Assembly (NCBI GenBank): GCA_016187945.1
Contig: JACPIT010000005.1
Coordinates: forward strand, 1 to 64,000
Reading direction: 5' to 3'
Length of the DNA stretch: 64,000 bases
From: Opitutia bacterium
Lineage (GTDB): Bacteria; Verrucomicrobiota; Verrucomicrobiia; Opitutales; Opitutaceae
Numbering within the stretch: position 1 is the stretch's first letter; each line of letters opens with the position of its first letter. The position numbers and the translations under genes were made by a program. Positions 1 through 64,000 of this stretch are shown piece after piece. Below the pieces are notes generated by a model, which saw only the letters and a program-made list of their open reading frames with translations, was not told the origin of the DNA and made no database searches.

Positions 1-80
1 CACTCCGGCTGGGGCTCGGCCCACGCCGTCTCGATCTGTTTGACCAACTCTTCTCCCAACAACGGAAAGGTGCGAGCCAT
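1..80 (-). CDS. N-terminal fragment of an unidentified gene, cut by the window edge
   Basis: An ATG on the minus strand at 80-78 opens a frame that stays open to the window edge (26 codons: MARTFPLLGEEL..., then KQIETAWAEPQPE). The short amphipathic start looks like a real protein N-terminus. No family can be named from 26 residues. No convincing ribosome binding site is visible. The next 60 bases upstream run into a truncated palindromic repeat. Confidence 0.35.
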   Translation of the reverse strand, partial: MARTFPLLGEELVKQIETAWAEPQPE

Positions 81-140
81 CCGTCCATCTCAGCGGCTTC
101 CGCCCGCCTCGTAAAGTCTATTAGCTAGCGGACGTTGGTA

Positions 141-203
141 TTACGCCGCGATTGGTGCGAGGCGCATGCCGCGTTCGGATCGCGGCGTAAAGCCGCTCCT
201 ACA
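141..203. repeat. Family 1 palindromic repeat, left arm truncated
   Basis: Reads TTACGCCGCGATT ... AATCGCGGCGTAAAGCCGCTCCTACA-like. It matches the complete copies near 20.9, 45.5, 51.4 and 60.0 kb but lacks the outer TGTAGGAGCGGC of the left arm, so it is a decayed or deleted copy. A half copy of the family 8 repeat (CGTCGGCTGCTAC) follows at about 219-245. Confidence 0.8.
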
Positions 204-288
204 AGAAGCGCCGTGCGCGACAGCCGACACACGTCGGCTGCTACGCTGCGACAAAGCGCCGCGCAAACTCCATATTACGAAGTTTCGT

Positions 289-1077
289 TCAGGGCTGCGG
301 CGGGGGTTGCAGGAATGCGCGGGCGCGTTGGACGGCGTCGGCGTAGGCTTGGTAGAGCGTCGCGATCTGCGTCTGGGCCTGGCGCCAGGCGGCTTCGTCG
401 GCGGTGCTGCCGGCGGAGCTCAGGGCGTCGCGCAAAGCGATTTCGCGCACGCGGATTTCCTCGGCCGCCTGATCGAAATTCGGACCCGCTCCGGCGACGC
501 CGTTGGCGCGGGCTTGCGCGCGGAGGTCGATCAGCGCGCGCGTGGTCGCGTCGACGCGCGTCTGGAGCGAGCGCAGGACGGTTTGCTGATTCGCGATCGG
601 CGCGGTGCGCAGCGTGGCGAGTGCGACCGTGGGGTTGAGCGCGACGTCGAGGCCGGCGGCGGCGAGTTCGTTGAGGTTCGTCGGCTCGATGGCGAGTGTC
701 GTGGCGGCCGTCGCGCCGGGCGCGGCGGTGGTGCTGTTCACGATCGCCTGCGCGGCGCCGGACGCGGGCGGGAGATTCGGCGCGAGCGGGTTGACGGCGG
801 TCGAGGGTGTCTGCGGCGGATCGCCCGCCGGAGAAGTGACGGGGCGCGGCGGTTGGACGACGACATTCGGAGCGGTCGCGCCCGGCGGTGTCGTGACCGC
901 GGCGGGTGCGGCGGGGGCGGATTGCGGCGTCGCGGTCGTGGCGGCGGACGCCGTGGTCGTGGTGTTCGTGGTGCTGGCGTTGGACGACGAGGAGCTGGTG
1001 GTGCTCGATTGGGCGGCGGCAGCGGAAGCCAGCAACGCTGACAGAACGAAAAGCGGGGAGCGGAACGAGAGGTGCAT
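289..1077 (-). CDS. Secreted Ser/Thr/Pro-rich protein of unknown function
   Basis: 262 residues from the ATG at 1077, chosen because it directly precedes a classical signal peptide (MHLSFRSPLFVLSALLASAAAAQ) and has AGGA about 8 bases upstream. Longer readings in this frame add only an Arg-rich extension. The mature protein begins with a low-complexity Ser/Thr/Asn run (about 24-45) and a Pro/Ala/Thr-rich stretch (about 45-140). A helical C-terminal half (about 150-262) is rich in Ala, Arg and Gln and ends in QPPPQP. No catalytic motif is visible. It is probably periplasmic or surface-attached, the disordered part acting as a spacer. It stands alone, convergent with nothing and downstream of the thioredoxin operon. 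Confidence 0.7.
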   Translation of the reverse strand: MHLSFRSPLFVLSALLASAAAAQSSTTSSSSSNASTTNTTTTASAATTATPQSAPAAPAAVTTPPGATAPNVVVQPPRPVTSPAGDPPQTPSTAVNPLAPNLPPASGAAQAIVNSTTAAPGATAATTLAIEPTNLNELAAAGLDVALNPTVALATLRTAPIANQQTVLRSLQTRVDATTRALIDLRAQARANGVAGAGPNFDQAAEEIRVREIALRDALSSAGSTADEAAWRQAQTQIATLYQAYADAVQRARAFLQPPPQP

Positions 1078-1411
1078 GGGGAGTCCTAGAATTGAGTTAA
1101 TCTCTTCGGACCGGCGCGCCGGCCGCGCGATGCTGGGGCGGTTTCCGAGTCGGCGGGCCGGGTGGGCGGACGACGCGGGGCGGATGCGGTCGCGACCGGG
1201 ATGATGCGGCTGTTGCCGTGCAGCGCGGTCGGCTCTCAACCGACTGGGGGCGCTGCTCCACTAGTCCTGCCGCAACGAAAGACAGAAGCCCGCCCCCGCT
1301 AAGCGGTGACGGGCTTCCACACACACATTACAACGGGCGGCAGTGTAGCAGCGAGCGCCGGCGCGATCCATGGGCCTTTCGGTCCATTTTGACCGCGAAC
1401 GGAGGATCGTT
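1078..1411. other. Gene-free gap between two minus-strand genes
   Basis: Apart from the hairpin at 1285-1317 this stretch shows no gene. It must contain the promoter of the secreted Ser/Thr-rich protein, but no clear -35/-10 pair could be assigned. Confidence 0.5.
1285..1317 (-). terminator. Probable rho-independent terminator of the thioredoxin/TonB operon
   Basis: An 8-bp stem GAAGCCCG/CGGGCTTC encloses a second small stem CCGCT/AGCGG. It lies about 95 bases past the stop of the minus-strand thioredoxin gene. Read on the minus strand it is followed by TGTCTTTCGTT, a weak T tract. Confidence 0.5.
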
Positions 1412-4400
1412 TCAGCCGCGGCGCTTCAGGTCGGCGGCGCCTTTCGCGACGAGCGCGGGGTCGACGTTCACACCGGCCTTCGAGAGCGCGGCCTCGAGGA
1501 TCGCTTCGCCTTTCAGGTAGCCGATCACGATGTCCACAATCCTGCCCTCGCGATCGATGACAAACTGGCAGGGGATGCCGTTGACGCCATAGCGGGCGTG
1601 CGAGACGCGTGTCGGCGTGCGCTCCGCGGCGTCGTGCGTCCAGAGGATGTCGGGATAATTTTCCCCGTTGGTCTTCACCCATTGCTCGAACTTCGCCCGC
1701 GTGTCGCTGGTGCAGTTGGCGAGGACGACGACGCCTTGGTCCTTGTAGTGCGCGGCGACCTCCTGCGTATGCGGCATCGACGCCAGGCATGGGCCGCACC
1801 ACGTCGCCCAGAAATCCAGCACGACGACCTTGCCGCGCAGAGCGGAGAGTTTCACGTCCTTGCCGTCGATCGTCTGCGAAACGAAGTCGGGCGCGAGCGC
1901 GCCGACCTTCAACAGCTCGACTTTCGGCTCGGGTTTCGGCGTGGCGGCCGCGATGTCCTCCGCCGTCCAGACTTTCGCCGGCAGGTCGGCGGCGGCGAGT
2001 TTCACGCCGGCACGGAGGAGAAGATTGCCGAGCGTCTCGTCGTAGCGGCTGCCGAAGCCCGCGCTCCAGCCGACGAGTTTGCCGGAGGCGTCGAACACGA
2101 TCGTCGTCGGAATCGGCGTCATGACGCCGGCGAGTTTGAACGTGAAAATTTTCGCGAAGTGCTCGGACGAGGCCTTGCGGTAGACGGTGCGCTCGTCGTC
2201 GGTGAGCTCGTCCGTCTCCTTCGCCGGACGCGGCGGGGCGCCGGCGGGATCGGCGACGAGCGTGCCGGCGAATTTCGCGGCGTTTTCCGTCTGCCATTTC
2301 TGCACGGCGTCGAGCGCCGCGTAGCCGCCGACGCCGAGGAACGTGACACCGGGATACTTCTCGCCCCACGACTTCCAGCGCGCGAGGAAATCGTCGCTCG
2401 GGCCGTGGGCGCCGCTCCACACGCCGACGACGGTCACGTGACCCGCGAGCAAATCGGCGAGCTTGGCGGTCGAGCCGTCGAGCTTCAGCACATCGAGATC
2501 GCCGACGGTGGCGCCGATCTTGAGTTTGCCGAGATCGGTGTTGAACGGCGGACGCGGATTCTTTTCCGCATCGGCGGCGGAGGCGGCGCGCGCCTTCTCC
2601 TCGGCGGCGGATTTCGCGAGCTGCTCGCGGCCTTTGGCGGCGATCGCATCGTCGACCTTTACGTCGACGCTCGCGAGCGCGGCTTCGGTGCGGGCGTCGT
2701 CTTCGCCACCGTTGCCGACGATGGTCGCGGCGATCTTGCCGTCGCGGCCGATGACGAACTGCGTCGGAATGCCGACGACGTGGTAGAGGCGCGCGGAGGC
2801 GCGCTGCTCGAACGTCGCGCCGCCGCGCTCGTTCGCGTCGAAGAAAAACTGAAGGTCGGGATACTTCGGCTGGTGCTTCGGAATCCACTCCTTGAACTTC
2901 GCGATCGCGTCGCTCGTGCCGGAGGCGAGGACGACGACGTCCTGGTCCTTGTATTTAGCCGCGAGCTTCTGTGTGTGCGGGAACGAGGCGATGCACGGCC
3001 CGCACCACGTGGCCCAGAAGTCGAGGATCACGACCTTGCCCTTGAAGTCCGACAATTTCACCTCGCGGCCGGTGACGTCCTGCATCGCGAAGTCGGGCGC
3101 GACGTCGCCGGCGCCGAGCGTCGAAATGCGCGACGCGGGCGTCATGCCGCCGCCGACGTTGCCCTTCGGCTGGATCGCAGCCGCGGCCACGCCGCCGGCG
3201 GGCGCGGGCGCTTTCGCGGCGGGCAGCAGGCCGCCGCCCATCGGGGCGGCAGCGGGGGGGTTCGCGCGCGCGGCGGCGAGCGCCTGCTCGATGAGCGCTT
3301 TGTCGCCGTCGGCGAGTTTCACATCGGCGCGCAGGAGGATTTCGCGGAGCCAGCCGCTGACGCGCGGGCCCATGCCGATGATGCCGCCGACGAGTTTGCC
3401 GTCGGGGCCGACGACACAGTAGGCGGGATACATGCCCGCTCCGAAGATCATGTAGGAAACGGCCTCCATCATCGCGGTGCCGGCCGGATCCCACGAGACG
3501 GTGTAGCCGGGCGTGGCGCCGAGGCTGCCCGCCCATTTCTCGAAGTCGGCGCGCTGCGTGGCGGTGTTGATCGCCCAGACGGCGAGGCCTTGGTCCGCGT
3601 AGCTCGCGGCAATTTTCGCGACGTCGTCAGGCGGGTTGCGGGCGCCGGTCCAGAAATTGATGAACACGGTCTTCCCGCGGAAATCGGAGAGCTTCACAGT
3701 GCGGCCGGCGGCGTCGGTCGTCGAAAAATCCGGCACGGTTTCGCCGGCGGCCATGTTGGCGAAGCGCAGGGTGGGATTCGCCGCGGTCGGCATCGCGACG
3801 GTCTTCGCGAGCATCGGGATCGACTTCGGGCGGTTGGTGTCCTCGGGCGGCAGGCCGCTGAGATCGACGGGCAAACCGCCTCGGGCGAGCAGGCGCAGGA
3901 CGTTCGGGTTCACGGTCGGACCGCCGCCGCCCGTCGAGCCGATCAGGCGGCCGTCGCGGCCGATGAGGAAGAGCGTCGGGAAACCGGTGACGCCGTAGTG
4001 CGTGTTGAAGACGGACGCGGCCCAGCCGTCCTTGCCGGCGGGATCGTGTGCGGTGCGGAATTTGTATTTGTCGGCGTTGCGCTTCACCCAGCCGTCGTAG
4101 TTCGCGCGCGAGTCGTCGGCGCAGACCGCGAGGACGACGAGATCGTTGGCGGCGTATTTTTCCGCGAACGCGCTGTTGTGCGGCATCGAGGCGACGCACG
4201 GGCCGCACCACGTCGCCCAAACGTCGACGAGCACGAGTTTGCCGCGGAAATCGGAGAGTTTGATCTCGCGAAGGTCGGGCCCGGCGACGGTGAAGTCGGG
4301 CGCGAGCTCGCCCGGTTTCGGCCCCGGGCGCGTGGAAGGCGCGGACGGCGCGACGGTGGCGGTTTGCGCGATGGCAGAAACCCAAAGACTCAAACAAGCG

Positions 4401-4420
4401 AGGACAGTGAGGAACTTCAT
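1412..4420 (-). CDS. Exported protein with five tandem thioredoxin-like (TlpA/ResA type) domains
   Basis: 1002 residues from the ATG at 4420. The signal peptide (1-19) fixes this start, and an upstream extension would only read the neighbour out of frame. Five redoxin folds follow in series. Domain 1 (about 38-185) has WCGPC with cysteines 72 and 75. Domain 2 (about 225-385) has WTGARN where the motif should be. Domain 3 (about 435-600) has WCGPC at 473-476. Domain 4 (about 630-810) has WSGAHG. Domain 5 (about 838-1000) has WCGPC at 875-878. Active folds also keep the cis-proline loop (GFPT, GIPT, GIPC). Linkers are Ala/Pro-rich. Single-domain TlpA proteins are about 150-200 residues, so this is a fivefold fusion. 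It lies 59 bases after the TonB receptor and is presumably co-transcribed. Likely role: periplasmic thiol reduction or disulphide handling linked to the receptor's substrate; this is inference. Confidence 0.9.
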   Translation of the reverse strand: MKFLTVLACLSLWVSAIAQTATVAPSAPSTRPGPKPGELAPDFTVAGPDLREIKLSDFRGKLVLVDVWATWCGPCVASMPHNSAFAEKYAANDLVVLAVCADDSRANYDGWVKRNADKYKFRTAHDPAGKDGWAASVFNTHYGVTGFPTLFLIGRDGRLIGSTGGGGPTVNPNVLRLLARGGLPVDLSGLPPEDTNRPKSIPMLAKTVAMPTAANPTLRFANMAAGETVPDFSTTDAAGRTVKLSDFRGKTVFINFWTGARNPPDDVAKIAASYADQGLAVWAINTATQRADFEKWAGSLGATPGYTVSWDPAGTAMMEAVSYMIFGAGMYPAYCVVGPDGKLVGGIIGMGPRVSGWLREILLRADVKLADGDKALIEQALAAARANPPAAAPMGGGLLPAAKAPAPAGGVAAAAIQPKGNVGGGMTPASRISTLGAGDVAPDFAMQDVTGREVKLSDFKGKVVILDFWATWCGPCIASFPHTQKLAAKYKDQDVVVLASGTSDAIAKFKEWIPKHQPKYPDLQFFFDANERGGATFEQRASARLYHVVGIPTQFVIGRDGKIAATIVGNGGEDDARTEAALASVDVKVDDAIAAKGREQLAKSAAEEKARAASAADAEKNPRPPFNTDLGKLKIGATVGDLDVLKLDGSTAKLADLLAGHVTVVGVWSGAHGPSDDFLARWKSWGEKYPGVTFLGVGGYAALDAVQKWQTENAAKFAGTLVADPAGAPPRPAKETDELTDDERTVYRKASSEHFAKIFTFKLAGVMTPIPTTIVFDASGKLVGWSAGFGSRYDETLGNLLLRAGVKLAAADLPAKVWTAEDIAAATPKPEPKVELLKVGALAPDFVSQTIDGKDVKLSALRGKVVVLDFWATWCGPCLASMPHTQEVAAHYKDQGVVVLANCTSDTRAKFEQWVKTNGENYPDILWTHDAAERTPTRVSHARYGVNGIPCQFVIDREGRIVDIVIGYLKGEAILEAALSKAGVNVDPALVAKGAADLKRRG

Positions 4421-4479
4421 AGGAAACGGAATGGAAGTGAAACGCCGCCGCGGAAGGCCGCGGCGGCTGAAGGCGAGGA

Positions 4480-7400
4480 TCAGAACGGCAGCACGAACGA
4501 GAACTCGTAGGCGCGGCCGAGCACCCACTGGCTGTGCAGCGAGCCGTTGTAGCCATACATGTTGTCGGCGAACGGCGGCTCTTGATCGAAGAGGTTCGCG
4601 ACGCCGAGCTGGAGGCGGAGGCCCTTGCCGTGGCCGCGCCAGACGCCGTTGAGGAATTCGTAGCCACCGCGCACGTCGATCTTCCACAGCGCGGGATAAA
4701 GGCTGGTGACGATCGACGTGTTGTTCGTCCACGGATTGCCGCCGGAGTTGGTGTTGAAGCCGCTGATATAAAGCGCGAAGGCCGAGGCGTTCCACGGACC
4801 GCGGTTCCAGTAGATGCCACCGGTGAAATTCCAGTCGGGCGCGCCGTAGGTGTCGCCGCCGTCGCTGATCGCCGGCTGGCCGGGGCGCAGCTCGCGCGTC
4901 GACTCGAGCGTGTGCGAGGCGTTCAGCGCCACGCGCCAGCGGCCATACTGTTCCCACGGCAGGCGGTATTCGGCGATGAAATCGACGCTCTCGTTCCGCA
5001 CCTCGCCGAAATTATCGAAAGTGATGTCGACGGCGGTGATCCGGCCCGGCTGACCAAGTGCGATGTCGGTGGCGTCGGGCGCGGCGCGCGTGATGCGCTC
5101 GGGGAACAGCGCCTCGTTGTTGATGATCGTCTGGGCGCTGAGCTGCTGGATGACGTCGCGCTGGATCGTGCGGTAGTAATTTACCTGGAGCGTGACGCCT
5201 TTCGCGAAGGGCGGCTCGAAAACGAGGCCGTAGAAATCCGTGCGCGAGGTCTCGGGCCGGATGTTCGGGTTCGCGCCGGAGGTGGTGGCGACGTTGCTGG
5301 TGCTGGCGCCGCCGCGGCGCGGATCGAGCAGCGTGCTGTTGAACGTCGAGTTCGCGACCTGGTATTCGGTGAGCGCCGGCGGGCGGAAGCCTTGGGAGTA
5401 ATTCGCGCGGAGGAGCAACGACGAGTGCGGCACCCAGACGAGGCCGATCTTCGGCACGGTGGTGTGTCCGGCGTCGTCCTGGCTCTCGTAGCGCTCGGCG
5501 AGTTGGAGATCGAGGCGGCGGAGCAACGGGCGTGCGTTGGGCTTGCCGAAGACGGGGACTGAAAGTTCGGAAAAACCGGCGTAAGATTCGCGGGCGCCGC
5601 CGACGAGCCGCGTCGTGGCGACCGGCGTGGCGGCGAGGCTGTAGCTGATCGATGTGCCTTCGTTTTCCCCGTGAGTGTAAGTGCCGCCGACCGCGAGTTG
5701 CACCGGCCCGCCCGGGAGCGGAAACAGCTCGCCGTCCGCCTGAAAATCCCAGCTCGTCGACGTGACATTGTTGTCCACCGACGGGTAGATCGCGAATTTT
5801 TCGTAGATCGCATCCTGGCCGCTGCTGGCGGCGCGTCCGTCGACGAACGGATTCAGGCGCTGCGCCGCGTCGGCGTTGCTCAGCGCCGCGGTGATGGCGG
5901 CGCCGTTGAAATTGCGCGTGAGCTGGCTGGCGGCCTGGTGCTGGTAATTGAAACCGGTGTCGTAGCGCCACGTGCCGCCGAGCAGGCCGGTCGCGCCCAG
6001 CGTGAAGTTGTGCGCCTTGGTGTGCGTCTTCTGCCAGATGGAACCGAACTCCGGGTGCAGCATGCCGATCGCCACGTCCTGGCCGAAGAGGTTGAACGCC
6101 GCCGGCACGACGGAGGCGAAATTGCCGAAGCCCGAACTCGTCGCGACCGAGGTGACGCCCGGCTGCGTCTCGGTGCGGCCGCGCACGTCGCTGAAGTAGT
6201 ATTTCGCGTAGACTTCGAGGCGCGGGTTCACGGTAAAATTGAAATTGCCCGAGGCGCCGTAGCGTTCGCTTCTCGGAATGAGGTCGTCGAACGCCGCCGT
6301 GTTGCCCTGGCGGATGCCCGAGGCGGAATTGAGCGGACCGGGGCCGACGCCGGTGAAGTCGGCCAGCGAAGTCGCGTGTGCGACGCCGTCCTTCAGCACG
6401 GCCCAGCGCGTCGGGTTGCCGTTGGCGTCGACGATGCCGTTGAGCGTGCCGGTGCGCGCCTGGACGACGACGGGGTAGCCCCAATTCAAGCGGCGGTCGC
6501 GACCGTAGACGGGATTCCCGTTCACGTCGTAGCCCGCGATCATCGCGCGGTGGTCCTGATTTTTCGTGAACGAGCGCTGCGAGGCCTTGAGCGGACGACG
6601 ATCGTAATAGTTCACGTTCACCGTGCCGCGCAGCCGGCCGTTCAGGCCCGTGAAGCCCGTCGTGAGCGAACTCGAATGCTCCTGACCGCCGCCGTGCGCG
6701 GCCACCTTGAGGGTTTCGCTGAGCTCGTTGCCGACCCAGTCCTTCTTCAACACGATGTTGATGACGCCGGCGACGGCGTCCGCGCCGTAGAGGGCGGACG
6801 CGCCGTCGGTGATCATCTCGATGTGGTCGACCATGCCGAGCGGGATGGTGTTGAGATCGACGAAGCCCTGCTGCGTGCCGCTCGAACGATTGCCCGCGCC
6901 GGATTGCGAGACGCGGCGGCCATCGACGAGAACCAGCGTCGAGCCCGAGCCGAGTCCGCGCAGGCTGGCGCCGGAAACGCCGGTCTGGCCGAGCGGGTTT
7001 TCAAAATTGCCAGTGACGAAACTGAAGCTCGGCGTGTTGTTCTCGGTGTAGAGACCGGATTCCGGATTCAGCTCGTTGGGCGTGCTCGCGCGGCCCGAGG
7101 GCACGCCGGAATAATTTTGCGGGAGCGTCTTGAGGAAATCCGCGAGGTTCAGCGCGCCGGTGGAGCGGATGTAGTTCGCGTCGTAGAGATTCACGGGCGT
7201 CGGGCCCTCGCTCTCGCTCTGCCGGATGCGCGTGCCCAGCACGCGGTATTCCTGGAGCTTCACCGCGGGCTGGAGGTCTTTCGCGGCGACCGTCGGCGCT
7301 GGACGGTCACTCGCGCGGCGGAGGCCGAGGGCGCCGGTGCCAGCGTCCTGCACGACGACCAGGTCGGTGCCGGCCACGAGTCGATCGAGCGCGGCGCGCG

Positions 7401-7647
7401 CAGTGAGCGCGCCGGTCACGGCGTTGGTGCGGACGCCGCGCACGACGTCGATGGGATAGACGATCTGCTCGCCGGATTGCTCGGTGAAAGCAGCCAACGC
7501 CTCGGACGCCGAGCCGGCGGGGATGGCGTAGGATTTTTTCGCCGCTTCGACCGCGGCGGCGGCGCTGAAGGTCGTCAAAACGAACGAAACGAGAAGAGCC
7601 GCGGCGCGAAGCCGGCGCGACCAGGGTAACGAGCTCGGTGTGTTCAT
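4480..7647 (-). CDS. TonB-dependent receptor with N-terminal STN signalling domain
   Basis: 1055 residues with a signal peptide (about 1-33) and an STN (secretin/TonB N-terminus) domain (about 38-110; SASEALAAFTEQSGEQIVYP), the part that touches an inner-membrane FecR regulator. Next come the plug (about 130-290, with VLVDGRRVSQSGAGN and the usual DGASALYGADAVAGVIN) and a beta-barrel to the C-terminus. The last residue is Phe (FSFVLPF), as expected for assembly by the BAM complex. It imports a ligand across the outer membrane using TonB energy; the ligand (siderophore, vitamin, peptide or sugar) cannot be read from sequence. The FecI/FecR pair upstream indicates cell-surface signalling control. 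Start at the ATG before the signal peptide. Confidence 0.95.
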   Translation of the reverse strand: MNTPSSLPWSRRLRAAALLVSFVLTTFSAAAAVEAAKKSYAIPAGSASEALAAFTEQSGEQIVYPIDVVRGVRTNAVTGALTARAALDRLVAGTDLVVVQDAGTGALGLRRASDRPAPTVAAKDLQPAVKLQEYRVLGTRIRQSESEGPTPVNLYDANYIRSTGALNLADFLKTLPQNYSGVPSGRASTPNELNPESGLYTENNTPSFSFVTGNFENPLGQTGVSGASLRGLGSGSTLVLVDGRRVSQSGAGNRSSGTQQGFVDLNTIPLGMVDHIEMITDGASALYGADAVAGVINIVLKKDWVGNELSETLKVAAHGGGQEHSSSLTTGFTGLNGRLRGTVNVNYYDRRPLKASQRSFTKNQDHRAMIAGYDVNGNPVYGRDRRLNWGYPVVVQARTGTLNGIVDANGNPTRWAVLKDGVAHATSLADFTGVGPGPLNSASGIRQGNTAAFDDLIPRSERYGASGNFNFTVNPRLEVYAKYYFSDVRGRTETQPGVTSVATSSGFGNFASVVPAAFNLFGQDVAIGMLHPEFGSIWQKTHTKAHNFTLGATGLLGGTWRYDTGFNYQHQAASQLTRNFNGAAITAALSNADAAQRLNPFVDGRAASSGQDAIYEKFAIYPSVDNNVTSTSWDFQADGELFPLPGGPVQLAVGGTYTHGENEGTSISYSLAATPVATTRLVGGARESYAGFSELSVPVFGKPNARPLLRRLDLQLAERYESQDDAGHTTVPKIGLVWVPHSSLLLRANYSQGFRPPALTEYQVANSTFNSTLLDPRRGGASTSNVATTSGANPNIRPETSRTDFYGLVFEPPFAKGVTLQVNYYRTIQRDVIQQLSAQTIINNEALFPERITRAAPDATDIALGQPGRITAVDITFDNFGEVRNESVDFIAEYRLPWEQYGRWRVALNASHTLESTRELRPGQPAISDGGDTYGAPDWNFTGGIYWNRGPWNASAFALYISGFNTNSGGNPWTNNTSIVTSLYPALWKIDVRGGYEFLNGVWRGHGKGLRLQLGVANLFDQEPPFADNMYGYNGSLHSQWVLGRAYEFSFVLPF

Positions 7648-7774
7648 AGGTTAGGTGTGGGAGGTGGCCGGGGAGGGAGTGGGGTGCCCGACACAGGAGA
7701 CGACGACCCGCGCCGCCATTTCCATTATCGCCGTCGAAGCGCCGCGCGCCGACTCGCGTCCGAGCGGCCGCGAC

Positions 7775-8809
7775 TCAGCGCTGCGCGGTCGCGCGCAGGA
7801 TGTAGCGGCCGTCTTCCTGATCGACGTGCACGCCGAGGATTTCCTGCGCGAGCCGCACGAAGGCGTCAGCGTTGTCGGCGCGGAAATTCCCCCGCAACGG
7901 AATCTTCGCGATGCGTCGGTCGGCGATCACGATGCGCGTCTCCTTGTTGTAGCGGTTGAACTCCGCCACCGCTTCGTCGAGCGGCGTGTCGCGGAACTTG
8001 ATGCGCACGCCCTGCCACGCGAGCGTCGACTCGATCTCGTCGCCGGTGGCTTCGACCACTTCGGGGGCGAGCGGCGTGGGCACGGCGGCGTTGACGGTGG
8101 TGCGCTCGCGCGCGCCGACCAGCGCGGCGTTGAGCGCGCCGCTCACGCCGGGTTCCTCGGGCTTGGGCGGATCGATGCGGACCTTGCCCTCGGTGACGAG
8201 CACGTCGACGTCGCTGCCGCTCAAGCGGACATTGAAGACCGTGCCGACCGCGCGCACGCGCACGCCGCCGGCGGTGACGATGAACGGGCGGTCGGGGTTT
8301 TTCGCGACGGTGAAATACGCCTCGCCGCGCAGCAGCTTGATGTTCCGCTCAGCGGCCGAGTAGTCGACGGTGATCTCCGCGTCCTTGTTGAGTTCGACCA
8401 CGGAGCCGTCGGCCAGCGTGCGCAGTTCGGATTGCCGCGCCACCTGCACGGTGGCCGGCGTGGCGTCGAAGGGTTTGAAAATCACGAATGCCAGCGCGAC
8501 CGCCGCGGCGAGCGCGAGCAGCGCACCGGTCGCGCGCCAGATGCGCCGGCGCGGCACGGCGAGCAGATCGGGGTTCGGCTTCTGGCTGTGCTCGGGGCGC
8601 CACTCGGCGAGCGTGTCGAGCGCGCTCCAGGCTTTTTCCAGTCGCGCGACGGCGATGGCGTGACGCTCGTCCTCGCGCCGCCATTGCAGGTAGGCGTCCT
8701 GCTCGGCCGGCGTGAAACCGCGATCGCGGCGCGCAAGCCAGGCCGACGCGGCGGCGACGACGGCGTCCGGCAGCGGCGAAAGCGGGGAATCTTCGGGGGA
8801 GAGACGCAT
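7775..8809 (-). CDS. FecR-family anti-sigma / sigma-regulator protein
   Basis: 344 residues. The cytoplasmic N-terminus (about 1-90) carries the FecR-N pattern (AVVAAASAWLARRDRGFT, then EWRP). One membrane helix lies at about 93-113 (ATGALLALAAAVALAFVIF). The periplasmic FecR domain (about 120-230; LRTLADGSVVELN, GEAYFTVAKNPDRPF, VRAVGTVFNVR) is followed by a C-terminal STN-like tail (about 265-335; TPLDEAVAEFNRYNKETRIVI). It relays occupancy of the adjacent STN receptor to the sigma factor encoded 10 bases upstream. Gene order sigma-FecR-receptor matches the fec paradigm. Confidence 0.93.
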   Translation of the reverse strand: MRLSPEDSPLSPLPDAVVAAASAWLARRDRGFTPAEQDAYLQWRREDERHAIAVARLEKAWSALDTLAEWRPEHSQKPNPDLLAVPRRRIWRATGALLALAAAVALAFVIFKPFDATPATVQVARQSELRTLADGSVVELNKDAEITVDYSAAERNIKLLRGEAYFTVAKNPDRPFIVTAGGVRVRAVGTVFNVRLSGSDVDVLVTEGKVRIDPPKPEEPGVSGALNAALVGARERTTVNAAVPTPLAPEVVEATGDEIESTLAWQGVRIKFRDTPLDEAVAEFNRYNKETRIVIADRRIAKIPLRGNFRADNADAFVRLAQEILGVHVDQEDGRYILRATAQR

Positions 8810-8819
8810 GGCGCGGGGT

Positions 8820-9431
8820 TCAGGGGAGGCCGTGGCGCGCGAGGAATTCCGTGCAGCGGCGCATGCCGTTGGCCACCTGCACCTCGACGGTGTGCTCGGA
8901 GATGCCGAGCTGCGCGGCGACCTCCTTTTGGGACAGGCCGTAGATTTTCCGCAAGGTGAGCACCTGGCGGCAGCGGTCGGGCAGCGACTGGATGGCGTGA
9001 GTCAAAATTTCGAGTTCCTGGCGGTGGGCGGCGCTCTCGGCGACGCCTCGCCCCTCGTCGTAGACGGGCGGGGCGTCGACTTCCGCTATCGGCTCGAACG
9101 CGACGATCCGGTTGCGGCGCGCCCAATCGATCGCGAGGTTCCGCGCCGTCGTGAACAACAGCGCCCGCGCGGTGCGGACCTCGCCGCGCTCGCGGGCGCG
9201 GAGCACGCGCGTGTAGGTTTCCTGCACGAGATCGTCCGGATCGGGCAAATTCGGGAACTGACTTCGCAGCCACGCGCGCAACGCCGGCTCGTGCGGCTGC
9301 ACTTCAGCGGCAAACCAACGCGAAAGCTCGTCGTTGTTCTCGGGCAAGGCGGGAGAGGGACCGGCGCCACCCCACGCCCGCGCCGCACGCGAGTCGAGCT
9401 CGGAAACGTGAGCGGAAAATTTTCCGCGCAC
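8820..9431 (-). CDS. ECF RNA polymerase sigma factor (FecI-like)
   Basis: 203 residues. The start is a GTG at 9431; no internal ATG lies before the conserved region. Region 2 spans about 45-115 (PDPDDLVQETYTRVLRARER, then TARNLAIDWARR). Region 4 spans about 140-195, with the helix-turn-helix LSQKEVAAQLGISEHTVEVQ. It should direct polymerase to the promoter of the downstream receptor operon once FecR signals. Upstream lies a family 2 palindrome (9494-9571). No ECF -35 (AAC-type) motif could be assigned with confidence. Confidence 0.93.
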   Translation of the reverse strand: MRGKFSAHVSELDSRAARAWGGAGPSPALPENNDELSRWFAAEVQPHEPALRAWLRSQFPNLPDPDDLVQETYTRVLRARERGEVRTARALLFTTARNLAIDWARRNRIVAFEPIAEVDAPPVYDEGRGVAESAAHRQELEILTHAIQSLPDRCRQVLTLRKIYGLSQKEVAAQLGISEHTVEVQVANGMRRCTEFLARHGLP

Positions 9432-9493
9432 CGCCTAATGGAAAGGGCGGCGGCGCTCGTCGTTGGGGCGCGCGGCGTAAGCCGCGCTGAGGT

Positions 9494-9571
9494 GGTAGGG
9501 CGAGTCGTCCCGACGAGCCGCCGCGCAAACGCGGCGTCGTTCGCGGCTCGTCGGGGACGACTCGCCCTACC
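9494..9571. repeat. Family 2 GTAG-headed palindromic repeat
   Basis: Arms GGTAGGGCGAGTCGTCCC... and ...GGGACGACTCGCCCTACC enclose a GC-rich centre. Related copies: 42128-42194, 61992-62064 (inside a gene) and a diverged one at 55143-55206. Confidence 0.85.
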
Positions 9572-9639
9572 CGTGGGCCGAAAGTCCCACCGCTTCGCGC
9601 TCGCCGGACGGGCGCAGCACGTGTGTGCTCGCCGCTCGC

Positions 9640-10344
9640 ATGTCCACCTGTGTCACCGCGCCGCTCGCGCCCGTGCCGCCGTGGCGCGCCGGACTCGAAT
9701 CCGCCCGGCGCCTCACGCTGCCCGGCATCGTGCTCGTATCGGCGGCGGCGATGGTCGTGACGAGCTACTATCACGTGCCGGCGGTGCACGGGTGGCTCGA
9801 CGGCGTGGCGGAGTTTCGCGTGCGCTGCGGCTGGGCCTACGGCGCGGCGGCGCAAGCGCTGTTCGCGGGGCTGATCCCGTTTCTCTACCTGCATTTTCAT
9901 CCGGCGACGCGCGCGCTGCACCCGGGGCGGCACGGCGCGTTTTTCGTTTTGTTCTGGGCCTACAAAGGATTCGAAGTCGACGTTTTCTACCGGCTGCAAG
10001 CGGCGATGTTCGGCGACGGCCCGGAACTAGCGACGATTTTGCCGAAGGTCGCGGTCGACCAACTGGTCTACAACCCGCTCTTCGCCGCGCCGATCGCGGT
10101 GCTCGTCTACGGCTGGAAGGACGCGGGCTGGCGCTGGGCGGAGCCGCTCGCCGATCTGCGGACGCCGCGCTGGTATTATCGACGCGTGTTGCCGGTGATG
10201 ATCGCAGTGTGGGCGGTGTGGGTGCCGGCCGTGAGCTGCATCTACGCGCTGCCGCTGGCGTTACAGTTGCCGCTTTGTTCGTTGGTGAACTGCTTCTGGG
10301 TGATCCTGTTTTCGCTGATGACTGCGCCCGGCCGCACGGCCTGA
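9640..10344 (+). CDS. Mpv17/PMP22-like integral membrane protein
   Basis: 234 residues from the ATG at 9640 (a GTG 15 bases earlier is possible). About four hydrophobic helices are visible (about 30-48, 62-85, 130-150, 183-225). The second half carries the pattern of the eukaryotic Mpv17/PMP22 family: DQLVYNP..AAP.AVLVYGW, then W.VWVP.......YALPL......LVNCFWVILFSLM. Eukaryotic members sit in mitochondrial or peroxisomal inner membranes and are about 170-200 residues long; some form channels. The bacterial role is unknown. It precedes the cysteine synthase gene by 70 bases with no terminator seen. The family assignment rests on the C-terminal signature read by eye, without an alignment search. 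Confidence 0.65.
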   Translation: MSTCVTAPLAPVPPWRAGLESARRLTLPGIVLVSAAAMVVTSYYHVPAVHGWLDGVAEFRVRCGWAYGAAAQALFAGLIPFLYLHFHPATRALHPGRHGAFFVLFWAYKGFEVDVFYRLQAAMFGDGPELATILPKVAVDQLVYNPLFAAPIAVLVYGWKDAGWRWAEPLADLRTPRWYYRRVLPVMIAVWAVWVPAVSCIYALPLALQLPLCSLVNCFWVILFSLMTAPGRTA

Positions 10345-10413
10345 CTCGACGGGCATGACTCCAACGGCCTATGGTTTCGCCGCGGCCGATCTGGTAACTT
10401 GACCCCTCGCGCG

Positions 10414-11373
10414 ATGAACTCCCCTGCTCTCTCCGCTCCGGCGACGGCGCTGCCGCCGCTCCTCGCTCTCATCGGCCGCACGCCGCTTGTGCCGCTGCAT
10501 TTTCCGGAAGCGGGCGTGACGATCCACGCGAAGGCCGAGTTCCTCAACCCGAGCGGTTCGATCAAGGACCGGCTCGCCGCCTGCATCCTGCTCGATGCGC
10601 GCGAGCGCGGCCTGCTCAAGCCCGACTCCGTCATCCTCGAGTGCACGAGCGGCAACACCGGCATCGCGCTCGCCATGGTCGGCACCGCCCTCGGCTACCG
10701 CGTGAAGATCCTCATGTCCGAGAGCGCGAGCGTGGAGCGCCGGCACCTGATGCGGCACTTCGGCGCGGAGCTGCAGCTCTTCAAGGCCGACCGCGGCTAC
10801 ATCACCGGCATCGAGATCTCCGAGGAAATCGCCGCGCGCGATTCGCGCATTTTTCTCCCGCGGCAATTTGCCAACCCGCTCAACGCGCAGGATCACGTCG
10901 ACCACACCGGCCGCGAAATCCTCGCGCAGTTGCCGGGCCACATCAGCGCGTTCGTCAGCGGCTACGGCACCGGCGGCACGCTCAACGGCTGCAGCCGCGC
11001 GCTCCGCGCCGCGCACCCCGACATCAAGGTCGTCGCGATGGAGCCGGCCGAGGCCGCGATGCTCTCGGGCGAGTCGCCCTGTTGCCACAGCATCGAAGGC
11101 GTCGCGGGCGGCTATCTGCCGCCGTTGCTGAAGGGCGTGCCCATCGACTGGCCGGAAAAAGTCGCCAGCGCCGACGCCCTCGCGATGACGCGCCGCCTCG
11201 CGCGCGACTTCGGGCTGCTCGTCGGCACTTCGTCCGGCGCCAACGTCGTCGCCGCGCTGCGCACCGCGCAGAAACTCGGCCCCGGCGCGCAAGTCGTCAC
11301 GATCCTCTGCGACCGCGCGGAGCGCTACTACTCGACGAAACTCTTCGCGGACACCGGCGACTCGTCCGTCTAA
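10414..11373 (+). CDS. Cysteine synthase family PLP enzyme (CysK/CysM/CBS type)
   Basis: 319 residues from the ATG at 10414. Fold type II PLP enzyme: IGRTPLVPL near the start; the Schiff-base lysine in NPSGSIKDR (about residue 47); the substrate-binding loop TSGNTGIAL; the phosphate loop GYGTGGT (about 190); and the C-terminal VGTSSGAN. It makes cysteine from O-acetylserine or a relative and sulphide, or a related beta-replacement. No CBS-pair domain is attached. It could feed thiol metabolism alongside DsbD directly downstream, but the shared direction is the only link seen. Confidence 0.9.
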   Translation: MNSPALSAPATALPPLLALIGRTPLVPLHFPEAGVTIHAKAEFLNPSGSIKDRLAACILLDARERGLLKPDSVILECTSGNTGIALAMVGTALGYRVKILMSESASVERRHLMRHFGAELQLFKADRGYITGIEISEEIAARDSRIFLPRQFANPLNAQDHVDHTGREILAQLPGHISAFVSGYGTGGTLNGCSRALRAAHPDIKVVAMEPAEAAMLSGESPCCHSIEGVAGGYLPPLLKGVPIDWPEKVASADALAMTRRLARDFGLLVGTSSGANVVAALRTAQKLGPGAQVVTILCDRAERYYSTKLFADTGDSSV

Positions 11374-11453
11374 GAACAAAGCGCCCCTCCGCGTATCAGT
11401 TCAGTTACCGAGCGGCGTTTGAAATAAGGTCCGTCCCACTTACTCTCACCGTG

Positions 11454-13673
11454 ATGAACTTCCGTCGTCTGTTTCGCGCCGCTCTCGGCCTCCTGTTCGC
11501 GCTCGCCGTCGCCGCCTCCGTTGCGGCCAAGCCCGTGACCAACGGCGCCGTGACCGTCGAACTCGTCTCGGCCGACGCGTCGATCCAGCCCGGCCAGCCG
11601 TTCTGGGTCGCGCTGAAAATGAACCACGACGCGCACTGGCACAGCTACTGGATCAACGCCGGCACGGGTTACCCGACCTCGATCGCCTGGACGCTGCCCG
11701 CCGGTTTCACCGCCGGCCCGATCGTGTGGCCGACGCCGCACGCCGTGCGCGACACCTCCGGCAAGATCACCGGCAACGGCTACGAAGGTCAGGTGTTTCT
11801 CTTCACGCAAATCACGCCGCCCGCCAACCTCGCCGCCGGCTCGACCGTCACGCTGAAAGCCGCCGTCGAGTGGCTCATGTGCAAGGACTCGTGCATGCCC
11901 GGCGACGCGTCGCTCGAACTCACTCGCCCCGTCAAGACCGGGAAGCCCGACGCCGACATGACCGTCGCGCGGCTTTTCAACAACGCGTTCTCCGACCTGC
12001 CGAAAAAGGACGACCGCTGGGCATTCTCCGCGCGCCGCGACGGCAACAAGATCACGCTCCGCGTCACGCCGCGCGACGAGAAGGACGCGCATGCGTTCAC
12101 CGAGCTGCACTACTTCGACGAAGCCGGCGTGGTCGACTACGCCGTCGCGCAAACGATGAAGCAAGACGGCCGCACGACCGTCCTCGAAATGACCGCCTCG
12201 AGCGACGCACCCGCCGACGCCGCGGGCCTCAAAGGCGTGCTCGCCTCCGCCAACGGCTTCGGTCCCGGCACCGGCTACGCCGGCCTGCTCGTCGACACGC
12301 CGTTCGTCGTGCGCGAGCCGATGAAGGAGGCGAAGACGCCCGCCGCGAACGCGACGAACAGCGGCGGCTCCGGTTCTTCCGCCTCCGGCTCTCAACCCTC
12401 AACTCTCAACTCTCAACAACCGGCCTCGCTCGCTGGCACGCTGTTCCTCGCGTTCGTCGGCGGGCTCATTCTCAACCTGATGCCGTGCGTGTTTCCCGTG
12501 CTCGGCATCAAGATCATGGGCTTCGTCAACCAGTCGGGCAGTCACCGCGCCAAGGTCGCGCAACACGGCCTCGTGTTCGCGGCGGGCGTGCTGGTGTCGT
12601 TCTGGACGCTCGCCGGCGTGCTGCTCGCGCTCCGCTCGGGCGGCGCGCAACTCGGCTGGGGCTTTCAACTGCAGTCGCCGGCCTTCGTGTGCGGCATGGC
12701 GGCGTTTCTGCTGATTTTCGCGCTCAACATGAGCGGGCTCTTCGAGGTCGGCCTCTCCGCGACCGGCGCCGGCGCCAATTTGCAGGCGAAGGACGGTCTC
12801 GCGGGCTCGTTCTTCACCGGCGCGCTCGCCACGCTCGTCGCGACGCCGTGCAGCGCGCCGTTCCTCGCGCCCGCGCTCGGCGCCGCGCTCACGCTCTCGG
12901 CGTTCGAATCGCTGCTCGTGTTCACCACCATCGCCATCGGTCTCGCGCTGCCGTATCTGCTGCTCTCGATCTTCCCGCAGGCGATCAAAGTCCTGCCGCG
13001 GCCCGGCGCGTGGATGGAGACCTTCAAGCAATTCATGGCGTTCCCCCTCTACGCGACGGTCGGCTGGCTGCTCTGGGTGCTCGCCGGACAAACCGCGGGC
13101 GACGACTACGCGCTGCTGAACATCGCATTCGGCTTCGTGCTCGTCGCGATGGCAGCGTGGGCCTACGGGCGCTTTGGCCAGAGCTACGGCAAACCCGCGC
13201 GCCAACTCGCGGGCAAACTCGCCGCGGTCGTGTTGCTCGCCGCGGGCCTCGCCGTCGGCTGGCCAAAGGACGCCAACGCCGCCGCCACCGCGGGCACGTC
13301 GGGCGCGCCCGCCGGCTACCAAGTCGCCTGGGAAAAATGGAGCCCCGAGGCCATCGCCGCCGCGCAGCGCGCGGGCAAGTTCGTCTACGTCGACTTCACC
13401 GCCCGCTGGTGCGCCACGTGCCAGACGAACAAGGCCACCGTTTTCCACAACGACGACGTGCTCGCGGAATTCGCGAAGAAAAACGTCGTGCTGCTCCGCG
13501 GCGACTGGACGAACAAGGATCCGCTCATCACCGCCGAACTCGCGCGCTGGGGCCGCTCCGCCGTGCCGTTCAACCTGATCTACGCCCCGGGCAAAAACGA
13601 ACCCATCGTGCTCCCGGAGTTGCTCACGCCCGGCAAGGTTCTCGACGCCCTCGCGCAGGCCGCCGGAAACTGA
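11454..13673 (+). CDS. dsbD: Thiol:disulfide interchange protein DsbD
   Basis: 739 residues. Signal peptide (about 1-23), then a periplasmic alpha-type domain (about 30-285) with the cysteine pair in WLMCKDSCMPG. An unusual Ser/Asn/Gln linker (about 300-322) leads to an eight-helix membrane domain with MPCVFPVLGIK (about 345) and ATPCSAPFLAPALG (about 465), whose cysteines carry electrons through the membrane. The C-terminal thioredoxin domain (about 620-739) has WCATC. It takes electrons from cytoplasmic thioredoxin to periplasmic partners, potentially including the five-fold thioredoxin protein at 1.4-4.4 kb. The ATG at 11454 directly precedes the signal peptide. Confidence 0.93.
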   Translation: MNFRRLFRAALGLLFALAVAASVAAKPVTNGAVTVELVSADASIQPGQPFWVALKMNHDAHWHSYWINAGTGYPTSIAWTLPAGFTAGPIVWPTPHAVRDTSGKITGNGYEGQVFLFTQITPPANLAAGSTVTLKAAVEWLMCKDSCMPGDASLELTRPVKTGKPDADMTVARLFNNAFSDLPKKDDRWAFSARRDGNKITLRVTPRDEKDAHAFTELHYFDEAGVVDYAVAQTMKQDGRTTVLEMTASSDAPADAAGLKGVLASANGFGPGTGYAGLLVDTPFVVREPMKEAKTPAANATNSGGSGSSASGSQPSTLNSQQPASLAGTLFLAFVGGLILNLMPCVFPVLGIKIMGFVNQSGSHRAKVAQHGLVFAAGVLVSFWTLAGVLLALRSGGAQLGWGFQLQSPAFVCGMAAFLLIFALNMSGLFEVGLSATGAGANLQAKDGLAGSFFTGALATLVATPCSAPFLAPALGAALTLSAFESLLVFTTIAIGLALPYLLLSIFPQAIKVLPRPGAWMETFKQFMAFPLYATVGWLLWVLAGQTAGDDYALLNIAFGFVLVAMAAWAYGRFGQSYGKPARQLAGKLAAVVLLAAGLAVGWPKDANAAATAGTSGAPAGYQVAWEKWSPEAIAAAQRAGKFVYVDFTARWCATCQTNKATVFHNDDVLAEFAKKNVVLLRGDWTNKDPLITAELARWGRSAVPFNLIYAPGKNEPIVLPELLTPGKVLDALAQAAGN
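12385..12421. repeat. Short CTCAACT tandem repeat inside dsbD
   Basis: The unit CTCAACT/CTCAACC is repeated about four times and codes SQPSTLNSQQP in the flexible linker between the periplasmic and membrane parts of DsbD. Its base composition differs from the G+C-rich surroundings. Confidence 0.6.
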
Positions 13674-13700
13674 ACGGCCGACGATCGCGCCCGCAAAAAA

Positions 13701-13793
13701 GTAGGGCCGGTTTTCAACCGGCCAAAAAAGTCCCCGCTCGCGGACGGCGCCCGCGAACGAAGCTCCTCCGGGCCGGTCGCAGACCGGCCCTAC
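13701..13793. repeat. Family 4 GTAG-headed palindromic repeat at the dsbD / ABC exporter junction
   Basis: GTAGGGCCGGTTTTCAACCGGCC on the left and GGGCCGGTCGCAGACCGGCCCTAC on the right, each arm also self-complementary. It fills the gap between convergent genes. Its right-hand CTAC, read on the minus strand, supplies the TAG stop of the ABC exporter subunit. Second copy at 17871-17963. Confidence 0.85.
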
Positions 13794-15745
13794 TCGTCGT
13801 CGAGCTGCACGAATTGCCGATGCAACCTCGCGTAAATGCCGCCGTGCTGGAGCAGCTCCGCATGCTTGCCGCGCTCGACGATGCGGCCGCGGTCGAGCAC
13901 GAGGATCAGATCCGCCTGCCGGATCGTGCTCAGTCGGTGCGCCACGATGAAACTCGTGCGCCCGCGCAGCAGTGTGACGAGCGCCTTTTGCAGGCGCGCC
14001 TCCGTGAGCGTGTCGATCGCGCTCGTCGCCTCGTCGAAAATCAGCAGCCGCGGGTCCGCCAGCAACGCCCGCGCGAAACACACGAGTTGCCGCTGCCCGA
14101 GCGAGAGCGCGCCGCCTTTCTCGCCAACCTCGGCGTGGATGCCGCCGGGCAACGCCTCGATCAGATCGAGACAATCGAGCCGCCGCAGCGCGTCGATCAC
14201 CTCGGCATCCGTCGCCTCGGGCCGGCCGAGACGGATGTTTTGCGCGACCGTGCCGCTGAAGAGAAAGTTCTGCTGCTGCACGAGCCCCATTTGCCGGTGC
14301 AGCGAGTGGCTCGTGAGCGTGCGAATCTCGCGGCCGTCGAGGTGCACCTCGCCGAGCGTCGGCAGGTAGAATTTCGCCGCGAGATTGATGATCGTGCTCT
14401 TGCCGCTGCCCGTGTGACCGACCAGCGCGACCGCCTGCCCGGGCTCGGCAACGAAGTTCAGCCCGTGCACGACCGGCCGCGCCGGATCGTAGCCGAAGAC
14501 GACGTCGCGAAACTCGACGCGCAGGCCGGCACTCCGCGCCGGCAAGTGGGAAGTGACAAGTTCCAAGTGACAAGATTCCGGACCGATGGCCGACGCCGCG
14601 CGGTCTTTCTCTTGATACTTGTCACTTGTTACTTGTCCCTTCGCCGCTCGCGGATCCGCGAGCAGTGTGGCGTCCGACGCATCCTCCCAATCCGGCTTCG
14701 CATCGAGCAGGCGGAATACGCGCTCGGCGCCGGCCATCGAGACGAGCGCCTGGTTGTATTGGTTGCCGATGATCTGGATCGGAGCGAAGAACGTGTTCGC
14801 GAGCAGGAAAAACTTGATGAGCGTGTCCATCTCCATCTCGCCGTGCAGCGCGCGCCAGCCGCCGAGCAGCAGCAGCGCCGCGACGAAGAACTGCGAATTC
14901 AGTTCGAGCAGCGGCGTCAGGATCGCCGAGGTGCGCGCGAGCGCGATGTTGTAGCGCGCGTGGTCGGCGAGCAGGCCGCGGAAGAGGCCGGCGTTCGTCG
15001 CCTGGCGCGCGAAGCCCTGCGTCACGCGGATGCCGTTGACCGACTCCGCGAGCGTCGCGGTCACGCGGCTGAAACTCTCCGAGGCCGCGCGGCTGAGCAT
15101 GCTGAGTTTCGTGCGGAAATGCCGGTTGACGATCCACAGCACCGGCGCGAGCGCGACGACGACGAGAAACATTTTCCAATTGGCCCAGGCCATCAGCGCC
15201 GCCGCCACGAGCATCTGCCCGAGCTGCACCGTGCTGACGAACAACACGTCCTGGATGCCCACGCGCACGCCTTCCACATCGGACGTCACGCGACTGATGA
15301 TGCGGCCGGCTTTCACGCGCTGGAAAAAGCTCAGCGGCATCGATTGCACGCGGGCGAAGATGTCGGCGCGCAGTTGGTTCACCACCGCCTCGCCGAGTTC
15401 GAGCGCGAAACGCTGGCGGAAGTGAAACATGACGTCGGTGACGAGCGCGAGGGCGAGATAACCGGCGACGGCCCACGCGAGCTGCGCGCCGTCGTGCCGC
15501 GCGATCGGCCCGCCGATGATCAGCGCCATCGTCCAAGTGAGCAGCGATATCTGGATCGAGCGCACGACCGTCAGCGCGACGAGCCAGTTGCGTTTCCCGC
15601 GGGCGACGCGCGTGTAGGTCCAGAGCCGGCGAATGAGGCCCCACTCGAGCGGCTTGAACTGCGCCTCGTCCTCCTCGTCGGCTTCGCGGCGCGTGAGGAC
15701 GAGCTGAGCGGCCGTAGGCGCCGGTTTGGATGGCAGCGGTTTCAT
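13790..15745 (-). CDS. Heterodimeric ABC exporter subunit, canonical Walker B / degenerate signature
   Basis: 651 residues. Six-helix exporter membrane domain (about 30-330), then nucleotide-binding domain (about 400-640): Walker A GHTGSGKST, Q-loop VQQQNFLF, signature LSLGQ (consensus LSGGQ), Walker B LLIFDEATS with the catalytic Glu, H-loop IVAHRLST. An unusual roughly 35-residue insert (about 368-403) in the linker between the two domains is encoded by a palindromic repeat. It pairs with the product of the gene immediately upstream, whose defects are complementary. Substrate unknown; relatives export drugs, lipids or peptides. The TAG stop is donated by a GTAG repeat. Confidence 0.92.
   Translation of the reverse strand: MKPLPSKPAPTAAQLVLTRREADEEDEAQFKPLEWGLIRRLWTYTRVARGKRNWLVALTVVRSIQISLLTWTMALIIGGPIARHDGAQLAWAVAGYLALALVTDVMFHFRQRFALELGEAVVNQLRADIFARVQSMPLSFFQRVKAGRIISRVTSDVEGVRVGIQDVLFVSTVQLGQMLVAAALMAWANWKMFLVVVALAPVLWIVNRHFRTKLSMLSRAASESFSRVTATLAESVNGIRVTQGFARQATNAGLFRGLLADHARYNIALARTSAILTPLLELNSQFFVAALLLLGGWRALHGEMEMDTLIKFFLLANTFFAPIQIIGNQYNQALVSMAGAERVFRLLDAKPDWEDASDATLLADPRAAKGQVTSDKYQEKDRAASAIGPESCHLELVTSHLPARSAGLRVEFRDVVFGYDPARPVVHGLNFVAEPGQAVALVGHTGSGKSTIINLAAKFYLPTLGEVHLDGREIRTLTSHSLHRQMGLVQQQNFLFSGTVAQNIRLGRPEATDAEVIDALRRLDCLDLIEALPGGIHAEVGEKGGALSLGQRQLVCFARALLADPRLLIFDEATSAIDTLTEARLQKALVTLLRGRTSFIVAHRLSTIRQADLILVLDRGRIVERGKHAELLQHGGIYARLHRQFVQLDDE
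14546..14641. repeat. In-frame palindromic insertion (GTGACAAG type) within the ABC exporter gene
   Basis: Left arm AAGTGACAAGTTCCAAGTGACAAG-like and right arm CTTGATACTTGTCACTTGTTACTTGTCCC-like are inverted copies around a GC-rich centre. It is translated as an extra domain linker (TSDKYQEKD ... LELVTSHL) with no frameshift. Its A+T content is clearly above the flanking gene. Confidence 0.75.
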
Positions 15746-15780
15746 CGGGCGCCTCCCGAATCCGGCACGCGCGCAGCATC

Positions 15781-15867
15781 CAGCTTCCTGTAGCGGCGGT
15801 CTATGACCGCCGAGCGCAGGCGTTTTCTCGTTCGTCGGCGGTCGTAGACCGCCGCTACAGGAAGCTG
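15781..15867. repeat. Family 3 GTAG-headed palindromic repeat
   Basis: CAGCTTCCTGTAGCGGCGG ... CCGCCGCTACAGGAAGCTG, an almost perfect inverted repeat in the gap between the two ABC exporter subunits. Other copies: 36916-36987 and 54187-54252, and a decayed one around 41285-41350. Confidence 0.85.
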
Positions 15868-15923
15868 AGGCGCACCGGCGCCGGGCCGCGAGCGAACGTC
15901 GCGATCGCTGGCCGCGCTCCGTT

Positions 15924-17831
15924 TCATCGCACGCCCCCTTCCGCGCCGTCGTGCAGCGTGCCGGCGTCGACGAGCTGCAGGTCGGCCACGCGGACGTAGG
16001 GGCCGTTCTGCCGCATCAACTCCTCGTGCGTGCCGCGCTGCACGATGCGACCGTTCTCCATCACGACGATCGTGTCCGCGCGCCGCAGCGTGCTGAGGCG
16101 GTGCGCGACGATGAACGTCGTGCGGCCCGCGATGGCGCGGTCGAGCGCGGCGAAGATTTCGTGCTCCGTCTCCGGGTCGATTGCGGCCGTCGGGTCGTCG
16201 AGCAGCAGGATCGGCGGTTCGAGCAGGATCGCGCGCGCGAGCGCGAGGCGCTGGCGCTGGCCGCCGGAGAGATTGTTGCCGCTCTCGCCGAGCACGGTGT
16301 CGTAGCCCTGCGGCAGCGCGGTGATGAAGTCGTGCGCCGAGGCGATGCGCGCCGCGCGCTCGATCTGCTCGCGCGTGGCGTGCGGCTGGCCGAAGGCGAT
16401 GTTCGCCGCGACAGTGTGGCTGAAGAGAAAACTCTCCTGGAAAACGAGACCGATGTTGCGCCGCAGCTCCTGCACGTCGAAGCGTCGCACGTCGGTGCCG
16501 TCGATCGTCACGCGCCCGGCGGTCGCGTCGTAGAAGCGCGGCACGAGGCTCATCAGCGCGCTCTTGCCGGCGCCGGTCGCGCCGAGGATCGCGACGCATT
16601 GGCCGGGCGGCACGTCGAGATCGATGCCGTGCAGGACGAGCCGGCCCGGCTCGTAGCCGAAATAGACGCTCTCGAGCCGCACGTGCCCGCTCAGGCGCGC
16701 GGGTTTCACGGCGTCGGGCGCCGATTTGATTTCGACCGGCGCGTCGAGAATCTCGAACACGCGGCGCGCGCCGATGAGCGAGTTCTGCATCGAGTTCACG
16801 ATGCCCGCGACGTTGTTCACCTGACCGGAAAACTGCTCGAGCAATCCCGCGAAGACGACGAGTCCGGTGCCGAACGCGAGTTCGCCGCGGATGACGAGCC
16901 AGCCGCCGTAGCCGAGGAGCACGGCGATGTTCACGCGCGTGAGGAAGCCGACGAAGGGCGAGAACAGGCTCACGCGCCAGAAGATCGCGCGCTGCTGGCC
17001 GAGCACGGCGTCGTTGCGCCGGAAGAAGTCCGCGCGATTTTCCTCTTCGCGGCCGAAGGCCTTCACGACCGGCGCGCCCTGCACGCTCTCCGCGAGCGCG
17101 CGCACCATGTCGTCGGCGAGGTCGCGGTTCTTCGCGTAGAGCGGGAGCATGCGGCGCGTGAAGAGCGCGGCGACCGTCCAGAGCAGCGGCGTCGTGGCGA
17201 GGCACGCGAGCGTCAACCCCGGCGCGAGGCTCGCCATGTAGACGACGTAGACGCCGAGCGACACGGCCATGATCACGCTTTGCACGAGCACCTGATCGAG
17301 GAACATGCGCACCGCCTGCACGTCGCCGGTGACGCGGTTGATGATCGAGCCGGTGGAGTTTTCGTCGAAAAAGCGGAAGCTGAGCTGCTGGAGCTTGTCG
17401 TAGACGCGGCCGCGGAGCCACGGGACGATTTCCTGCTGGGTAAGGCGATTCACGCGCAGCGCGTAGAGGTAGTTGAGCACCGACCGCACGCCCGCGAGCA
17501 ACAGGATGCCGCCGGCGACGAACGTGAGCACCGCCATCGGCGGCCAAGCCGGCAGCGCCACGCCGAACGGCAAGCGCGGCACCGGGGTGCCTTGCAGGAC
17601 GTGGCGGATGTAGTCGATGCCGACGCCCGTGAGGCTCAGACCCGAAACGCCGAGCGTGAGCAACACGAGCTGGATGCCGATGACCGCGAGCCATGGATTG
17701 CGGTAACGCCACGCGAGTCCGAACAAGCGCCGCACGATCCGCCCGCTGCTGAGCGGCGGCCCGAGCGTGGGCGTGGGTTCAGCGGCGGAAGACGTCGGCG
17801 GCGGCATACGTGGAACCGACAGCGTTATCAT
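15924..17831 (-). CDS. Heterodimeric ABC exporter subunit, degenerate Walker B / canonical signature
   Basis: 635 residues. Membrane domain about 35-350, nucleotide-binding domain about 375-615: Walker A GATGAGKSA, Q-loop VFQESFLF, canonical LSGGQ, Walker B LLLDDPTAAID with Asp in place of the catalytic Glu, H-loop IVAHRLST. With LSLGQ in the partner, one of the two composite ATP sites is fully consensus and the other doubly degenerate, the pattern of heterodimeric exporters such as TM287/288 or BmrCD. It lies 178 bases upstream of its partner, the gap holding a family 3 repeat. An alternative ATG exists 24 bases downstream of the chosen start. Confidence 0.92.
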   Translation of the reverse strand: MITLSVPRMPPPTSSAAEPTPTLGPPLSSGRIVRRLFGLAWRYRNPWLAVIGIQLVLLTLGVSGLSLTGVGIDYIRHVLQGTPVPRLPFGVALPAWPPMAVLTFVAGGILLLAGVRSVLNYLYALRVNRLTQQEIVPWLRGRVYDKLQQLSFRFFDENSTGSIINRVTGDVQAVRMFLDQVLVQSVIMAVSLGVYVVYMASLAPGLTLACLATTPLLWTVAALFTRRMLPLYAKNRDLADDMVRALAESVQGAPVVKAFGREEENRADFFRRNDAVLGQQRAIFWRVSLFSPFVGFLTRVNIAVLLGYGGWLVIRGELAFGTGLVVFAGLLEQFSGQVNNVAGIVNSMQNSLIGARRVFEILDAPVEIKSAPDAVKPARLSGHVRLESVYFGYEPGRLVLHGIDLDVPPGQCVAILGATGAGKSALMSLVPRFYDATAGRVTIDGTDVRRFDVQELRRNIGLVFQESFLFSHTVAANIAFGQPHATREQIERAARIASAHDFITALPQGYDTVLGESGNNLSGGQRQRLALARAILLEPPILLLDDPTAAIDPETEHEIFAALDRAIAGRTTFIVAHRLSTLRRADTIVVMENGRIVQRGTHEELMRQNGPYVRVADLQLVDAGTLHDGAEGGVR

Positions 17832-17870
17832 GCGACCGCGCAGCGCAAACGCGGAGTGCGTTCAGCAAGT

Positions 17871-17963
17871 AGGGCCGGTTTTCAACCGGCCCCAAAACCA
17901 TCCTCGCTCCCGAATGATGCGCGCGAACGACCATCGAACTGGGCCGGTTGAAACCGGCCCTAC
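17871..17963. repeat. Family 4 GTAG-headed palindromic repeat
   Basis: GTAGGGCCGGTTTTCAACCGGCC ... GGGCCGGTTGAAACCGGCCCTAC. As in the copy at 13701-13793, the terminal CTAC supplies the TAG stop of the adjoining minus-strand gene (M50-like protein). Confidence 0.85.
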
Positions 17964-19177
17964 TCCGGCCAGATGCGCGCAAACAGGTTTCCGATCGCGC
18001 GGTCGAGCCGCGTCGCGAAAATCAGCCACACGATCGCGAGTGCGACGAGGCACCAGAAACCGAGCGACGTGTAGACGTGCACGATCTGCGTTTCGCGCCA
18101 GCCGTGCGCGCGCAGGACGTTCATGTCGCCGCCGCCGTCCTCCTCGCCGCCGATCATCGAGCCGTAGGGAATCGTTTCCTCGAACCGCGCGATTTTCCGC
18201 CACCGCAGCCACACGTTCAGGAGCGTGCTCGCGCCCAGAAACGCGAAGACGTAGCGGCAAATTCCCCAGCGAAACTTCTCCGGCAGGTGCACGAAGAACA
18301 ACGCCATCAGCGCTGCGCTCAGATAGAATTCCCCGCCCACGCCGCCGAACGCCAGCCACAGCTCGCCGCGGTGTTCGGGCATCCGCCACGTCATGTAGAA
18401 CTGCACCGGCACGAGCGCGAGCGGCAGCAGGATCGCCCAGATCTTCCGCTCGCGCCAGCCGGCCCACGCCAGCGCGCCGAGCAGGAACAACACGCCGAAA
18501 TACACGAACGGCGCGCGCTCCGCCTCGACGTTCGTCCAGCCGATCGGCAACGGCAGCGCGCGATAGCCGCTCAGCCACGCCACCGTCGCGTGACCGAACT
18601 CGTGCATCCACACCTGAAATCCGCGCAGGAAAAACCCGAGCGGGCTCGCGTTCGCCGCCCACGCGAGCGCGAGGAGCAACGGCAGCGCGAACGCGTTCAC
18701 CGCCCAGGAATCGAACGAGAGCGGATTCAGCCACGTCGCGCGCACATCCGCCGCCGGTGGAACGTAAGCCGGCGCCCCGCGCGCAGCCTGGACCGCCGGT
18801 GCCTCCGCCGCCCGGTGGTCCGCGACCTCCGGGCGCGGGTGGCTCGGCGCAGCACCCACGACATCATCCCGTGCCCGGAGATCACGGGCTACCTCGCCGC
18901 GGGCGGCGGCGCGCCGGCGCAGTTCCGCGGCGAGCGCTTCGTAGGCGGCGAGCAGTTCCGCCTTTTGTTCCGGCGTGCCGCTCCGGATGAGCGCGAACGA
19001 ACGTTGCACCTGCGCGCGCTCCAGCGACGCGGCGGTCACGTCCGGACCGACGCCCAGCACGGCGCAACAGCGGGAAAATTCGCGCTCGTCCACGGCGCGC
19101 ACGACAGCAGCCCACGCCGAGCGCCGCGAGCGTTTTCCCGGCGACCGGTGCAGTGCGGGCGAACGACCCGACCGCAC
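17960..19177 (-). CDS. Multi-pass membrane protein with HEFGH motif and J-like N-terminal domain
   Basis: About 405 residues from a GTG at 19177; GTGs at 19102 and 19093 are equally possible, so the first 28 residues are uncertain. A soluble N-terminus (about 33-90) reads C.AVLGVGPDVTAASLERAQVQRS......AELLAAYEALAAEL, the pattern of a DnaJ J-domain helix I / IV but without the HPD tripeptide. A polar linker follows (about 90-140). Then come about six membrane helices with WMHEFGHATVAWLSGY at about 190-205, an HExxH zinc-site motif as in M50 intramembrane proteases, though no NPDG partner motif is seen. Likely a membrane metallopeptidase-like protein of unknown substrate. The stop codon is donated by a GTAG repeat. 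Confidence 0.7.
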   Translation of the reverse strand: MRSGRSPALHRSPGKRSRRSAWAAVVRAVDEREFSRCCAVLGVGPDVTAASLERAQVQRSFALIRSGTPEQKAELLAAYEALAAELRRRAAARGEVARDLRARDDVVGAAPSHPRPEVADHRAAEAPAVQAARGAPAYVPPAADVRATWLNPLSFDSWAVNAFALPLLLALAWAANASPLGFFLRGFQVWMHEFGHATVAWLSGYRALPLPIGWTNVEAERAPFVYFGVLFLLGALAWAGWRERKIWAILLPLALVPVQFYMTWRMPEHRGELWLAFGGVGGEFYLSAALMALFFVHLPEKFRWGICRYVFAFLGASTLLNVWLRWRKIARFEETIPYGSMIGGEEDGGGDMNVLRAHGWRETQIVHVYTSLGFWCLVALAIVWLIFATRLDRAIGNLFARIWPE

Positions 19178-19216
19178 TGTGTTCGCAGTTCACAACCGCC
19201 GGCAAACCCGTCACAG

Positions 19217-20089
19217 ATGAACTTTCCTGTGAGAGATCCTGCGCATACCAAATCCGTCACGCTCCTCCTGCTCGCCGCGCTTTGTTGGAGCCTCGGCGGC
19301 GTGCTGCTGAAATCCGTCAACTGGCCGCCGCTCGCCGTCGGCGGCGGGCGCGGCCTGATCGCGGCGCTGTTCCTGCTGGCGGTCACGTGGCGCAGCAAAC
19401 CGTTTCGCTGGGGCTGGCTGCCGCTGGGGACGGCGATCGCCTACACGGCTTGCACGGTGCTGTTCGCCGCCGCGAACAAACTCACGACCGCGGCCAACGC
19501 CATCCTGCTCCAATACACCGCGCCGGCCTACGTCGCGCTGCTCGGCGCGTGGGTGCTCAAGGAGCGGCCGACGCGCGCGGATTGGGCGACCATCGGCGTC
19601 GTGTTCGTCGGGCTCGCGATTTTCCTCTACGACGGCCTGCGCCTGAACGATCTCGCCGGCATCGCGCTCGCCGTCGCGAGCGGCGTGGCGTTCGCGGCGA
19701 TGATCGTGCTGCTGCGCCTGCAAAAGGACGACGCGCCTCTCGGCTCGATCATTCTGGGAAATTTTTTCGCGTTCTTCATCGGCCTGCCCGCGATCGTCGC
19801 CGCGCCGCCGCTGGACGCGAAGAGCGTCGTCGCCCTGCTGCTGCTCGGCGTCGTGCAACTCGGCATCGCCTACCTGATCTACGCGCGCGCGATCCGGCAC
19901 GTGACGGCGCTCGAAGCGGTGCTCATTCCCGTGATCGAGCCGATCCTCAATCCGCTCTGGGTGATGCTCGTCATCGGCGAAAAACCCAGTCCGCTCGCCC
20001 TGCTCGGCGGCGCCATCGTGCTCGGCGCCGTCACGTGGCGCGCCGCGTCCTCGATCCGCCGCCCGCCGCCGGCTGCGCTGCCGAGTTGA
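19217..20089 (+). CDS. EamA/DMT-family transporter
   Basis: 290 residues with ten hydrophobic segments in two five-helix halves. The first half contains LCWSLGG and LLQYTAPAYVALLGAWVLKERP, the second GIAYLIYARAIRHV and IPVIEPILNPLWVMLVIGEKPS, the two EamA repeats typical of drug/metabolite exporters. Divergent from the HExxH membrane protein, 40 bases apart. The stop codon overlaps the possible TTG start of the following hydrolase, so the two are probably translated from one message. Confidence 0.9.
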   Translation: MNFPVRDPAHTKSVTLLLLAALCWSLGGVLLKSVNWPPLAVGGGRGLIAALFLLAVTWRSKPFRWGWLPLGTAIAYTACTVLFAAANKLTTAANAILLQYTAPAYVALLGAWVLKERPTRADWATIGVVFVGLAIFLYDGLRLNDLAGIALAVASGVAFAAMIVLLRLQKDDAPLGSIILGNFFAFFIGLPAIVAAPPLDAKSVVALLLLGVVQLGIAYLIYARAIRHVTALEAVLIPVIEPILNPLWVMLVIGEKPSPLALLGGAIVLGAVTWRAASSIRRPPPAALPS

Positions 20090-20094
20090 AACCC

Positions 20095-20829
20095 GTGCGC
20101 GCGCCCGCCGTCCTCTCCGCTCTGCTCGCCCTGATGACCTCGCTGCCCGCCGCCGCCCCCGCTCCGCGCGACGACCGCCCGTGCGTCGTGCTGCTCCACG
20201 GCGTCGCGATGTCCGGCTGGACGATGCGACCGATCGCGCGTGCGCTCGAGCGCGACGGTTACCGGGTGATCAATCTCAGTTATCCATCGCGCAAAATGCC
20301 GCTCGAACAACTCGCAACCGAATTCCTGCCGCGCGAACTGGAAAAACGCGGCGCGCTCGCGGCGCCGCGCCTGGATTTCGTGACGCATTCGATGGGCGGC
20401 ATCCTGCTGCGCCTCTCCCTGCGCGATCGCCGCCCCGCGAACCTCGGGCGCGTCGTGATGCTCGGCCCGCCGAACCACGGCAGCCCCGCCGCCGACCGCG
20501 CCGCGCGGCGCGGCTGGATGCGCGCCGTCATGGGCGTGAACATGCCGCGACTCGGCACCGGCGCCGACGGCATCGTGCGCACGCTCGGCCCGGCGGATTT
20601 CGAGGTCGGCGTCATCGCCGGCTCGAGTTTGCTGAATCCGATGTTCAAGCGCGACATGTCCGGCGTGCACGACGGCGTCGTGACCGCCGAGTCCGCGAAG
20701 CTCGCAGGCATGCGCGACTTCCGCGTCGTGCCGCATTCGCACACCGTGATGCTCTGGCGCCGCGCCGTGATCGACGACGTGCGAGCGTTCTTGCGCGAGG
20801 GAAGATTTCAGTCGGCGGTTTCAGACTAG
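20095..20829 (+). CDS. Exported alpha/beta hydrolase, lipase-like
   Basis: 244 residues from the GTG at 20095 (a TTG at 20086 overlaps the previous stop). Signal peptide (about 1-22), then CVVLLHGVAMSGWTM (oxyanion loop), THSMGG with the nucleophile Ser (about 95), GPPNHGSP and a late HSH that could provide the catalytic His. This is the short triacylglycerol-lipase-like / PGAP1-like fold. Likely a periplasmic esterase acting on lipids or acyl esters. Tightly linked to the EamA transporter upstream. Confidence 0.85.
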   Translation: MRAPAVLSALLALMTSLPAAAPAPRDDRPCVVLLHGVAMSGWTMRPIARALERDGYRVINLSYPSRKMPLEQLATEFLPRELEKRGALAAPRLDFVTHSMGGILLRLSLRDRRPANLGRVVMLGPPNHGSPAADRAARRGWMRAVMGVNMPRLGTGADGIVRTLGPADFEVGVIAGSSLLNPMFKRDMSGVHDGVVTAESAKLAGMRDFRVVPHSHTVMLWRRAVIDDVRAFLREGRFQSAVSD

Positions 20830-20859
20830 CGCCGTGTTTTCGCTCACGTTCGCGTGAAT

Positions 20860-20935
20860 TGTAGGAGCGGCTTTATGCCGCGATTCGAACGCGGCATGCG
20901 CTGCGCACCAATCGCGGCGTAAAGCCGCTCCTACA
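20860..20935. repeat. Family 1 GTAG-headed palindromic repeat (complete)
   Basis: TGTAGGAGCGGCTTTATGCC ... GGCGTAAAGCCGCTCCTACA around an inner palindrome GCGGCATGCGC. It lies between convergent genes. Complete copies also at 45469-45544, 51349-51424 and 60033-60108. Confidence 0.9.
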
Positions 20936-21032
20936 GTTGCCGCCATCGAAGGCGCGTCCGCTCACGCCGCCGGGCGCGAGCCGCGATGGCAGACGCCGCC
21001 GGGGACGTCGGCGCCCACCCGCGCGAGCGACA

Positions 21033-21059
21033 GGAGCGGCGATATTATATCGCCGTTCC
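21033..21059. repeat. Short AT-cored palindrome GGCGATATTATATCGCC
   Basis: A 27-bp unit with GGAGC/GTTCC edges and an A+T core inside G+C-rich DNA. Copies at 42256-42282 and 55075-55101 (opposite orientation). No GTAG head. Confidence 0.75.
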
Positions 21060-21111
21060 GAAACGTGCGGACGCGATCGCCCCCCGCGCTGCGATCGAGA
21101 CCGCGGACCAC

Positions 21112-22083
21112 CTATGCCGCCGCCGGCTTCGGCACGGGGCGGAACTGGAGCAGCAGGTTCGCCGCGGTGATCAGGCCGCCGCCGGCGAGCAGGCGCCAGG
21201 TGAGCGTCTCGTTCGCGTAGTCGAAGCCCGCCCACGCGGAAAGCAGCGCGGGCAAGAACAGCGCGAGCACCGAGGCGAACAGCGGCTCCGTGCAGTAGAG
21301 CAGACCCGCCTCCGTCGCGGTGATCGCCGGCTGAAAACGGTTCATCAGCGAAAACGCCGCGATCGTGCACAGGCCCGTCAGCACGAGCGTGAACGTCAGC
21401 CAAGGCCCCGAAAGCCACGGCGTCACGAGCGCAACCGGTGCGGGCGCGGTCATGACCGCCATGGCGCAAAACACCACGGCCTCGGTCGTGAACATCAAGG
21501 CCGTGACCGGCATCACGCGGTTGCCGGCAAACTCCTTGCGTTCGAGCGTGAGGATTTGCCACATGAAGAAGAGCGAGGCGACGAGCGTCTCGAGTTCGCC
21601 GCGGCCGATGTGGAATTCGCGCAGGCTGAACTGCGCCAGCACGGCCACGCCGGCCAGCACGAGCGCGCACGCCGTCCACACGCTCGCGCCCGGCGAGCGG
21701 CGCGCGCGGATCGCGACGTAGAGCGGGATCAGGATCGCGTAGAGCTGCGTGAGGAAGGCCGAGGTCGACGCGCTGATGAATTGCAGGCCGTCGATCTGGA
21801 ACACCATGCCGATCGCCGCGGAGAGTCCGAGGAGGAAACCCTGTTTGCGCTCCGCGGCCGTGGCGTCGACGGTCGGGCGCCACGCGACCGCGAGCATGAA
21901 CGCGGCGCCGAGCAGGAAACGCGGCGCGAGCGTCATGGCGGTGATGAACCAGTTGCCGCTCGCCGGCACGAGACGCTGGTGGAGAAACACGATCGCTTTG
22001 GTCAGCGGAAAACTGAAGCCCCAGAAAAAATTCGTGAGGAGCAGCATCGTCAAGGCGGTGCGGTGCGCGGCGCGGGCGTTCAT
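21112..22083 (-). CDS. EamA/DMT-family transporter
   Basis: 323 residues from the ATG at 22083 (an in-frame extension upstream is Arg/Pro-rich and not membrane-like). Ten hydrophobic helices in two EamA halves: TNFFWGFSFPLTKA, STSAFLTQLYAILIPLY, then AITATEAGLLYCTEPLFASVLALFLP. Similar in type to the transporter at 19.2 kb but with a different sequence. A probable metabolite exporter of unknown substrate. Confidence 0.9.
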   Translation of the reverse strand: MNARAAHRTALTMLLLTNFFWGFSFPLTKAIVFLHQRLVPASGNWFITAMTLAPRFLLGAAFMLAVAWRPTVDATAAERKQGFLLGLSAAIGMVFQIDGLQFISASTSAFLTQLYAILIPLYVAIRARRSPGASVWTACALVLAGVAVLAQFSLREFHIGRGELETLVASLFFMWQILTLERKEFAGNRVMPVTALMFTTEAVVFCAMAVMTAPAPVALVTPWLSGPWLTFTLVLTGLCTIAAFSLMNRFQPAITATEAGLLYCTEPLFASVLALFLPALLSAWAGFDYANETLTWRLLAGGGLITAANLLLQFRPVPKPAAA

Positions 22084-22668
22084 CGAGCGAAGTCGCGCAG
22101 CGTAGGCGCGGACCGGCGCACTCCAAGCGCAAAGGCCCGGGGGCGCGAAGGACGAGAAATCGCGAGGCGGCCGGGCGCGTTGCGCGTCGACACTTCGGCG
22201 GCGCGCCATCGGGGCATAAACCGAGAAAGCGCAGTTGATCCACCGATTTTCACTGATGAGCACTCATCGAAGCAGACATGCATCGCCGCGACCGCCCACC
22301 TGGCAGGTGAGCGACCTCAAGCCGCGCTTTTCGGCCTTCTCGTTCATCGGTGTGCATTCGTGTTCATCAGTGGTTAGTCTTCTGCGGAATTTAGGATAAA
22401 GCCCCTCCCACCCGAGGCCGCCGCAACCGCGACGCGCAACCTTCCCGGGAAATTTCACCCTCCTTCGAGCCAGCGCGACAGGGAGCGAGGCAGGGCGCAC
22501 CGCCGAGGCATCGCACTCGTCGCCGGCCCGGTGCGCCGAGAACGTGATATCGCCTTCGCGGCGGAGCGGGCCGCTCCGCACTACCTTCCGCTTCGTGCGC
22601 GTCAGTCTATTGCGCGAACCTTAACTGGCCAAGCGGCGGGAACGAGAACCGGGGGCGAAATGTCCCGG
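22084..22668. other. Gene-free gap with one long inverted repeat
   Basis: At 22241-22380, CACCGATTTTCACTGATGAG on the left is mirrored by GTGTTCATCAGTGG on the right, a long imperfect inverted repeat of lower G+C than its surroundings. A partial repeat arm (AAAGCCCCTCCCACC) lies near 22396-22411. No convincing coding sequence. Confidence 0.55.
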
Positions 22669-24819
22669 TTACTCCCGCAACACGTTCTTCAGCACGGCGT
22701 GGAAGAGCGAGTCGCGCAGCGGCTTTTTCAGGAGCGCGCGGAAACTCGCTCGCAGCGAGTCGCGCAGCGGCGCGGGCAACGTGACCGACACCAGGCCGAT
22801 CACCGGGCAATCCGCGAGGGCGCGATGCGATTGCAGCAACGCCGGCCAGAGCGCGGCGTCGCGCGCGAGCACGTCGACGAGGAGCGCGTCGTGCACGTGC
22901 GTCGGCGGGAGCGCCGTGATGTTCTCGAAAACGTCGACGCGCAGGCCCCAGCCTTCGAGCAGCGTCGCGTAGTGCTGGCGCGCGCGCGAGTTGGCCGAGA
23001 TGACGGCGAGGCGGCGCGCGGGCAGCGGCGGCAGGCCCTCGTTGTTCTCGAGCACCTGCACGGGCACGTGAAAACGAAACTCGGCACCGGCGCCCGCCTC
23101 GCTCGCCACCTGGATCTCGCCGCCCATCAGCCACACGAGGCTGCGACTGATCGCGAGTCCGAGACCGGCGCCGCCGTGTTTGCGGGTGCTGGACGCGTCG
23201 ACCTGGCTGAACGGCACGAAGAGGCGGTTCTGGTTTTCCGGCGCGATGCCGATGCCGGTGTCGCGCACCGTGAAATCCAGCCGCACGCGCGGTTCGTTCG
23301 CGGGGCCGGGCGGCAACGGCACGGCGGCGAGTTCCACCTCCACTTCGCCCGCGGGCGTGAACTTGATCGCGTTGCCGAGAAGATTCACGAGCACCTGGCG
23401 GAGACGGCCGGGATCGGCGAGCACGTGCGCCGGCACGCCGGATGCGATCGCCACGAGCAGCTCGAGGTGTTTTTCCGAGGCGCGCGTCGAGAGCAGCTCG
23501 ACCGCCTCCTCGACGATTTGTCGCGGCGAACACGCCTGCGGGTCGAGTTGCATGCGGCCCGCGTCGATGCGCGAGTAGTCGAGCAGCTCGTTCGTGAGCG
23601 CGAGGAGCGCCTCGCCGCTCTTGCGCACGGTTCCGACGTAATCGGCCTGCTCGGACGAGAGCGACGTGTCCTGGAGCAGCGTGGCGAAACCGATGATGCC
23701 GTTCAGCGGCGTGCGCAGCTCGTGGCTCATCACGGCGAGGAACTCGCCCTTGGCGCGGTCGGCCGCCTCGGCTTGGTCGCGCGCGATGCGCAGCTCGTTT
23801 TCGGAGCGCTTCAGGTCGGTGATGTCGTCGATCACGGCGACGAGGTTTGCGACGCGACCGTCGGGGCCGCGCACCGGCGAAAAAACCGCGCGCGCGGTGA
23901 AGAGCTCGCCGTTGCGGCGGCGCATCTGGGTCTCGCCGACCCAGCGCTCGCCCGAGAGCAGGCGGCGGAGCAGGTCCGCGCGCTGCACTTCGTCCGCGTT
24001 CTCGGGCAGCAGCAGGCGGCTGGGTTGCCCGATCAGCTCGTCGGGTGCGTAGCCGGTGATGGCGGTGCAGCCGTCGTTCACGTATTCGATCGCGCGGTCG
24101 ATGTCCGTGATGACGATGGCCGAGTGGCTTTGCTGGATCGCCGCCGAGAGGCGCCGGACTTCGCGCGAGTGCGCGAGTTCGCGACGGCGGTAAAGCCACG
24201 CGCCGTAGGGCACGCCGAGCAACAACACGATCAGCCCGAACCCTTCCGCGCGCGCCACCCACAACTCGTGGCGCCAGTCGGCCGAGCTCACGTCGATGCC
24301 GAGCACGGTGCGCGGCGCGCCCGGCGGCGGACGATCGCCGACCGGCGCGTAGGCGGTGACCCATTCGCCGAACGAGTCGCGGAGCGGTCCCTCGGTCGAG
24401 GGCTGGTGCGTGCGCAGGATCAGTTGCAAGCCGGGCGAATTCGGCGCCTCCGGATAATCGTCGCCGGGCTTCGACATCTCGGCGGAAGTCTCCGGCTCGG
24501 AGTCGGCGAGGAACACGACGCGCCCCGCCTGCGCGGTCGAGCGGAAGAGATAGACGAAACGGATGCCCGGGCTCACCGCGCGCAGGCGGATGAGGCGGTC
24601 TTTCACCGCGCGATATTCGGGACGGTTGAGGTCTGCGCTCGTGCCGGTGAGCGCGGCGACGTCCTCGCTCGCGAACGCGACGGCACCGTGCTGCGCGCGA
24701 TCGATCAGTTGCTGGAACAGCGCGGTGCGCCGCCGCTCGGCGCTCCACCATGCGATCGCGAGGCCGAGCCCGGCGATCGTCAGCCACCCGGCGGTGACGC
24801 GAAGAGTTGACCCACGCAT
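22669..24819 (-). CDS. Membrane PAS-domain sensor histidine kinase with C-terminal receiver-like domain
   Basis: 716 residues from the ATG at 24819, which starts the first membrane helix (about 8-24). A periplasmic sensor (about 25-192) contains ...[16 protein letters not shown]. Second helix about 193-210. PAS domain about 222-335. HisKA with His 366 in [12 protein letters not shown]. HATPase with [22 protein letters not shown] and [10 protein letters not shown]. The last about 100 residues resemble a receiver: LLVDV retains an Asp and LLKKPL a Lys, but the N-terminal acidic pair is replaced (VISANS), so phosphorylation there is doubtful. Stimulus unknown; no response regulator is adjacent. 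Confidence 0.9.
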
Positions 24820-24870
24820 GCTCACTTCAGGGTGGCGCGAGCAAACGCCTCGCGGTGCGGCGTCGCAAAA

Positions 24871-24900
24871 CAAAACCGCCGCGGATTGCTCCGCGGCGGT
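24871..24900 (-). terminator. Rho-independent terminator of the SWIB gene
   Basis: A perfect 10-bp stem ACCGCCGCGG/CCGCGGCGGT with a six-base loop, followed on the minus strand by TTTTGTTTTG. It lies 25 bases past the SWIB stop codon. Confidence 0.85.
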
Positions 24901-24925
24901 CGAGGAAAGCGATTGTCGCTCCGGG

Positions 24926-25198
24926 TCAGGCCGAGACGTGCTTCGACACGAGCTTGGTCATGTCGAACATCGAGACTTGCGCCTTGCCACCGAACACCGC
25001 CTTGAGGGCGTCGTCGGCGTTGATCATGCGCTTGTTCTTTTTGTCCTGGAGGCCGTTCTTCTTGATGTAGGCCCAGAGCTTCTTGGTCATTTCGGTGCGC
25101 GGAAGCGGCTTGGCGCCGACGACCGCAGCGAGGGTGGCGTCCGGCGTGACCGGGGCCATGAACTTAGCGTTGGGTTTGCGAGCAGATTTCTTTGCCAT
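24926..25198 (-). CDS. SWIB/MDM2-domain protein
   Basis: 90 residues, basic. Almost the whole protein is one SWIB domain (about 18-88): PDATLAAVVGAKPLPRTEMTKKLWAYIKKNGLQD, then INADDALKAVFGG and FDMTKLVSKHV. In eukaryotes the fold belongs to chromatin remodellers. Stand-alone SWIB proteins occur in chlamydiae, verrucomicrobia and some other bacteria, where they are thought to be nucleoid- or DNA-associated. The Lys-rich N-terminus (MAKKSARKP) fits DNA contact. Single gene with its own terminator. Confidence 0.95.
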   Translation of the reverse strand: MAKKSARKPNAKFMAPVTPDATLAAVVGAKPLPRTEMTKKLWAYIKKNGLQDKKNKRMINADDALKAVFGGKAQVSMFDMTKLVSKHVSA

Positions 25199-25331
25199 AG
25201 TGGCTCTCGTATTAGAACGCGTCCGGGGCGATGCAACGATTTTCTAGAGGGGAAAATGATATTTTTCAGAGGAGAACTCGCTTGAAAATCGACTGGCCGC
25301 GCGGCAAGGCGCCGTGCAGTTTCGCGCGCCG

Positions 25332-25916
25332 ATGCATTTCCCGGACGAGTTTCCGCTCATTGAAACCCCGCGGCTCGTGCTGCGCGCGTTCGACCTGACC
25401 GACGCGGCGACGGTGCAACGCCTCGCCGGCGCGCGGGAAATCGCGCAGTCGACCGCGCTCATCCCGCACCCGTATCCGGACGGTCTCGCCGAGCAGTGGA
25501 TCGCGATGCACGCCGCCGAGTGGGCGGCACGGCGCGGGCTGTCGCTCGCCGTCACGCTGCGCGCGACCGGCGCACTCGTCGGCGCGATCGGCTTCACCTT
25601 CGCGGAGGAACACGCGCGCGCGGAGCTCGGCTACTGGATCGGCCTGCCGTTCTGGCGGCATGGCTTCGCCACCGAGGCGGCGACGGCGCTGACGGATTTC
25701 GGTTTCCACGCGCTCGAGCTGAATCGCGTGCAGGCGCACCACTACGCGAGCAACCCCGCCTCGGGCCGCGTGCTGCTGAAAACCGGCCTGCGCCGCGAGG
25801 GCACGAGTCCGAAGATGATGCTCAAAAACGGTCGCTTCGAGGACGTCGTCTTCTACGGCGTGTTGCGGCGCGATTGGCCGGGCTGCGGCAGCACCGCGCC
25901 GTTCGCCTCGGGCTGA
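25332..25916 (+). CDS. GNAT-family acetyltransferase, RimJ/RimL type
   Basis: 194 residues from the ATG at 25332. The typical opening IETPRLVLRAFDLTDA is followed by GAIGFTF..EHARAELGYWIGLPFWRHGFATEAATALTDFGFHALELNRVQAHHYASNPASGRVLLKTGLRREG, which includes the acetyl-CoA binding loop and the late Asn-x-x-S segment. It transfers acetyl from acetyl-CoA to an N-terminal amine or small molecule; the acceptor is not predictable. Stand-alone gene. Confidence 0.92.
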   Translation: MHFPDEFPLIETPRLVLRAFDLTDAATVQRLAGAREIAQSTALIPHPYPDGLAEQWIAMHAAEWAARRGLSLAVTLRATGALVGAIGFTFAEEHARAELGYWIGLPFWRHGFATEAATALTDFGFHALELNRVQAHHYASNPASGRVLLKTGLRREGTSPKMMLKNGRFEDVVFYGVLRRDWPGCGSTAPFASG

Positions 25917-26113
25917 ACGGCCGCGGTCGCGCGCCAGTTCCGCTCTTGCGAGCACCCGCGCGGCGCGACATTTTCGCCGGCGTTGGGCAGTTGTTTGTGG
26001 GACTTCTCCGCCACGCAGAATCGTCAGTTGAGCGCCAGGGCAGTGTTCGGTGATGGTTTGAATCCCGGTCGTCGGGAACGGGCGGCAGCCAGCAGCACGG
26101 CCGCAGCATACAC

Positions 26114-26536
26114 ATGGAAAACACCAAACTCTACGTGGGGAACCTCCCGTTCGCCACCACCGCGCAGGACCTCGAAGCTCTCTTCGGTCAGGCCGGTGCG
26201 GTCAGCGTCGTCGAGATCATCTTCGACAAGTTCACCGGCCGCTCGCGCGGCTTCGCGTTTGTGACCATGGGCAGCGCCGAAGAGGCGCAGAAGGCGGTCG
26301 ATCAATTCAACAACTACGACCTCGGCGGTCGCAAACTCGGCGTGAACATCGCGCGCCCGCGCGAGGAGCGCGCGCCGCGTGAAGGCGGCTTCGGCGGCGG
26401 TGGTGGCGGCGGTGGACGCGGAGGCTTTGGCGGCGGACGCGGCGGCGGTTTCCGTGGGGGACGTGGCGGCGGCGGCTTTCGCGGCGGACGCGGCGGCGAC
26501 CGCGGAGATCGCGGCGGCTTCCGCGAACGCGAATAA
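26114..26536 (+). CDS. RRM RNA-binding protein with Gly/Arg-rich (RGG-type) tail
   Basis: 140 residues. One RRM (about 4-82): RNP2 LYVGNL, RNP1 RGFAFVTM. The tail (about 90-140) is made of Gly and Arg with Phe (RGGFGGGRGGG..., then RGGDRGD), like cyanobacterial cold-inducible Rbp proteins and eukaryotic GRPs. It binds RNA, probably as a stress or cold-related chaperone, and the tail could drive condensate formation. A 197-base leader upstream has no gene and could regulate it. A strong terminator follows. Confidence 0.95.
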   Translation: MENTKLYVGNLPFATTAQDLEALFGQAGAVSVVEIIFDKFTGRSRGFAFVTMGSAEEAQKAVDQFNNYDLGGRKLGVNIARPREERAPREGGFGGGGGGGGRGGFGGGRGGGFRGGRGGGGFRGGRGGDRGDRGGFRERE

Positions 26537-26581
26537 CACCGCCTGCATCCGCGCGCGTTCGCGGCGCGGACCCTTCTTCGA

Positions 26582-26607
26582 GCCGGACCGACAGGTCCGG
26601 CTTTTTT
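26582..26607 (+). terminator. Rho-independent terminator of the RRM gene
   Basis: Stem GCCGGACC/GGTCCGGC, loop GACA, then six T residues, 45 bases after the RRM stop codon. A textbook structure. Confidence 0.93.
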
Positions 26608-26673
26608 GCGTCGGACACCTCCTTCGCCCCCTTCGTGTAAAACCAATCGCCCGGAGATTGTGCTCTTTCTGCC

Positions 26674-26747
26674 GGTAGGGCGCGACCGCCGGGCGCGCCG
26701 GGAACGTGATGCCGCCCTCGTGTCGGGCCCAGCCGTCCCGGCCTGCC
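26674..26747. repeat. Family 5 palindromic repeat, diverged
   Basis: GGTAGGGCGCGACCGCCGGGCGCGCC ... GGGCCCAGCCGTCCCGGCCTGCC. The better-preserved copy is at 33068-33139. The rest of 26608-26948 holds half of another repeat (CCTTCGTGTAAAA near 26633) and no gene I can support. Confidence 0.7.
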
Positions 26748-26948
26748 CGTCCTCCGCCGCGCCATCGGGCCCTGCTCCAGGACGATCGGCATCAGCCGCG
26801 CGTCCTCCGCATTGCGCACCGGATCGCCATCGGGATTCGCGCCCCCGCGATCGTCGAAGCCGCACCCTGGGCCGTTCGGCCGACGCGAGGAATCGAGAAG
26901 GAGCTTGGCAGGAAACTCGAAATACGTTCTCAGTTTCCTCCGCCTCCG

Positions 26949-27602
26949 ATGCCGCCCCGCCGCTCCACGCCGCCGCCCGCCGCCCCCGCCGCCTCCACCG
27001 AGGCGACGACCCGCATCGTCGCCGTCGCCCGCACGCACCTCTTCGCGCACGGCTACAGCACGTGGACGATGGACGACCTCGCCACCGAACTCGGCATGAG
27101 CAAAAAAACGCTCTACCAGCACTTCCCCGGCAAAGAGGAGCTCGTCCGCGCGGCGCTCGAGCAGTTCGCCGCCGGCGTCCGCGCCGAAGCCGACGCGATC
27201 ATCGCCGACCGCAACCTGACGTTCGCCGAAAAACTCCGCGGTTTCACCGGCGGCATGCACCAGCGCCTCTCGCAGCTCACGCCGCACGTCATGCGCGATC
27301 TCCAGCGCTTCGCGCCGAAGCTGCACGAGCTCACGTTCGACCTCCGCCGCCGCAACATTCCCTACATCTTCGGCCGCCTGCTCGAACAGGGCCAGCTCAC
27401 CGGCAAAATTCGCCCGGAACTCGACGCACCTTTCGCCGCCGAATTTCTCCTCCATGCGATGCAGGGCATCATGCATCCCGCCACGCTCGAGCATCTCCAC
27501 CTCACGCCCCCCCAGGCTTTCGAGAAAGCCATCAGCCTCTACTTCGGCGGCCTGCTCACGGCCGCCGGCCGCAAAGACCATGAAAAATCGTTTCCTCGCT
27601 AA
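26949..27602 (+). CDS. TetR-family transcriptional regulator of the efflux operon
   Basis: 217 residues from the ATG at 26949. The DNA-binding domain (about 20-68) reads TRIVAVARTHLFAHGYSTWTMDDLATELGMSKKTLYQHFPGKEELV, the TetR helix-turn-helix. The ligand-binding core (about 75-205) ends in an EKAISLYFGGLL helix typical of the AcrR/CecR type. Its 3' end overlaps the start of the membrane fusion protein by 23 bases, so it is cotranscribed with, and likely represses, the export operon. E. coli has the same order in cecR-ybhGFSR. Confidence 0.92.
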   Translation: MPPRRSTPPPAAPAASTEATTRIVAVARTHLFAHGYSTWTMDDLATELGMSKKTLYQHFPGKEELVRAALEQFAAGVRAEADAIIADRNLTFAEKLRGFTGGMHQRLSQLTPHVMRDLQRFAPKLHELTFDLRRRNIPYIFGRLLEQGQLTGKIRPELDAPFAAEFLLHAMQGIMHPATLEHLHLTPPQAFEKAISLYFGGLLTAAGRKDHEKSFPR

Positions 27603-28581
27603 CACCGCGCTGCTCGCACTCGGCGCGGCCGTCCTCCTCTCGTCGTGCTCGCGCCATGGCGACGGCCCCGCGGGCGAGCTCGTGCTCTCGGGCAACTTCG
27701 AGGTCGACGACGCGCAGCTCGGCTTCAAGACGCCCGGTCGTGTGATCGAGCGCACCGTGCGCGAAGGCGACCGCGTCGCCGCCGGCCAGCTCATCGCGCG
27801 CCTCGACGACGCCGAGCAGCAATCCCAGCTCGCCCTCCGCCGCGCCGAACTCGCCGCCGCCGAGGCGCAGCTCGCCGAACTCGAAGCCGGCTCGCGTCCG
27901 CAGGAAATCGCCGCCGCCGCCGCGACCCTGCGCAGCGCCGAGGCCGACCGCGACCGGGTGCGCCTCGACTTCGCGCGCTCCGACGAGTTGCGCAAAAAGC
28001 AGGTCATCTCCGATCGCGATTTCGAAGCGGCGCAGGCGCAGCTCAAAGTCGCCGACGCGCGCGCCGTCGAGGCAGCCGAGCGCCTCAAGCTGATCCAGGA
28101 AGGCCCGCGCGTCGAAACGATCCGCCAAGCCCGCGCGCGCGTCGAACAATCCCGCGCCGCCGTGGCGCTGGCGACGACGCAGCTCGAGAACACGCGCCTC
28201 ACCTCGCCGCTCTCCGGCGTCGTGCTCTCGCACAACATCGAGCCCGGCGAATTCGTCTCCGCCGGCACGCCCGTCGTCACCGTCGCCGAGACCGCGCACC
28301 TCTGGGTCCGGGCCTACGTCAACCAACCCGATCTCGGCCGCGTGCGCCACGGCCAGAAAGTCGTCGTGCGCACGGACAGTTTTCCCGGTCGCGATTTCGA
28401 GGGCGTCGTCGGCTTCATTTCCTCGGAGGCGGAGTTCACGCCGAAGACGGTGCAAACGCCGAAGGAGCGCGTGAAACTCGTCTTTCGCCTCAAAGTCGAC
28501 GTCGCCAACCCGAAGGACGAACTGAAGCCCGGCATGCCGGCCGACGTTGTCCTGCCAAAGGCTGAAGAACCGAAGAGCTGA
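27580..28581 (+). CDS. HlyD-family membrane fusion lipoprotein (YbhG type)
   Basis: 333 residues. The signal peptide ends in a lipobox-like LLSSC (about residue 23), so it is probably a lipoprotein. Two half-lipoyl motifs (FKTPGRVIERTVREGDRVAAGQ, then TSPLSGVVLSHNIEPGEFVSAGTPVVTVAE) flank a long alpha-helical hairpin (about 85-195) rich in Ala, Glu and Arg. A beta-barrel domain follows (LWVRAYVNQPDLGRVRHGQKV). It bridges the inner-membrane ABC transporter to an outer-membrane channel. Overlaps the TetR gene. Confidence 0.93.
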   Translation: MKNRFLANTALLALGAAVLLSSCSRHGDGPAGELVLSGNFEVDDAQLGFKTPGRVIERTVREGDRVAAGQLIARLDDAEQQSQLALRRAELAAAEAQLAELEAGSRPQEIAAAAATLRSAEADRDRVRLDFARSDELRKKQVISDRDFEAAQAQLKVADARAVEAAERLKLIQEGPRVETIRQARARVEQSRAAVALATTQLENTRLTSPLSGVVLSHNIEPGEFVSAGTPVVTVAETAHLWVRAYVNQPDLGRVRHGQKVVVRTDSFPGRDFEGVVGFISSEAEFTPKTVQTPKERVKLVFRLKVDVANPKDELKPGMPADVVLPKAEEPKS

Positions 28582-28638
28582 ACGGCTGAAGCCCACTCTC
28601 AGCGGTCGGCCGAATTCAGCCCTTCAGCCTTTTCCTCC

Positions 28639-29580
28639 ATGCCCGCTCCCATCATCCACGCTCGCGGTCTCCGCCGCGCCTTCGGCGAACTCGTCGCCGT
28701 CGACGCGCTCGATCTCGACGTGACCGAGGGAGAAATTTTCGGCCTCGTCGGTCCCGACGGCGCGGGCAAGACCACGACGATGCGCATGCTCACCGGAATC
28801 CTCGCGCCGAGCGCGGGCACGGCGCAGGTCGCCGGCTGCGACGTCGTGCGTCAGCGCGAGCCGTTGAAGGAGCACATCGGCTACATGAGCCAGCGCTTCG
28901 GCCTCTACCCGGACCTCACGGTCGCCGAGAACATCGATTTCTACGCCGACATCTACACCGTGCCCGCCGCCGCGCGCACCGAGCGCACGGAGCGCCTGCT
29001 GGCCTTCAGCAATCTCACCCCGTTCAAGCACCGCCTCGCCGGCAATCTCTCCGGCGGCATGAAACAAAAGCTCGGCCTCGCCTGCGCGCTCATCCACACG
29101 CCGCGCGTGCTCTTCCTCGACGAGCCGACCAACGGCGTCGATCCCGTCTCGCGCCGCGATTTCTGGCGCATCCTCTACCAACTCGTGCGCGACGGCGTGA
29201 CGATCTTCGTCTCCACCGCCTACCTCGACGAAGCCGAGCGCTGCAACCGACTCGCGCTCCTCCACGAAGGCCGCCTGCTCGGCCTCGGCACGCCCGACGA
29301 GATCAAGGCGATGATGCCGGGCGCGCTCATCGAATTCCGCACGAGCGAGCCGCGCCGCACCGCCGCCGTGCTGCGCGAACAACTCGCGGACGCCTCCGTC
29401 GGTCTCTTCGGCGACCGCGTGCACGTCGCCGCGCGCGACGTCGACGGCACCGCCGAGCGTGGACGCGCTCTCCTCACCGCCGCCGGCATTGACGTGCAAT
29501 CCGTCCGCCCGATCGAGCCGTCGCTCGAAGATGTCTTCGTCGCCGTGCTCGCCCAACGCCGCGCCGTCGCCACGCCATGA
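28639..29580 (+). CDS. ABC-2 type exporter ATPase, first half of a split YbhF
   Basis: 313 residues. Walker A GPDGAGKTT (with Asp in place of the common Asn, as in the N-terminal half of YbhF-type ATPases), Q-loop YMSQRFGLYPDLTVAENIDFY, signature LSGGMKQ, Walker B VLFLDEPTNGVD, and His replaced in the switch (FVSTAYLDEAERC). The C-terminal 90 residues form the regulatory extension common to ABC-2 exporter ATPases. The stop codon (ATGA) overlaps the start of a 45-codon ORF. Part of the TetR-HlyD-ABC-ABC-permease-permease operon. Confidence 0.93.
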   Translation: MPAPIIHARGLRRAFGELVAVDALDLDVTEGEIFGLVGPDGAGKTTTMRMLTGILAPSAGTAQVAGCDVVRQREPLKEHIGYMSQRFGLYPDLTVAENIDFYADIYTVPAAARTERTERLLAFSNLTPFKHRLAGNLSGGMKQKLGLACALIHTPRVLFLDEPTNGVDPVSRRDFWRILYQLVRDGVTIFVSTAYLDEAERCNRLALLHEGRLLGLGTPDEIKAMMPGALIEFRTSEPRRTAAVLREQLADASVGLFGDRVHVAARDVDGTAERGRALLTAAGIDVQSVRPIEPSLEDVFVAVLAQRRAVATP

Positions 29581-29714
29581 CCGCCGCGCTCATCGTCATC
29601 CTCCTGCTGACGCTGCTCGTCGCGACCGAAACGCAGCCCAGCTCCGGCGACTCGAGCGATACGCCGACGCCGCCGACCGCCCTACCCTCCAAGTGCACGC
29701 ACGAAACTTACTAA
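29577..29714 (+). CDS. 45-residue single-span membrane micro-ORF between the two ATPase genes
   Basis: MTAALIVILLLTLLVATET..., one hydrophobic helix (about 3-16), then a polar Ser/Pro/Thr-rich tail ending CTHETY. The ATG lies in an ATGA overlap with the preceding ATPase stop, and its own TAA is 5 bases before the next ATPase ATG, so translational coupling through all three is possible. This is exactly where the two halves of the fused YbhF ATPase join in other bacteria. It could be a small accessory subunit or a chance ORF left by gene splitting. Confidence 0.5.
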   Translation: MTAALIVILLLTLLVATETQPSSGDSSDTPTPPTALPSKCTHETY

Positions 29715-29719
29715 CCGCC

Positions 29720-30700
29720 ATGCGCGCCTCCGCCACCACCGCCGAAAACATCGTCGAGGTGCAAAACCTCGAGAAACACTTCGGCGCGTTCAAGGCCGTC
29801 GCCGGCGTCAGCTTCGCGGTGCGGCGCGGCGAGATTTTCGGTTTCCTCGGACCCAACGGCGCGGGCAAGTCGACGACCATCCGCCTGCTCTGCGGCCTGC
29901 TCACGCCGACCGCCGGCACCGGCACCGTCGCGGGCTTCGACATCGTGCGCGACACCGAGAAAATCCGCACCCGCATCGGCTACATGAGCCAGAAATTCTC
30001 CCTCTACGACGAGCTCACCGTCGAGGAGAACATCGATTTCTACAGCGGCATCTACCGCCTGCCGCGCGAGAAAAAAGCCGCGCGCAAAGACTGGGTGCTC
30101 ACCATGGCCGGCCTGCGCGACCACCGCCGCGCGCGCACCGCGGAGTTGTCCGGCGGCTGGAAGCAGCGGCTCGCACTCGGCTGCGCGGTGCTGCACGAAC
30201 CGCCGATCCTGTTCCTCGACGAGCCGACCTCCGGCGTCGACCCGAACAGCCGCCGCGCATTCTGGGATCTGATCTACTCGCTCTCCGAGCAGGGCGTCAC
30301 GGTCTTCGTGACGACGCACTACATGGAGGAGTCCGAGTATTGCGACCGGCTCGGCATCGTCTACCGCGGCGAACTGATCGCGCTCGGCACGCCGCGCGAA
30401 TTGAAAACCGAGCACATGCCCGAGGCGGTGCTCGAGATCGACTGCGACCGACCGAACGACGCGATGCTCGTCGTCGAACGTCTGCCTTCGGTGAAGGAAG
30501 TCGCGCTCTTCGGCAAAGGCCTGCACGCCGTCGCCGCCGATCCCGTCGCCGCGGAGCCGGCGATCCGCGACGCGCTCGCGGGCGGCGGCTTCCGGCTCGC
30601 GCGGATCGAGCGCATTGTGCCGACGCTGGAGGACGTTTTCGTTTCGCTGATCGAGGCGCGCGACGCCGCGGCCGGAAAACAGCAGGAGGTGCAGCGATGA
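29720..30700 (+). CDS. ABC-2 type exporter ATPase, second half of a split YbhF
   Basis: 326 residues from the ATG at 29720. Walker A GPNGAGKST, Q-loop YMSQKFSLYDELTVEENIDFY, signature LSGGWKQ, Walker B ILFLDEPTSGVD, switch His in VTTHYMEESEYC. The C-terminal extension is as in the first ATPase. The two ATPases share obvious sequence similarity (SQ.F.LY..LTV.ENIDFY) and should form a heterodimer; this one has the complete switch His, the other lacks it. ATP hydrolysis powers the two permeases downstream. Confidence 0.93.
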   Translation: MRASATTAENIVEVQNLEKHFGAFKAVAGVSFAVRRGEIFGFLGPNGAGKSTTIRLLCGLLTPTAGTGTVAGFDIVRDTEKIRTRIGYMSQKFSLYDELTVEENIDFYSGIYRLPREKKAARKDWVLTMAGLRDHRRARTAELSGGWKQRLALGCAVLHEPPILFLDEPTSGVDPNSRRAFWDLIYSLSEQGVTVFVTTHYMEESEYCDRLGIVYRGELIALGTPRELKTEHMPEAVLEIDCDRPNDAMLVVERLPSVKEVALFGKGLHAVAADPVAAEPAIRDALAGGGFRLARIERIVPTLEDVFVSLIEARDAAAGKQQEVQR

Positions 30701-30715
30701 AGGCTCGCCCCCACC

Positions 30716-30771
30716 GTAGCGGAAGCCGTGAGGCTTTCGCAGAATCGCGAAACGCTCGCGCGTTCCGCTAC
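30716..30771. repeat. GTAG-headed palindromic repeat inside the efflux operon
   Basis: GTAGCGGAAGCCGTGAGGC ... GCTCGCGCGTTCCGCTAC, an imperfect inverted repeat filling the 82-base gap between the second ATPase and the first permease. In a transcript it could fold as a hairpin and alter the ratio of ATPase to permease message. Confidence 0.7.
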
Positions 30772-30782
30772 CACGCGCGCCC

Positions 30783-31916
30783 ATGAACCCGCGTCGCCTC
30801 TGGGCCGTCGCCCGCAAGGAAGCGCTGCACATCCGCCGCGATCCGCGCAGCCTCATCCTCGCCGTCGGCATTCCGATGCTGATGCTGCTGATGTTCGGCT
30901 ACGCGCTGACGCTCGACGTCGACCGCGTGCCGTTCGTCGTGTGGGACCAGGGCCGCAGCGTGGAGAGCCGGGAGTTCACGGCGCATTTCACAGCGACGCG
31001 CTACTTCGACTTCCGCGGCAGCGTCAGCAACTACGCCGAGGTCGAGCGCGCGATCGACACGCGCGAAGCGATGCTCGCGCTCGTGTTGCCGCCGGACTTC
31101 GGCCAGAAAATCGCCGCCGGCCGCGCCGCGGGCGTGCAGGCGATCGTCGACGGCTCCGACTCGAACACCGCCGGCATCGTGCTCGGCTACACGGCAGCGA
31201 TCACGACGACCTTTAACCAACAAGTCGCGCTCGACCAGGTGCGCCGCCTCACCGGCATCGCGCCGCCTGCCGCGCTCGATCTACGGCCGCGCGTGTGGTT
31301 CAACGCCGATCTCGAGAGCCGAAACTTCATCGTGCCTGGCATCATGGCCGTGATCATGGGGCTGATCGCGGCGTTGCTCACGTCGCTGACGATCGCGCGC
31401 GAGTGGGAGCGCGGCACGATGGAGCAGCTCATCTCCACGCCGGTGAAGCCCGCCGAGCTGATCCTCGGCAAGCTCCTCCCCTACTCGGCCATCGGCTTCG
31501 CCAATCTCGTCATCTCGGTCGTGATGGCGGTGTTTCTTTTCCACGTGCCGCTGCGCGGGAGCGTCGTGCTGCTCTTCAGCGTCGGCCTGGTGTTCGTCGT
31601 CGGCACGCTCGCGCAGGGCGTGCTCATCAGCACGATCGCGCGGCAACAACTCCTCGCCAGCCAGATGGCGATGATCTCGACGTTCCTGCCGGCGTTTCTG
31701 CTCTCGGGCTTCGCGTTCGCGATCGCGAACATGCCGCTGCCGGTGCAAGGCATCACCTACCTCGTGCCCGCGCGCTACTTCGTCGCGCTCGTGAAGGGAA
31801 TTTTCCTGCGCGGTGTCGGGCTCGAGATTCTCTGGGCCGACGCCGCGTTCCTCGTTGCGTTCGCGTTCGTCGTCATCGCCGTCTCGATCCGCAAGACGCA
31901 CAAAACTCTCGGCTGA
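30783..31916 (+). CDS. ABC-2 transporter permease (YbhS/YbhR type)
   Basis: 377 residues. N-terminal helix after RRLWAVARKEALHIRRDPRSL, a large periplasmic domain (about 45-180, DVDRVPFVVWDQGRS, VDGSDSNTAG), then five helices including PGIMAVIMGLIAALLTSLTIAREWERGTMEQLISTP, the ABC-2 signature with its ERGT.E.L coupling motif. It makes the membrane pore with the next gene's product. Ends 1 base before the following ATG. Confidence 0.93.
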   Translation: MNPRRLWAVARKEALHIRRDPRSLILAVGIPMLMLLMFGYALTLDVDRVPFVVWDQGRSVESREFTAHFTATRYFDFRGSVSNYAEVERAIDTREAMLALVLPPDFGQKIAAGRAAGVQAIVDGSDSNTAGIVLGYTAAITTTFNQQVALDQVRRLTGIAPPAALDLRPRVWFNADLESRNFIVPGIMAVIMGLIAALLTSLTIAREWERGTMEQLISTPVKPAELILGKLLPYSAIGFANLVISVVMAVFLFHVPLRGSVVLLFSVGLVFVVGTLAQGVLISTIARQQLLASQMAMISTFLPAFLLSGFAFAIANMPLPVQGITYLVPARYFVALVKGIFLRGVGLEILWADAAFLVAFAFVVIAVSIRKTHKTLG

Positions 31917-31917
31917 T

Positions 31918-33048
31918 ATGTGGGAACGCATCCTCACCATCCTGCGCAAGGAGTTCCGCTCCGTCCTCCGCGACCCGCGGATGCGGCTCGTGATCATCGG
32001 CGTGCCGCTCATCCAGACGCTGATCTTCGGCTATGCCGTCTCGCTCGATGTGCGGCACGTGAAACTCGTCGTGATCGACCGCGACGGCACGCCGGCAAGC
32101 CGCGCGCTCGTGGCGCGATTCACCGGCTCGGCCTACTTCGACGCGATCGAACACACGCAGGACGAAGCCGCCGCGCGCGAACTCATCGACGCCGCCACCG
32201 CGTCGGCCGCGCTCCAGATCAACGCCGGCTACCAGGAAAACCTCCGCGGCGGCCGCACGGCGCCGGTGCAGTTGATCGTCGATGGCTCCGATTCGAACAC
32301 CGCGCGCTTCGTCGTGAACTACGCGACGCAGATCGCCGCGACCGCGAACACGGAATTCGTCCTCGATCAGGCACGCCGCCTCACCGGCCGCACGCTCGCG
32401 ACCGGCCGCGTCGATCTGCAACCGCGTGCGTGGTTCAACGCCGATCTCGAGAGCCGCAATTTCTACGTGCCGGGCATCATCGCGATGCTCGTCATGCTCG
32501 TCGGCCTGATGCTCACGAGCATGGCCATCGTGCGCGAGAAGGAGGTCGGCACGATCGAGCAGGTGATGGTGACGCCGATCCGCCCCGTGGAGTTCATCCT
32601 CGGCAAATGCGCGCCGTTCGCGGTCGTCGGTTTCGTGAACACCGCGATGGTGACCGCGATCGCGCTCTTGTGGTTCGGCATTCCGTTCCGCGGGAGTTTT
32701 CCGCTGCTGCTGCTCGGCGTCGCGCTGTTTCTGCTCAGCACGCTCGGCATCGGGCTGTTCATCTCGACCGTCAGCCACACGCAGCAACAGGCGATGATGA
32801 CGACGTTCTTCTTCTTTTTTCCGGCGATGCTGTTCTCGGGTTTCATTTTCCCGATCGCGAACATGCCGGCGGTTTTCCAGTGGCTCAGCCTGCTCGATCC
32901 GCTGCGCTACATGCTCGTGATCATCCGCGGCGTGTTTCTCAAGGGGGTGGGCTTCGACGTGCTCTGGACGCAGTTCGCCGCGCTGCTCGCGCTCGGCACG
33001 GTCGTGATGGCGTTCGCCGTGCAACGGTTTCACAAGAACCTGGCGTGA
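31918..33048 (+). CDS. ABC-2 transporter permease (YbhR/YbhS type)
   Basis: 376 residues, clearly paralogous to the preceding permease: the same N-terminal KEFRSVLRDPRMR, VDGSDSNTARF and FNADLESRNFYVPGI segments, and EKEVGTIEQVMVTPIRP. Six helices with a large extracytoplasmic domain. Last gene of the operon; a family 5 palindrome follows. Substrate unknown; related systems export drugs, bile salts or cations. Confidence 0.93.
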   Translation: MWERILTILRKEFRSVLRDPRMRLVIIGVPLIQTLIFGYAVSLDVRHVKLVVIDRDGTPASRALVARFTGSAYFDAIEHTQDEAAARELIDAATASAALQINAGYQENLRGGRTAPVQLIVDGSDSNTARFVVNYATQIAATANTEFVLDQARRLTGRTLATGRVDLQPRAWFNADLESRNFYVPGIIAMLVMLVGLMLTSMAIVREKEVGTIEQVMVTPIRPVEFILGKCAPFAVVGFVNTAMVTAIALLWFGIPFRGSFPLLLLGVALFLLSTLGIGLFISTVSHTQQQAMMTTFFFFFPAMLFSGFIFPIANMPAVFQWLSLLDPLRYMLVIIRGVFLKGVGFDVLWTQFAALLALGTVVMAFAVQRFHKNLA

Positions 33049-33067
33049 GCGGAGGGTGCGGATCGAA

Positions 33068-33139
33068 GGTGGGGCGCGACCGCTGGGCGCGCCGCGAGAA
33101 CCTCGTCACGTTCGCGGCGGGCCCAGCGGTCCCGCCCTA
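33068..33139. repeat. Family 5 palindromic repeat between convergent genes
   Basis: GGTGGGGCGCGACCGCTGGG ... GCCCAGCGGTCCCGCCCTA. It ends 2 bases before the mgtE stop codon and probably folds in both convergent transcripts. Confidence 0.8.
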
Positions 33140-33141
33140 TC

Positions 33142-34530
<1,389 letters not shown>

Positions 34531-34579
34531 GGCGGCACGTTACGCGTCGTGCCTTCGCTGGCAATGCGCAAGGCTCGCG

Positions 34580-35830
34580 TCAGGCCTTGCCCGTCGTCGG
34601 CAGCGAGGCGACGTGCACGGTCTGCGTCGGGAACGCGAAGGACAGGCCGCGAGCTTCGATGGCGCGCATGATGCCGAAGTTCAGCCGCTGGCGCACCTGC
34701 ATGTGCTTCGCGAAGTCGGCGTCCTTGACGACGTAGACGAGCCACACGTCGAGCGACGATGCGCCGTAGTCGCGGAAATACACGTGCGTATCCGGCGCGT
34801 TCACCGCCGGATCGCTCTCGATGAGGCGGCGGATGTCGGCCACCACGCCTTCGAGCTGCTCCGGATGCGCGTCGTAGGCGATGCCGATGACCTGCTCGAC
34901 GCGGCGCGCGGTGAAGCGCGAGAGGTTGACGATCGACTCGTTGGCGACGGTGCGGTTCGGGACGGTGACGAGCGAGCGGTCGACCTTGCGAATCTTCGTC
35001 GAGCGCAGGCCGATGTCCTCGACCGTGCCGGTGTGCGTGCCGATGGTGACGGTTTCGCCGATGCGGAACGGCTGGTCGGTCGCGACCACAACGGAGCCGA
35101 AGATGTTCGCGATGGTGTCCTGCGCGGCGAGAGCGAAGGCCAAGCCGCCGATGCCGAGGGCGCCGAGCGCGGCTTTCACGTCGTAGCCGAGGCTCTGGAT
35201 CGTCACGAGGATGCCTATAAGGACGAAGATCGTGATGAGAAATTTTTTGATCCACGGCATGAACGCCGAGACGCCCATCTGTTTTTCCAACGCGACCTCG
35301 TGCGCGTGCTCGAGGATGGCGTCGAACGCGCGGTAAAGGCCCCAGAAGATCGCGAGCGAGAACGCCACCGTCGAGCCGAGCGAGATGTAGTGGTCGGTGC
35401 TCTCCGAAAGTTTCAGCACCTTCAACGAGGCGAAGACACCGAGCAGCATGACGAAGGTCGCCGTGGGCGCCTCCATGGCGGGGAAAAGCTTGTCGTCGAG
35501 CGTGGTCTCGGTCTTCGACGCGAGGCGCTTCAGGTAGTGGAAGATGATGTTGGTGACGACGCGGCGCAGCAGCACGCCGCAGACGAGGAAACCCGCCGCG
35601 ATGCCGTAGTGCGCGAGCGTGTTGTCGCCGGTGTTGGGCACGTGGAGGGCGTTGAGGACGACGTCGACGAGGTGCTCGAGCAGGTCGGGCGTGCGCTCGG
35701 GCGAGACGACCACGGCGGTCGCGGCGGCGGCCGGCGACGCGGCGGGGGATTTGGCCGCTTCGTCGGCGAGCGCGAAGGCCGGCGCTGCGAGTGGAGCGAG
35801 ACCGATCAGAAACCTGCGGTGGAAATTCAT
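34580..35830 (-). CDS. MscS-family small-conductance mechanosensitive channel
   Basis: 416 residues from the ATG at 35830, which opens a signal peptide (ending FALADEAAK). An Ala-rich spacer is followed by helices at about 70-90, 110-130, 150-175 and 195-220. The pore helix TM3 and following linker read DVKAALGALGIGGLAFALAAQDTIANIFGSVVVATDQPFRIGETV, the MscS core with its Gly/Ala packing. Beta domain and C-terminal alpha/beta part follow (TVEDIGLRSTKIRKVDRSLVTVPN). It opens on membrane tension during hypo-osmotic shock. Precedes mgtE by 49 bases on the same strand. Confidence 0.94.
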   Translation of the reverse strand: MNFHRRFLIGLAPLAAPAFALADEAAKSPAASPAAAATAVVVSPERTPDLLEHLVDVVLNALHVPNTGDNTLAHYGIAAGFLVCGVLLRRVVTNIIFHYLKRLASKTETTLDDKLFPAMEAPTATFVMLLGVFASLKVLKLSESTDHYISLGSTVAFSLAIFWGLYRAFDAILEHAHEVALEKQMGVSAFMPWIKKFLITIFVLIGILVTIQSLGYDVKAALGALGIGGLAFALAAQDTIANIFGSVVVATDQPFRIGETVTIGTHTGTVEDIGLRSTKIRKVDRSLVTVPNRTVANESIVNLSRFTARRVEQVIGIAYDAHPEQLEGVVADIRRLIESDPAVNAPDTHVYFRDYGASSLDVWLVYVVKDADFAKHMQVRQRLNFGIMRAIEARGLSFAFPTQTVHVASLPTTGKA

Positions 35831-35943
35831 GGGAAGTTTCTCGTAGAAAACCCCCGGCTCACTCTTGTCAAAGTTATAGGCTGTCCCGGGCGCCGGTTTA
35901 GTCGCTTGCCCCGGCCGAAACACCTCGCCCAGATTCCGGGCCA

Positions 35944-36894
35944 ATGTCACTGCCTCTCGCACTCTTCAGCACGATGCCCTGGTGGGCGTGGGCCGGTTTT
36001 CTGGCCTTTATCTCCGTGATGCTCGCGCTCGACCTCGGCGTGTTCAACCGGCGCAGCCACGTCGTCACGCTCAAGGAAGCGCTCGCGTGGTGCGCGGTGT
36101 GGTTCGGCCTGGCGATGGCGTTCAATCTCCTCGTCTCGCAAAAAATGGGCGCACAGGCCGGGCTGGAATTTTTCACCGGCTACATCGTCGAGCTGTGCCT
36201 GAGCGTCGACAACGTCTTCGTCTTCATCGTCATTTTCCAATACTTCCGCGTCGAGCCGCGCTACCAGCACCGCGTGCTGTTCTGGGGCATCGTCGGTGCG
36301 GTGGTGATGCGCGCGCTGTTCATCTTTGCCGGCATCAGCCTCATCAACGCCTTCCACTGGATCATCTACGTGTTCGGCGCGTTCCTGGTCTACACCGGCA
36401 TCAAGCTCGCCATCCCGAAGAAAGACGACGGCTTCGAACCGGAAAAAAATCCCGCGGTGCGGCTCGCCCGCAAAGTGTTTCCGGTGACGGCGACCTTCGA
36501 GGGCGGACGGTTTTTCACGCGCCACGACGGCCGGCTGTTCGCCACGCCGCTCTTTCTCGTGCTCGTGGTCGTCGAGACGACGGACGTGATGTTCGCGCTC
36601 GACTCGATCCCCGCCGTGATCGCGATCACGCGCAACGAGTTCATCGTTTTCACCTCGAACATCTTTGCGATCCTCGGGCTGCGCTCGCTGTATTTCGCGG
36701 TGTCGGGCGTGATGCAGCTCTTCCGCTACCTGAACATCGGCCTGGCGATCATTCTGGTTTTCGTCGGCGTGAAGATGCTCGCGGCGAGCTACGTCTCGGT
36801 GCCGATCCACCTTTCGCTCGGCATCATCGGCGCCGTGCTCGCCGCCTCGATCCTCGCCTCCGTGCTGATCCCGCAGGCGCGGAAGGACGAGTGA
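35944..36894 (+). CDS. TerC-family membrane protein (Alx type)
   Basis: 316 residues with about nine helices. Conserved acidic signatures are FFTGYIVELCLSVDNVFVFIVIFQYFRV (SVDN in helix 3) and LVVVETTDVMFALDSIPAVIAITRNEFIVFTSNIFAILGLRSLYF. The family includes Mn2+ exporters (Alx/MntX) and tellurium-resistance TerC; the acidic motifs are the presumed metal-binding sites. Divergent from mscS with a 113-base gap in which no Mn-sensing riboswitch pattern was recognised. Confidence 0.95.
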   Translation: MSLPLALFSTMPWWAWAGFLAFISVMLALDLGVFNRRSHVVTLKEALAWCAVWFGLAMAFNLLVSQKMGAQAGLEFFTGYIVELCLSVDNVFVFIVIFQYFRVEPRYQHRVLFWGIVGAVVMRALFIFAGISLINAFHWIIYVFGAFLVYTGIKLAIPKKDDGFEPEKNPAVRLARKVFPVTATFEGGRFFTRHDGRLFATPLFLVLVVVETTDVMFALDSIPAVIAITRNEFIVFTSNIFAILGLRSLYFAVSGVMQLFRYLNIGLAIILVFVGVKMLAASYVSVPIHLSLGIIGAVLAASILASVLIPQARKDE

Positions 36895-36915
36895 CGCGGA
36901 ATCAGCTCGGGTTGC

Positions 36916-36987
36916 TTTAGCGGCGGTCTACGAGCGCCGACGAATGTTGAGACGGCATCCGGTCGGCGGTCACAGACCGCCGCGACA
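36916..36987. repeat. Family 3 palindromic repeat, partly decayed
   Basis: TTTAGCGGCGGTCTACGAGCGCCGA ... GTCGGCGGTCACAGACCGCCGCGACA. It follows terC and lies before the Hsp20 terminator. Confidence 0.75.
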
Positions 36988-37006
36988 GCTACGGGCGGCG
37001 CGGTCC

Positions 37007-37053
37007 CAAAAAACAAAGCCGCCGGCCCCGCTGAGCGGGCACCGGCGGCGGCT
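37007..37053 (-). terminator. Rho-independent terminator of the Hsp20 operon
   Basis: An extended stem AGCCGCCGG/CCGGCGGCGGCT with an inner CCCGCT-GAG-CGGG hairpin, followed on the minus strand by TTTGTTTTTTGGG. It lies about 50 bases past the second hsp20 stop. Confidence 0.8.
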
Positions 37054-37103
37054 CGGACAAGCGAACACACACGCACGTTCCGAGCGTTACCCCTAAAGGT
37101 GGT

Positions 37104-37520
37104 TTACTTCACCGCGATCTTGCGCGGCTTCACGGCCTCGGCTTTCGGCAGCGAGACGCGGAGCACGCCGTCGTTCAGCTCGGCGCGGATTTGGTCCACG
37201 TCCACCGAGTTGTCGGGCTCGAGCGCGAGCGCGAAGGGCGCGTCGACCGACTCGCGGTAGAGTTGCGTCCAGGCCTCGGGCTTCGCCCAGGCGCGCCGAC
37301 CGCGAATGCTGAGGACGTTTTCCTCGACGGAAATCTCGAGGCCGTCCTTCGCGACACCGGGCAGGTGCACCGTGAGGCCCCAGGCTTCGTCGGTTTCCTT
37401 CAGTTCGTAGAGCGGCTTGATGGCGTAGTCCGAGTCGGCGGCGGCGCTGGTGCCGCTGTCGCTTTCGCGACGCGAGACGGCGCGCGAGAGGCGCGGAACG
37501 AGTTGGTTGAAGAGAGTCAT
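37104..37520 (-). CDS. Small heat-shock protein, Hsp20/alpha-crystallin family
   Basis: 138 residues. The start at 37520 is fixed by AGGAGGAT 7 bases upstream (37528-37535), one of the best ribosome sites in the window. Alpha-crystallin domain about 50-135: ELKETDEAWGLTVHLPGVAKDGLEISVEENVLSIRGRR ... LNDGVLRVSLPK. The C-terminus KPRKIAVK holds a variant of the I-x-I anchoring motif. Second gene of a two-gene operon; the products probably form mixed oligomers that hold unfolding proteins. Confidence 0.95.
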   Translation of the reverse strand: MTLFNQLVPRLSRAVSRRESDSGTSAAADSDYAIKPLYELKETDEAWGLTVHLPGVAKDGLEISVEENVLSIRGRRAWAKPEAWTQLYRESVDAPFALALEPDNSVDVDQIRAELNDGVLRVSLPKAEAVKPRKIAVK

Positions 37521-37548
37521 GGTAACAGATCCTCCTGAGTCGTGGTGG

Positions 37549-37980
37549 TTAGTTGACGTTGATGGCGATCTTGCGCGGCTTCGCCTGCTCCTTCTTCGGG
37601 AGCGTGACGGTGAGCACGCCATTCTCGAGGGCGGCGGCGACCTTGTCGGACTGCACGCCATCGGGCATCGAGATCGAGCGGCTGAAGCTGAGCGTCTGTT
37701 CGCCGTCCTTGCGGGTGGCGTTGATCGTCAGGTAGTCCTCGATCATCTCGACGGCGAGATCCTCGCGCTTTACGCCCGGGAGCTCAGCGCGGAGGTAGGT
37801 GTTGTTCTTGTCCTCGTAGAGATCGACAGGGAAGCGCGGCGTCGCCGGCGTGCCCGTGCCGGCCAGAGCGGTCGCGAAAAAACGATCGATTTCCGACTCC
37901 AAGCCGGTCCACGGGTTTTGAAAAGCGGACCCACGATAGAGGCCCGCGCGCGGATAGGTATAACGAACGATGCGATACAT
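37549..37980 (-). CDS. Small heat-shock protein, Hsp20/alpha-crystallin family
   Basis: 143 residues from the ATG at 37980, with AAGGAGAA 8 bases upstream (37989-37996). Alpha-crystallin domain about 47-138: VDLYEDKNNTYLRAELPGVKREDLAVEMIEDYLTINATRKD ... LENGVLTVTLPK, ending with PRKIAIN (I-x-I type tail). First gene of the operon, 28 bases before the second hsp20. Strong ribosome sites on both genes fit high stress-induced output. No CIRCE element or ROSE-type thermometer was recognised upstream. Confidence 0.95.
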   Translation of the reverse strand: MYRIVRYTYPRAGLYRGSAFQNPWTGLESEIDRFFATALAGTGTPATPRFPVDLYEDKNNTYLRAELPGVKREDLAVEMIEDYLTINATRKDGEQTLSFSRSISMPDGVQSDKVAAALENGVLTVTLPKKEQAKPRKIAINVN

Positions 37981-38275
37981 GGTGGTGGTTCTCCTTTTTT
38001 GAAAGTGTGCCAGCCCCCATGCACCCGACGTGCCGCCCAGCGCTTCGGTGCAAACCGCCGAAAAACCGCTACTTACTTTTCCCGGTGGAAAACCGGTGAG
38101 CAAATCTGTCCGGCAGTGAGACGACTCGCCTGGGAAACTTCGGCGCGACACCGTCTCGGCCTCGCCCGCGAACGACCGTCCCACGCTCAACCAGCACAGC
38201 GCGCCGCCAATGTGACATCGCGCGCATTTTCCCGTGGCCACGCCCGCGCCCGGTGCGCCAACCTACGCGCTCCCG

Positions 38276-39430
38276 ATGAGCTTCGACTTCGACACGCCGA
38301 TCGACCGCGCCCGCAGCGACAGCCAGAAATGGCAGAAATACGCCGGCAAGGACATCCTGCCGCTCTGGGTCGCCGACATGGATTTCGCCGCGCCGCCAGC
38401 GGTGCGCGAAGCGCTGCAGGCGCGCGTCGCGCACGGCGTGCTCGGCTACGCGAAGCCGATGCCGTCGCTCGCCGAGGCGACCGTCGCCTACTGCGCGCGC
38501 CGTTACGGCTGGCAAGTCGACCCGAGCTGGCTCGTCTGGCTGCCCGGCCTCGTCACGGGCCTCAACGTCGCGGCCCGCGCCCTCGGCGACGACGGCGACG
38601 AAATCCTCTGCGCCACGCCCGTCTACCCGCCGTTCATGAGTTCGCCCACGAACCAGCGCCGTCGCACCGTCGCGGTGCCGATGGCGAAGAACGGCGCGCG
38701 TTGGGAAATGGATTTTGCCGCCCTCGAACGCGCGATCACACCACGCAGCCGCGCCTTTTTCCTCTGCAGCCCGCACAACCCGGTCGGCCGCGCCTTCACG
38801 CGGGCCGAACTCACGCAGCTCGCCGACTTCTGCGTGCGCCACAACCTCGTGCTCGTCTCGGACGAGATCCACTGCGACCTGATCCTCGACGACGTCGCGC
38901 ACGTTCCGACCGCGACCCTCTCGCCCGAAATCGCCGCGTGCAGCATCACGCTGATGGCGCCGAGCAAAACCTACAACGTCCCCGGCCTCGGCACGTCGCT
39001 CGCCATCATCCCCGACGCAAAACTGCGCACGGCTTTCACGCGCGCCGCCGCCGGCATCGTGCCCGATGCGAACGTCCTCGGCCTCGTCGCGTGCGAGGCG
39101 GCCTTCCGTCACGGCGAACCCTGGCGCCAGGCGCTCCTCGCCTATTTGCGCGGCAACCGCGACCTCATCGAGCAGACCGTCGCCAGCGACCGGTTGCCCG
39201 GCGTGACGATGACGCACGTCGAGGCCACCTACCTCGCCTGGCTCGACATCTCGGCGCTGAAGCTGCCGCACGCGCACGCCTACTTCGAGCAACACGGCCT
39301 CGGCTTCTCCGACGGCGCTCCCTTCGGCGCCGCGCCGGACACGCACGTCCGCCTCAATTTCGGCTGCACCCGCGCCACGCTCCAAGAAGCCCTCGCCCGC
39401 CTCCGCCGCGCCCTCAGCGCCGCGCGCTGA
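38276..39430 (+). CDS. patB: PatB/MalY-type aminotransferase-fold C-S lyase (cystathionine beta-lyase)
   Basis: 384 residues from the ATG at 38276 (a GTG 42 bases upstream is possible). Fold type I PLP enzyme: LPLWVADMDFAAPP, the substrate segment CSPHNPVGRAFT, LVSDEIHCDL (Asp that pairs with the pyridine N) and the Schiff-base lysine in LMAPSKTYNVPGL (about 230); the C-terminal HVRLNFGCTR holds the carboxylate-binding Arg. MalY/PatB members cleave cystathionine or cysteine conjugates to a thiol, pyruvate and ammonia. This adds to the thiol theme of the window. The HTH cassette begins 97 bases downstream. Confidence 0.92.
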   Translation: MSFDFDTPIDRARSDSQKWQKYAGKDILPLWVADMDFAAPPAVREALQARVAHGVLGYAKPMPSLAEATVAYCARRYGWQVDPSWLVWLPGLVTGLNVAARALGDDGDEILCATPVYPPFMSSPTNQRRRTVAVPMAKNGARWEMDFAALERAITPRSRAFFLCSPHNPVGRAFTRAELTQLADFCVRHNLVLVSDEIHCDLILDDVAHVPTATLSPEIAACSITLMAPSKTYNVPGLGTSLAIIPDAKLRTAFTRAAAGIVPDANVLGLVACEAAFRHGEPWRQALLAYLRGNRDLIEQTVASDRLPGVTMTHVEATYLAWLDISALKLPHAHAYFEQHGLGFSDGAPFGAAPDTHVRLNFGCTRATLQEALARLRRALSAAR

Positions 39431-39527
39431 ACGGTCCCGCCCCATTCGCGCCGCGCGATGCCGATCGCCCCGCCCACGGCAACGCGTCGTTAGCCACTTC
39501 GTGCACTGCACCCGCCGCGCGTGCCAC

Positions 39528-39548
39528 TTGTAACCTATTAGGTTACAA
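39528..39548. repeat. Palindrome P1 of the HTH cassette (21 bp, central T)
   Basis: Perfect 10-bp arms TTGTAACCTA / TAGGTTACAA around one base (T). A wider inverted pair GTGCCACT (39521-39528) and AGTGGCAC (39564-39571) surrounds it. Confidence 0.95.
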
Positions 39549-39581
39549 AGCCGATGAGCTTCAGAGTGGCACACAGGACAG

Positions 39582-39602
39582 TTGTAACCTAATAGGTTAC
39601 AA
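39582..39602. repeat. Palindrome P2 of the HTH cassette (21 bp, central A)
   Basis: Same arms as P1 with central A. It ends one base before the ATG of the HTH gene; its AGG (AGGTTACAACATG) is the only possible ribosome site, so a bound protein would block translation start or promoter. Confidence 0.95.
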
Positions 39603-39603
39603 C

Positions 39604-39960
39604 ATGGACTACGTGCATCCTCGTTTAGCAACTTGGTTGGCGATCGGTTCGGAGCTTTTCGCCGCCGGGGAACAGATGGTCGACATGGCTCGTCAGAAGA
39701 TGCGGGCGAAACGCTGGGCCTCTTACTCCACGGTTCGCCCCGGTGTCGGCACGCCGCTGTGGAACGTGCTCGTCCGGGAACTGCGAACCGAGCTGGCCAC
39801 ACACGGCGCCAAGACGCGGCTCGCACGCTACCTCGGCGTTTCGCGGCAACGTTTGCAGGATTTTCTCGTCGGGACGAATCGTATGCCCGACGCGGAACTC
39901 ACGCTGCGCATGCTCCACTGGCTGGCGGAGAAGCGAGCTGGTCGCGATCTGTCGTTGTAA
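39604..39960 (+). CDS. Helix-turn-helix DNA-binding protein of a palindrome-framed one-gene cassette
   Basis: 118 residues. The N-terminal half (about 1-55, MDYVHPRLATWLAIGSELF...) is helical and of no known family. The C-terminal half (about 56-115) contains a Cro/CI-like helix-turn-helix, AKTRLARYLGVSRQRLQDFLVG, followed by NRMPDAELTLRMLHWLAEK, as in XRE regulators. The ATG starts one base after palindrome P2, and the TAA stop lies inside palindrome P3, so the gene is exactly framed by the repeats. The first 60 bases are about 50% G+C with TTA and TTG codons, unlike neighbours, which suggests transfer. Probable role: binds the palindromes and represses itself, or serves as the mobility protein of the cassette. 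Confidence 0.8.
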   Translation: MDYVHPRLATWLAIGSELFAAGEQMVDMARQKMRAKRWASYSTVRPGVGTPLWNVLVRELRTELATHGAKTRLARYLGVSRQRLQDFLVGTNRMPDAELTLRMLHWLAEKRAGRDLSL

Positions 39961-39975
39961 CCTATTAGGTTACAA
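39955..39975. repeat. Palindrome P3 of the HTH cassette (21 bp, central T)
   Basis: Identical to P1. The stop codon TAA of the HTH gene is formed by its left arm (TTGTAACC). Confidence 0.95.
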
Positions 39976-40009
39976 ATCGAGGATGACGTAGAGTGAACGC
40001 TTCGGTGCA

Positions 40010-40030
40010 TTGTAACCTAATAGGTTACAA
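40010..40030. repeat. Palindrome P4 of the HTH cassette (21 bp, central A)
   Basis: Identical to P2. The P3-P4 centre distance is 55 bp, P1-P2 is 54 bp, and both spacers contain GATGA followed by AGAGTG. Confidence 0.95.
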
Positions 40031-40132
40031 ATGGGCTGGCTCGCTTCGCGCGGTGGCTCCCGGCGGGATCGCCGGCGGGGACAGGGAGAGATTCTGATTT
40101 GCGCTCGGACGTGAGCAGCTAACCATCCCGGC

Positions 40133-41245
40133 GTGCGCATTGGGCCGTATGAGTTTTCGTCGAATCTGTGTCTCTCGCCGCTGGCGGGTTACACGAATTT
40201 GCCGTTTCGGCTCGTGGTGCGCGAGGTGGGCGGGCTCGACTGGGTCACGACCGACCTGATCAACGCGCGCTCGCTGCTCGAGCGAAACCACAAGGCCCTC
40301 CAGCTCGCGCAGACGGCGCCGGCGGAGAAATTGCTCTCGGTCCAGCTCTTCGGCTCAGTGCCGGAGGAGATGCGCGACGCGGCGGCGCTGGTCGAGTCGA
40401 TGGGCATCGCGGCCGTCGACATCAACATGGGCTGCCCGGTCAAGAAGGTCGTCGGTGTGGGCGGCGGTTCGGCGATGATGACCGAGCTGAAAAAAACCCA
40501 GGCGCTCGTGCGCGGCATGATCGAGGCGGTGAAGATTCCCATCACCGCCAAGATGCGCCTCGGCTGGGACGCGGACAACCTGACCGCGCCCGACCTCGCG
40601 CGCGCGCTCGAGGACGTGGGCGTGGCCGCGATCTTCGTGCACGGCCGCACGCGCGCGCAGGGTTTTGCCGGAACCGTGAATCTCGCGGGCATCCGCAGCG
40701 TCGTGCAGGCGGTGAAAACCATTCCGGTCATCGGCAACGGCGACGTCACCACGCCCGACGCGGCGAAGAAGATGTTCGACGAAACGGGCTGCGCCGGCGT
40801 GAGCATCGGGCGCGGCGCGTTCTACAATCCTTGGATTTTCCGCCACACGCTCGAGTTCATGCGCACGAGCGTGCTGCCGGCGGAGGCGAGTTACGCGGAG
40901 CGCGTGCACGTGATGCGGCGGCACCTCGATCTCGCGTGCGAGGTGTTCGGCGAGGAACTCGGCTGCCGGCTCTTCCGCAAGCCGGCGGCGTGGTATGCGA
41001 AGCGGTTGGGCCCGGCGAAGGAGTTCAAGAAGGCCGTGGTCGGTCTGCGGACGCGCGCGGAGTTCGACGAGATTCTCGCGCGCTACGAAAAGTGGCGCGC
41101 GCAGTTCTGCGACGAGCGCGGCGAACTGCTGCCGCGGTTCCAGCCGGGCGCGATGGTAGCGTCGTTCATGCGCGACGACGACGATCCCGCGGTCACGCAA
41201 CGCGAGTCGATTCCCGTCCCGAAGGGACCGGTCGACGTCTGGTGA
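40133..41245 (+). CDS. tRNA-dihydrouridine synthase (DusB-like)
   Basis: 370 residues from a GTG at 40133. FMN TIM barrel: LSPLAGYTNLPFRLVVREVGG, the catalytic cysteine in DINMGCPVKKVV (about residue 102), FVHGRTR, GNGDV and SIGRGAFYNPWIF at the phosphate site. A C-terminal helical tRNA-binding part follows (about 245-340). It reduces uridine to dihydrouridine in the tRNA D-loop using NADPH. The C-terminal 35 residues go beyond the usual DusB length (about 320-330). Confidence 0.93.
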   Translation: MRIGPYEFSSNLCLSPLAGYTNLPFRLVVREVGGLDWVTTDLINARSLLERNHKALQLAQTAPAEKLLSVQLFGSVPEEMRDAAALVESMGIAAVDINMGCPVKKVVGVGGGSAMMTELKKTQALVRGMIEAVKIPITAKMRLGWDADNLTAPDLARALEDVGVAAIFVHGRTRAQGFAGTVNLAGIRSVVQAVKTIPVIGNGDVTTPDAAKKMFDETGCAGVSIGRGAFYNPWIFRHTLEFMRTSVLPAEASYAERVHVMRRHLDLACEVFGEELGCRLFRKPAAWYAKRLGPAKEFKKAVVGLRTRAEFDEILARYEKWRAQFCDERGELLPRFQPGAMVASFMRDDDDPAVTQRESIPVPKGPVDVW

Positions 41246-41426
41246 GCGGGCGCCGGGGCTTTTCGTTTTTTCGGCAACTGTTGCGACGGTCGGTGACTGC
41301 CGACGGGACACGAAAGTCGCTGGCCGGCGTCATCGACCGCTGCTACAGGAACTGCGCCGCAAACCGCCGCGGCGATGCGGGCTCGCCACGCGCGCGCTCG
41401 CCTCGCAACCTCCGCGTCGTTCACGC

Positions 41427-42101
41427 ATGTTCAATTTCGTCCATCTCTGGGGCATCTTCCTCGGCACCGTGGTCGGCTTGCTGCCGCTGATCAATCCGCT
41501 GGCGGCGGCACCGACGTTCCTCGCGATCACGGAGGGCGACACGGAGGCGCGCCGCCGCGAGCAGGCGCTGAAGGGCTGCCTCTACATGGTGGGCATCCTC
41601 GTGAGCTTCCTCGTCGGCGGCACGTTCATCATGAATTTTTTCGGCATCTCGATTCCCGGCCTGCGCATCGCGGGCGGGATCATGCTGACCGGCATCGGCA
41701 TGAACATGCTCGCGACGCACCGCGCCTCCGATGACGAAAAAGAGGAGCGCGAGGCGGCGCGGCGGAAGGTCGACGTGTCCTTCTCCCCGCTCGCGATGCC
41801 GATGCTCAGCGGCCCCGGCTCCATCGCGGTCACACTCGGGTTCACGTCGCTGGCGACGAGCCCAGTCGACTACGTGGCGATCATCGCGGGCATTCTCGTG
41901 GTGGCGTTCATCACGTGGGTGACGCTGAGGCTCTCGGGCACGATCGTGACGTTCATCGGCGTCGTCGGCGTGAACGCGATGACGAAGATCATGGGTTTTC
42001 TGATCATGTGCATCGGCGTGCAGTTCGTCGTGAACGGCATCCTCGGCATTGCCACCGATCCGGAAGTGTTGCGCGGGATCAAGGCTACGTTGGCGCATTG
42101 A
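41427..42101 (+). CDS. marC: MarC-family integral membrane protein
   Basis: 224 residues with six helices, the family's usual size. Motifs: LLPLINPLAAAPTFLAIT, LRIAGGIMLTGIGMNML and the central SPLAMPMLSGPGSIAVTLGF. Family function is not settled (older claims of antibiotic resistance were withdrawn); it has been proposed as a transporter. The gap before it (41246-41426) contains a decayed family 3 repeat. Confidence 0.93.
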   Translation: MFNFVHLWGIFLGTVVGLLPLINPLAAAPTFLAITEGDTEARRREQALKGCLYMVGILVSFLVGGTFIMNFFGISIPGLRIAGGIMLTGIGMNMLATHRASDDEKEEREAARRKVDVSFSPLAMPMLSGPGSIAVTLGFTSLATSPVDYVAIIAGILVVAFITWVTLRLSGTIVTFIGVVGVNAMTKIMGFLIMCIGVQFVVNGILGIATDPEVLRGIKATLAH

Positions 42102-42127
42102 GCGAGGCGGGCGCGCGCGGTTGAAGT

Positions 42128-42194
42128 GGTAGGGCGAGTCGTCCCCGACGAGCCGTGCTTGTTGCGCGCGGCGGGCGACGGCTCTCGCCCTACC
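42128..42194. repeat. Family 2 GTAG-headed palindromic repeat
   Basis: GGTAGGGCGAGTCGTCCCC ... GACGGCTCTCGCCCTACC between convergent marC and a TonB receptor. The AT-cored palindrome follows at 42256-42282. Confidence 0.85.
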
Positions 42195-42255
42195 TTACCT
42201 GTGCGCGTGCGGCGGCTGTGACCGACCCGGAAGTGGGGCGAGGTAGCGTGAACGG

Positions 42256-42282
42256 AGAGCGGCGATATTATATCGCCGTTCC
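42256..42282. repeat. Short AT-cored palindrome GGCGATATTATATCGCC
   Basis: Same unit as at 21033-21059, including the trailing GTTCC. Confidence 0.75.
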
Positions 42283-42389
42283 ACCGGGCGCGCGTTGCAA
42301 CTGGGGACAGAAAGGCCGGGGCGCGCGGCCTCGGCCTTGGTGACAAATGCAGGCGGGACGCCCGCGCTGCGGCGGCGAGCGCCGCCGCG

Positions 42390-45170
42390 TCAGAACTCGC
42401 GGTTCAGGCGGACATACCAGAAGGCCGGCTCGGCGGTGTTGATCGCCGGGTTGTAGCCGAACTGGCTCGAGAGGTAGCGCGGCGGATCGGTGTCGAAGAC
42501 GTTGCGCACGCCGACGGTGACCTTCGTGCGCCACGGCGTCATGTAGCTCACCTGGGGATTGATGCGCCATTGCTCCTTCGTGTCGGGCTCGGTGTCGGGA
42601 CCGGTGAGGAGCTGCGCCGGATAACTGCCGATGTAGTTCACGAACACCGACGCGGCCCAATCGCCCTTCGTCCACGCGAGCGTCGCGCTGCCGCGCCAGA
42701 GCGGAACCGAATCGGTGCCGTCGATGTCGATCGTCGAGGTGGCGCCGAGCGACGAGATGGTTTCGCGCTCGAAGTTGCCGACGTAAGTGGCCGTCAGGCC
42801 GGCGCGGAAATTGCCCCAGCCTTGCACGTTGCGGCTGTAGTTCACGCCGAAGTCCCAGCCTTCGTTGATGATCTTGTTGGCGTTGAACCAATCGGTCGCG
42901 ACGTAGTCGATGATGCCGACCGTGTAACCGGCGGCGGCTTCGGCGGGCGTGAGGGCTTTGCGGACGACGCGGCCGGCGGGGAGCACGAGTTCGTTGGCGA
43001 GCGTGAACGCGGCGGAGTCGCGCGTGATCAGGTTGGTCTGATCGAATTTGAAATAGCCGACGTCGAACGAGAGACCCTTGAGCGGGCCGCGCGGGACTTC
43101 GATCACGACGCCGAAGTAGGTGGTCTGCGTCTCCTCGGGTTGGAGGTCGGGGTTGCCGCGGCCGACGGTCTTGAGCTGGCCGGACGGCTGGTCGGGGCGG
43201 CGCGGGTCGAAGAGCTGGTTGCCGGTGAACGACACGCTGCCGGTCTGGTAGAGGAACGCGAGGTCGGGCGCCTTGAACGACTCGGAGAACGAGCCGCGCA
43301 GCATCAGCCATTTCGTCGGGCGCCAGCCGAGGGCGATCTTCGGCTTCGTGGTCTTGCCGAAGTCGGAGTAGTCTTCCCAGCGGCCGGCGAGTTGGAGTTC
43401 GATTTGTTTCGAGACGGGAATTTTCAACTCGGCGTAGGCGGACGTGACCTGGCGTTTGCCGCCGTAGCCGAAGCCTTCGGAACCGCCGACGATGTTGCCG
43501 GTTTCGTTCTCGAGCGTGCGCACGTCGCTGAGGGTTTCCGAGCGATACTCGACGCCGAACGCGGCGCCGACCGGGCCGGCGGGGAGATTGGCAATCGTGC
43601 CGCTGACGGAGGCGTCGTAGAGGCCGGCGGTGAACTTGGTCTTCGTCGGATTCGTGCCCGAGTAGTAGTCGGTCACGCGCGGGTCTTCGGGGCCGAAGGG
43701 ATTCGCGTAGAGCACCTGGCCGCCGATGTTGAGGCCCATGAGCGCTTCCTGCACGCGGCTGTCGAACGCGGTGCCGGGCGAGGAATTGTCGAACGAGCCC
43801 TGCGCAAACATGTAGGCGGCTTCCCAGCTCCAGTCGTTCGGCAGTTCGCCGCCGAGGCCGAAGAGATAGCGTGGATAATCCGAGGTTGTGTCGACGACGC
43901 GCGGGCCGGCGTTCACGAGGCGGAACGTGCTCAGCTCGATCGCCTGGCCGGCGGCGCCGAAGTAGCGCGTGCCATAGGGATTGTAGGGATTCGCGGCGGG
44001 CACGAGCAGGCGGTTGTTGGTGCCGGCGCCCTTGTCGGTCGTGGTGAACGGCGCGGGTGCGGAGAGGTTGATCGTCTCGATGCGTTTGAAAAACAGATCG
44101 GCGAAACCGTAGATCTGCGGCGTGAACTGGTGCTTCACGTAGACGCCGAGGCCGCGCGTGGTGTTTTCCGGCAGCAGCGTCGAGTCTTGCTGGAAGTTGT
44201 AGAGACCGGCGCCGGTCGCCCGCGACGTCGCGACGGCGTTGGCGACGAGCGGATCGGTCGTGGGGCTCAGGAACGTGCGGACCGTCGCCGTGCCCGGGAT
44301 GAAGAAGCGCGCCGGGAAACTGCTCGAGCTGCGCAGGTCGACGCCGATGACGAGGTCGCCGCTGGCGTCGGTCTCGATCTGGCCGGTCGCGCTTTTGTTG
44401 TAGCGCAGGTCGGCATTGTTCGAGAACGCGAGATCGCGGTTCATGAGCATGTTTCGGTGCGAGTAGTCGGCGGTCATCACGATGCTCGTCTTCTCGGTGC
44501 TCGCGCCGGCGATGACGAAGCCGGTGACCTCCTGCGTGTCGGTGCCGAACGTGTTGCCGAACGAAACGTCCATGCCGACGCCGGTGTAGGAGCGCTTGAG
44601 CACGATGTTGAGCACGCCGGCGACGGCATCGGAGCCGTAGATGGCGGACGCGCCATCCTTGAGGATTTCGATGCTCTCGATCGCCGCGGTCGGAATCTGG
44701 CGCAGGTCGATGACGGACTGGAAGCCGTTGAACGCGCCCGCGCCCGACGGCACGGCGCGCCGGCCGTTGATGAGCACGAGGGTGTTGTTGTTGCCGAGAC
44801 CGCGGAAATTCACGGTCGACGAGCCGGAGGCGAAGCCGGTGCCGGAGCCTTCGGGCGAGATCGTGCCCGCGGTGTTGAACGGCATGGCCCGGATCGCGTC
44901 CTCGACGTTCGAGAAGCCGCTCGATTGCAGGTCGGCCTGCGTAATGCGAACGACGGGGCTGGGCGTCTCGGCGTCGACGCGTTTGATGCGCGAGCCGACG
45001 ACGGAGAACGCGTCCATCTTCACGGTGCTGTCGCCGGATTTTTCCTGGTTCGAGTTGGAGGCGCCGCCGGTTTGCGCGAGGAGCAGCGCGGGGGCGGCGA
45101 GCAATGCGACGGCGCTGCACCAAAGGCGCGAGCGAGCCGCATGCGAGGGGCATGTGGTGTGGTTGATCAT
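42390..45170 (-). CDS. TonB-dependent receptor
   Basis: 926 residues from the ATG at 45170 that precedes the signal peptide (about 1-33, SAVALLAAPALLLAQ). No STN domain. Plug about 60-180 (MDAFSVVGSRIKRVDAETPSPVVRIT, VLINGRRAVPSG, LKDGASAIYGSDAVAGVLN), then beta-barrel ending in RLNREF with terminal Phe. It belongs to the large oligosaccharide/peptide-type receptors common in verrucomicrobia; ligand unknown. It is the last gene after another receptor and a LytS/LytR pair on the same strand. Confidence 0.95.
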   Translation of the reverse strand: MINHTTCPSHAARSRLWCSAVALLAAPALLLAQTGGASNSNQEKSGDSTVKMDAFSVVGSRIKRVDAETPSPVVRITQADLQSSGFSNVEDAIRAMPFNTAGTISPEGSGTGFASGSSTVNFRGLGNNNTLVLINGRRAVPSGAGAFNGFQSVIDLRQIPTAAIESIEILKDGASAIYGSDAVAGVLNIVLKRSYTGVGMDVSFGNTFGTDTQEVTGFVIAGASTEKTSIVMTADYSHRNMLMNRDLAFSNNADLRYNKSATGQIETDASGDLVIGVDLRSSSSFPARFFIPGTATVRTFLSPTTDPLVANAVATSRATGAGLYNFQQDSTLLPENTTRGLGVYVKHQFTPQIYGFADLFFKRIETINLSAPAPFTTTDKGAGTNNRLLVPAANPYNPYGTRYFGAAGQAIELSTFRLVNAGPRVVDTTSDYPRYLFGLGGELPNDWSWEAAYMFAQGSFDNSSPGTAFDSRVQEALMGLNIGGQVLYANPFGPEDPRVTDYYSGTNPTKTKFTAGLYDASVSGTIANLPAGPVGAAFGVEYRSETLSDVRTLENETGNIVGGSEGFGYGGKRQVTSAYAELKIPVSKQIELQLAGRWEDYSDFGKTTKPKIALGWRPTKWLMLRGSFSESFKAPDLAFLYQTGSVSFTGNQLFDPRRPDQPSGQLKTVGRGNPDLQPEETQTTYFGVVIEVPRGPLKGLSFDVGYFKFDQTNLITRDSAAFTLANELVLPAGRVVRKALTPAEAAAGYTVGIIDYVATDWFNANKIINEGWDFGVNYSRNVQGWGNFRAGLTATYVGNFERETISSLGATSTIDIDGTDSVPLWRGSATLAWTKGDWAASVFVNYIGSYPAQLLTGPDTEPDTKEQWRINPQVSYMTPWRTKVTVGVRNVFDTDPPRYLSSQFGYNPAINTAEPAFWYVRLNREF

Positions 45171-45377
45171 GATCGATCGTGGTTGCTGTGGTGTGCGGCG
45201 CCCGGCGGAACCCGCCGGCGCGTCGAAGTGCGGCGAGCACGTCATAATTCCCCGGAGCGGCAACGGACCCGCGACGTGCGTCTAGGGCGGTGCGCCGTTC
45301 GACAAGTCGCGCGCGGCGCGCGGCAGGTCGCGGGCGGGGCGGCGAATCGCGCGGGCGGGTGGCCGTCGGCGTCCGGG

Positions 45378-45439
45378 GTAGCGCGGTGCTTTAGCCCGCG
45401 CGGGAGAATTTTTAGGCGCGGGCTGAAGCACCGCGCTAC
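45378..45439. repeat. Family 7 GTAG-headed palindromic repeat
   Basis: GTAGCGCGGTGCTTTAGCC ... GGCTGAAGCACCGCGCTAC. Second copy at 51264-51323. In both places it sits about 25-30 bp left of a family 1 repeat. Confidence 0.85.
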
Positions 45440-45468
45440 TCCAAACCGTCGCTCGCGTGAGCGGTAAT

Positions 45469-45544
45469 TGTAGGAGCGGCTTTATGCCGCGATTCGCTCG
45501 AAGCGCATGCCGCGCTCGTATCGCGGCGTAAAGCCGCTCCTACA
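45469..45544. repeat. Family 1 GTAG-headed palindromic repeat (complete)
   Basis: Full arms TGTAGGAGCGGCTTTATGCC / GGCGTAAAGCCGCTCCTACA. The remaining part of the 558-base gap 45171-45728 holds diverged repeat pieces (GTAGCGCAGGCTTTCAGCCTG near 45627; GGACTCGCCGCCTTACC at its end) and no gene. Confidence 0.9.
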
Positions 45545-45728
45545 CTGCTGGCGCACGCCAGGCGTGTGCGGCTCGATTTTCGGGCGCGAAAAAAAGCGGC
45601 CGGGATTTCCGGCCGCCTTGGGCGTGAGTAGCGCAGGCTTTCAGCCTGGATTCGTTGCGCGCGAGCGGGGGCAGGCGGGCCGCCTGCGCCACGCGGATTC
45701 GGCGGCGAAGGGACTCGCCGCCTTACCG

Positions 45729-48521
45729 TCAGAACTTGTAGCGCGCTTCGACGAAGATCAGGCGGCCGACGGCGCCGTAGGTGGCGATGTCGGCGTTGCC
45801 GTTCGAGAACGTGCCCTTCGCCACCGACGGCTGCGCATCGAAGACGTTGTTCGCGCCGAGGCGCAGCGAGAGACCGTTCAGCCAGCGCGTGTTCGCGCCG
45901 AACGCATAGCTCACGCCGAGGTCGATCGAGTCGAACGGCTCGACGTAGGTGTCGGCGCCGGGATCGGTCTCGTCGTAGGCGTTCTGGTCGTCGACGGACG
46001 GGACGTGTTGCCACGAGAACGTCGCGCCCCACTGGCCGCGCGTCCAGTTGCCCGAGAGGATCGTCTGCCACTTCGGGATCGTGCCGTTGAAGGTCGAGGC
46101 GTAGCCGGCGGTCTCGCTGAAGCCCGCGCCGGGATACGGCTCGAATTCGTATTTGTCGAAGTAGCTCGCAGCGAGCGTGAGGTCGAGTTTGCCGAGCGTG
46201 TCCATCTTCCACGAGTAGTCGAATTTCAGGTCGAGGCCGGCGAGCTTGACCGTGCTGATGTTTTCATACGGGTCGCGCACGTAGACGTTGTCGATCGGGC
46301 GATTGCCGATCTGGCCGGCGGCGGTGACGGGCGTGCCGTTGGTGAACTGCGAGAAATCGTCCGCCGGGCCGAAGCGCACGCGGTTGGCGAAGGGCGACGC
46401 GGTGCCGCGCAGCTCGACGTCCTGAAGGATCAGCGTGGCGCCGTAGAGGCCGACGAGATCCTTCTGGTCGATGTTGAAGTAGTCGACGCTCATCGAGAAG
46501 CCCTTCAGCGCACGCGGCGAGTAGACGAAGCCGAGCGTGTAGTTGCGCGAGGTGGTGGGCTTCAGGTTCGGGTTGGCGGGGTTTTGCTGGTTGCCCTGAC
46601 CGGTGATCGGCGTGCCGCCGCCGAAGCGATCGAGCGCGAGCGAGGGCGTGGAGCCGCTGGCCGTGGGCCCGAACATCTGGAAGAGCGTCGGCGCGGCGAA
46701 CGACTCCGAATACGTGCCGCGGAGCGCGAACTCGTCGCTGAACGGGAGCCAGCGCAGCGTGAGCTTCGGAACGGTGGGATCGTCGGTGTCGCTGTATTTC
46801 TCGGTGCGGAGCGCGCCTTCGAGTTCGAGCACGTGGAAGCCCGGCGCGGTGTGGTTGCCGCCGAAGATCGGCACGCGCACGTCGACGAACGCGGAGTTGA
46901 CCGAGCGGCTGGTGTTGAGCGGGTCGAGCGTCGTGGCCGAGTCCCAGCCGAAGGTGGCGGACTGCGAGTAGACGTCGGAATTCTGCACGAGCGACTCGAC
47001 GCGGCGCTCGGCGCCGACGGCGAAACCGACCTCGCCGGCGGGCAGATCCATCAGCTTGCCGGTGATGCGGCCGTCGTAGTTCTCGATCGTGCTGGTGGCG
47101 AAGCCGAACGCGGTGCCGAACATGCCGGACGACTCGATCGCGCCCGCGGCCTGCTCGCGCGCGAACATGTTGATCGTGCCCGCAGCGACGGCGGCGATGC
47201 GCGCGGCGGTGTTCACGACGTTCTGGTTGCGGTAGCTCTGGTCGATGCGGTTTTTGTCGGCCGCGATTTCCCAGGTGTAGCCGTTGGCGAGTTCGCCGCG
47301 CACGCCGAGGACGCCGCGCATGGACGTGGAGTCGTAGAAATACTGGCGCGGGAACGCCGTGAAGCGGTTGCGCGCGCGCAGCGTGACGTCGGACGGATTC
47401 GTCGGATCGGCGGCGGAGCGGCTGGAGCTGATCGGCTGGGCGTTGAGCTGGCTGTAGGTCTTCGTCTGCGTGTAGAGGAAGTCGCCGAAGAGCGTGACCG
47501 AATCGGTGAAGCGGTGCTCGAAGTTCATGAGTGCGGACGAGCGCTCGTTGCCGAGGAGGAGCGTCACGTAGTTGGCGAGGTTGAACGCGTATTGCTTCTC
47601 CGTGCCGACGCCGCTGGCGAGATTGCTGCCATCGACGGGGATGTAGGTGCCGTTGGCGACGAGTTGCGCGAGCGTGAGGTTCTGATTGAGCGGCGGGGCG
47701 TTGAGGCCCGGCTTGAGCACGTAGAAGTCGCCCGTCGCGTCGTTCGTGATCACGCCGCCGAAGGTCGGCGTGCCGTAGCTCTCGGCGGAGTAGCCGCGCT
47801 CGTATTGGAACATCGGGTCGGTCTTCGTCCACTCGCCGCCGATGGTGACGGTGGTCTTGCCGGAGCTGGCGCCGCCCACAAGCGAGAATTTGCGCTCGGA
47901 GTAGTGGCCTTTCTTGTCGGAGAACGCGTAGCGGGCGTTCGCTTCGAAGCCGGTGAAATCCTTTTTCAGGATGATGTTCACGACGCCGGCGACGGCGTCG
48001 GTGCCGTAGAGCGCCGAAGCGCCGTCGTGGAGAACTTCGACGCGCTCGACCGCCGCGATCGGGATGAGGTTGAGGTCGACGAACTGGATGCCGCCGGAGG
48101 CGAGGATGGGCGCGTAGGCGGCGCGCCGGCCGTTGATGAGCACGAGCGTCTGCGTGTTGCGCAGCGCGACGGACGAGCCGCCGCCAGTGCTGCCGGACGA
48201 GATGTCGGCGTTGGACGAGCCGAGATTCAGGCCGCCGGTGAATTGCGGCATGGTCTTGCGCAAGACTTCGAGGAGGCTCGTGCTCACGCCGCTGTCGGCG
48301 ATCGAGGTGGCCGAGATGGTCGTGACGGGATTGGCCGGCTCGCCCGCGGCGACGGGGATGTAGGAGCCGGTGACGACGAATTTCTCGATCTTCACGGTCT
48401 CGCCTTCGGCCGCGGCCGAAGGGGACGATTGCTGAGCGTGGCTGGCGATGGCCAGCGCGGGAAGCGACACGAGCGCGAGAGCGCGCCGCAGCTTCCGCAT
48501 CTGCGGATGGGTTTGGTTCAT
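45729..48521 (-). CDS. TonB-dependent receptor
   Basis: 930 residues from the ATG at 48521, which precedes the signal peptide (about 8-28, ending HAQQ). Plug about 45-170: VKIEKFVVTGSYIPVAAGEPANP, TLVLINGRRAAYAP, VLHDGASALYGTDAVAGVVN. A Ser/Gly run follows the plug start (SSNADISSGSTGGG). The barrel ends in FVEARYKF with terminal Phe. No STN domain. Paralogous in architecture to the receptor downstream; the two could take related ligands. Probable regulation by the LytTR regulator upstream is inferred only from position. Confidence 0.95.
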   Translation of the reverse strand: MNQTHPQMRKLRRALALVSLPALAIASHAQQSSPSAAAEGETVKIEKFVVTGSYIPVAAGEPANPVTTISATSIADSGVSTSLLEVLRKTMPQFTGGLNLGSSNADISSGSTGGGSSVALRNTQTLVLINGRRAAYAPILASGGIQFVDLNLIPIAAVERVEVLHDGASALYGTDAVAGVVNIILKKDFTGFEANARYAFSDKKGHYSERKFSLVGGASSGKTTVTIGGEWTKTDPMFQYERGYSAESYGTPTFGGVITNDATGDFYVLKPGLNAPPLNQNLTLAQLVANGTYIPVDGSNLASGVGTEKQYAFNLANYVTLLLGNERSSALMNFEHRFTDSVTLFGDFLYTQTKTYSQLNAQPISSSRSAADPTNPSDVTLRARNRFTAFPRQYFYDSTSMRGVLGVRGELANGYTWEIAADKNRIDQSYRNQNVVNTAARIAAVAAGTINMFAREQAAGAIESSGMFGTAFGFATSTIENYDGRITGKLMDLPAGEVGFAVGAERRVESLVQNSDVYSQSATFGWDSATTLDPLNTSRSVNSAFVDVRVPIFGGNHTAPGFHVLELEGALRTEKYSDTDDPTVPKLTLRWLPFSDEFALRGTYSESFAAPTLFQMFGPTASGSTPSLALDRFGGGTPITGQGNQQNPANPNLKPTTSRNYTLGFVYSPRALKGFSMSVDYFNIDQKDLVGLYGATLILQDVELRGTASPFANRVRFGPADDFSQFTNGTPVTAAGQIGNRPIDNVYVRDPYENISTVKLAGLDLKFDYSWKMDTLGKLDLTLAASYFDKYEFEPYPGAGFSETAGYASTFNGTIPKWQTILSGNWTRGQWGATFSWQHVPSVDDQNAYDETDPGADTYVEPFDSIDLGVSYAFGANTRWLNGLSLRLGANNVFDAQPSVAKGTFSNGNADIATYGAVGRLIFVEARYKF

Positions 48522-48852
48522 GGTTTGCGTGAGGGTAGCCGCGGCAAACGAGCCGGCGGCATCGTCCGGCCGTTCGAGCCGGGCGATGCGACGAACGCAG
48601 CGGCAACGCGCGCTCGTCGCAAAAATCCAGCGGCGTGATTCTAGCGGCTTACGACGAACGACGAGGAATCCACCGCCACCGCGACGACGACAGGTAACTC
48701 TCTGCCGCGAAACTTCCGCGAACGACGTGCCAGCGCGCATCGACGGCGCGGCGCGCGTCCGAAATGTAGCAGCCGACGTGAGGAGGCTGACGAGCGTGGC
48801 GCCGCGTCCCCCAGCCTCCTCACGTCGGCTGCTACGAAACAGCCATGCGTCC
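48522..48852. other. Gap containing a family 8 GTAG-headed repeat (48766-48835)
   Basis: GTAGCAGCCGACGTGAGGAGG ... CCTCCTCACGTCGGCTGCTAC, a near-perfect inverted repeat, lies between the LytTR gene and the receptor it may control. A half copy is at about 219-245. No gene elsewhere in the gap. Confidence 0.8.
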
Positions 48853-49647
48853 CTACAGCAACTGCTCGACGGCGCACCGGTAGCTGCGGCTGATGTTCAA
48901 CGTCGTGCCGTCGTCGAGTTCGAGCGGGCGGCCCCAAGCGGTGGTGGGCTTGAGGCGGCGGACGTAGGCGGTGTTCACGACGCAGGATTTATGGATGCGC
49001 ACGAAGCGCGCGGCGCTGAGCTGCTCGAGGGCGTGCGTGAGCGTCATGCGCGTGAGCAGATTGCGCTGCGTGGTGTGCACGCGGATGTAGTCGCCCTGCG
49101 CCTCGATCCAGCGGATGTCGGCCTGGCTCACGAAGTGGTGCTCGCCGTCGACCTTCAGGACAAACGGCGCATCCTTCGCCGGTGCAGCCGCGAGCGGTGG
49201 CGGCGGGGCGGGTTCGGTTTTTTTTGCGAGGTGCGCGAGCAGGCTCGTGACGGCGCGCTGCGTGTCTTCGAGCAGGTCGCCGCGCAAGCGGCGCTTCGCG
49301 CGCTCGAGCGCCTGGTGAAAGCGGTCGTCGGAAAACGGTTTCACCACGTAGTCGACGGCGTGCAGCTCGAAGGCCTTGATCGCGTGCTCGTCGAACGCGG
49401 TGACGAAAACCACCTCCGGTCGCTCGGAGGGTTTCAAGTGCAGGAGCGCTTCGAGGCCGGTCATGATCGGCATGTGGATGTCGAGCAGGGCCAGCTCGGG
49501 CCGTTGCGCCTTCATCGCCTCGAGCGCGGTTTCGCCGTCGTCGGCCTCGGCGACGACCTGGATTTCCGGATCCGCGCCGAGGAGATCGCGCACCATGCGG
49601 CGTGCGATTTTCTCGTCGTCGGCCACGAGTGTTTTGATTCGTTGCAT
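48853..49647 (-). CDS. LytTR-family response regulator
   Basis: 264 residues from the ATG at 49647. Receiver domain about 3-120: acidic pair DDE (10-12), phospho-acceptor Asp 56 in LALLDIHMPIMTG, VFVTAFDEHAI, and Lys in DYVVKPF. Pro/Ala linker about 158-172. LytTR DNA-binding domain about 178-262 (ADIRWIEAQGDYIRVHT, RFVRIHKSCVVNTAYV, LNISRSYRCAV), which binds direct repeats upstream of target genes. Partner of the kinase encoded just upstream; the two TonB receptors follow on the same strand. Confidence 0.95.
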   Translation of the reverse strand: MQRIKTLVADDEKIARRMVRDLLGADPEIQVVAEADDGETALEAMKAQRPELALLDIHMPIMTGLEALLHLKPSERPEVVFVTAFDEHAIKAFELHAVDYVVKPFSDDRFHQALERAKRRLRGDLLEDTQRAVTSLLAHLAKKTEPAPPPPLAAAPAKDAPFVLKVDGEHHFVSQADIRWIEAQGDYIRVHTTQRNLLTRMTLTHALEQLSAARFVRIHKSCVVNTAYVRRLKPTTAWGRPLELDDGTTLNISRSYRCAVEQLL

Positions 49648-49887
49648 GGGGTAAAAGTGCTTCGGGAGAGATTGCTTTTTTTGAAACGCAAAGATCACAG
49701 CATGCCGGCGCCGAAAGTCGGCCCAAGGCAGCTCGCCCCAAAGAACGCAAAAAGGTCATCCCCCTCGCCGACGAACGTCAGCCGCGCGCCTATAGGCGCC
49801 TCGAAAGCTCCATTCGCCGGCGAATTCCTCGTGTTCATTGTGGCCAAAAATTCTTCATGCTTTGCGAGGATTCTGCCGCCTTGGGTT

Positions 49888-51072
49888 TCAGGCTTCGGCG
49901 CGCACGGGCGCAGGCACGGGCGCGGCGGCGGGTTTGAACGGCAGCTCGAGACGGACGATGGTGCCGGCCGGCGTGTTGACCTGGCAATCGAGCACGAAGT
50001 CCGCACCGAACGCGCGCTCCATGCGCTGGCGCGTCGTCGCGAGGCCGACGCCGTGGCTCGGCGGCGACGCGGCGCCGCGCGGCATTTCCGCCGGATCGTT
50101 GCCGACTTCGAGCCGCAGGCGCCCGTCCGCAACGCGCGCGGCGATGCGCACCCAGCCCGGCGTGCGGCGGCGCGCGATGCCATGCTTGATGGCGTTCTCG
50201 ACCATCGGCTGGAGCAGCAGCGTCGGCACTTCGGCGCCGAGCGCGTCGGGCGCGGCGTCGATGGAGAAATTCAGCCGGACGTCGAAGCGCAGTTTCTCGA
50301 TCTCGAGGTAGGTGCGGCAATAGGCGAGCTCCTCCTCGAGCTTCACCACAGGACGGCCCGTGCTGCCGATGAGCGCGCGGAGCAGCGAGCTGACACGCGC
50401 GAGCGCCTCGACCGCCTGCGCGTTTTCGCCCAGCCGCACAAGGCCGGCGACGGCGTTGAGGGCGTTGAAGAGGAAGTGCGGGTGGAGCTGCTGCTTCAGC
50501 GCTTTCATCTCGGCCTGCACGAGTTCGGAGCGGAGTTTTTCCTGCTGCAGTTCGGTCGCGCTGAGTTTGAGCCGCAGTTCGCTCTCGCGGATGAGCGCCT
50601 GCTGGCGCTCGTGCAGCAAGTCGACGATGTAGCCGGCCGCGAGCGTGCCGAGATAGGCGAGCACGTCGAGGAGCTGCCGCGGGCTGAACTGGGAGGTGAT
50701 CTCCTGAAAACTCACGAACGGCATCGACCAGCTCGTCGAAAACGGCAGCGCCGCCCACACCCAGATGCGCATCGCCATCACCCACTCGAGCAGCACGGCG
50801 CAAAACGCGAAGTGGAGAAACAGTCCGAGCGGAATCCACCCGCCGCGAAACGGGATGCGGCGACGCAACTCGAAGATCACCGGCGTGAGCAGGCCCCAGA
50901 GCCACGCGCGCATCATCTGGAGATAGCCGATCCACACCGTCGCCATCGTGCGATCGCCGCCGCGCGGGACTTCGATCGGCACGGTCACGTAAGTCTGCGC
51001 CACGAGCACGATGCCGATGCCCGTCCACACGGCGAAGAGCAACGGCCAGCGAATGGACGGACGCGGGGACAC
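49888..51072 (-). CDS. LytS/YehU-type membrane sensor histidine kinase
   Basis: About 394 residues from the GTG at 51072, which directly precedes the first helix; a TTG at 51138 would add 22 residues. Four helices (about 8-27, 50-70, 83-105, 140-165), then a coiled coil (about 165-200) and His_kinase domain with KQQLHPHFLFNALN (phospho-His). HATPase of the LytS type follows: LLLQPMVENAIKHGI and HGVGLATTRQRM. It phosphorylates the LytTR regulator encoded 240 bases downstream. It has no obvious ligand domain, so it probably senses through its membrane part. Confidence 0.9.
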   Translation of the reverse strand: MSPRPSIRWPLLFAVWTGIGIVLVAQTYVTVPIEVPRGGDRTMATVWIGYLQMMRAWLWGLLTPVIFELRRRIPFRGGWIPLGLFLHFAFCAVLLEWVMAMRIWVWAALPFSTSWSMPFVSFQEITSQFSPRQLLDVLAYLGTLAAGYIVDLLHERQQALIRESELRLKLSATELQQEKLRSELVQAEMKALKQQLHPHFLFNALNAVAGLVRLGENAQAVEALARVSSLLRALIGSTGRPVVKLEEELAYCRTYLEIEKLRFDVRLNFSIDAAPDALGAEVPTLLLQPMVENAIKHGIARRRTPGWVRIAARVADGRLRLEVGNDPAEMPRGAASPPSHGVGLATTRQRMERAFGADFVLDCQVNTPAGTIVRLELPFKPAAAPVPAPVRAEA

Positions 51073-51263
51073 GGACTTTGCGTGCGCCCGCGGAGCGGAA
51101 AATGCAAGCCCCGCAGCCGCACGGCACGGCGCGTCCAACGCACGCGGAGCCGAGTCCGGCGACGCCCGTGGAACGCTCGTCGCAGCGCGGTAGGCGTTCG
51201 TCGATTTTCCGCGATGACGCAGAAAACGCGACGGCGGTCGCGCAGCCGCGACCGGCCGAAGGA

Positions 51264-51323
51264 GTAGCGCGGTGCTTCAGCTCGCGCTCAGAACGTTCAG
51301 CGCGGGCCAAAGCACCGCGCTAC
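51264..51323. repeat. Family 7 GTAG-headed palindromic repeat
   Basis: GTAGCGCGGTGCTTCAGCTC ... GGGCCAAAGCACCGCGCTAC. Followed 26 bp later by a family 1 repeat, the same pair and order as at 45.4 kb. Confidence 0.85.
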
Positions 51324-51348
51324 CTCCAAATCCTCGCGCTCGCGAAAC

Positions 51349-51424
51349 TGTAGGAGCGGCTTTACGCCGCGATTCGAGCGCGGCATGCGCTTCGAACCAA
51401 TCGCGGCGTAAAGCCGCTCCTACA
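51349..51424. repeat. Family 1 GTAG-headed palindromic repeat (complete)
   Basis: TGTAGGAGCGGCTTTACGCC ... GGCGTAAAGCCGCTCCTACA. The gap 51073-51462 contains only this, the family 7 copy and presumably the kinase promoter. Confidence 0.9.
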
Positions 51425-51462
51425 AAATCGGCGAACGCGAGTGGCGGGCGCGCCGGCGCGGC

Positions 51463-52998
51463 TCAGTTGCGGCGCTCGACGGTCGCGCCGGACTTGTCCT
51501 TGAAGACCAGCATGCGCGTCTCGGCGTTGTAGGTCTCGAAATAGACGCCGAGCTGCGGATTCACGAGATCGCCGGGCGCATAGGCCGTGCGCTCGATGAA
51601 CACACGCGGAGTCGCTCCGCCACGCACGCCGCTGATCTTGAGATTCTGCACCCACGCCTTGAACGCCACGCTCGGCGGCGGCGGCGCAGCGGGCTTCGCG
51701 ACCGTCGGCGCGGGCTCGACGGATGCGACCGCGGGAGTCGTGACGGCGGAGTTGTTCGTCGCGGGGGCGGACGCTGGCGATGTCGCGGCCGGGCTCACCG
51801 GTGGCGTCGAAGCCGGCGGCGTGACGCCGGGCTTCGCTGCATCCGCGTCGAGCACCTCGTTGGTGGCGGCGGTCTGATCCTGCGCCGTCTTGCCCGCGAC
51901 ATCCTTCGCCTTCGCCACGGCTTTGCCGAAGCCGGTGGTCGGTGCGGCGGGTTGCGGACCGGTCGCTGGTGGCTGCGCGGTGGGTTGAGGCGCCACCTGC
52001 TTCGGCACCTGCGCGACGGGCCGCGGCTTCGGCGGCGGAGGCGGCTCCTCTTTGGTCAGGAAGAAAAACGCGCCCGCTCCGATCGCGAGCACGGCCGCGC
52101 CGAGACTGGCGAACAGGAACAGACGCTTGCGGGGATTCGCGGCGGTCGCGGCGGCTTTGAGCTGTTTTGCCTCGGCTTCGCTCGGCGCGGCGGCGGATGG
52201 AGCCGGACTCGGCTTCTTGAGTCCAGGCGGAGGCGGAAATTTGGCGGCGCCGGGCGGCGGCGGGAATGGCGCTGCGACCGGCGGGAGCGGCGGTGCCGCG
52301 GGAGCGGCCTCGGTGGCGGGCGGCGCGGCGGGGGCGGGTGCGGGCGCCGCGATGGAAGCGGGCGCGTTCAACGCGGCGACCGGCAACGGCGGCGGCAGGT
52401 CCGCCGCTGCGGCGGGCGCTGCGGGAGCGCCCGGCGTCGCGGCGGGCGCAGTCGCGGGATCGCGCGGCTTCAGCGCGATTTTCGGTCGCGCGGCAGACTC
52501 CGCGATCGGCGCAGGCGACGGCGCGGCCACTGCGGGCGGAGGCGGAGCAACCGGCACCGAAGCGGGCGCCGGCGGCGGAACTGCGGATGCGAGCGCAGAC
52601 ATCGGCGCCGGTGCGGGTGCGGGCGCGGGCGGAGCAGAAACGGGCGCAGACGCCGGCGCCACAGGTGCGGGCTCGCTCGCGACGGGCGGTGTCGAAGCAC
52701 CCGCGGGAGCCGCCGCCGCGGGCGTGGCGGAAGCGGAATCGCCCGAGAGGCGCGGCTTCAAGCGCACGGGAGCAACTGCCGGCGCGGGCGCCGATGCCGA
52801 CGCGAGCGCAGGCGGCGCCGCTGGCGCCGGAGTTTCAGCAGCCGGTGCAGGCGCAGGTGCGGGCGCGAGCGGCTCGTTCGTCGGCGGCCCGCTGGCCGGA
52901 GGCGGCGGGGCGGCTGCAGCCGGGGGAGTGGACGCCGCCGGGGTCTCGCCCGACAGACGCGGCTTCAGGCGGAGCTTCGGGGCGTTCTCGTCACTCAT
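51463..52998 (-). CDS. Pro/Ala-rich single-span membrane protein with GspC/PilP-like C-terminal domain
   Basis: 511 residues. A long disordered cytoplasmic N-terminus (1-290) of Pro and Ala carries a repeated short basic motif: LRLKPRLSG at about 9-17, VRLKPRLSG at about 78-86 and IALKPRD at about 174-180. One membrane helix at about 293-315 (RLFLFASLGAAVLAIGAGAFFFL), another Pro/Ala-rich stretch, then a small folded end (about 445-511) reading VQNLKISGVRGGATPRVFIERTAYAPGDLVNPQLGVYFETYN...LVFKDKSGATVER, reminiscent of the periplasmic HR domain of GspC / pilus PilP proteins. Function unknown; no secretion genes are nearby. Confidence 0.75.
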   Translation of the reverse strand: MSDENAPKLRLKPRLSGETPAASTPPAAAAPPPPASGPPTNEPLAPAPAPAPAAETPAPAAPPALASASAPAPAVAPVRLKPRLSGDSASATPAAAAPAGASTPPVASEPAPVAPASAPVSAPPAPAPAPAPMSALASAVPPPAPASVPVAPPPPAVAAPSPAPIAESAARPKIALKPRDPATAPAATPGAPAAPAAAADLPPPLPVAALNAPASIAAPAPAPAAPPATEAAPAAPPLPPVAAPFPPPPGAAKFPPPPGLKKPSPAPSAAAPSEAEAKQLKAAATAANPRKRLFLFASLGAAVLAIGAGAFFFLTKEEPPPPPKPRPVAQVPKQVAPQPTAQPPATGPQPAAPTTGFGKAVAKAKDVAGKTAQDQTAATNEVLDADAAKPGVTPPASTPPVSPAATSPASAPATNNSAVTTPAVASVEPAPTVAKPAAPPPPSVAFKAWVQNLKISGVRGGATPRVFIERTAYAPGDLVNPQLGVYFETYNAETRMLVFKDKSGATVERRN

Positions 52999-53085
52999 GC
53001 TGGTGGGTTAACATTTTTGGCGGAAGGCGAAACACAAATTTCCCCGCAGGCGTGACAATTTCCCGTCTTTTCACAGCATGGCGCC

Positions 53086-53562
53086 ATGCGGCCGGAGAAA
53101 ACGTTTTGCTCGCGGGTGGATGCGTGGCTGGTCGCGCTCGTCGGCGGTGCCGCGGCGCTGCCGATCGCCGCGGCGATCTGGCTCGCGGCGCACGGGCAAA
53201 CGCGCGGCGTGTTCCTGCTCAGTTGCTGGGGCACGACGATGCTCGCCGTCGGCGCGGCGCTGAGCTGGCCGGTGCGCTACACGCTGCGGACCGACCGGCT
53301 GCACATCCGGAGCGGCTGGCTGGAGTGGGACGTGCCGTTCGCGGCGTTGCGCGAGGTGGCGCTCTCGCGCAGCCCGCTCGTCGGCCCCGCGTGGTCGTGG
53401 CGGCGCGTGCGGCTGGATTTTGCAGATGGTTGCATCCTCGTCTCGCCAGACGACCGGGAACTGTTCATACGGGAACTGGCCGAGCGCTGTCCGCACCTCG
53501 TGCGAGCCGGCACCGGTTTGGCGTCGCGCACCCCTCCGTCCCATGAAAAAGCTGCCCGCTAA
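53086..53562 (+). CDS. Membrane-anchored PH-domain protein (YyaB/SunI-like)
   Basis: 158 residues. Two helices (about 13-34 and 40-60) are followed by a small bacterial PH-like domain (about 62-140): WPVRYTLRTDRLHIRSGWLEWDVPFAALREVALSRSPLVGPAWSWRRVRLDFADG.ILVSPDDRELFIRELAERCP. This matches the bPH_6 pattern with the signature SRSP...AWS. Family members include the sublancin immunity protein SunI; most are uncharacterised. The 3' end overlaps the next gene by 20 bases, indicating translational coupling. Confidence 0.8.
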   Translation: MRPEKTFCSRVDAWLVALVGGAAALPIAAAIWLAAHGQTRGVFLLSCWGTTMLAVGAALSWPVRYTLRTDRLHIRSGWLEWDVPFAALREVALSRSPLVGPAWSWRRVRLDFADGCILVSPDDRELFIRELAERCPHLVRAGTGLASRTPPSHEKAAR

Positions 53563-54103
53563 GATCGCCGGCATCACCACCGCCGCGGTGGAGAAGGCCA
53601 CGGGCCGCGCCTGGAGCGACTGGGTGGAGCTCCTCGACAAAGCCGGCGCGAAATCGTGGCCGCATGCCGAGATCGCGCAGTGGTTGCAGAAGAACCACAA
53701 GGTGAACGACTGGTGGAGCCAGATGGTGACGGTCGGCTACGAGCAAGTCACCGGCCGCCGCGTGAAAAACCAGAAGACCGACGGCTTCGAGATCAGCGTC
53801 AGCAAAACCATCGCCGCGCCCGTCGCGGTGGCATTCGAGGCGTGGAAAGACGCCGCGATCCGCGAGCGCTGGCTGCCGCGCACGCCCCTCTCCGTCCGCA
53901 AGGCCACGCCGCACAAATCCATCCGCATCCTCTGGCCCGACGAGACCACGCTCTCCGTGAACTTCTGGCCGAAAGGCCCGCTGAAGTGCCAGGTCGTGCC
54001 GCAACACGGCAAGCTCCCGGACGCCGCCACCGCCGAGCGGATGAAAGCGTTTTGGACGCAACAGCTCGACGCGCTCGGCGCGTTCCTCGAGCCGAAGGCG
54101 TGA
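53543..54103 (+). CDS. DUF4287-like plus SRPBCC (AHSA1-type) domain protein
   Basis: 186 residues from the ATG at 53543. The N-terminal helical part (about 15-70; TGRAWSDWVELLDKAGAKSW.HAEIAQWLQ...VNDWWSQMVTVGYEQVTGRR) is the DUF4287 type. The C-terminal half (about 82-183) is an SRPBCC fold: FEISVSKTIAAPVAVAFEAWKDAAIRERWLP. This pair of domains is widespread and probably binds a hydrophobic ligand. Coupled to the PH-domain gene by overlap. Confidence 0.85.
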   Translation: MKKLPAKIAGITTAAVEKATGRAWSDWVELLDKAGAKSWPHAEIAQWLQKNHKVNDWWSQMVTVGYEQVTGRRVKNQKTDGFEISVSKTIAAPVAVAFEAWKDAAIRERWLPRTPLSVRKATPHKSIRILWPDETTLSVNFWPKGPLKCQVVPQHGKLPDAATAERMKAFWTQQLDALGAFLEPKA

Positions 54104-54186
54104 GGCCGCGGCGCGCGAGGTCGTCGGGATAGCGGCCACCGCGCTCGCCGAAGCTTCGATCGGAAGGTCCGTCGCGAGTAGCTTCC

Positions 54187-54252
54187 TGTAGCGGCGGACC
54201 GCCGAACGCACCGCATGCCGCCCTTGCTCGGCGGTCATAGACCGCCGCTACA
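54187..54252. repeat. Family 3 GTAG-headed palindromic repeat
   Basis: TGTAGCGGCGGACCGCCGAAC ... TCGGCGGTCATAGACCGCCGCTACA; the left arm has lost part of its sequence. It lies upstream of a secreted protein gene. Confidence 0.8.
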
Positions 54253-54334
54253 GAAACGACCCGCGCCGCGCGCCGACTCGCCCCTCAAAACACGCTTGCC
54301 CGCGCGACACCCGCGCGCCGCAGTAGTCAGCAAC

Positions 54335-55039
54335 ATGCGTTCGCCTTTCCCTCGCCGCATCCTCGCTTCCCGCCTCGCCGCGCTCGCGTTCGCCCTCGCG
54401 GCGTTCGCGAGTGCCCTCGCGCAGGAGGTGCAGGTGCACGGACTGATGTTCGAGCGCTGGGTGCGCGACACGTTTTTCGGCGGCTACAAGCCCGCGAGCT
54501 ACACGCAACGCTGGGACATCCCCGCCGACGCCAACAAGGACCACGGCGGCGTCCCCGTCAATCCCAAGGCCGTGAAGTTCGGCACGCCCGTCGACCTCGG
54601 CGACGCCCTGCGCCAATACGAGATCAACGAGCCGTTCGTCCTCCTCCTCGGCTTCTGGGAGCAGGACGGCGACGAGAAACGCTTCGTCAACATCCTCGCC
54701 CCGCTCATCACGCACGAGCAGTGGAAAGCGCTCTGGGGCGACGTCAACTACGCCGACCTCCTCAAACTCGACGAACTCATCAAGGATCCCGCCCGCCCGA
54801 TCGAGGAGACGCGCAAGCTCGCGCTGAAGATGAAAAATTCCCCGCCGTTCACGACCGCCGTCATCCAGGTGAATCCGAAAATCGACCCGCGCCAGCGCCG
54901 CCTCCAGTGCTCGATCCGCTTCGCCGACGTTTTCAAACACCTCGCGCCCGACGTGCCCGAGCGCCCGGCCGGCCCCGCGACGCTCTGGGGCGTCCCCTTC
55001 CCCGGCCCGATCGCCTCGCCTGCGCGCAACCAGCGCTGA
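54335..55039 (+). CDS. Secreted protein of unknown function, possibly nuclease-like
   Basis: 234 residues from the ATG at 54335. Signal peptide about 1-29 (RILASRLAALAFALAAFASALAQ). The mature part begins VQVHGLMFERWVRDTFFGGYKPASYTQRWDIPADAN, then VPVNPKAVKFGTPVDLGDALRQYEI, FVLLLGFWEQDGDEKRFVNI and LKMKNSPPFTTAVIQVNPKIDP. The G-x-x-FE-x-W-V opening, an Asp-Leu near residue 88 and a later F-x-L-L-x-G-F-W strand recall restriction-endonuclease-like folds, but a complete PD-(D/E)xK set was not established. Periplasmic export would be unusual for such an enzyme. Stand-alone gene. Confidence 0.7.
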   Translation: MRSPFPRRILASRLAALAFALAAFASALAQEVQVHGLMFERWVRDTFFGGYKPASYTQRWDIPADANKDHGGVPVNPKAVKFGTPVDLGDALRQYEINEPFVLLLGFWEQDGDEKRFVNILAPLITHEQWKALWGDVNYADLLKLDELIKDPARPIEETRKLALKMKNSPPFTTAVIQVNPKIDPRQRRLQCSIRFADVFKHLAPDVPERPAGPATLWGVPFPGPIASPARNQR

Positions 55040-55074
55040 GCGGCACGGAGCAACCTTCACCGCCGCGCCGCCCC

Positions 55075-55101
55075 GGAACGGCGATATAATATCGCCACTC
55101 C
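55075..55101. repeat. Short AT-cored palindrome, inverted copy
   Basis: GGAACGGCGATATAATATCGCCACTCC, the reverse complement of the units at 21033 and 42256. A diverged family 2 repeat follows at 55143-55206 (GGTAGGGCGCGGACTCC ... GGACTCGCCGCCCCACC). Confidence 0.75.
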
Positions 55102-55253
55102 TATTTCCCGCGGGAACATCCCGCGTCTCGAACCGAGCGCGAGGTAGGGCGCGGACTCCGCTCCGCGCCGCGGATTTCCGGCGGCGAAGGGACTCGCCGC
55201 CCCACCCACGAGGCCAAGCTGCGGGAACGAAAACTGGGCGTGATACATCCCCA

Positions 55254-56039
55254 CTAACGCTTCCGCCCCGAAGCGGTCTTCGCCGCCGCCGCGACCGCCC
55301 CCATCCCAATCTCGCTCGGCACCACCAATTGCCACCGCCCGCCGGTCAGGCGGAAAACCAGCACGGCGTCCTTCGCGATCGCGCCGCCGCGTTCCGTGCG
55401 CGTCCGCAGCGCGATGTCGCCGTTGCTCAGGTTCAGCGAATTCACCGCGCCGATCGCGCTCAAATCCTGCGGCACCTGCACCGCGATCAGCGTCGCCAGC
55501 ATGCCCTCCGGCGTGCCGTAAGTCGCGCGTGCCTCCTCGGACAATTGCGCAAAAGCGTCCGCGATCTTCGCCCGGCCGGCTTCGTCGACCGCCAGCAACC
55601 GACCGAGCTCGTCGGTTGCGCCGCGCGTCGCAGCCCACACGAAACTCTCCAGCGCCGCCTCCGGCGTGGCCGCGCCGGCGTTGCGCCAATCGGCGCTCTT
55701 CACCATCGGTCCGCGCAGCGGCGGCAGTTCGTCCCCGCCCGAGTCCCGCGGCGGCGCCGCGCCCGCCCCGCCTTTCGCACGCGCGATCGCCTGCTCGACC
55801 GTCGCCAAGTCCGCGCGCACCCGCCCCCACTCGTCGTGCTGCCGCCGCAAACCCGCGAGTTCGTTCTCCGCGTCGCCGCGCCGGCCCGCCGCGGCGCGCG
55901 CCCGCTCCAGTTGCCGCGCGATCAACCGGTCGCGTTCGGCGCGCAGCGCGACCGCACGCGAGTGCTGCCACGCCCCCAGTGCGCCGAACGCGCCGATGCT
56001 GCCGACGAGGCAAAGCCAGATGAGTGCCTTCGGTTTCAT
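55254..56039 (-). CDS. Membrane-anchored coiled-coil protein, partner of the sigma/TonB fusion
   Basis: 261 residues. N-terminal anchor helix about 6-24, coiled coil about 30-90 (RAERDRLIARQLERARAAAG..., LRRQHDEWGRV), Gly/Pro hinge about 92-108, then a folded domain about 110-255 (TPEAALESFVWAATRGATDELGRLLAVDEAG, and a C-terminal VLVFRLTGGRWQLVVPSEIG). Its stop-start distance to the upstream sigma/TonB gene is 4 bases. Its coiled coil shares the LR...DEW motif with that protein, suggesting the two pair through their coils in the periplasm. Function unknown. Confidence 0.75.
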   Translation of the reverse strand: MKPKALIWLCLVGSIGAFGALGAWQHSRAVALRAERDRLIARQLERARAAAGRRGDAENELAGLRRQHDEWGRVRADLATVEQAIARAKGGAGAAPPRDSGGDELPPLRGPMVKSADWRNAGAATPEAALESFVWAATRGATDELGRLLAVDEAGRAKIADAFAQLSEEARATYGTPEGMLATLIAVQVPQDLSAIGAVNSLNLSNGDIALRTRTERGGAIAKDAVLVFRLTGGRWQLVVPSEIGMGAVAAAAKTASGRKR

Positions 56040-56043
56040 CGCC

Positions 56044-57351
56044 TCAAAACCAGTCGTCGCCCTCGTGCTGCATCGTGAACACGATCGCCGTCTCGAGGCG
56101 CGTGTTCACCGTCCGGCCGCCCTTTCGCCCCGGAGCGAATTTCCACTGCCGCAACGCCTCCAGCGCCGGCTCGTCGAACGCGCTGTGCGTCGAGGACACC
56201 ACTTTCGCGCCGACGACATCGCCGTTCGCGTCGACCACGAAACTGACGGTCGCCCGTCCCGCGATGCCGAACTCGCGCAACGCTGCCGGGTAAATCGGCG
56301 CCGCCTGCGCCAGCGGTCGCGGCATCGCGTCGAGCTCGACGGTCCGCGCCGCGTCATCCGCGCGCGGCGGCGTCGGCGCGCGGCGCGGTCTCGCGGCCGC
56401 GCCCGCCTCCTGCAATTTTCGCCACTCGTCGGATCGCTCGCGCAGCCGCCGCTCCAACGCCGGCAACTCGCCCGCCTCGGCGCGCAGCCGCTCGAGTTCG
56501 TCGCTGCCCGACGACGGCGCGCGCAACCGCCGATCTTCGGCGCGGATCTCGTTCGCGACCGACCGCAGCGCGGCAACGTCGCGCTCGAGCGCGGCATTCG
56601 CGCGCTGCTGCACGACGCCCGTCAGCACGCCGGCGGCCAGCACGACCGCGCCCGCCGCCCATTGAAGTTTGGTCACGCTCATAAGCAGTCCCACCGCGCC
56701 CGCCGTCGAGGCCGCCGGAGCCGCCGCCGCAACTGCCGCCGCGAGTCCGCTCGGCGCGGCCACGACGGCCTCCGTCGCCAGCACCGCGCCCAGTGCCGCC
56801 GCACTCGAACGGATGCCGCGCCGCGCCAGCGCGGCGTGCAGCTTGTCGAGCGCCCGCTCCACGCGCATGCGGGCGCCGTTTTCGCCGACGCGCAGCCGCT
56901 CGCCGATCTCGGCGAACCCGCGGTTCTCGAAAAAGCGCAGCAACACCGCCTCGCGATCGCGGTCGTTCAGGTCGCGCATCGCCTCGTCGATCACGCCGCG
57001 CAGCGCCGCCCAGTCCGCCGGTGGCGCGTCGGAGCGGGTCATTTCTTCCATGACGGTTGCCTCCCGCTCGCGGCGCCGGCGCCGCTGCTCCGCGCGCACG
57101 ATTTTCGCGGCCGCGTAGCACGTGCTCGTGTAGAGCCAGCCGGCCAGCACCGGACGCCCGGCCAGCGTCGCGGCCTTGCGCGCCAGATCGGCGAACACGC
57201 TCTGCGCCACGTCGCGCGCGAGGTGCGCGTCGCCGCCGACCTGCCGCAAGGCCGCCGAATACACGAGCGGCAGCCGGCGCTCGACGAGCGTGGCGAACGC
57301 CGCCTGATCGGCGGTTTCGGCGTAACGGCACAGCAGTTCGGCATCGTCCAT
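56044..57351 (-). CDS. ECF sigma factor fused to a membrane helix, coiled coil and TonB C-terminal domain
   Basis: 435 residues from the ATG at 57351. Sigma region 2 about 8-90 (LVERRLPLVYSAALRQVGGDAHLARDVAQSVFADLARKA), region 4 about 115-175 (LNDRDREAVLLRFFENRGFAEIGERLRVGENGARMRVERALDKL). An Ala-rich linker leads to a hydrophobic helix (about 229-248, LQWAAGAVVLAAGVLTGVV), coiled coil about 250-318, a Pro/Arg region, and a TonB C-terminal domain about 347-428 (PIYPAALREFGIAGRATVSFVVDANGDVVGAKVVSST ... ALEALRQWKFAPG). The frame is continuous throughout, so this is one polypeptide. ECF factors are normally about 170-200 residues and soluble. Predicted topology: sigma inside, TonB domain in the periplasm. 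Confidence 0.85.
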   Translation of the reverse strand: MDDAELLCRYAETADQAAFATLVERRLPLVYSAALRQVGGDAHLARDVAQSVFADLARKAATLAGRPVLAGWLYTSTCYAAAKIVRAEQRRRRREREATVMEEMTRSDAPPADWAALRGVIDEAMRDLNDRDREAVLLRFFENRGFAEIGERLRVGENGARMRVERALDKLHAALARRGIRSSAAALGAVLATEAVVAAPSGLAAAVAAAAPAASTAGAVGLLMSVTKLQWAAGAVVLAAGVLTGVVQQRANAALERDVAALRSVANEIRAEDRRLRAPSSGSDELERLRAEAGELPALERRLRERSDEWRKLQEAGAAARPRRAPTPPRADDAARTVELDAMPRPLAQAAPIYPAALREFGIAGRATVSFVVDANGDVVGAKVVSSTHSAFDEPALEALRQWKFAPGRKGGRTVNTRLETAIVFTMQHEGDDWF

Positions 57352-57442
57352 TGCGGTTTTCCAGATAGCACCCGCGCCGCGCCGAAGCGCACAAAATTTT
57401 TCGGAACGGGCGCGTGTCGCCCGCCAGCCCGGGTTTTTTTGA

Positions 57443-57534
57443 TTTTCACACGAAGGCGGCAAAGGAAGCGAAGCAGACTCAGCGAAGGAGAGCTTTTCGC
57501 CGACTTCGCTTCCTTCGCTGCCTTCGTGTAAAAG
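57443..57534. repeat. Family 9 long inverted repeat
   Basis: TTTTCACACGAAGGCGGCAAAGG ... CCTTCGCTGCCTTCGTGTAAAAG. It fills much of the 327-base gap between the divergent sigma/TonB and kinase-like genes, so it may sit over their promoters. A half copy is at about 26623-26640. Confidence 0.8.
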
Positions 57535-57678
57535 TCCCCTGATCGACCATCGATGCCGCCCGCGGATTCCAAATCCCGCACTCGCCGCGCCGCTTCGCGC
57601 ACGTAGACTACGCTTGCGGCGGCGCACGCCTCCCCCGCGAAAAACGTCAACCGGGCCCCGCCCACAACGACTCGCGCC

Positions 57679-58422
57679 ATGACTCCCCACACCTACCTCG
57701 AGCACGGTCTCAGCGTCCTCCAAGCGCGCCTGCGCACGCCGCGCGCGCCCATCGCCACGCCGACCGACGTCCACCCGTTCGTCACGCTCTCGCGCGAGAC
57801 CGGCGCGGGCGCCTCCGCGCTCGGCCTCGAACTCGTGCCGCTCCTCGATCGCGATTTCGCCGGCGAGGCTGGCTCGTGGGTTTTTCTCGATCGCGACCTG
57901 CTCAACCGCGCGCTCACCCAGCACCGCCTCCCGGCGAAACTGGCGGAATATCTTCCCGAGGACCGTGTCTCCGAAATCCGCGCCACCATCGGCGAACTCG
58001 TCGGTCTGCATCCGTCGCTCTGGCAGCTCGAACAAAAAGTAGCCGAAGCCGTCCTGCAGCTCGCGCACGTCGGCCACGTCATCCTCGCCGGCCGCGCCGC
58101 GCACCTCATCACGCGCGCCCTGCCGGGCGGCCTGCACGTGCGGCTCGTCGCCTCGCGCGCGACCCGCATCGAACGCACCGCCGCCGCGCTCGGCTGCAAG
58201 CTCGATGCCGCCGCCAAGCAGGTGGATCAAAACGACGAGGCGCGCCGCCGTTTCGTGCGCTCGAACTTCGACGCCGATATCGAAGACCCTCACTACTACG
58301 ATCTCGTGATCAACACGGAACACTTCAGCGCCCACGACGCCGCGCAACTCGTCGCCTCCGCGCTGCGCGAGCGCCTCCACCAGGCTCACGCGTTCACCAC
58401 GCATCCGCCCATCGCGACGTAG
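57679..58422 (+). CDS. Cytidylate-kinase-like family protein
   Basis: 247 residues. The opening ...HPFVTLSRETGAGASALGLELVPLLDR resembles the P-loop strand of cytidylate kinase-like proteins, with ETGAGAS replacing GxxGxGKS. Later parts are WVFLDRDLLNRALT, HVILAGRAAHLITRALPGGLHVRLVASRATRIER, and DPHYYDLVINTEHFS near the end. Such stand-alone proteins are common and uncharacterised; nucleoside monophosphate phosphorylation is assumed, not shown. Divergent from the sigma/TonB gene. Confidence 0.85.
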   Translation: MTPHTYLEHGLSVLQARLRTPRAPIATPTDVHPFVTLSRETGAGASALGLELVPLLDRDFAGEAGSWVFLDRDLLNRALTQHRLPAKLAEYLPEDRVSEIRATIGELVGLHPSLWQLEQKVAEAVLQLAHVGHVILAGRAAHLITRALPGGLHVRLVASRATRIERTAAALGCKLDAAAKQVDQNDEARRRFVRSNFDADIEDPHYYDLVINTEHFSAHDAAQLVASALRERLHQAHAFTTHPPIAT

Positions 58423-58540
58423 GCCGCCCGTCCGCCCAGGTGGAACGGGTTGACCTCAACCCGTTCCGAGCGCGTCTAACCGACACGCTCCCACTTCGCC
58501 AGCGATCCCCGCCGCGCTCCGCCGGACTCGCGCAGAAGAC

Positions 58541-58680
58541 CTCCCGCGAATGGCGCGAATATGCGCGAATTCAGGGCCCGAAATTCGCTTTCCTCCTTCG
58601 GAATGGCGACACGGATCGGTCGACCTGAAGATTGACGACTTTCATGCGCGCCGATTCGCGAAATTCGCGGGCAACTGCCT
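58541..58680. repeat. Family 10 long inverted repeat, copy A (left of the permease gene)
   Basis: CTCCCGCGAATGGCGCGAAT ... GATTCGCGAAATTCGCGGGCAACTGCC. Matches copy B at 60134-60258 in the same orientation, so the permease gene lies between direct copies. The rest of 58423-58753 shows no gene. Confidence 0.75.
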
Positions 58681-58753
58681 GAGTCCGGCTCCGGCGCGAG
58701 CGCACCACCGCTCTCGTTGACTCTCGCGCGTCGGCCGCGCAACGTCGCGGCGC

Positions 58754-60037
58754 ATGACGAACCACGCGTCGCCCCCGCTCGTCCGCGCGCTCGGCCGCTG
58801 GACCATGGTGGCGCTCGTCGTGAACGGCGTGCTCGGCTCCGCGATCTTCGGATTGCCCGACGACATCGTGCGCCTCGTCGGCCGCGCCGCTCCGCTCGCC
58901 TACCTGCTCGCGGCGGCGGCGATGCTGGTGTTCATCGCCGTGTTCGCCGAACTCAGCTCGCAGTTCACCGAGCCCGGCGGCCCCTACCTCTACGCGCGCG
59001 AGGCGTTCGGACGTTTTTGGGGCATCGAGATGGGCTGGTTCACGTGGCTCGTGCGGCTTACCGCCGCAGCGGCGAACGCCAACCTGTTCGTCATCTACCT
59101 CGGCGAATTCTGGCCCGAAGCCACGACGCCGCTCCCGCGCACGCTGCTGCTCGCGGGCCTGCTCGGCACGCTCACGTTCGTCAACTACCTCGGCGTCACC
59201 GGCGCCGCGCGGCTCTCGAATCTGTTCACCGCGGCCAAGCTCCTGCCGCTCGCGCTGCTCATCCTCGTCGGCTTCGCACTCGCGCGCGTCGTGCCTGCGC
59301 CGGCGCCGCTGCCGCCGCTCGCCGAGACGAAATGGATGAGCGCGTTCATCGTGCTGCTGTTCACCTACGGCGGCTTCGACATGGCGCTGATCCCCGCCGG
59401 CGAGTGCAAGGACACGCGGCGCGACCTGCCGTTCGCGCTCTTCACCGGCCTCGCCGTCATCACGACGATCTACGTGCTGCTGCAACTCGTCGCGATGCGC
59501 ACGGTGCCCAATCTCCCCGACAGCGCGCGCCCGCTCGCCGACGCCGCGCGCGCGCTCGTCGGTCCGCTCGGCGCGTCGCTGATCGCGATCGGCGCGATGG
59601 TGTCGACCAGCGGCTACCTCAGCGCGCAACTGATCGGCGTGCCGCGCCTGACGTTCGCGCTGGCGCAGCGCGGCGATTTCCCCGCGCCGTTCGGCGCGGT
59701 GCACGCGCGCTTCCGCACGCCGCACGTGTCGATTCTCGCGTGGGGCGTGCTGACATTCGCGTTGGCGCTCTATGGCAACTTCGCCTGGAACGTCGGCCTC
59801 TCCGGCGCCGCGCGCCTGCTGACCTACGGCCTCTCCTGCGCCGCGCTGATCAAACTCCGCCGCACCCGCCCCGACGCGCCGGCGCTGCGCTTGCCCGCCG
59901 GGAAATTCATCGCGGCGCTCGGGCTGCTGCTCTGCGTCGTGATGACGACCGGCATGGAACTCGGCCACGTCGGCGCGATCGCTGCGGTGGCGACGATCGC
60001 CGCCGTCAACTGGTGGCTGGCCCGGCGGAAACTGTAG
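58754..60037 (+). CDS. APC-family amino acid permease
   Basis: 427 residues with about twelve helices. The first helix has the APC signature VALVVNGVLGSAIFGLP (the unwound G-S-x-I-F-G-L-P substrate site); next FTEPGGPYLYAREAFGRFWGIEMGW, then FTYGGFDMALIPAGECKDTRRDLPFAL in helix 6. It probably imports or exchanges an amino acid or amine; the substrate is not predictable. The TAG stop is part of the GTAG head of the following family 1 repeat. Confidence 0.93.
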   Translation: MTNHASPPLVRALGRWTMVALVVNGVLGSAIFGLPDDIVRLVGRAAPLAYLLAAAAMLVFIAVFAELSSQFTEPGGPYLYAREAFGRFWGIEMGWFTWLVRLTAAAANANLFVIYLGEFWPEATTPLPRTLLLAGLLGTLTFVNYLGVTGAARLSNLFTAAKLLPLALLILVGFALARVVPAPAPLPPLAETKWMSAFIVLLFTYGGFDMALIPAGECKDTRRDLPFALFTGLAVITTIYVLLQLVAMRTVPNLPDSARPLADAARALVGPLGASLIAIGAMVSTSGYLSAQLIGVPRLTFALAQRGDFPAPFGAVHARFRTPHVSILAWGVLTFALALYGNFAWNVGLSGAARLLTYGLSCAALIKLRRTRPDAPALRLPAGKFIAALGLLLCVVMTTGMELGHVGAIAAVATIAAVNWWLARRKL

Positions 60038-60108
60038 GAGCGGCTTTACGCCGCGACTGGTTCGAAGCGCACGCCGCGTCCGAATCGCGGCGTAAAGCCG
60101 CTCCTACA
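60033..60108. repeat. Family 1 GTAG-headed repeat overlapping the permease stop codon
   Basis: TGTAGGAGCGGCTTTACGCC ... GGCGTAAAGCCGCTCCTACA. The TAG of its head ends the upstream reading frame (AAACTG-TAG). Confidence 0.9.
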
Positions 60109-60133
60109 ACCTAGCCGAACTCATTCGGAAAAC

Positions 60134-60258
60134 CTCCCGCGAATAGCGCGAATGGTCGCGAATTCAGAGCGAGAAATCTCTCTCCGCCGCTGAATCGATC
60201 TCACCGAAGGTCGATGATTTTCATTCGCGCGAATTCGCGCCGTTCGCGGGCAACTGCC
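60134..60258. repeat. Family 10 long inverted repeat, copy B (right of the permease gene)
   Basis: CTCCCGCGAATAGCGCGAAT ... GCGCGAATTCGCGCCGTTCGCGGGCAACTGCC, same orientation as copy A. Confidence 0.75.
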
Positions 60259-60268
60259 AGCGTCAGGT

Positions 60269-61501
60269 TCAGGCCGTCGCCACCGCGCTCTTCCGCCCGA
60301 ACCCCAGCGCCTCCTTCAGCCAGCTCCACGCTTTGCGCAGGCCGACTTCGCAGGTGCCGCTGATGTGATACGTGCGCGCGAAAAGTTCCTCGTGTCCGAG
60401 GTAGCGCGGCGGGAGCAGGAGCAGCGTCTCGATCTTGTCCGTCGCCGTGTTGTGACCGAGCACTTCCGAGTAGAACACGCCGCGCCCGACCACGATGCCC
60501 TCGCGCGGCACGGCGATCTCGCGCTGTTTCAGCACGAGCCACGGCCGGAACTTGAACGTCAGCGCGCCGTCCGCGGCCTGATGCAGCCGGCCGTAGGTGC
60601 GCAGCGGCACGCCGTCGAGTTTGCGGCCGAGGAAAACCTTGTTGCCGTCCGCGAGCAGTTGGAAACGCCGGCGGCGCGCGGTGAAGAAGTCCCAGCAAAA
60701 CACCGTGCCGAACGTCGTCAGCCGGAACGCCCAGCCGGAAAGGAAATACGCGAGCACAACGATGACGACCGACAGCGTCGCGCCGACCACGGGGTCGATG
60801 AACGCCAGCGCCGTCAGCGTGCCGAGCAAGGCGGTGCGCGCGCCCTTCAACGCCGCGTCGACCGCGCCCCACGGACTGAGGAGGATGAGAACGTTGATCG
60901 CGTGCGACGCGATCCAGACGACCACGTGCACCGCGATCGCGAGCGGCACCATCAGGAGCGTCAACAGCCACGAGAAATCCATCGCGCCGAGGTGCACCAT
61001 CGCGAGATTGCCGAGGTGCAAATCGAGCCCGGCCGTCGGCGTGCCGCGCGCGGCCATGACTTTCGACGCCGCGGAAACCAGCACGGGAATCACCGCGCCG
61101 GTCGCGACGAGACCGCTGACCTTGTTCTCCACCGTCTCGAGCACATCGAGCGGTTTTTTCCAACCGGGCGGCGTCGCAGCGCCGAAGGCGTCCTTCGCGG
61201 CCGATGCGCCGACGAGCAGGAAGCCGCACACCCACACCAGCGGGTTCGCGAACCACGGCAGCGCGGCCTTCTCGGCCGGCGTGCTGGCGCGCCACCAGTC
61301 GTAGCAACCGATCGCGCTGACGCCGAGCAGCGGTGAGATCGCGACGCCGGTGATCTGCGTGGCGGTCTTCGCCAACTCGAGCCCGGCGCTCGGCACCTCG
61401 CCGTCCTTGGCTTTCGGGGCCGGATTTGACGCCGCCCACAGCGGCACGGCGAAGAAGCACAACACACCGAGCAATGCAACGAAAGGAGCGAATCGCTTCA
61501 T
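60269..61501 (-). CDS. Exported multi-pass membrane protein of unknown function
   Basis: 410 residues from the ATG at 61501, which opens a signal peptide (about 1-23, FAPFVALLGVLCFFAVPLWA). Helices follow at about 45-62, 80-97, 130-150, 175-200, 215-235 and 250-275. A C-terminal soluble half (about 285-400) has FKFRPWLVLKQREIAVPREGIVVGRGVFYSEVLGHN and LLLLPPRYLGHEELFARTYHISG. No known domain was recognised. Isolated gene in the minus direction. Confidence 0.75.
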   Translation of the reverse strand: MKRFAPFVALLGVLCFFAVPLWAASNPAPKAKDGEVPSAGLELAKTATQITGVAISPLLGVSAIGCYDWWRASTPAEKAALPWFANPLVWVCGFLLVGASAAKDAFGAATPPGWKKPLDVLETVENKVSGLVATGAVIPVLVSAASKVMAARGTPTAGLDLHLGNLAMVHLGAMDFSWLLTLLMVPLAIAVHVVVWIASHAINVLILLSPWGAVDAALKGARTALLGTLTALAFIDPVVGATLSVVIVVLAYFLSGWAFRLTTFGTVFCWDFFTARRRRFQLLADGNKVFLGRKLDGVPLRTYGRLHQAADGALTFKFRPWLVLKQREIAVPREGIVVGRGVFYSEVLGHNTATDKIETLLLLPPRYLGHEELFARTYHISGTCEVGLRKAWSWLKEALGFGRKSAVATA

Positions 61502-61578
61502 GCGCCGAAAAGATACGCCCGCGCGCCGCGTTGGAAAGCCCGCAGATGCCGGGACGCGAATGTGTGCGCCCGACGACC

Positions 61579-61649
61579 GTGGTGGGAGGGGCTTCACGCG
61601 GCGGCGCTCGGCCCGCGTCCAACGTCGGCGCGTAAAGCTCCTCCCCCAC
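61579..61649. repeat. Family 12 inverted repeat
   Basis: GTGGTGGGAGGGGCTTCACG ... CGTAAAGCTCCTCCCCCAC. A second, GTAG-headed repeat follows in the same gap. Confidence 0.7.
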
Positions 61650-61664
61650 GCTCGCGCGCGAGCG

Positions 61665-61790
61665 GTAGCGCCGGTCTCCGACCGGCGGCAGGGCCGAACG
61701 TTCTCTCACCCGCTGCTCGCAGATGCCGCTTCGCTGCCGCCGGTCGGCTTGTCAGCCGTAGTCTCGGCGAAGGCTGAAGACCGGCGCTAC
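61665..61790. repeat. Family 11 GTAG-headed inverted repeat
   Basis: GTAGCGCCGGTCTCCGACCGG ... GGCTGAAGACCGGCGCTAC with a long centre that contains further short palindromes. It lies 40 bases before the methyltransferase start. Confidence 0.75.
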
Positions 61791-61829
61791 TCTGTTGCGC
61801 GCGCGCGGCCGGGTTGTTCTCTTCGCGCC

Positions 61830-62609
61830 ATGCCGCTCACCAAGGCCGAGATCGCCCGCCTCCGCTCGCTGCAGGACAAAAAGCACCGCGAGACGCTCGG
61901 CTTGTTCGTCGTCGAAGGCGAAAAGGTCGTCGGCGAACTCCTCGCGGCAAAGTTCCCCTTCGTCGAACTCTACGCGACCGACGCATGGTCAGGTAGGGCG
62001 AGTCGTCCCGACGAGCCGCCTCGCGCCGCCGCCGCGCGGCGCGGAACGGAATCCGCGCCCTACCTGGAAATCTCCGCCGCCGAGATGGCGCGCATCAGCC
62101 ACTATCCGACGCCATCGACGGTCCTCGCCGTCGGTAAAATCGTCCGCGCTCCGCTCGCGCCGCACGCACTCGACCGCGGCCTCACGCTCGCGCTCGACGG
62201 CATCCAAGACCCGGGCAACGTCGGCACGCTGCTCCGCATCGCGGACTGGTTTGCGTTCGACCGCGTCGTGCTCTCGCCGGATTGCGCGGATCTTTTTTCC
62301 CAGAAGGTCATCAACGCCAGCATGGGCTCCTTCGCGCGCGTTGCCGCGCACACCGCGCCGCTCGCAGAAGCGCTCGCAGGGTGCGCCGCGCCCGTGCTCG
62401 GCTGCGATCTCGCGGGCGACGACGTGCACGCGCTGCCGGCGCTGCGCGACGCCGTCGTCGTGATCGGCAGCGAAGGACGCGGGCTCTCGCCCGCTGTCGC
62501 CGCGCGCGTGACGCGCCGGGTGACGATCCCGAAGTTCGGCGGCGCGGAGTCGCTCAACGCCGCTGTCGCCGCCGCGATCGTGTGCGACAACCTGCGACGC
62601 GTGCGGTAA
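61830..62609 (+). CDS. TrmH/SpoU-family RNA 2'-O-methyltransferase with a repeat-encoded insert
   Basis: 259 residues. The N-terminal substrate-binding part (about 1-90) reads LTKAEIARLRSLQDKKHRETLGLFVVEGEKVVGELL. The SPOUT knot domain (about 105-255) has motif 1 LDGIQDPGNVGTLLRIADWFAFD, motif 2 VVVIGSEGRGLSPAV and motif 3 VTIPKFGGAESLNAAVAAAI. It methylates a ribose in rRNA or tRNA with S-adenosylmethionine. Residues about 55-79 (SGRASRPDEPPRAAAARRG..., PYL) are encoded by a GTAG-headed palindrome at 61992-62064 inserted in frame between YATDAW and EISAAEMARIS, so the N-terminal domain carries a foreign loop. Confidence 0.92.
   Translation: MPLTKAEIARLRSLQDKKHRETLGLFVVEGEKVVGELLAAKFPFVELYATDAWSGRASRPDEPPRAAAARRGTESAPYLEISAAEMARISHYPTPSTVLAVGKIVRAPLAPHALDRGLTLALDGIQDPGNVGTLLRIADWFAFDRVVLSPDCADLFSQKVINASMGSFARVAAHTAPLAEALAGCAAPVLGCDLAGDDVHALPALRDAVVVIGSEGRGLSPAVAARVTRRVTIPKFGGAESLNAAVAAAIVCDNLRRVR
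61992..62064. repeat. Family 2 GTAG-headed palindrome inside a coding sequence
   Basis: GGTAGGGCGAGTCGTCCC on the left; the right end is CCGCGCCCTACC, closer to the diverged copy at 55.1 kb, so it is a chimera of two subtypes. It is read in frame by the methyltransferase gene. Confidence 0.88.
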
Positions 62610-62693
62610 GGCCGGCGCGGGCGACGCTCCTGAGCCGAACAGGCCACGCGCGCGCCCTTGACTTCACCCCGCGCCCGCGAATCTTTCCCGCCG

Positions 62694-63092
62694 GTGCCAC
62701 GCCTCCGCCAACTCTCGCTCGCCTGCCTCGCTCTCGTGCTGTGGCTGTGGGGCACGCAGCATTGCACTCTGGAAGCGGCGGGCGTGCTCGACGGGTTCGG
62801 CCTCGCGACCGCGTGTGACTCGGACGAGAGCGGCCATTGCACGACCGATGACTGCGACACGCTGGAGAGCGGCGCGTATCGCATCGCCGACTCCTCCATC
62901 CACGTGCCCGCGCCCGAGGCGTGCGGCCCCGAGTGCTGGCTCTGCGTCGCGTTGCTCGCGCCGCGGGCGGAAGCGCCGGCCTGTTTCGCCACGACCGCGC
63001 CCGTCGCACTCGACGTGAGCTGGGTGCCCGCGCGACATTTCGAACGTCGCGCGGCGCCGCCGTCGCGCGCTCCCTCCGCGCTCCTCGCCTGA
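62694..63092 (+). CDS. Small Cys-rich exported or membrane protein preceding an efflux locus
   Basis: About 132 residues from the GTG at 62694 (a TTG at 62658 is also possible). N-terminal hydrophobic segment about 5-20 (LSLACLALVLWLWG), then a Cys/Asp/His-rich region with HCTTDDCD and CGPECWLCVALL, which could bind a metal. The C-terminus is Arg/Pro-rich. The outer-membrane efflux protein gene begins 114 bases downstream, so the two may form one metal-resistance operon. Not assignable to a known family. Confidence 0.6.
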   Translation: MPRLRQLSLACLALVLWLWGTQHCTLEAAGVLDGFGLATACDSDESGHCTTDDCDTLESGAYRIADSSIHVPAPEACGPECWLCVALLAPRAEAPACFATTAPVALDVSWVPARHFERRAAPPSRAPSALLA

Positions 63093-63206
63093 TCCGTTCC
63101 GTCGCGAACGGATAGGCCGCTTGCCGCACGCCCGCGCTCCGCGGGCGCCTCCCTCTACCCGGGCCGCGCCGTGCCCGACCGCCACGCTCACCCGCCGCTT
63201 CGTCAT

Positions 63207-64000
63207 GAAATTTTCCCGCCGCTCCCTCTTCGCGTTCCTCGCCGTCGCGCTCCTGCGCGCGCAACCCGCCGCGCCGCGCCCGATCGACGACGTCGTCGCC
63301 GAAATCCTCACCGGCAATCCCGAACTCGCGTTCTACACCGCCGAAATCGACGCCGCGCGCGCCGGTCTCGTTGCCGCCGGCACGCGCGACAATCCCGTGC
63401 TCTCCGTCGAAACCGGTCGCAAGCGCGTGCGCGACGCCGCGGGCGTCCTCGCCGGCGAAGGCGCCGCGTGGACCGTCTCCGTCGCGCAAACCTTCGAGTG
63501 GCCCGGTCGCCTCGCGCTGCGCAAGGCCGTCGCCAACCGCGACGTCGCGCTGGCCGAACTCGGTCTCGCGCGCTTCCGCGCCGCGCTCGCGCAACGCGCC
63601 CGCACGCTCGCGTTCTCGCTGCACGCCGCGCAGGAGCGCGCGACCGCAACCGCCGAGGTGGCCGCGCGCTACCGGGCGCTGCGCGACCTGTTTCTCGCGC
63701 GCGATCCCGGCGGCATCACGCCGCTGCTCGAGACGCGCGTCCTCGAAGCGCAGGAACTCGCGCTCCAGCGCCGCGCGACCGACGCGCAACTCGCCGTGCG
63801 CGCCGCACTGACCGAGCTGAACCAGTTGCGCGGCCGGCCCGCCGACGCGCCGCTCGCGATCGCTGCCGGCGCGCGGGAGTTTGCGCCCGCGCCCGACGTC
63901 GACGCGCTGCTCGCCGCGGCGCGGGAAAACAATTTCGAGTTCCGCGCCGCCAAACTCGAACTCGAACAGCAAGGCTTCGCCGTCTCGCTCGCGCGCCACG
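63207..64000 (+). CDS. Outer-membrane efflux protein (TolC/CzcC type), truncated by the window edge
   Basis: The first 264 residues of an ORF open to the edge. Signal peptide about 1-20 (MKFSRRSLFAFLAVALLRA), then DDVVAEILTGNPELAFYTAEIDAARAGLVAAGTRDNPVLSVETG, the first helical pair of the outer-membrane factor fold. Repeated Ala/Arg/Glu-rich helices follow, with FEWPGRLALRKAVANRDVALAELGLAR, typical of the CzcC branch. It would form the outer-membrane channel for a tripartite RND exporter whose fusion protein and pump genes should lie beyond the window. Confidence 0.88.

Follow-up and report, generated by a model that had tools for sequence, protein, structure and literature searches.

Several kinds of short palindrome recur across bacterial chromosomes. 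MatP/matS, Noc/NBS, and SlmA/SBS each couple one DNA-binding protein to some tens of dispersed palindromic sites. Other dispersed bacterial palindromes, as treated in the papers compared here, either have no dedicated gene, as with the CGTC REPs, or are tied to a transposase, the RAYT. REPINs owe their duplication to RAYT transposases, whose genes are single-copy and vertically inherited (PMC8049555). Rickettsia palindromic elements (RPEs) are described as entering unrelated genes without breaking the reading frame, where they encode a conserved peptide (PMC10969869). For Opitutus terrae, a survey reports a high enrichment of GTAG repeats, of which many are intragenic, and the interruption of both uvrA genes (PMC3733652).

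The palindromes described here were encountered in a 64,000-nucleotide stretch of DNA (the window) from an Opitutaceae genome, where they frame a gene for a helix-turn-helix (HTH) protein. The whole is best explained, in our view and with moderate confidence, by a dispersed palindromic family of the Opitutaceae that resembles REPINs and RPEs and has the framed HTH cassette as its home. In the open-access literature (titles and the starts of abstracts, with subscription journals mostly outside), no account was recognized of dispersed palindromes that also frame the gene of their own HTH protein.

A framed single-gene cassette

A sequence-only reading of the window had proposed a self-contained unit framed by four identical palindromes at 39528, 39582, 39955, and 40010. 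A scan with TTGTAACCTANTAGGTTACAA, allowing up to three mismatches, returned these four matches only, all perfect, with 0 expected from 100 shuffles, and so confirmed the positions (Table 1). The palindromes are identical in their arms but not at the center base. Their start-to-start spacing is 54 bp for P1-P2 and 55 bp for P3-P4, and the motif found in the P1-P2 spacer is a middle motif that is also present in other doublets. The ORF coordinates agree with the gene as it had been read: a single base separates P2 from the ATG (39604), and the TAA stop (39958-39960) is supplied by P3.

Table 1. Features of the framed cassette, in window coordinates
Feature	Coordinates	Strand	Remarks
P1, perfect 21-bp palindrome	39528..39548	.	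Center T
First-doublet spacer, 33 bp	39549..39581	.	Minus strand has CACTCTGA
P2, perfect 21-bp palindrome	39582..39602	.	Center A; probable operator
XRE-type HTH gene, 118 aa	39604..39960	+	Coding 39604-39957 (118 codons); stop in P3
P3, perfect 21-bp palindrome	39955..39975	.	Center T
Second-doublet spacer, 34 bp	39976..40009	.
P4, perfect 21-bp palindrome	40010..40030	.	Center A; end of the cassette that recurs in G003 (L051)

No plausible second gene was found in the 503-bp cassette, in which the other ORFs of at least 60 aa all overlap the HTH gene, and a toxin-antitoxin module was rejected with no partner gene in the cassette. The HTH_3-like domain and the presence of P2 at the gene's own start codon fit an XRE-family autoregulator, which would repress its own promoter through P2, centered 12 bp before the ATG. 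G+C content is 0.75-0.76 just upstream, 0.49-0.52 over P1-P2 and the gene start, 0.46 over P3-P4, and 0.62-0.69 inside most of the HTH gene. The drop to about 50% that had been noticed at the gene start is therefore real, but the dips belong to the palindromes more than to the gene, and a foreign origin read from them was rejected for the same reason.

We take the upstream neighbor of the cassette to be a PatB-like aminotransferase gene and the downstream neighbor to be a DusB-like tRNA-dihydrouridine synthase gene. Beyond the former, at 37104-38241 on the minus strand, lie two adjacent ORFs that presumably encode Hsp20-type small heat-shock proteins. The window gene sits between the same two neighbors in five species (G000, the window genome, and G003, G005, G007, and G008), and this single conserved position, an outcome that the sequence-only reading had named as refuting, counts against the mobility that had been suggested for the window's own copy.

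Elsewhere, framed copies differ in their presence between relatives. Genome G003 holds a second, non-syntenic copy of the cassette (L051) that matches the window copy at 68% over 513 bp, with homology spanning from within a few base pairs of P1 up to P4. At the corresponding site in G008 the flanks abut and the cassette is absent; the flanks were not found together in G000, G004, G005, and G007, which are uninformative there. A paralogous cassette of G000 (L034) is missing in all five relatives compared (G003, G004, G005, G007, and G008), where its flanks abut or lie at most 70 bp apart (four junctions were read). The extra DNA at this place in G000 measures about 700 bp, compared with about 400 bp for the framed unit. 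No clear target-site duplication was seen at the empty-site junctions of either cassette, and these junctions are old. Presence and absence at two places suggest that the framed gene occasionally relocates as a cassette. Empty sites of the kind that the sequence-only reading had associated with a mobile element thus exist for both L051 and L034. Its proposal of a self-contained mobile unit survives in part, in the L051 copy that recurs as a unit and in the two empty sites, but the window copy keeps one position in five species, and the model of its protein reveals no catalytic domain.

A separate 32-bp inverted repeat, GGATGAACGCGTTGA..TCAACGCGTTCATCC, lies at L034:769-800. This stretch has many short matches in G005 and a few in G003, G004, and G007, and represents another dispersed repeat family.

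Dispersed doublets and in-frame copies

The window genome is a 5.47-Mb draft of 16 contigs. Its 17-bp palindrome core, GTAACCTANTAGGTTAC, occurs at 31 sites (reversed control, 0), of which 25 lie within 70 bp of another core, in pairs or a triplet. The palindrome is indeed absent from the rest of the window, as had been stated, yet 27 more cores are present elsewhere in the genome, so that multiple palindrome copies per genome, one of the signs that the reading had asked for, do exist. The wider pattern GTNNNCTAWTAGNNNAC has 46 sites (control, 0), which divide into type A (GTAACC, 31 sites), type B (GTAGTC, 12 sites, one of them imperfect), and type C (GTCACC, three sites).

Among the 35 distinct neighboring A/C pairs at most 150 bp apart in the loci collected, spacing is 52-56 bp in 20 (exactly 54 bp in 16) and 65-69 bp in 13 (exactly 66 bp in seven), and the remaining two pairs are spaced at 45 and 99 bp. 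The spacers, which often have a CACTCGG-like middle, resemble one another. Their information content is 22.0 bits in the 54-bp class (n = 16; shuffles 8.9, sd 0.6) and 41.2 bits in the 66-bp class (n = 7; shuffles 23.9, sd 1.2), values that are inflated by the orthology of some compared spacers across species. This excess over shuffles suggests that the doublets descend from a common unit, and the related spacers point to copying, by which the palindromes would have spread as doublets of about 75 or 87 bp, some of them in frame.

Within 102 A/C sites, arm complementarity reaches 0.81 at positions +-9 (shuffled, 0.53) and 0.61 at +-10 (shuffled, 0.33), and pairing exceeds every shuffle at +-6, +-9, and +-10. 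From +-11 outward, no excess over the largest shuffle was found at these sites, so selection for long hairpins is unsupported on average. Long outer arms do occur, singly and without conservation, such as one of 19 bp in L048.

A 12-kb segment of G000 (L265, C1:238800-251500) lies between type-B palindromes at 239123 and 251141 and has similar ends of about 100 bp. Its outer flank anchors are separated by about 215 bp in both G005 and G007.

Certain copies lie inside conserved proteins. At L016, L018, L019, L021, L024, and L027, the palindrome is read as CNL(L/I)GY in a single open frame; the evidence was limited to copies with conserved flanking protein because spurious long ORFs arise in a GC-rich genome. 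At L019, the residues between the conserved MT and WQVRNK number seven in G004, 12 in G008, and 36 in G007, where a full CNLIGY...CNLLGY doublet falls within the 36, and the shorter alleles of G004 and G008 are without the palindrome. The G004 linker at L021 is likewise shorter and palindrome-free. Every relative compared has the palindrome or a variant at L016 and L024.

The HTH protein and its frames

An AlphaFold2 model of the 118-aa protein (mean pLDDT 82, pTM 0.56) has a long N-terminal helix (residues 6-33) followed by XRE-like HTH helices (51-111), among which helix 81-89 is taken as the probable recognition helix. The conserved PDAE and TPLW motifs, predicted to stand at helix starts, look structural. 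No catalytic domain was recognized in the model, which makes a transposase unlikely; this role was rejected for a protein modeled as a long helix plus an XRE-like HTH only. A Foldseek search of the PDB returned 201 matches at E up to 10 and none at or below 0.001; a designed DNA-binding protein heads the list, and its first seven entries include SinR, CylR2, and DdrO. Pfam gave the window protein weak YdaS and HTH_3 matches, both below the cut-off. A named family was also rejected for the 26 members of A1, for which Pfam matches are weak (best E 0.00055, YdaS_toxin, eight members), NCBIfam HigA matches one member (0.0034), and three PHROGs match one member each. Purifying selection acts on the protein (dN/dS 0.08-0.49 in 11 pairs, at dS 0.90-2.36, which is near saturation).

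Across 288 genomes sampled from the phylum, 17 match the HTH family, including 14 of the 25 same-family genomes listed; the three outside the family match weakly. The HTH family therefore appears nearly confined to the Opitutaceae, as far as family can be read from record names, which for 39 loci are Opitutus, Candidatus Didemnitutus, Lacunisphaera, Rariglobus, and Candidatus Synoicihabitans. One peptide pattern matched 12 stretches in viral_contigs, none of which was confirmed as a relative, and a viral origin was rejected.

Framing is widespread among the homologues. Ninety-two homologue loci were scanned, and 67 distinct ones remained after 13 without a recognizable motif and 12 duplicates had been dropped. 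In 47 of the 67, the 45 bp preceding the ATG have a stretch of 10 nt or longer in common with the stop region, versus 241 of 4422 mismatched pairs. When one deviation is allowed, a TANTA-like palindrome stands on at least one side in 47 of the 67 and on both sides in 34. Of the 38 homologues that have one upstream, 30 place its center 9-16 bp ahead of the start codon. The 20 homologues without such a palindrome include L033, L050, and L064, which show imperfect repeats instead.

Several palindrome types coexist in one genome. G000 contains three further HTH genes that are 42-44% identical to the window's; L032 has a type-B frame, L034 has ATGGCGTATTACGCCAT on both sides, and L033 has an imperfect repeat. 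A search for GCGTAWTACGC, a pattern that includes the L034 frame, gave 22 sites in G000, seven in G005, and eight in G007 (controls, 0); the frames around L057 and L061 are counted among the sites of the latter two genomes. G000 thus has the L034 type in addition to types A, B, and C.

The sequence of the frame follows that of the putative recognition helix. The strongest covariation links positions +5 to +8 of the half-site to residues 80, 82, 84, 85, and 88 (47 homologues; top z 15.1), and residues 70 and 109 covary with these positions as well. In partial Mantel tests, the half-site correlates with residues 79-88 at 0.59 when the rest of the protein is controlled (0 of 2000 permutations) and with the rest of the protein at 0.19 when the helix is controlled (also 0 of 2000), although these permutations model shared descent only in part. 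Examples of helix and half-site pairs are HRARIGEYF with TACGAACA, PRQRLQD with TA(G/C)GTTACA or TATATTACA, PRQRLHN with TAGGTGACA, and SRQRL..CL with TAGACTACA. An exception is L046, in which PKQRLHN accompanies a TAGGTTAC consensus and the upstream frame is a mixed GTCACC/GGTTAC palindrome. Because helix and palindrome arms covary, the HTH protein very probably binds its own framing palindromes, presumably as a dimer that would place one recognition helix on each half-site. The suggestion in the sequence-only reading that the protein recognizes its own ends gains support accordingly.

One syntenic locus (L033, L050, L052, L061, and L064) also differs from species to species in frame sequence and recognition helix. 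Frames of two unlike half-sites, one of them often TAAGCAA, are seen at L033, L050, L058, and L064, and it is possible that these are intermediates in a change of specificity. Co-evolution of gene and sites is not strict, since the dispersed sites of G005 read ATTTGCCGTAATACGGCAAAT/ATTTGCCG, yet TTTTGCG palindromes frame its HTH gene L057, the syntenic counterpart of L055. The mismatch with L057 is displayed at L129, L249, L251, and L259.

A plain autoregulated repressor, with P1-P4 as operators and the other copies as incidental members of its regulon, would suit the XRE-like fold, the abutment of P2 on the start codon, and the recurrent distance between palindrome center and ATG. It leaves unexplained the palindromes at stop codons, the copies in frame in unrelated genes, the presence or absence of whole cassettes, and the slots that hold different palindromes in different genomes (see below). 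The in-frame copies in particular make this explanation hard to hold, and we regard it as highly improbable.

Orthologous sites and comparison with known systems

Flank anchors were used to look in five genomes for the places orthologous to 15 type-A loci of G000. This returned no orthologue for L025 and a single one, in G004, for L023; a 165-bp G003 fragment at L019 was not used, and a 4.5-kb G007 stretch at L026 was skipped. By the A/C core criterion, palindromes are present at nine of 12 places in G005 (the others being degenerate at L027, of another type at L021, and absent at L022), at eight of 10 in G007 (variants at the other two), at three of seven in G008 (another or variant palindrome at two, none at two), and at two of two in G003. 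G004, which has no detected homologue, has the core at 0 of seven places and variant palindromes at one (L024). At 11 loci, with gaps set aside, 90% of aligned 17-bp core bases are identical in G005 and 91% in G007, compared with 67% and 69% of the surroundings; gapped bases amount to 88/357 in the core and 305/1948 in the surroundings for G005, and to 31/306 and 268/1725 for G007. Most comparable type-A sites are thus common to several species, and present mobility is unsupported. Against the mobile unit of the sequence-only reading, G005 and G007 have most of the dispersed palindromes too, where comparison is possible, and these are unattached to a gene.

Twenty further G000 loci were fetched; anchors were obtained for 15, and eight were aligned with G005 and/or G007. 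At L236 and L238, an L034-type palindrome in G000 faces ATTTGCCGTAATACGGCAAAT or the reverse complement of it in both relatives. The same holds at L241 for G005 only, with none in G007. L246 is type B in G000 and a type-A doublet in G005. No palindrome was scored in either relative at L240, where G005 by eye has a near-copy of its own L064-type repeat; none was found in either relative at L232 and L239, or in G007 at L245. Another subfamily's palindrome also occupies the orthologous place in G008 at L020 and in G005 at L021.

At L232 (C8:154326-155736), G000 has about 255 bp extra, with two L034-type palindromes, one of them degenerate, and short tandem repeats like CGACGGTCGTGCC.

The distribution of palindromes follows that of the protein in 12 same-genus genomes, five of which are only 73-86% complete. 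Counts of GTNACCTAWTAGGTNAC are 42 in G003, 51 in G005, 42 in G007, and 15 in G008, which have a homologue at least 68% identical; two in G002, eight in G006, 0 in G011, and 0 in G012, which have only homologues at most 50% identical; and 0 in G001, 0 in G004, 0 in G009, and one in G010, in which no homologue was detected.

The 0-1 cores in the four genomes with no detected homologue are among the points in favor of the main rival, in which a host HTH protein with 30-50 selected sites would serve a fast-evolving chromosome-organizing or global regulatory network like those of MatP/matS, Noc/NBS, and SlmA/SBS, and the sites would persist through their function and not through spreading. The return of cores at orthologous positions, their slower drift relative to the flanking sequence, the rigid spacing of pairs, and the purifying selection on the protein are also consistent with such a network. 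Nevertheless, related spacers and inserts facing shorter alleles (L019 and L021) are not expected from point selection on sites. Furthermore, several subfamilies with different specificities coexist in each genome, each with its own sites, frame and recognition helix differ between species at a syntenic locus, the family is patchy among the same-family genomes, and the gene is framed on both sides. We consider the network rather unlikely.

Ordinary REPs or REPINs moved by one of the genome's RAYT (Y1) transposases, with the HTH genes as passengers or captured regulators, offer another alternative. G000 has eight Y1_Tnp (RAYT-like) loci (L035-L042), subfamily B palindromes start with GTAG, and O. 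terrae is reported to be rich in intragenic GTAG REPs (PMC3733652), some families of which may include certain of these palindromes. However, all eight Y1 loci, each of about 3.2 kb, lack both the CTANTAG core and any perfect palindrome whose arms reach 10 bp, and a RAYT partner was rejected on these grounds. It is moreover the HTH gene that is framed, in 47 of the 67 homologues, with a recognition helix that tracks the palindrome, and the palindromes are symmetric, subfamily A beginning with GTAA and not GTAG. This makes ordinary REP or REPIN movement improbable.

A dispersed family with the HTH cassette as its home, the explanation that we prefer, shares much with described elements. As in REPIN/RAYT systems (REPtrons), repeats flank a single-copy, vertically inherited gene, and palindromic doublets are dispersed in several families per genome with repeat-specific genes; here, doublets are inverted, fall into multiple families, and have one of the two spacings in 33 of 35 pairs. 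In contrast to those systems, the framed gene encodes an XRE HTH protein, all-helical and with no Y1_Tnp match or Y1/HUH domain, the palindromes are symmetric and TAWTA-centered, and helix and repeat covary. The GTAG tag that REPtrons have at one end is also missing as such, with GTAA in type A and GTCA in type C, both symmetric, and GTAG at both ends in type B. RPEs share the in-frame insertion with a conserved peptide, here CNL(L/I)GY, but they are about 150 bp long and the doublet only about 75-87 bp, the relatives bear Opitutaceae names, and the same palindrome frames a DNA-binding gene. MITEs, too, are short, bear inverted repeats, and can occupy ORFs without shifting the frame; here, no parent transposase was found among the Y1 loci, the class searched, and no clear target-site duplication was seen at the junctions, which are old. 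Given the HTH nature of the framed gene and the lack of palindromes at the Y1 loci, the system is not filed as a member of the REPINs or RPEs. The best reading is that of a REPIN/RPE-like layout and dynamics in which the transposase appears to be replaced by a DNA-binding HTH protein.

Under the preferred explanation, palindromes that have spread would be kept as binding sites of the HTH protein of that genome, or their slot would yield to the palindrome of another HTH subfamily, a replacement suggested by the different palindromes observed per slot. The DNA itself might be moved by an HUH (Y1) transposase acting in trans or by host template switching, both of which are conjectures.

The resident protein of this family is a DNA-binder, in contrast to the dispersed palindromes of the papers compared here, which have no dedicated gene or are tied to a transposase. 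Only tentatively do we propose a categorically new intragenomic element, in which a DNA-binder without a catalytic domain would alone "own" a palindrome population, helix and sites would change largely in step, subfamilies would compete for slots, and host proteins would carry the site as an in-frame peptide. The 47 natural pairs of helix and half-site are the start of a specificity code for this HTH family. Overall, the system opens to test how a protein and tens of sites change specificity jointly, how palindrome symmetry is kept up, and how far proteins tolerate repeated in-frame inserts.
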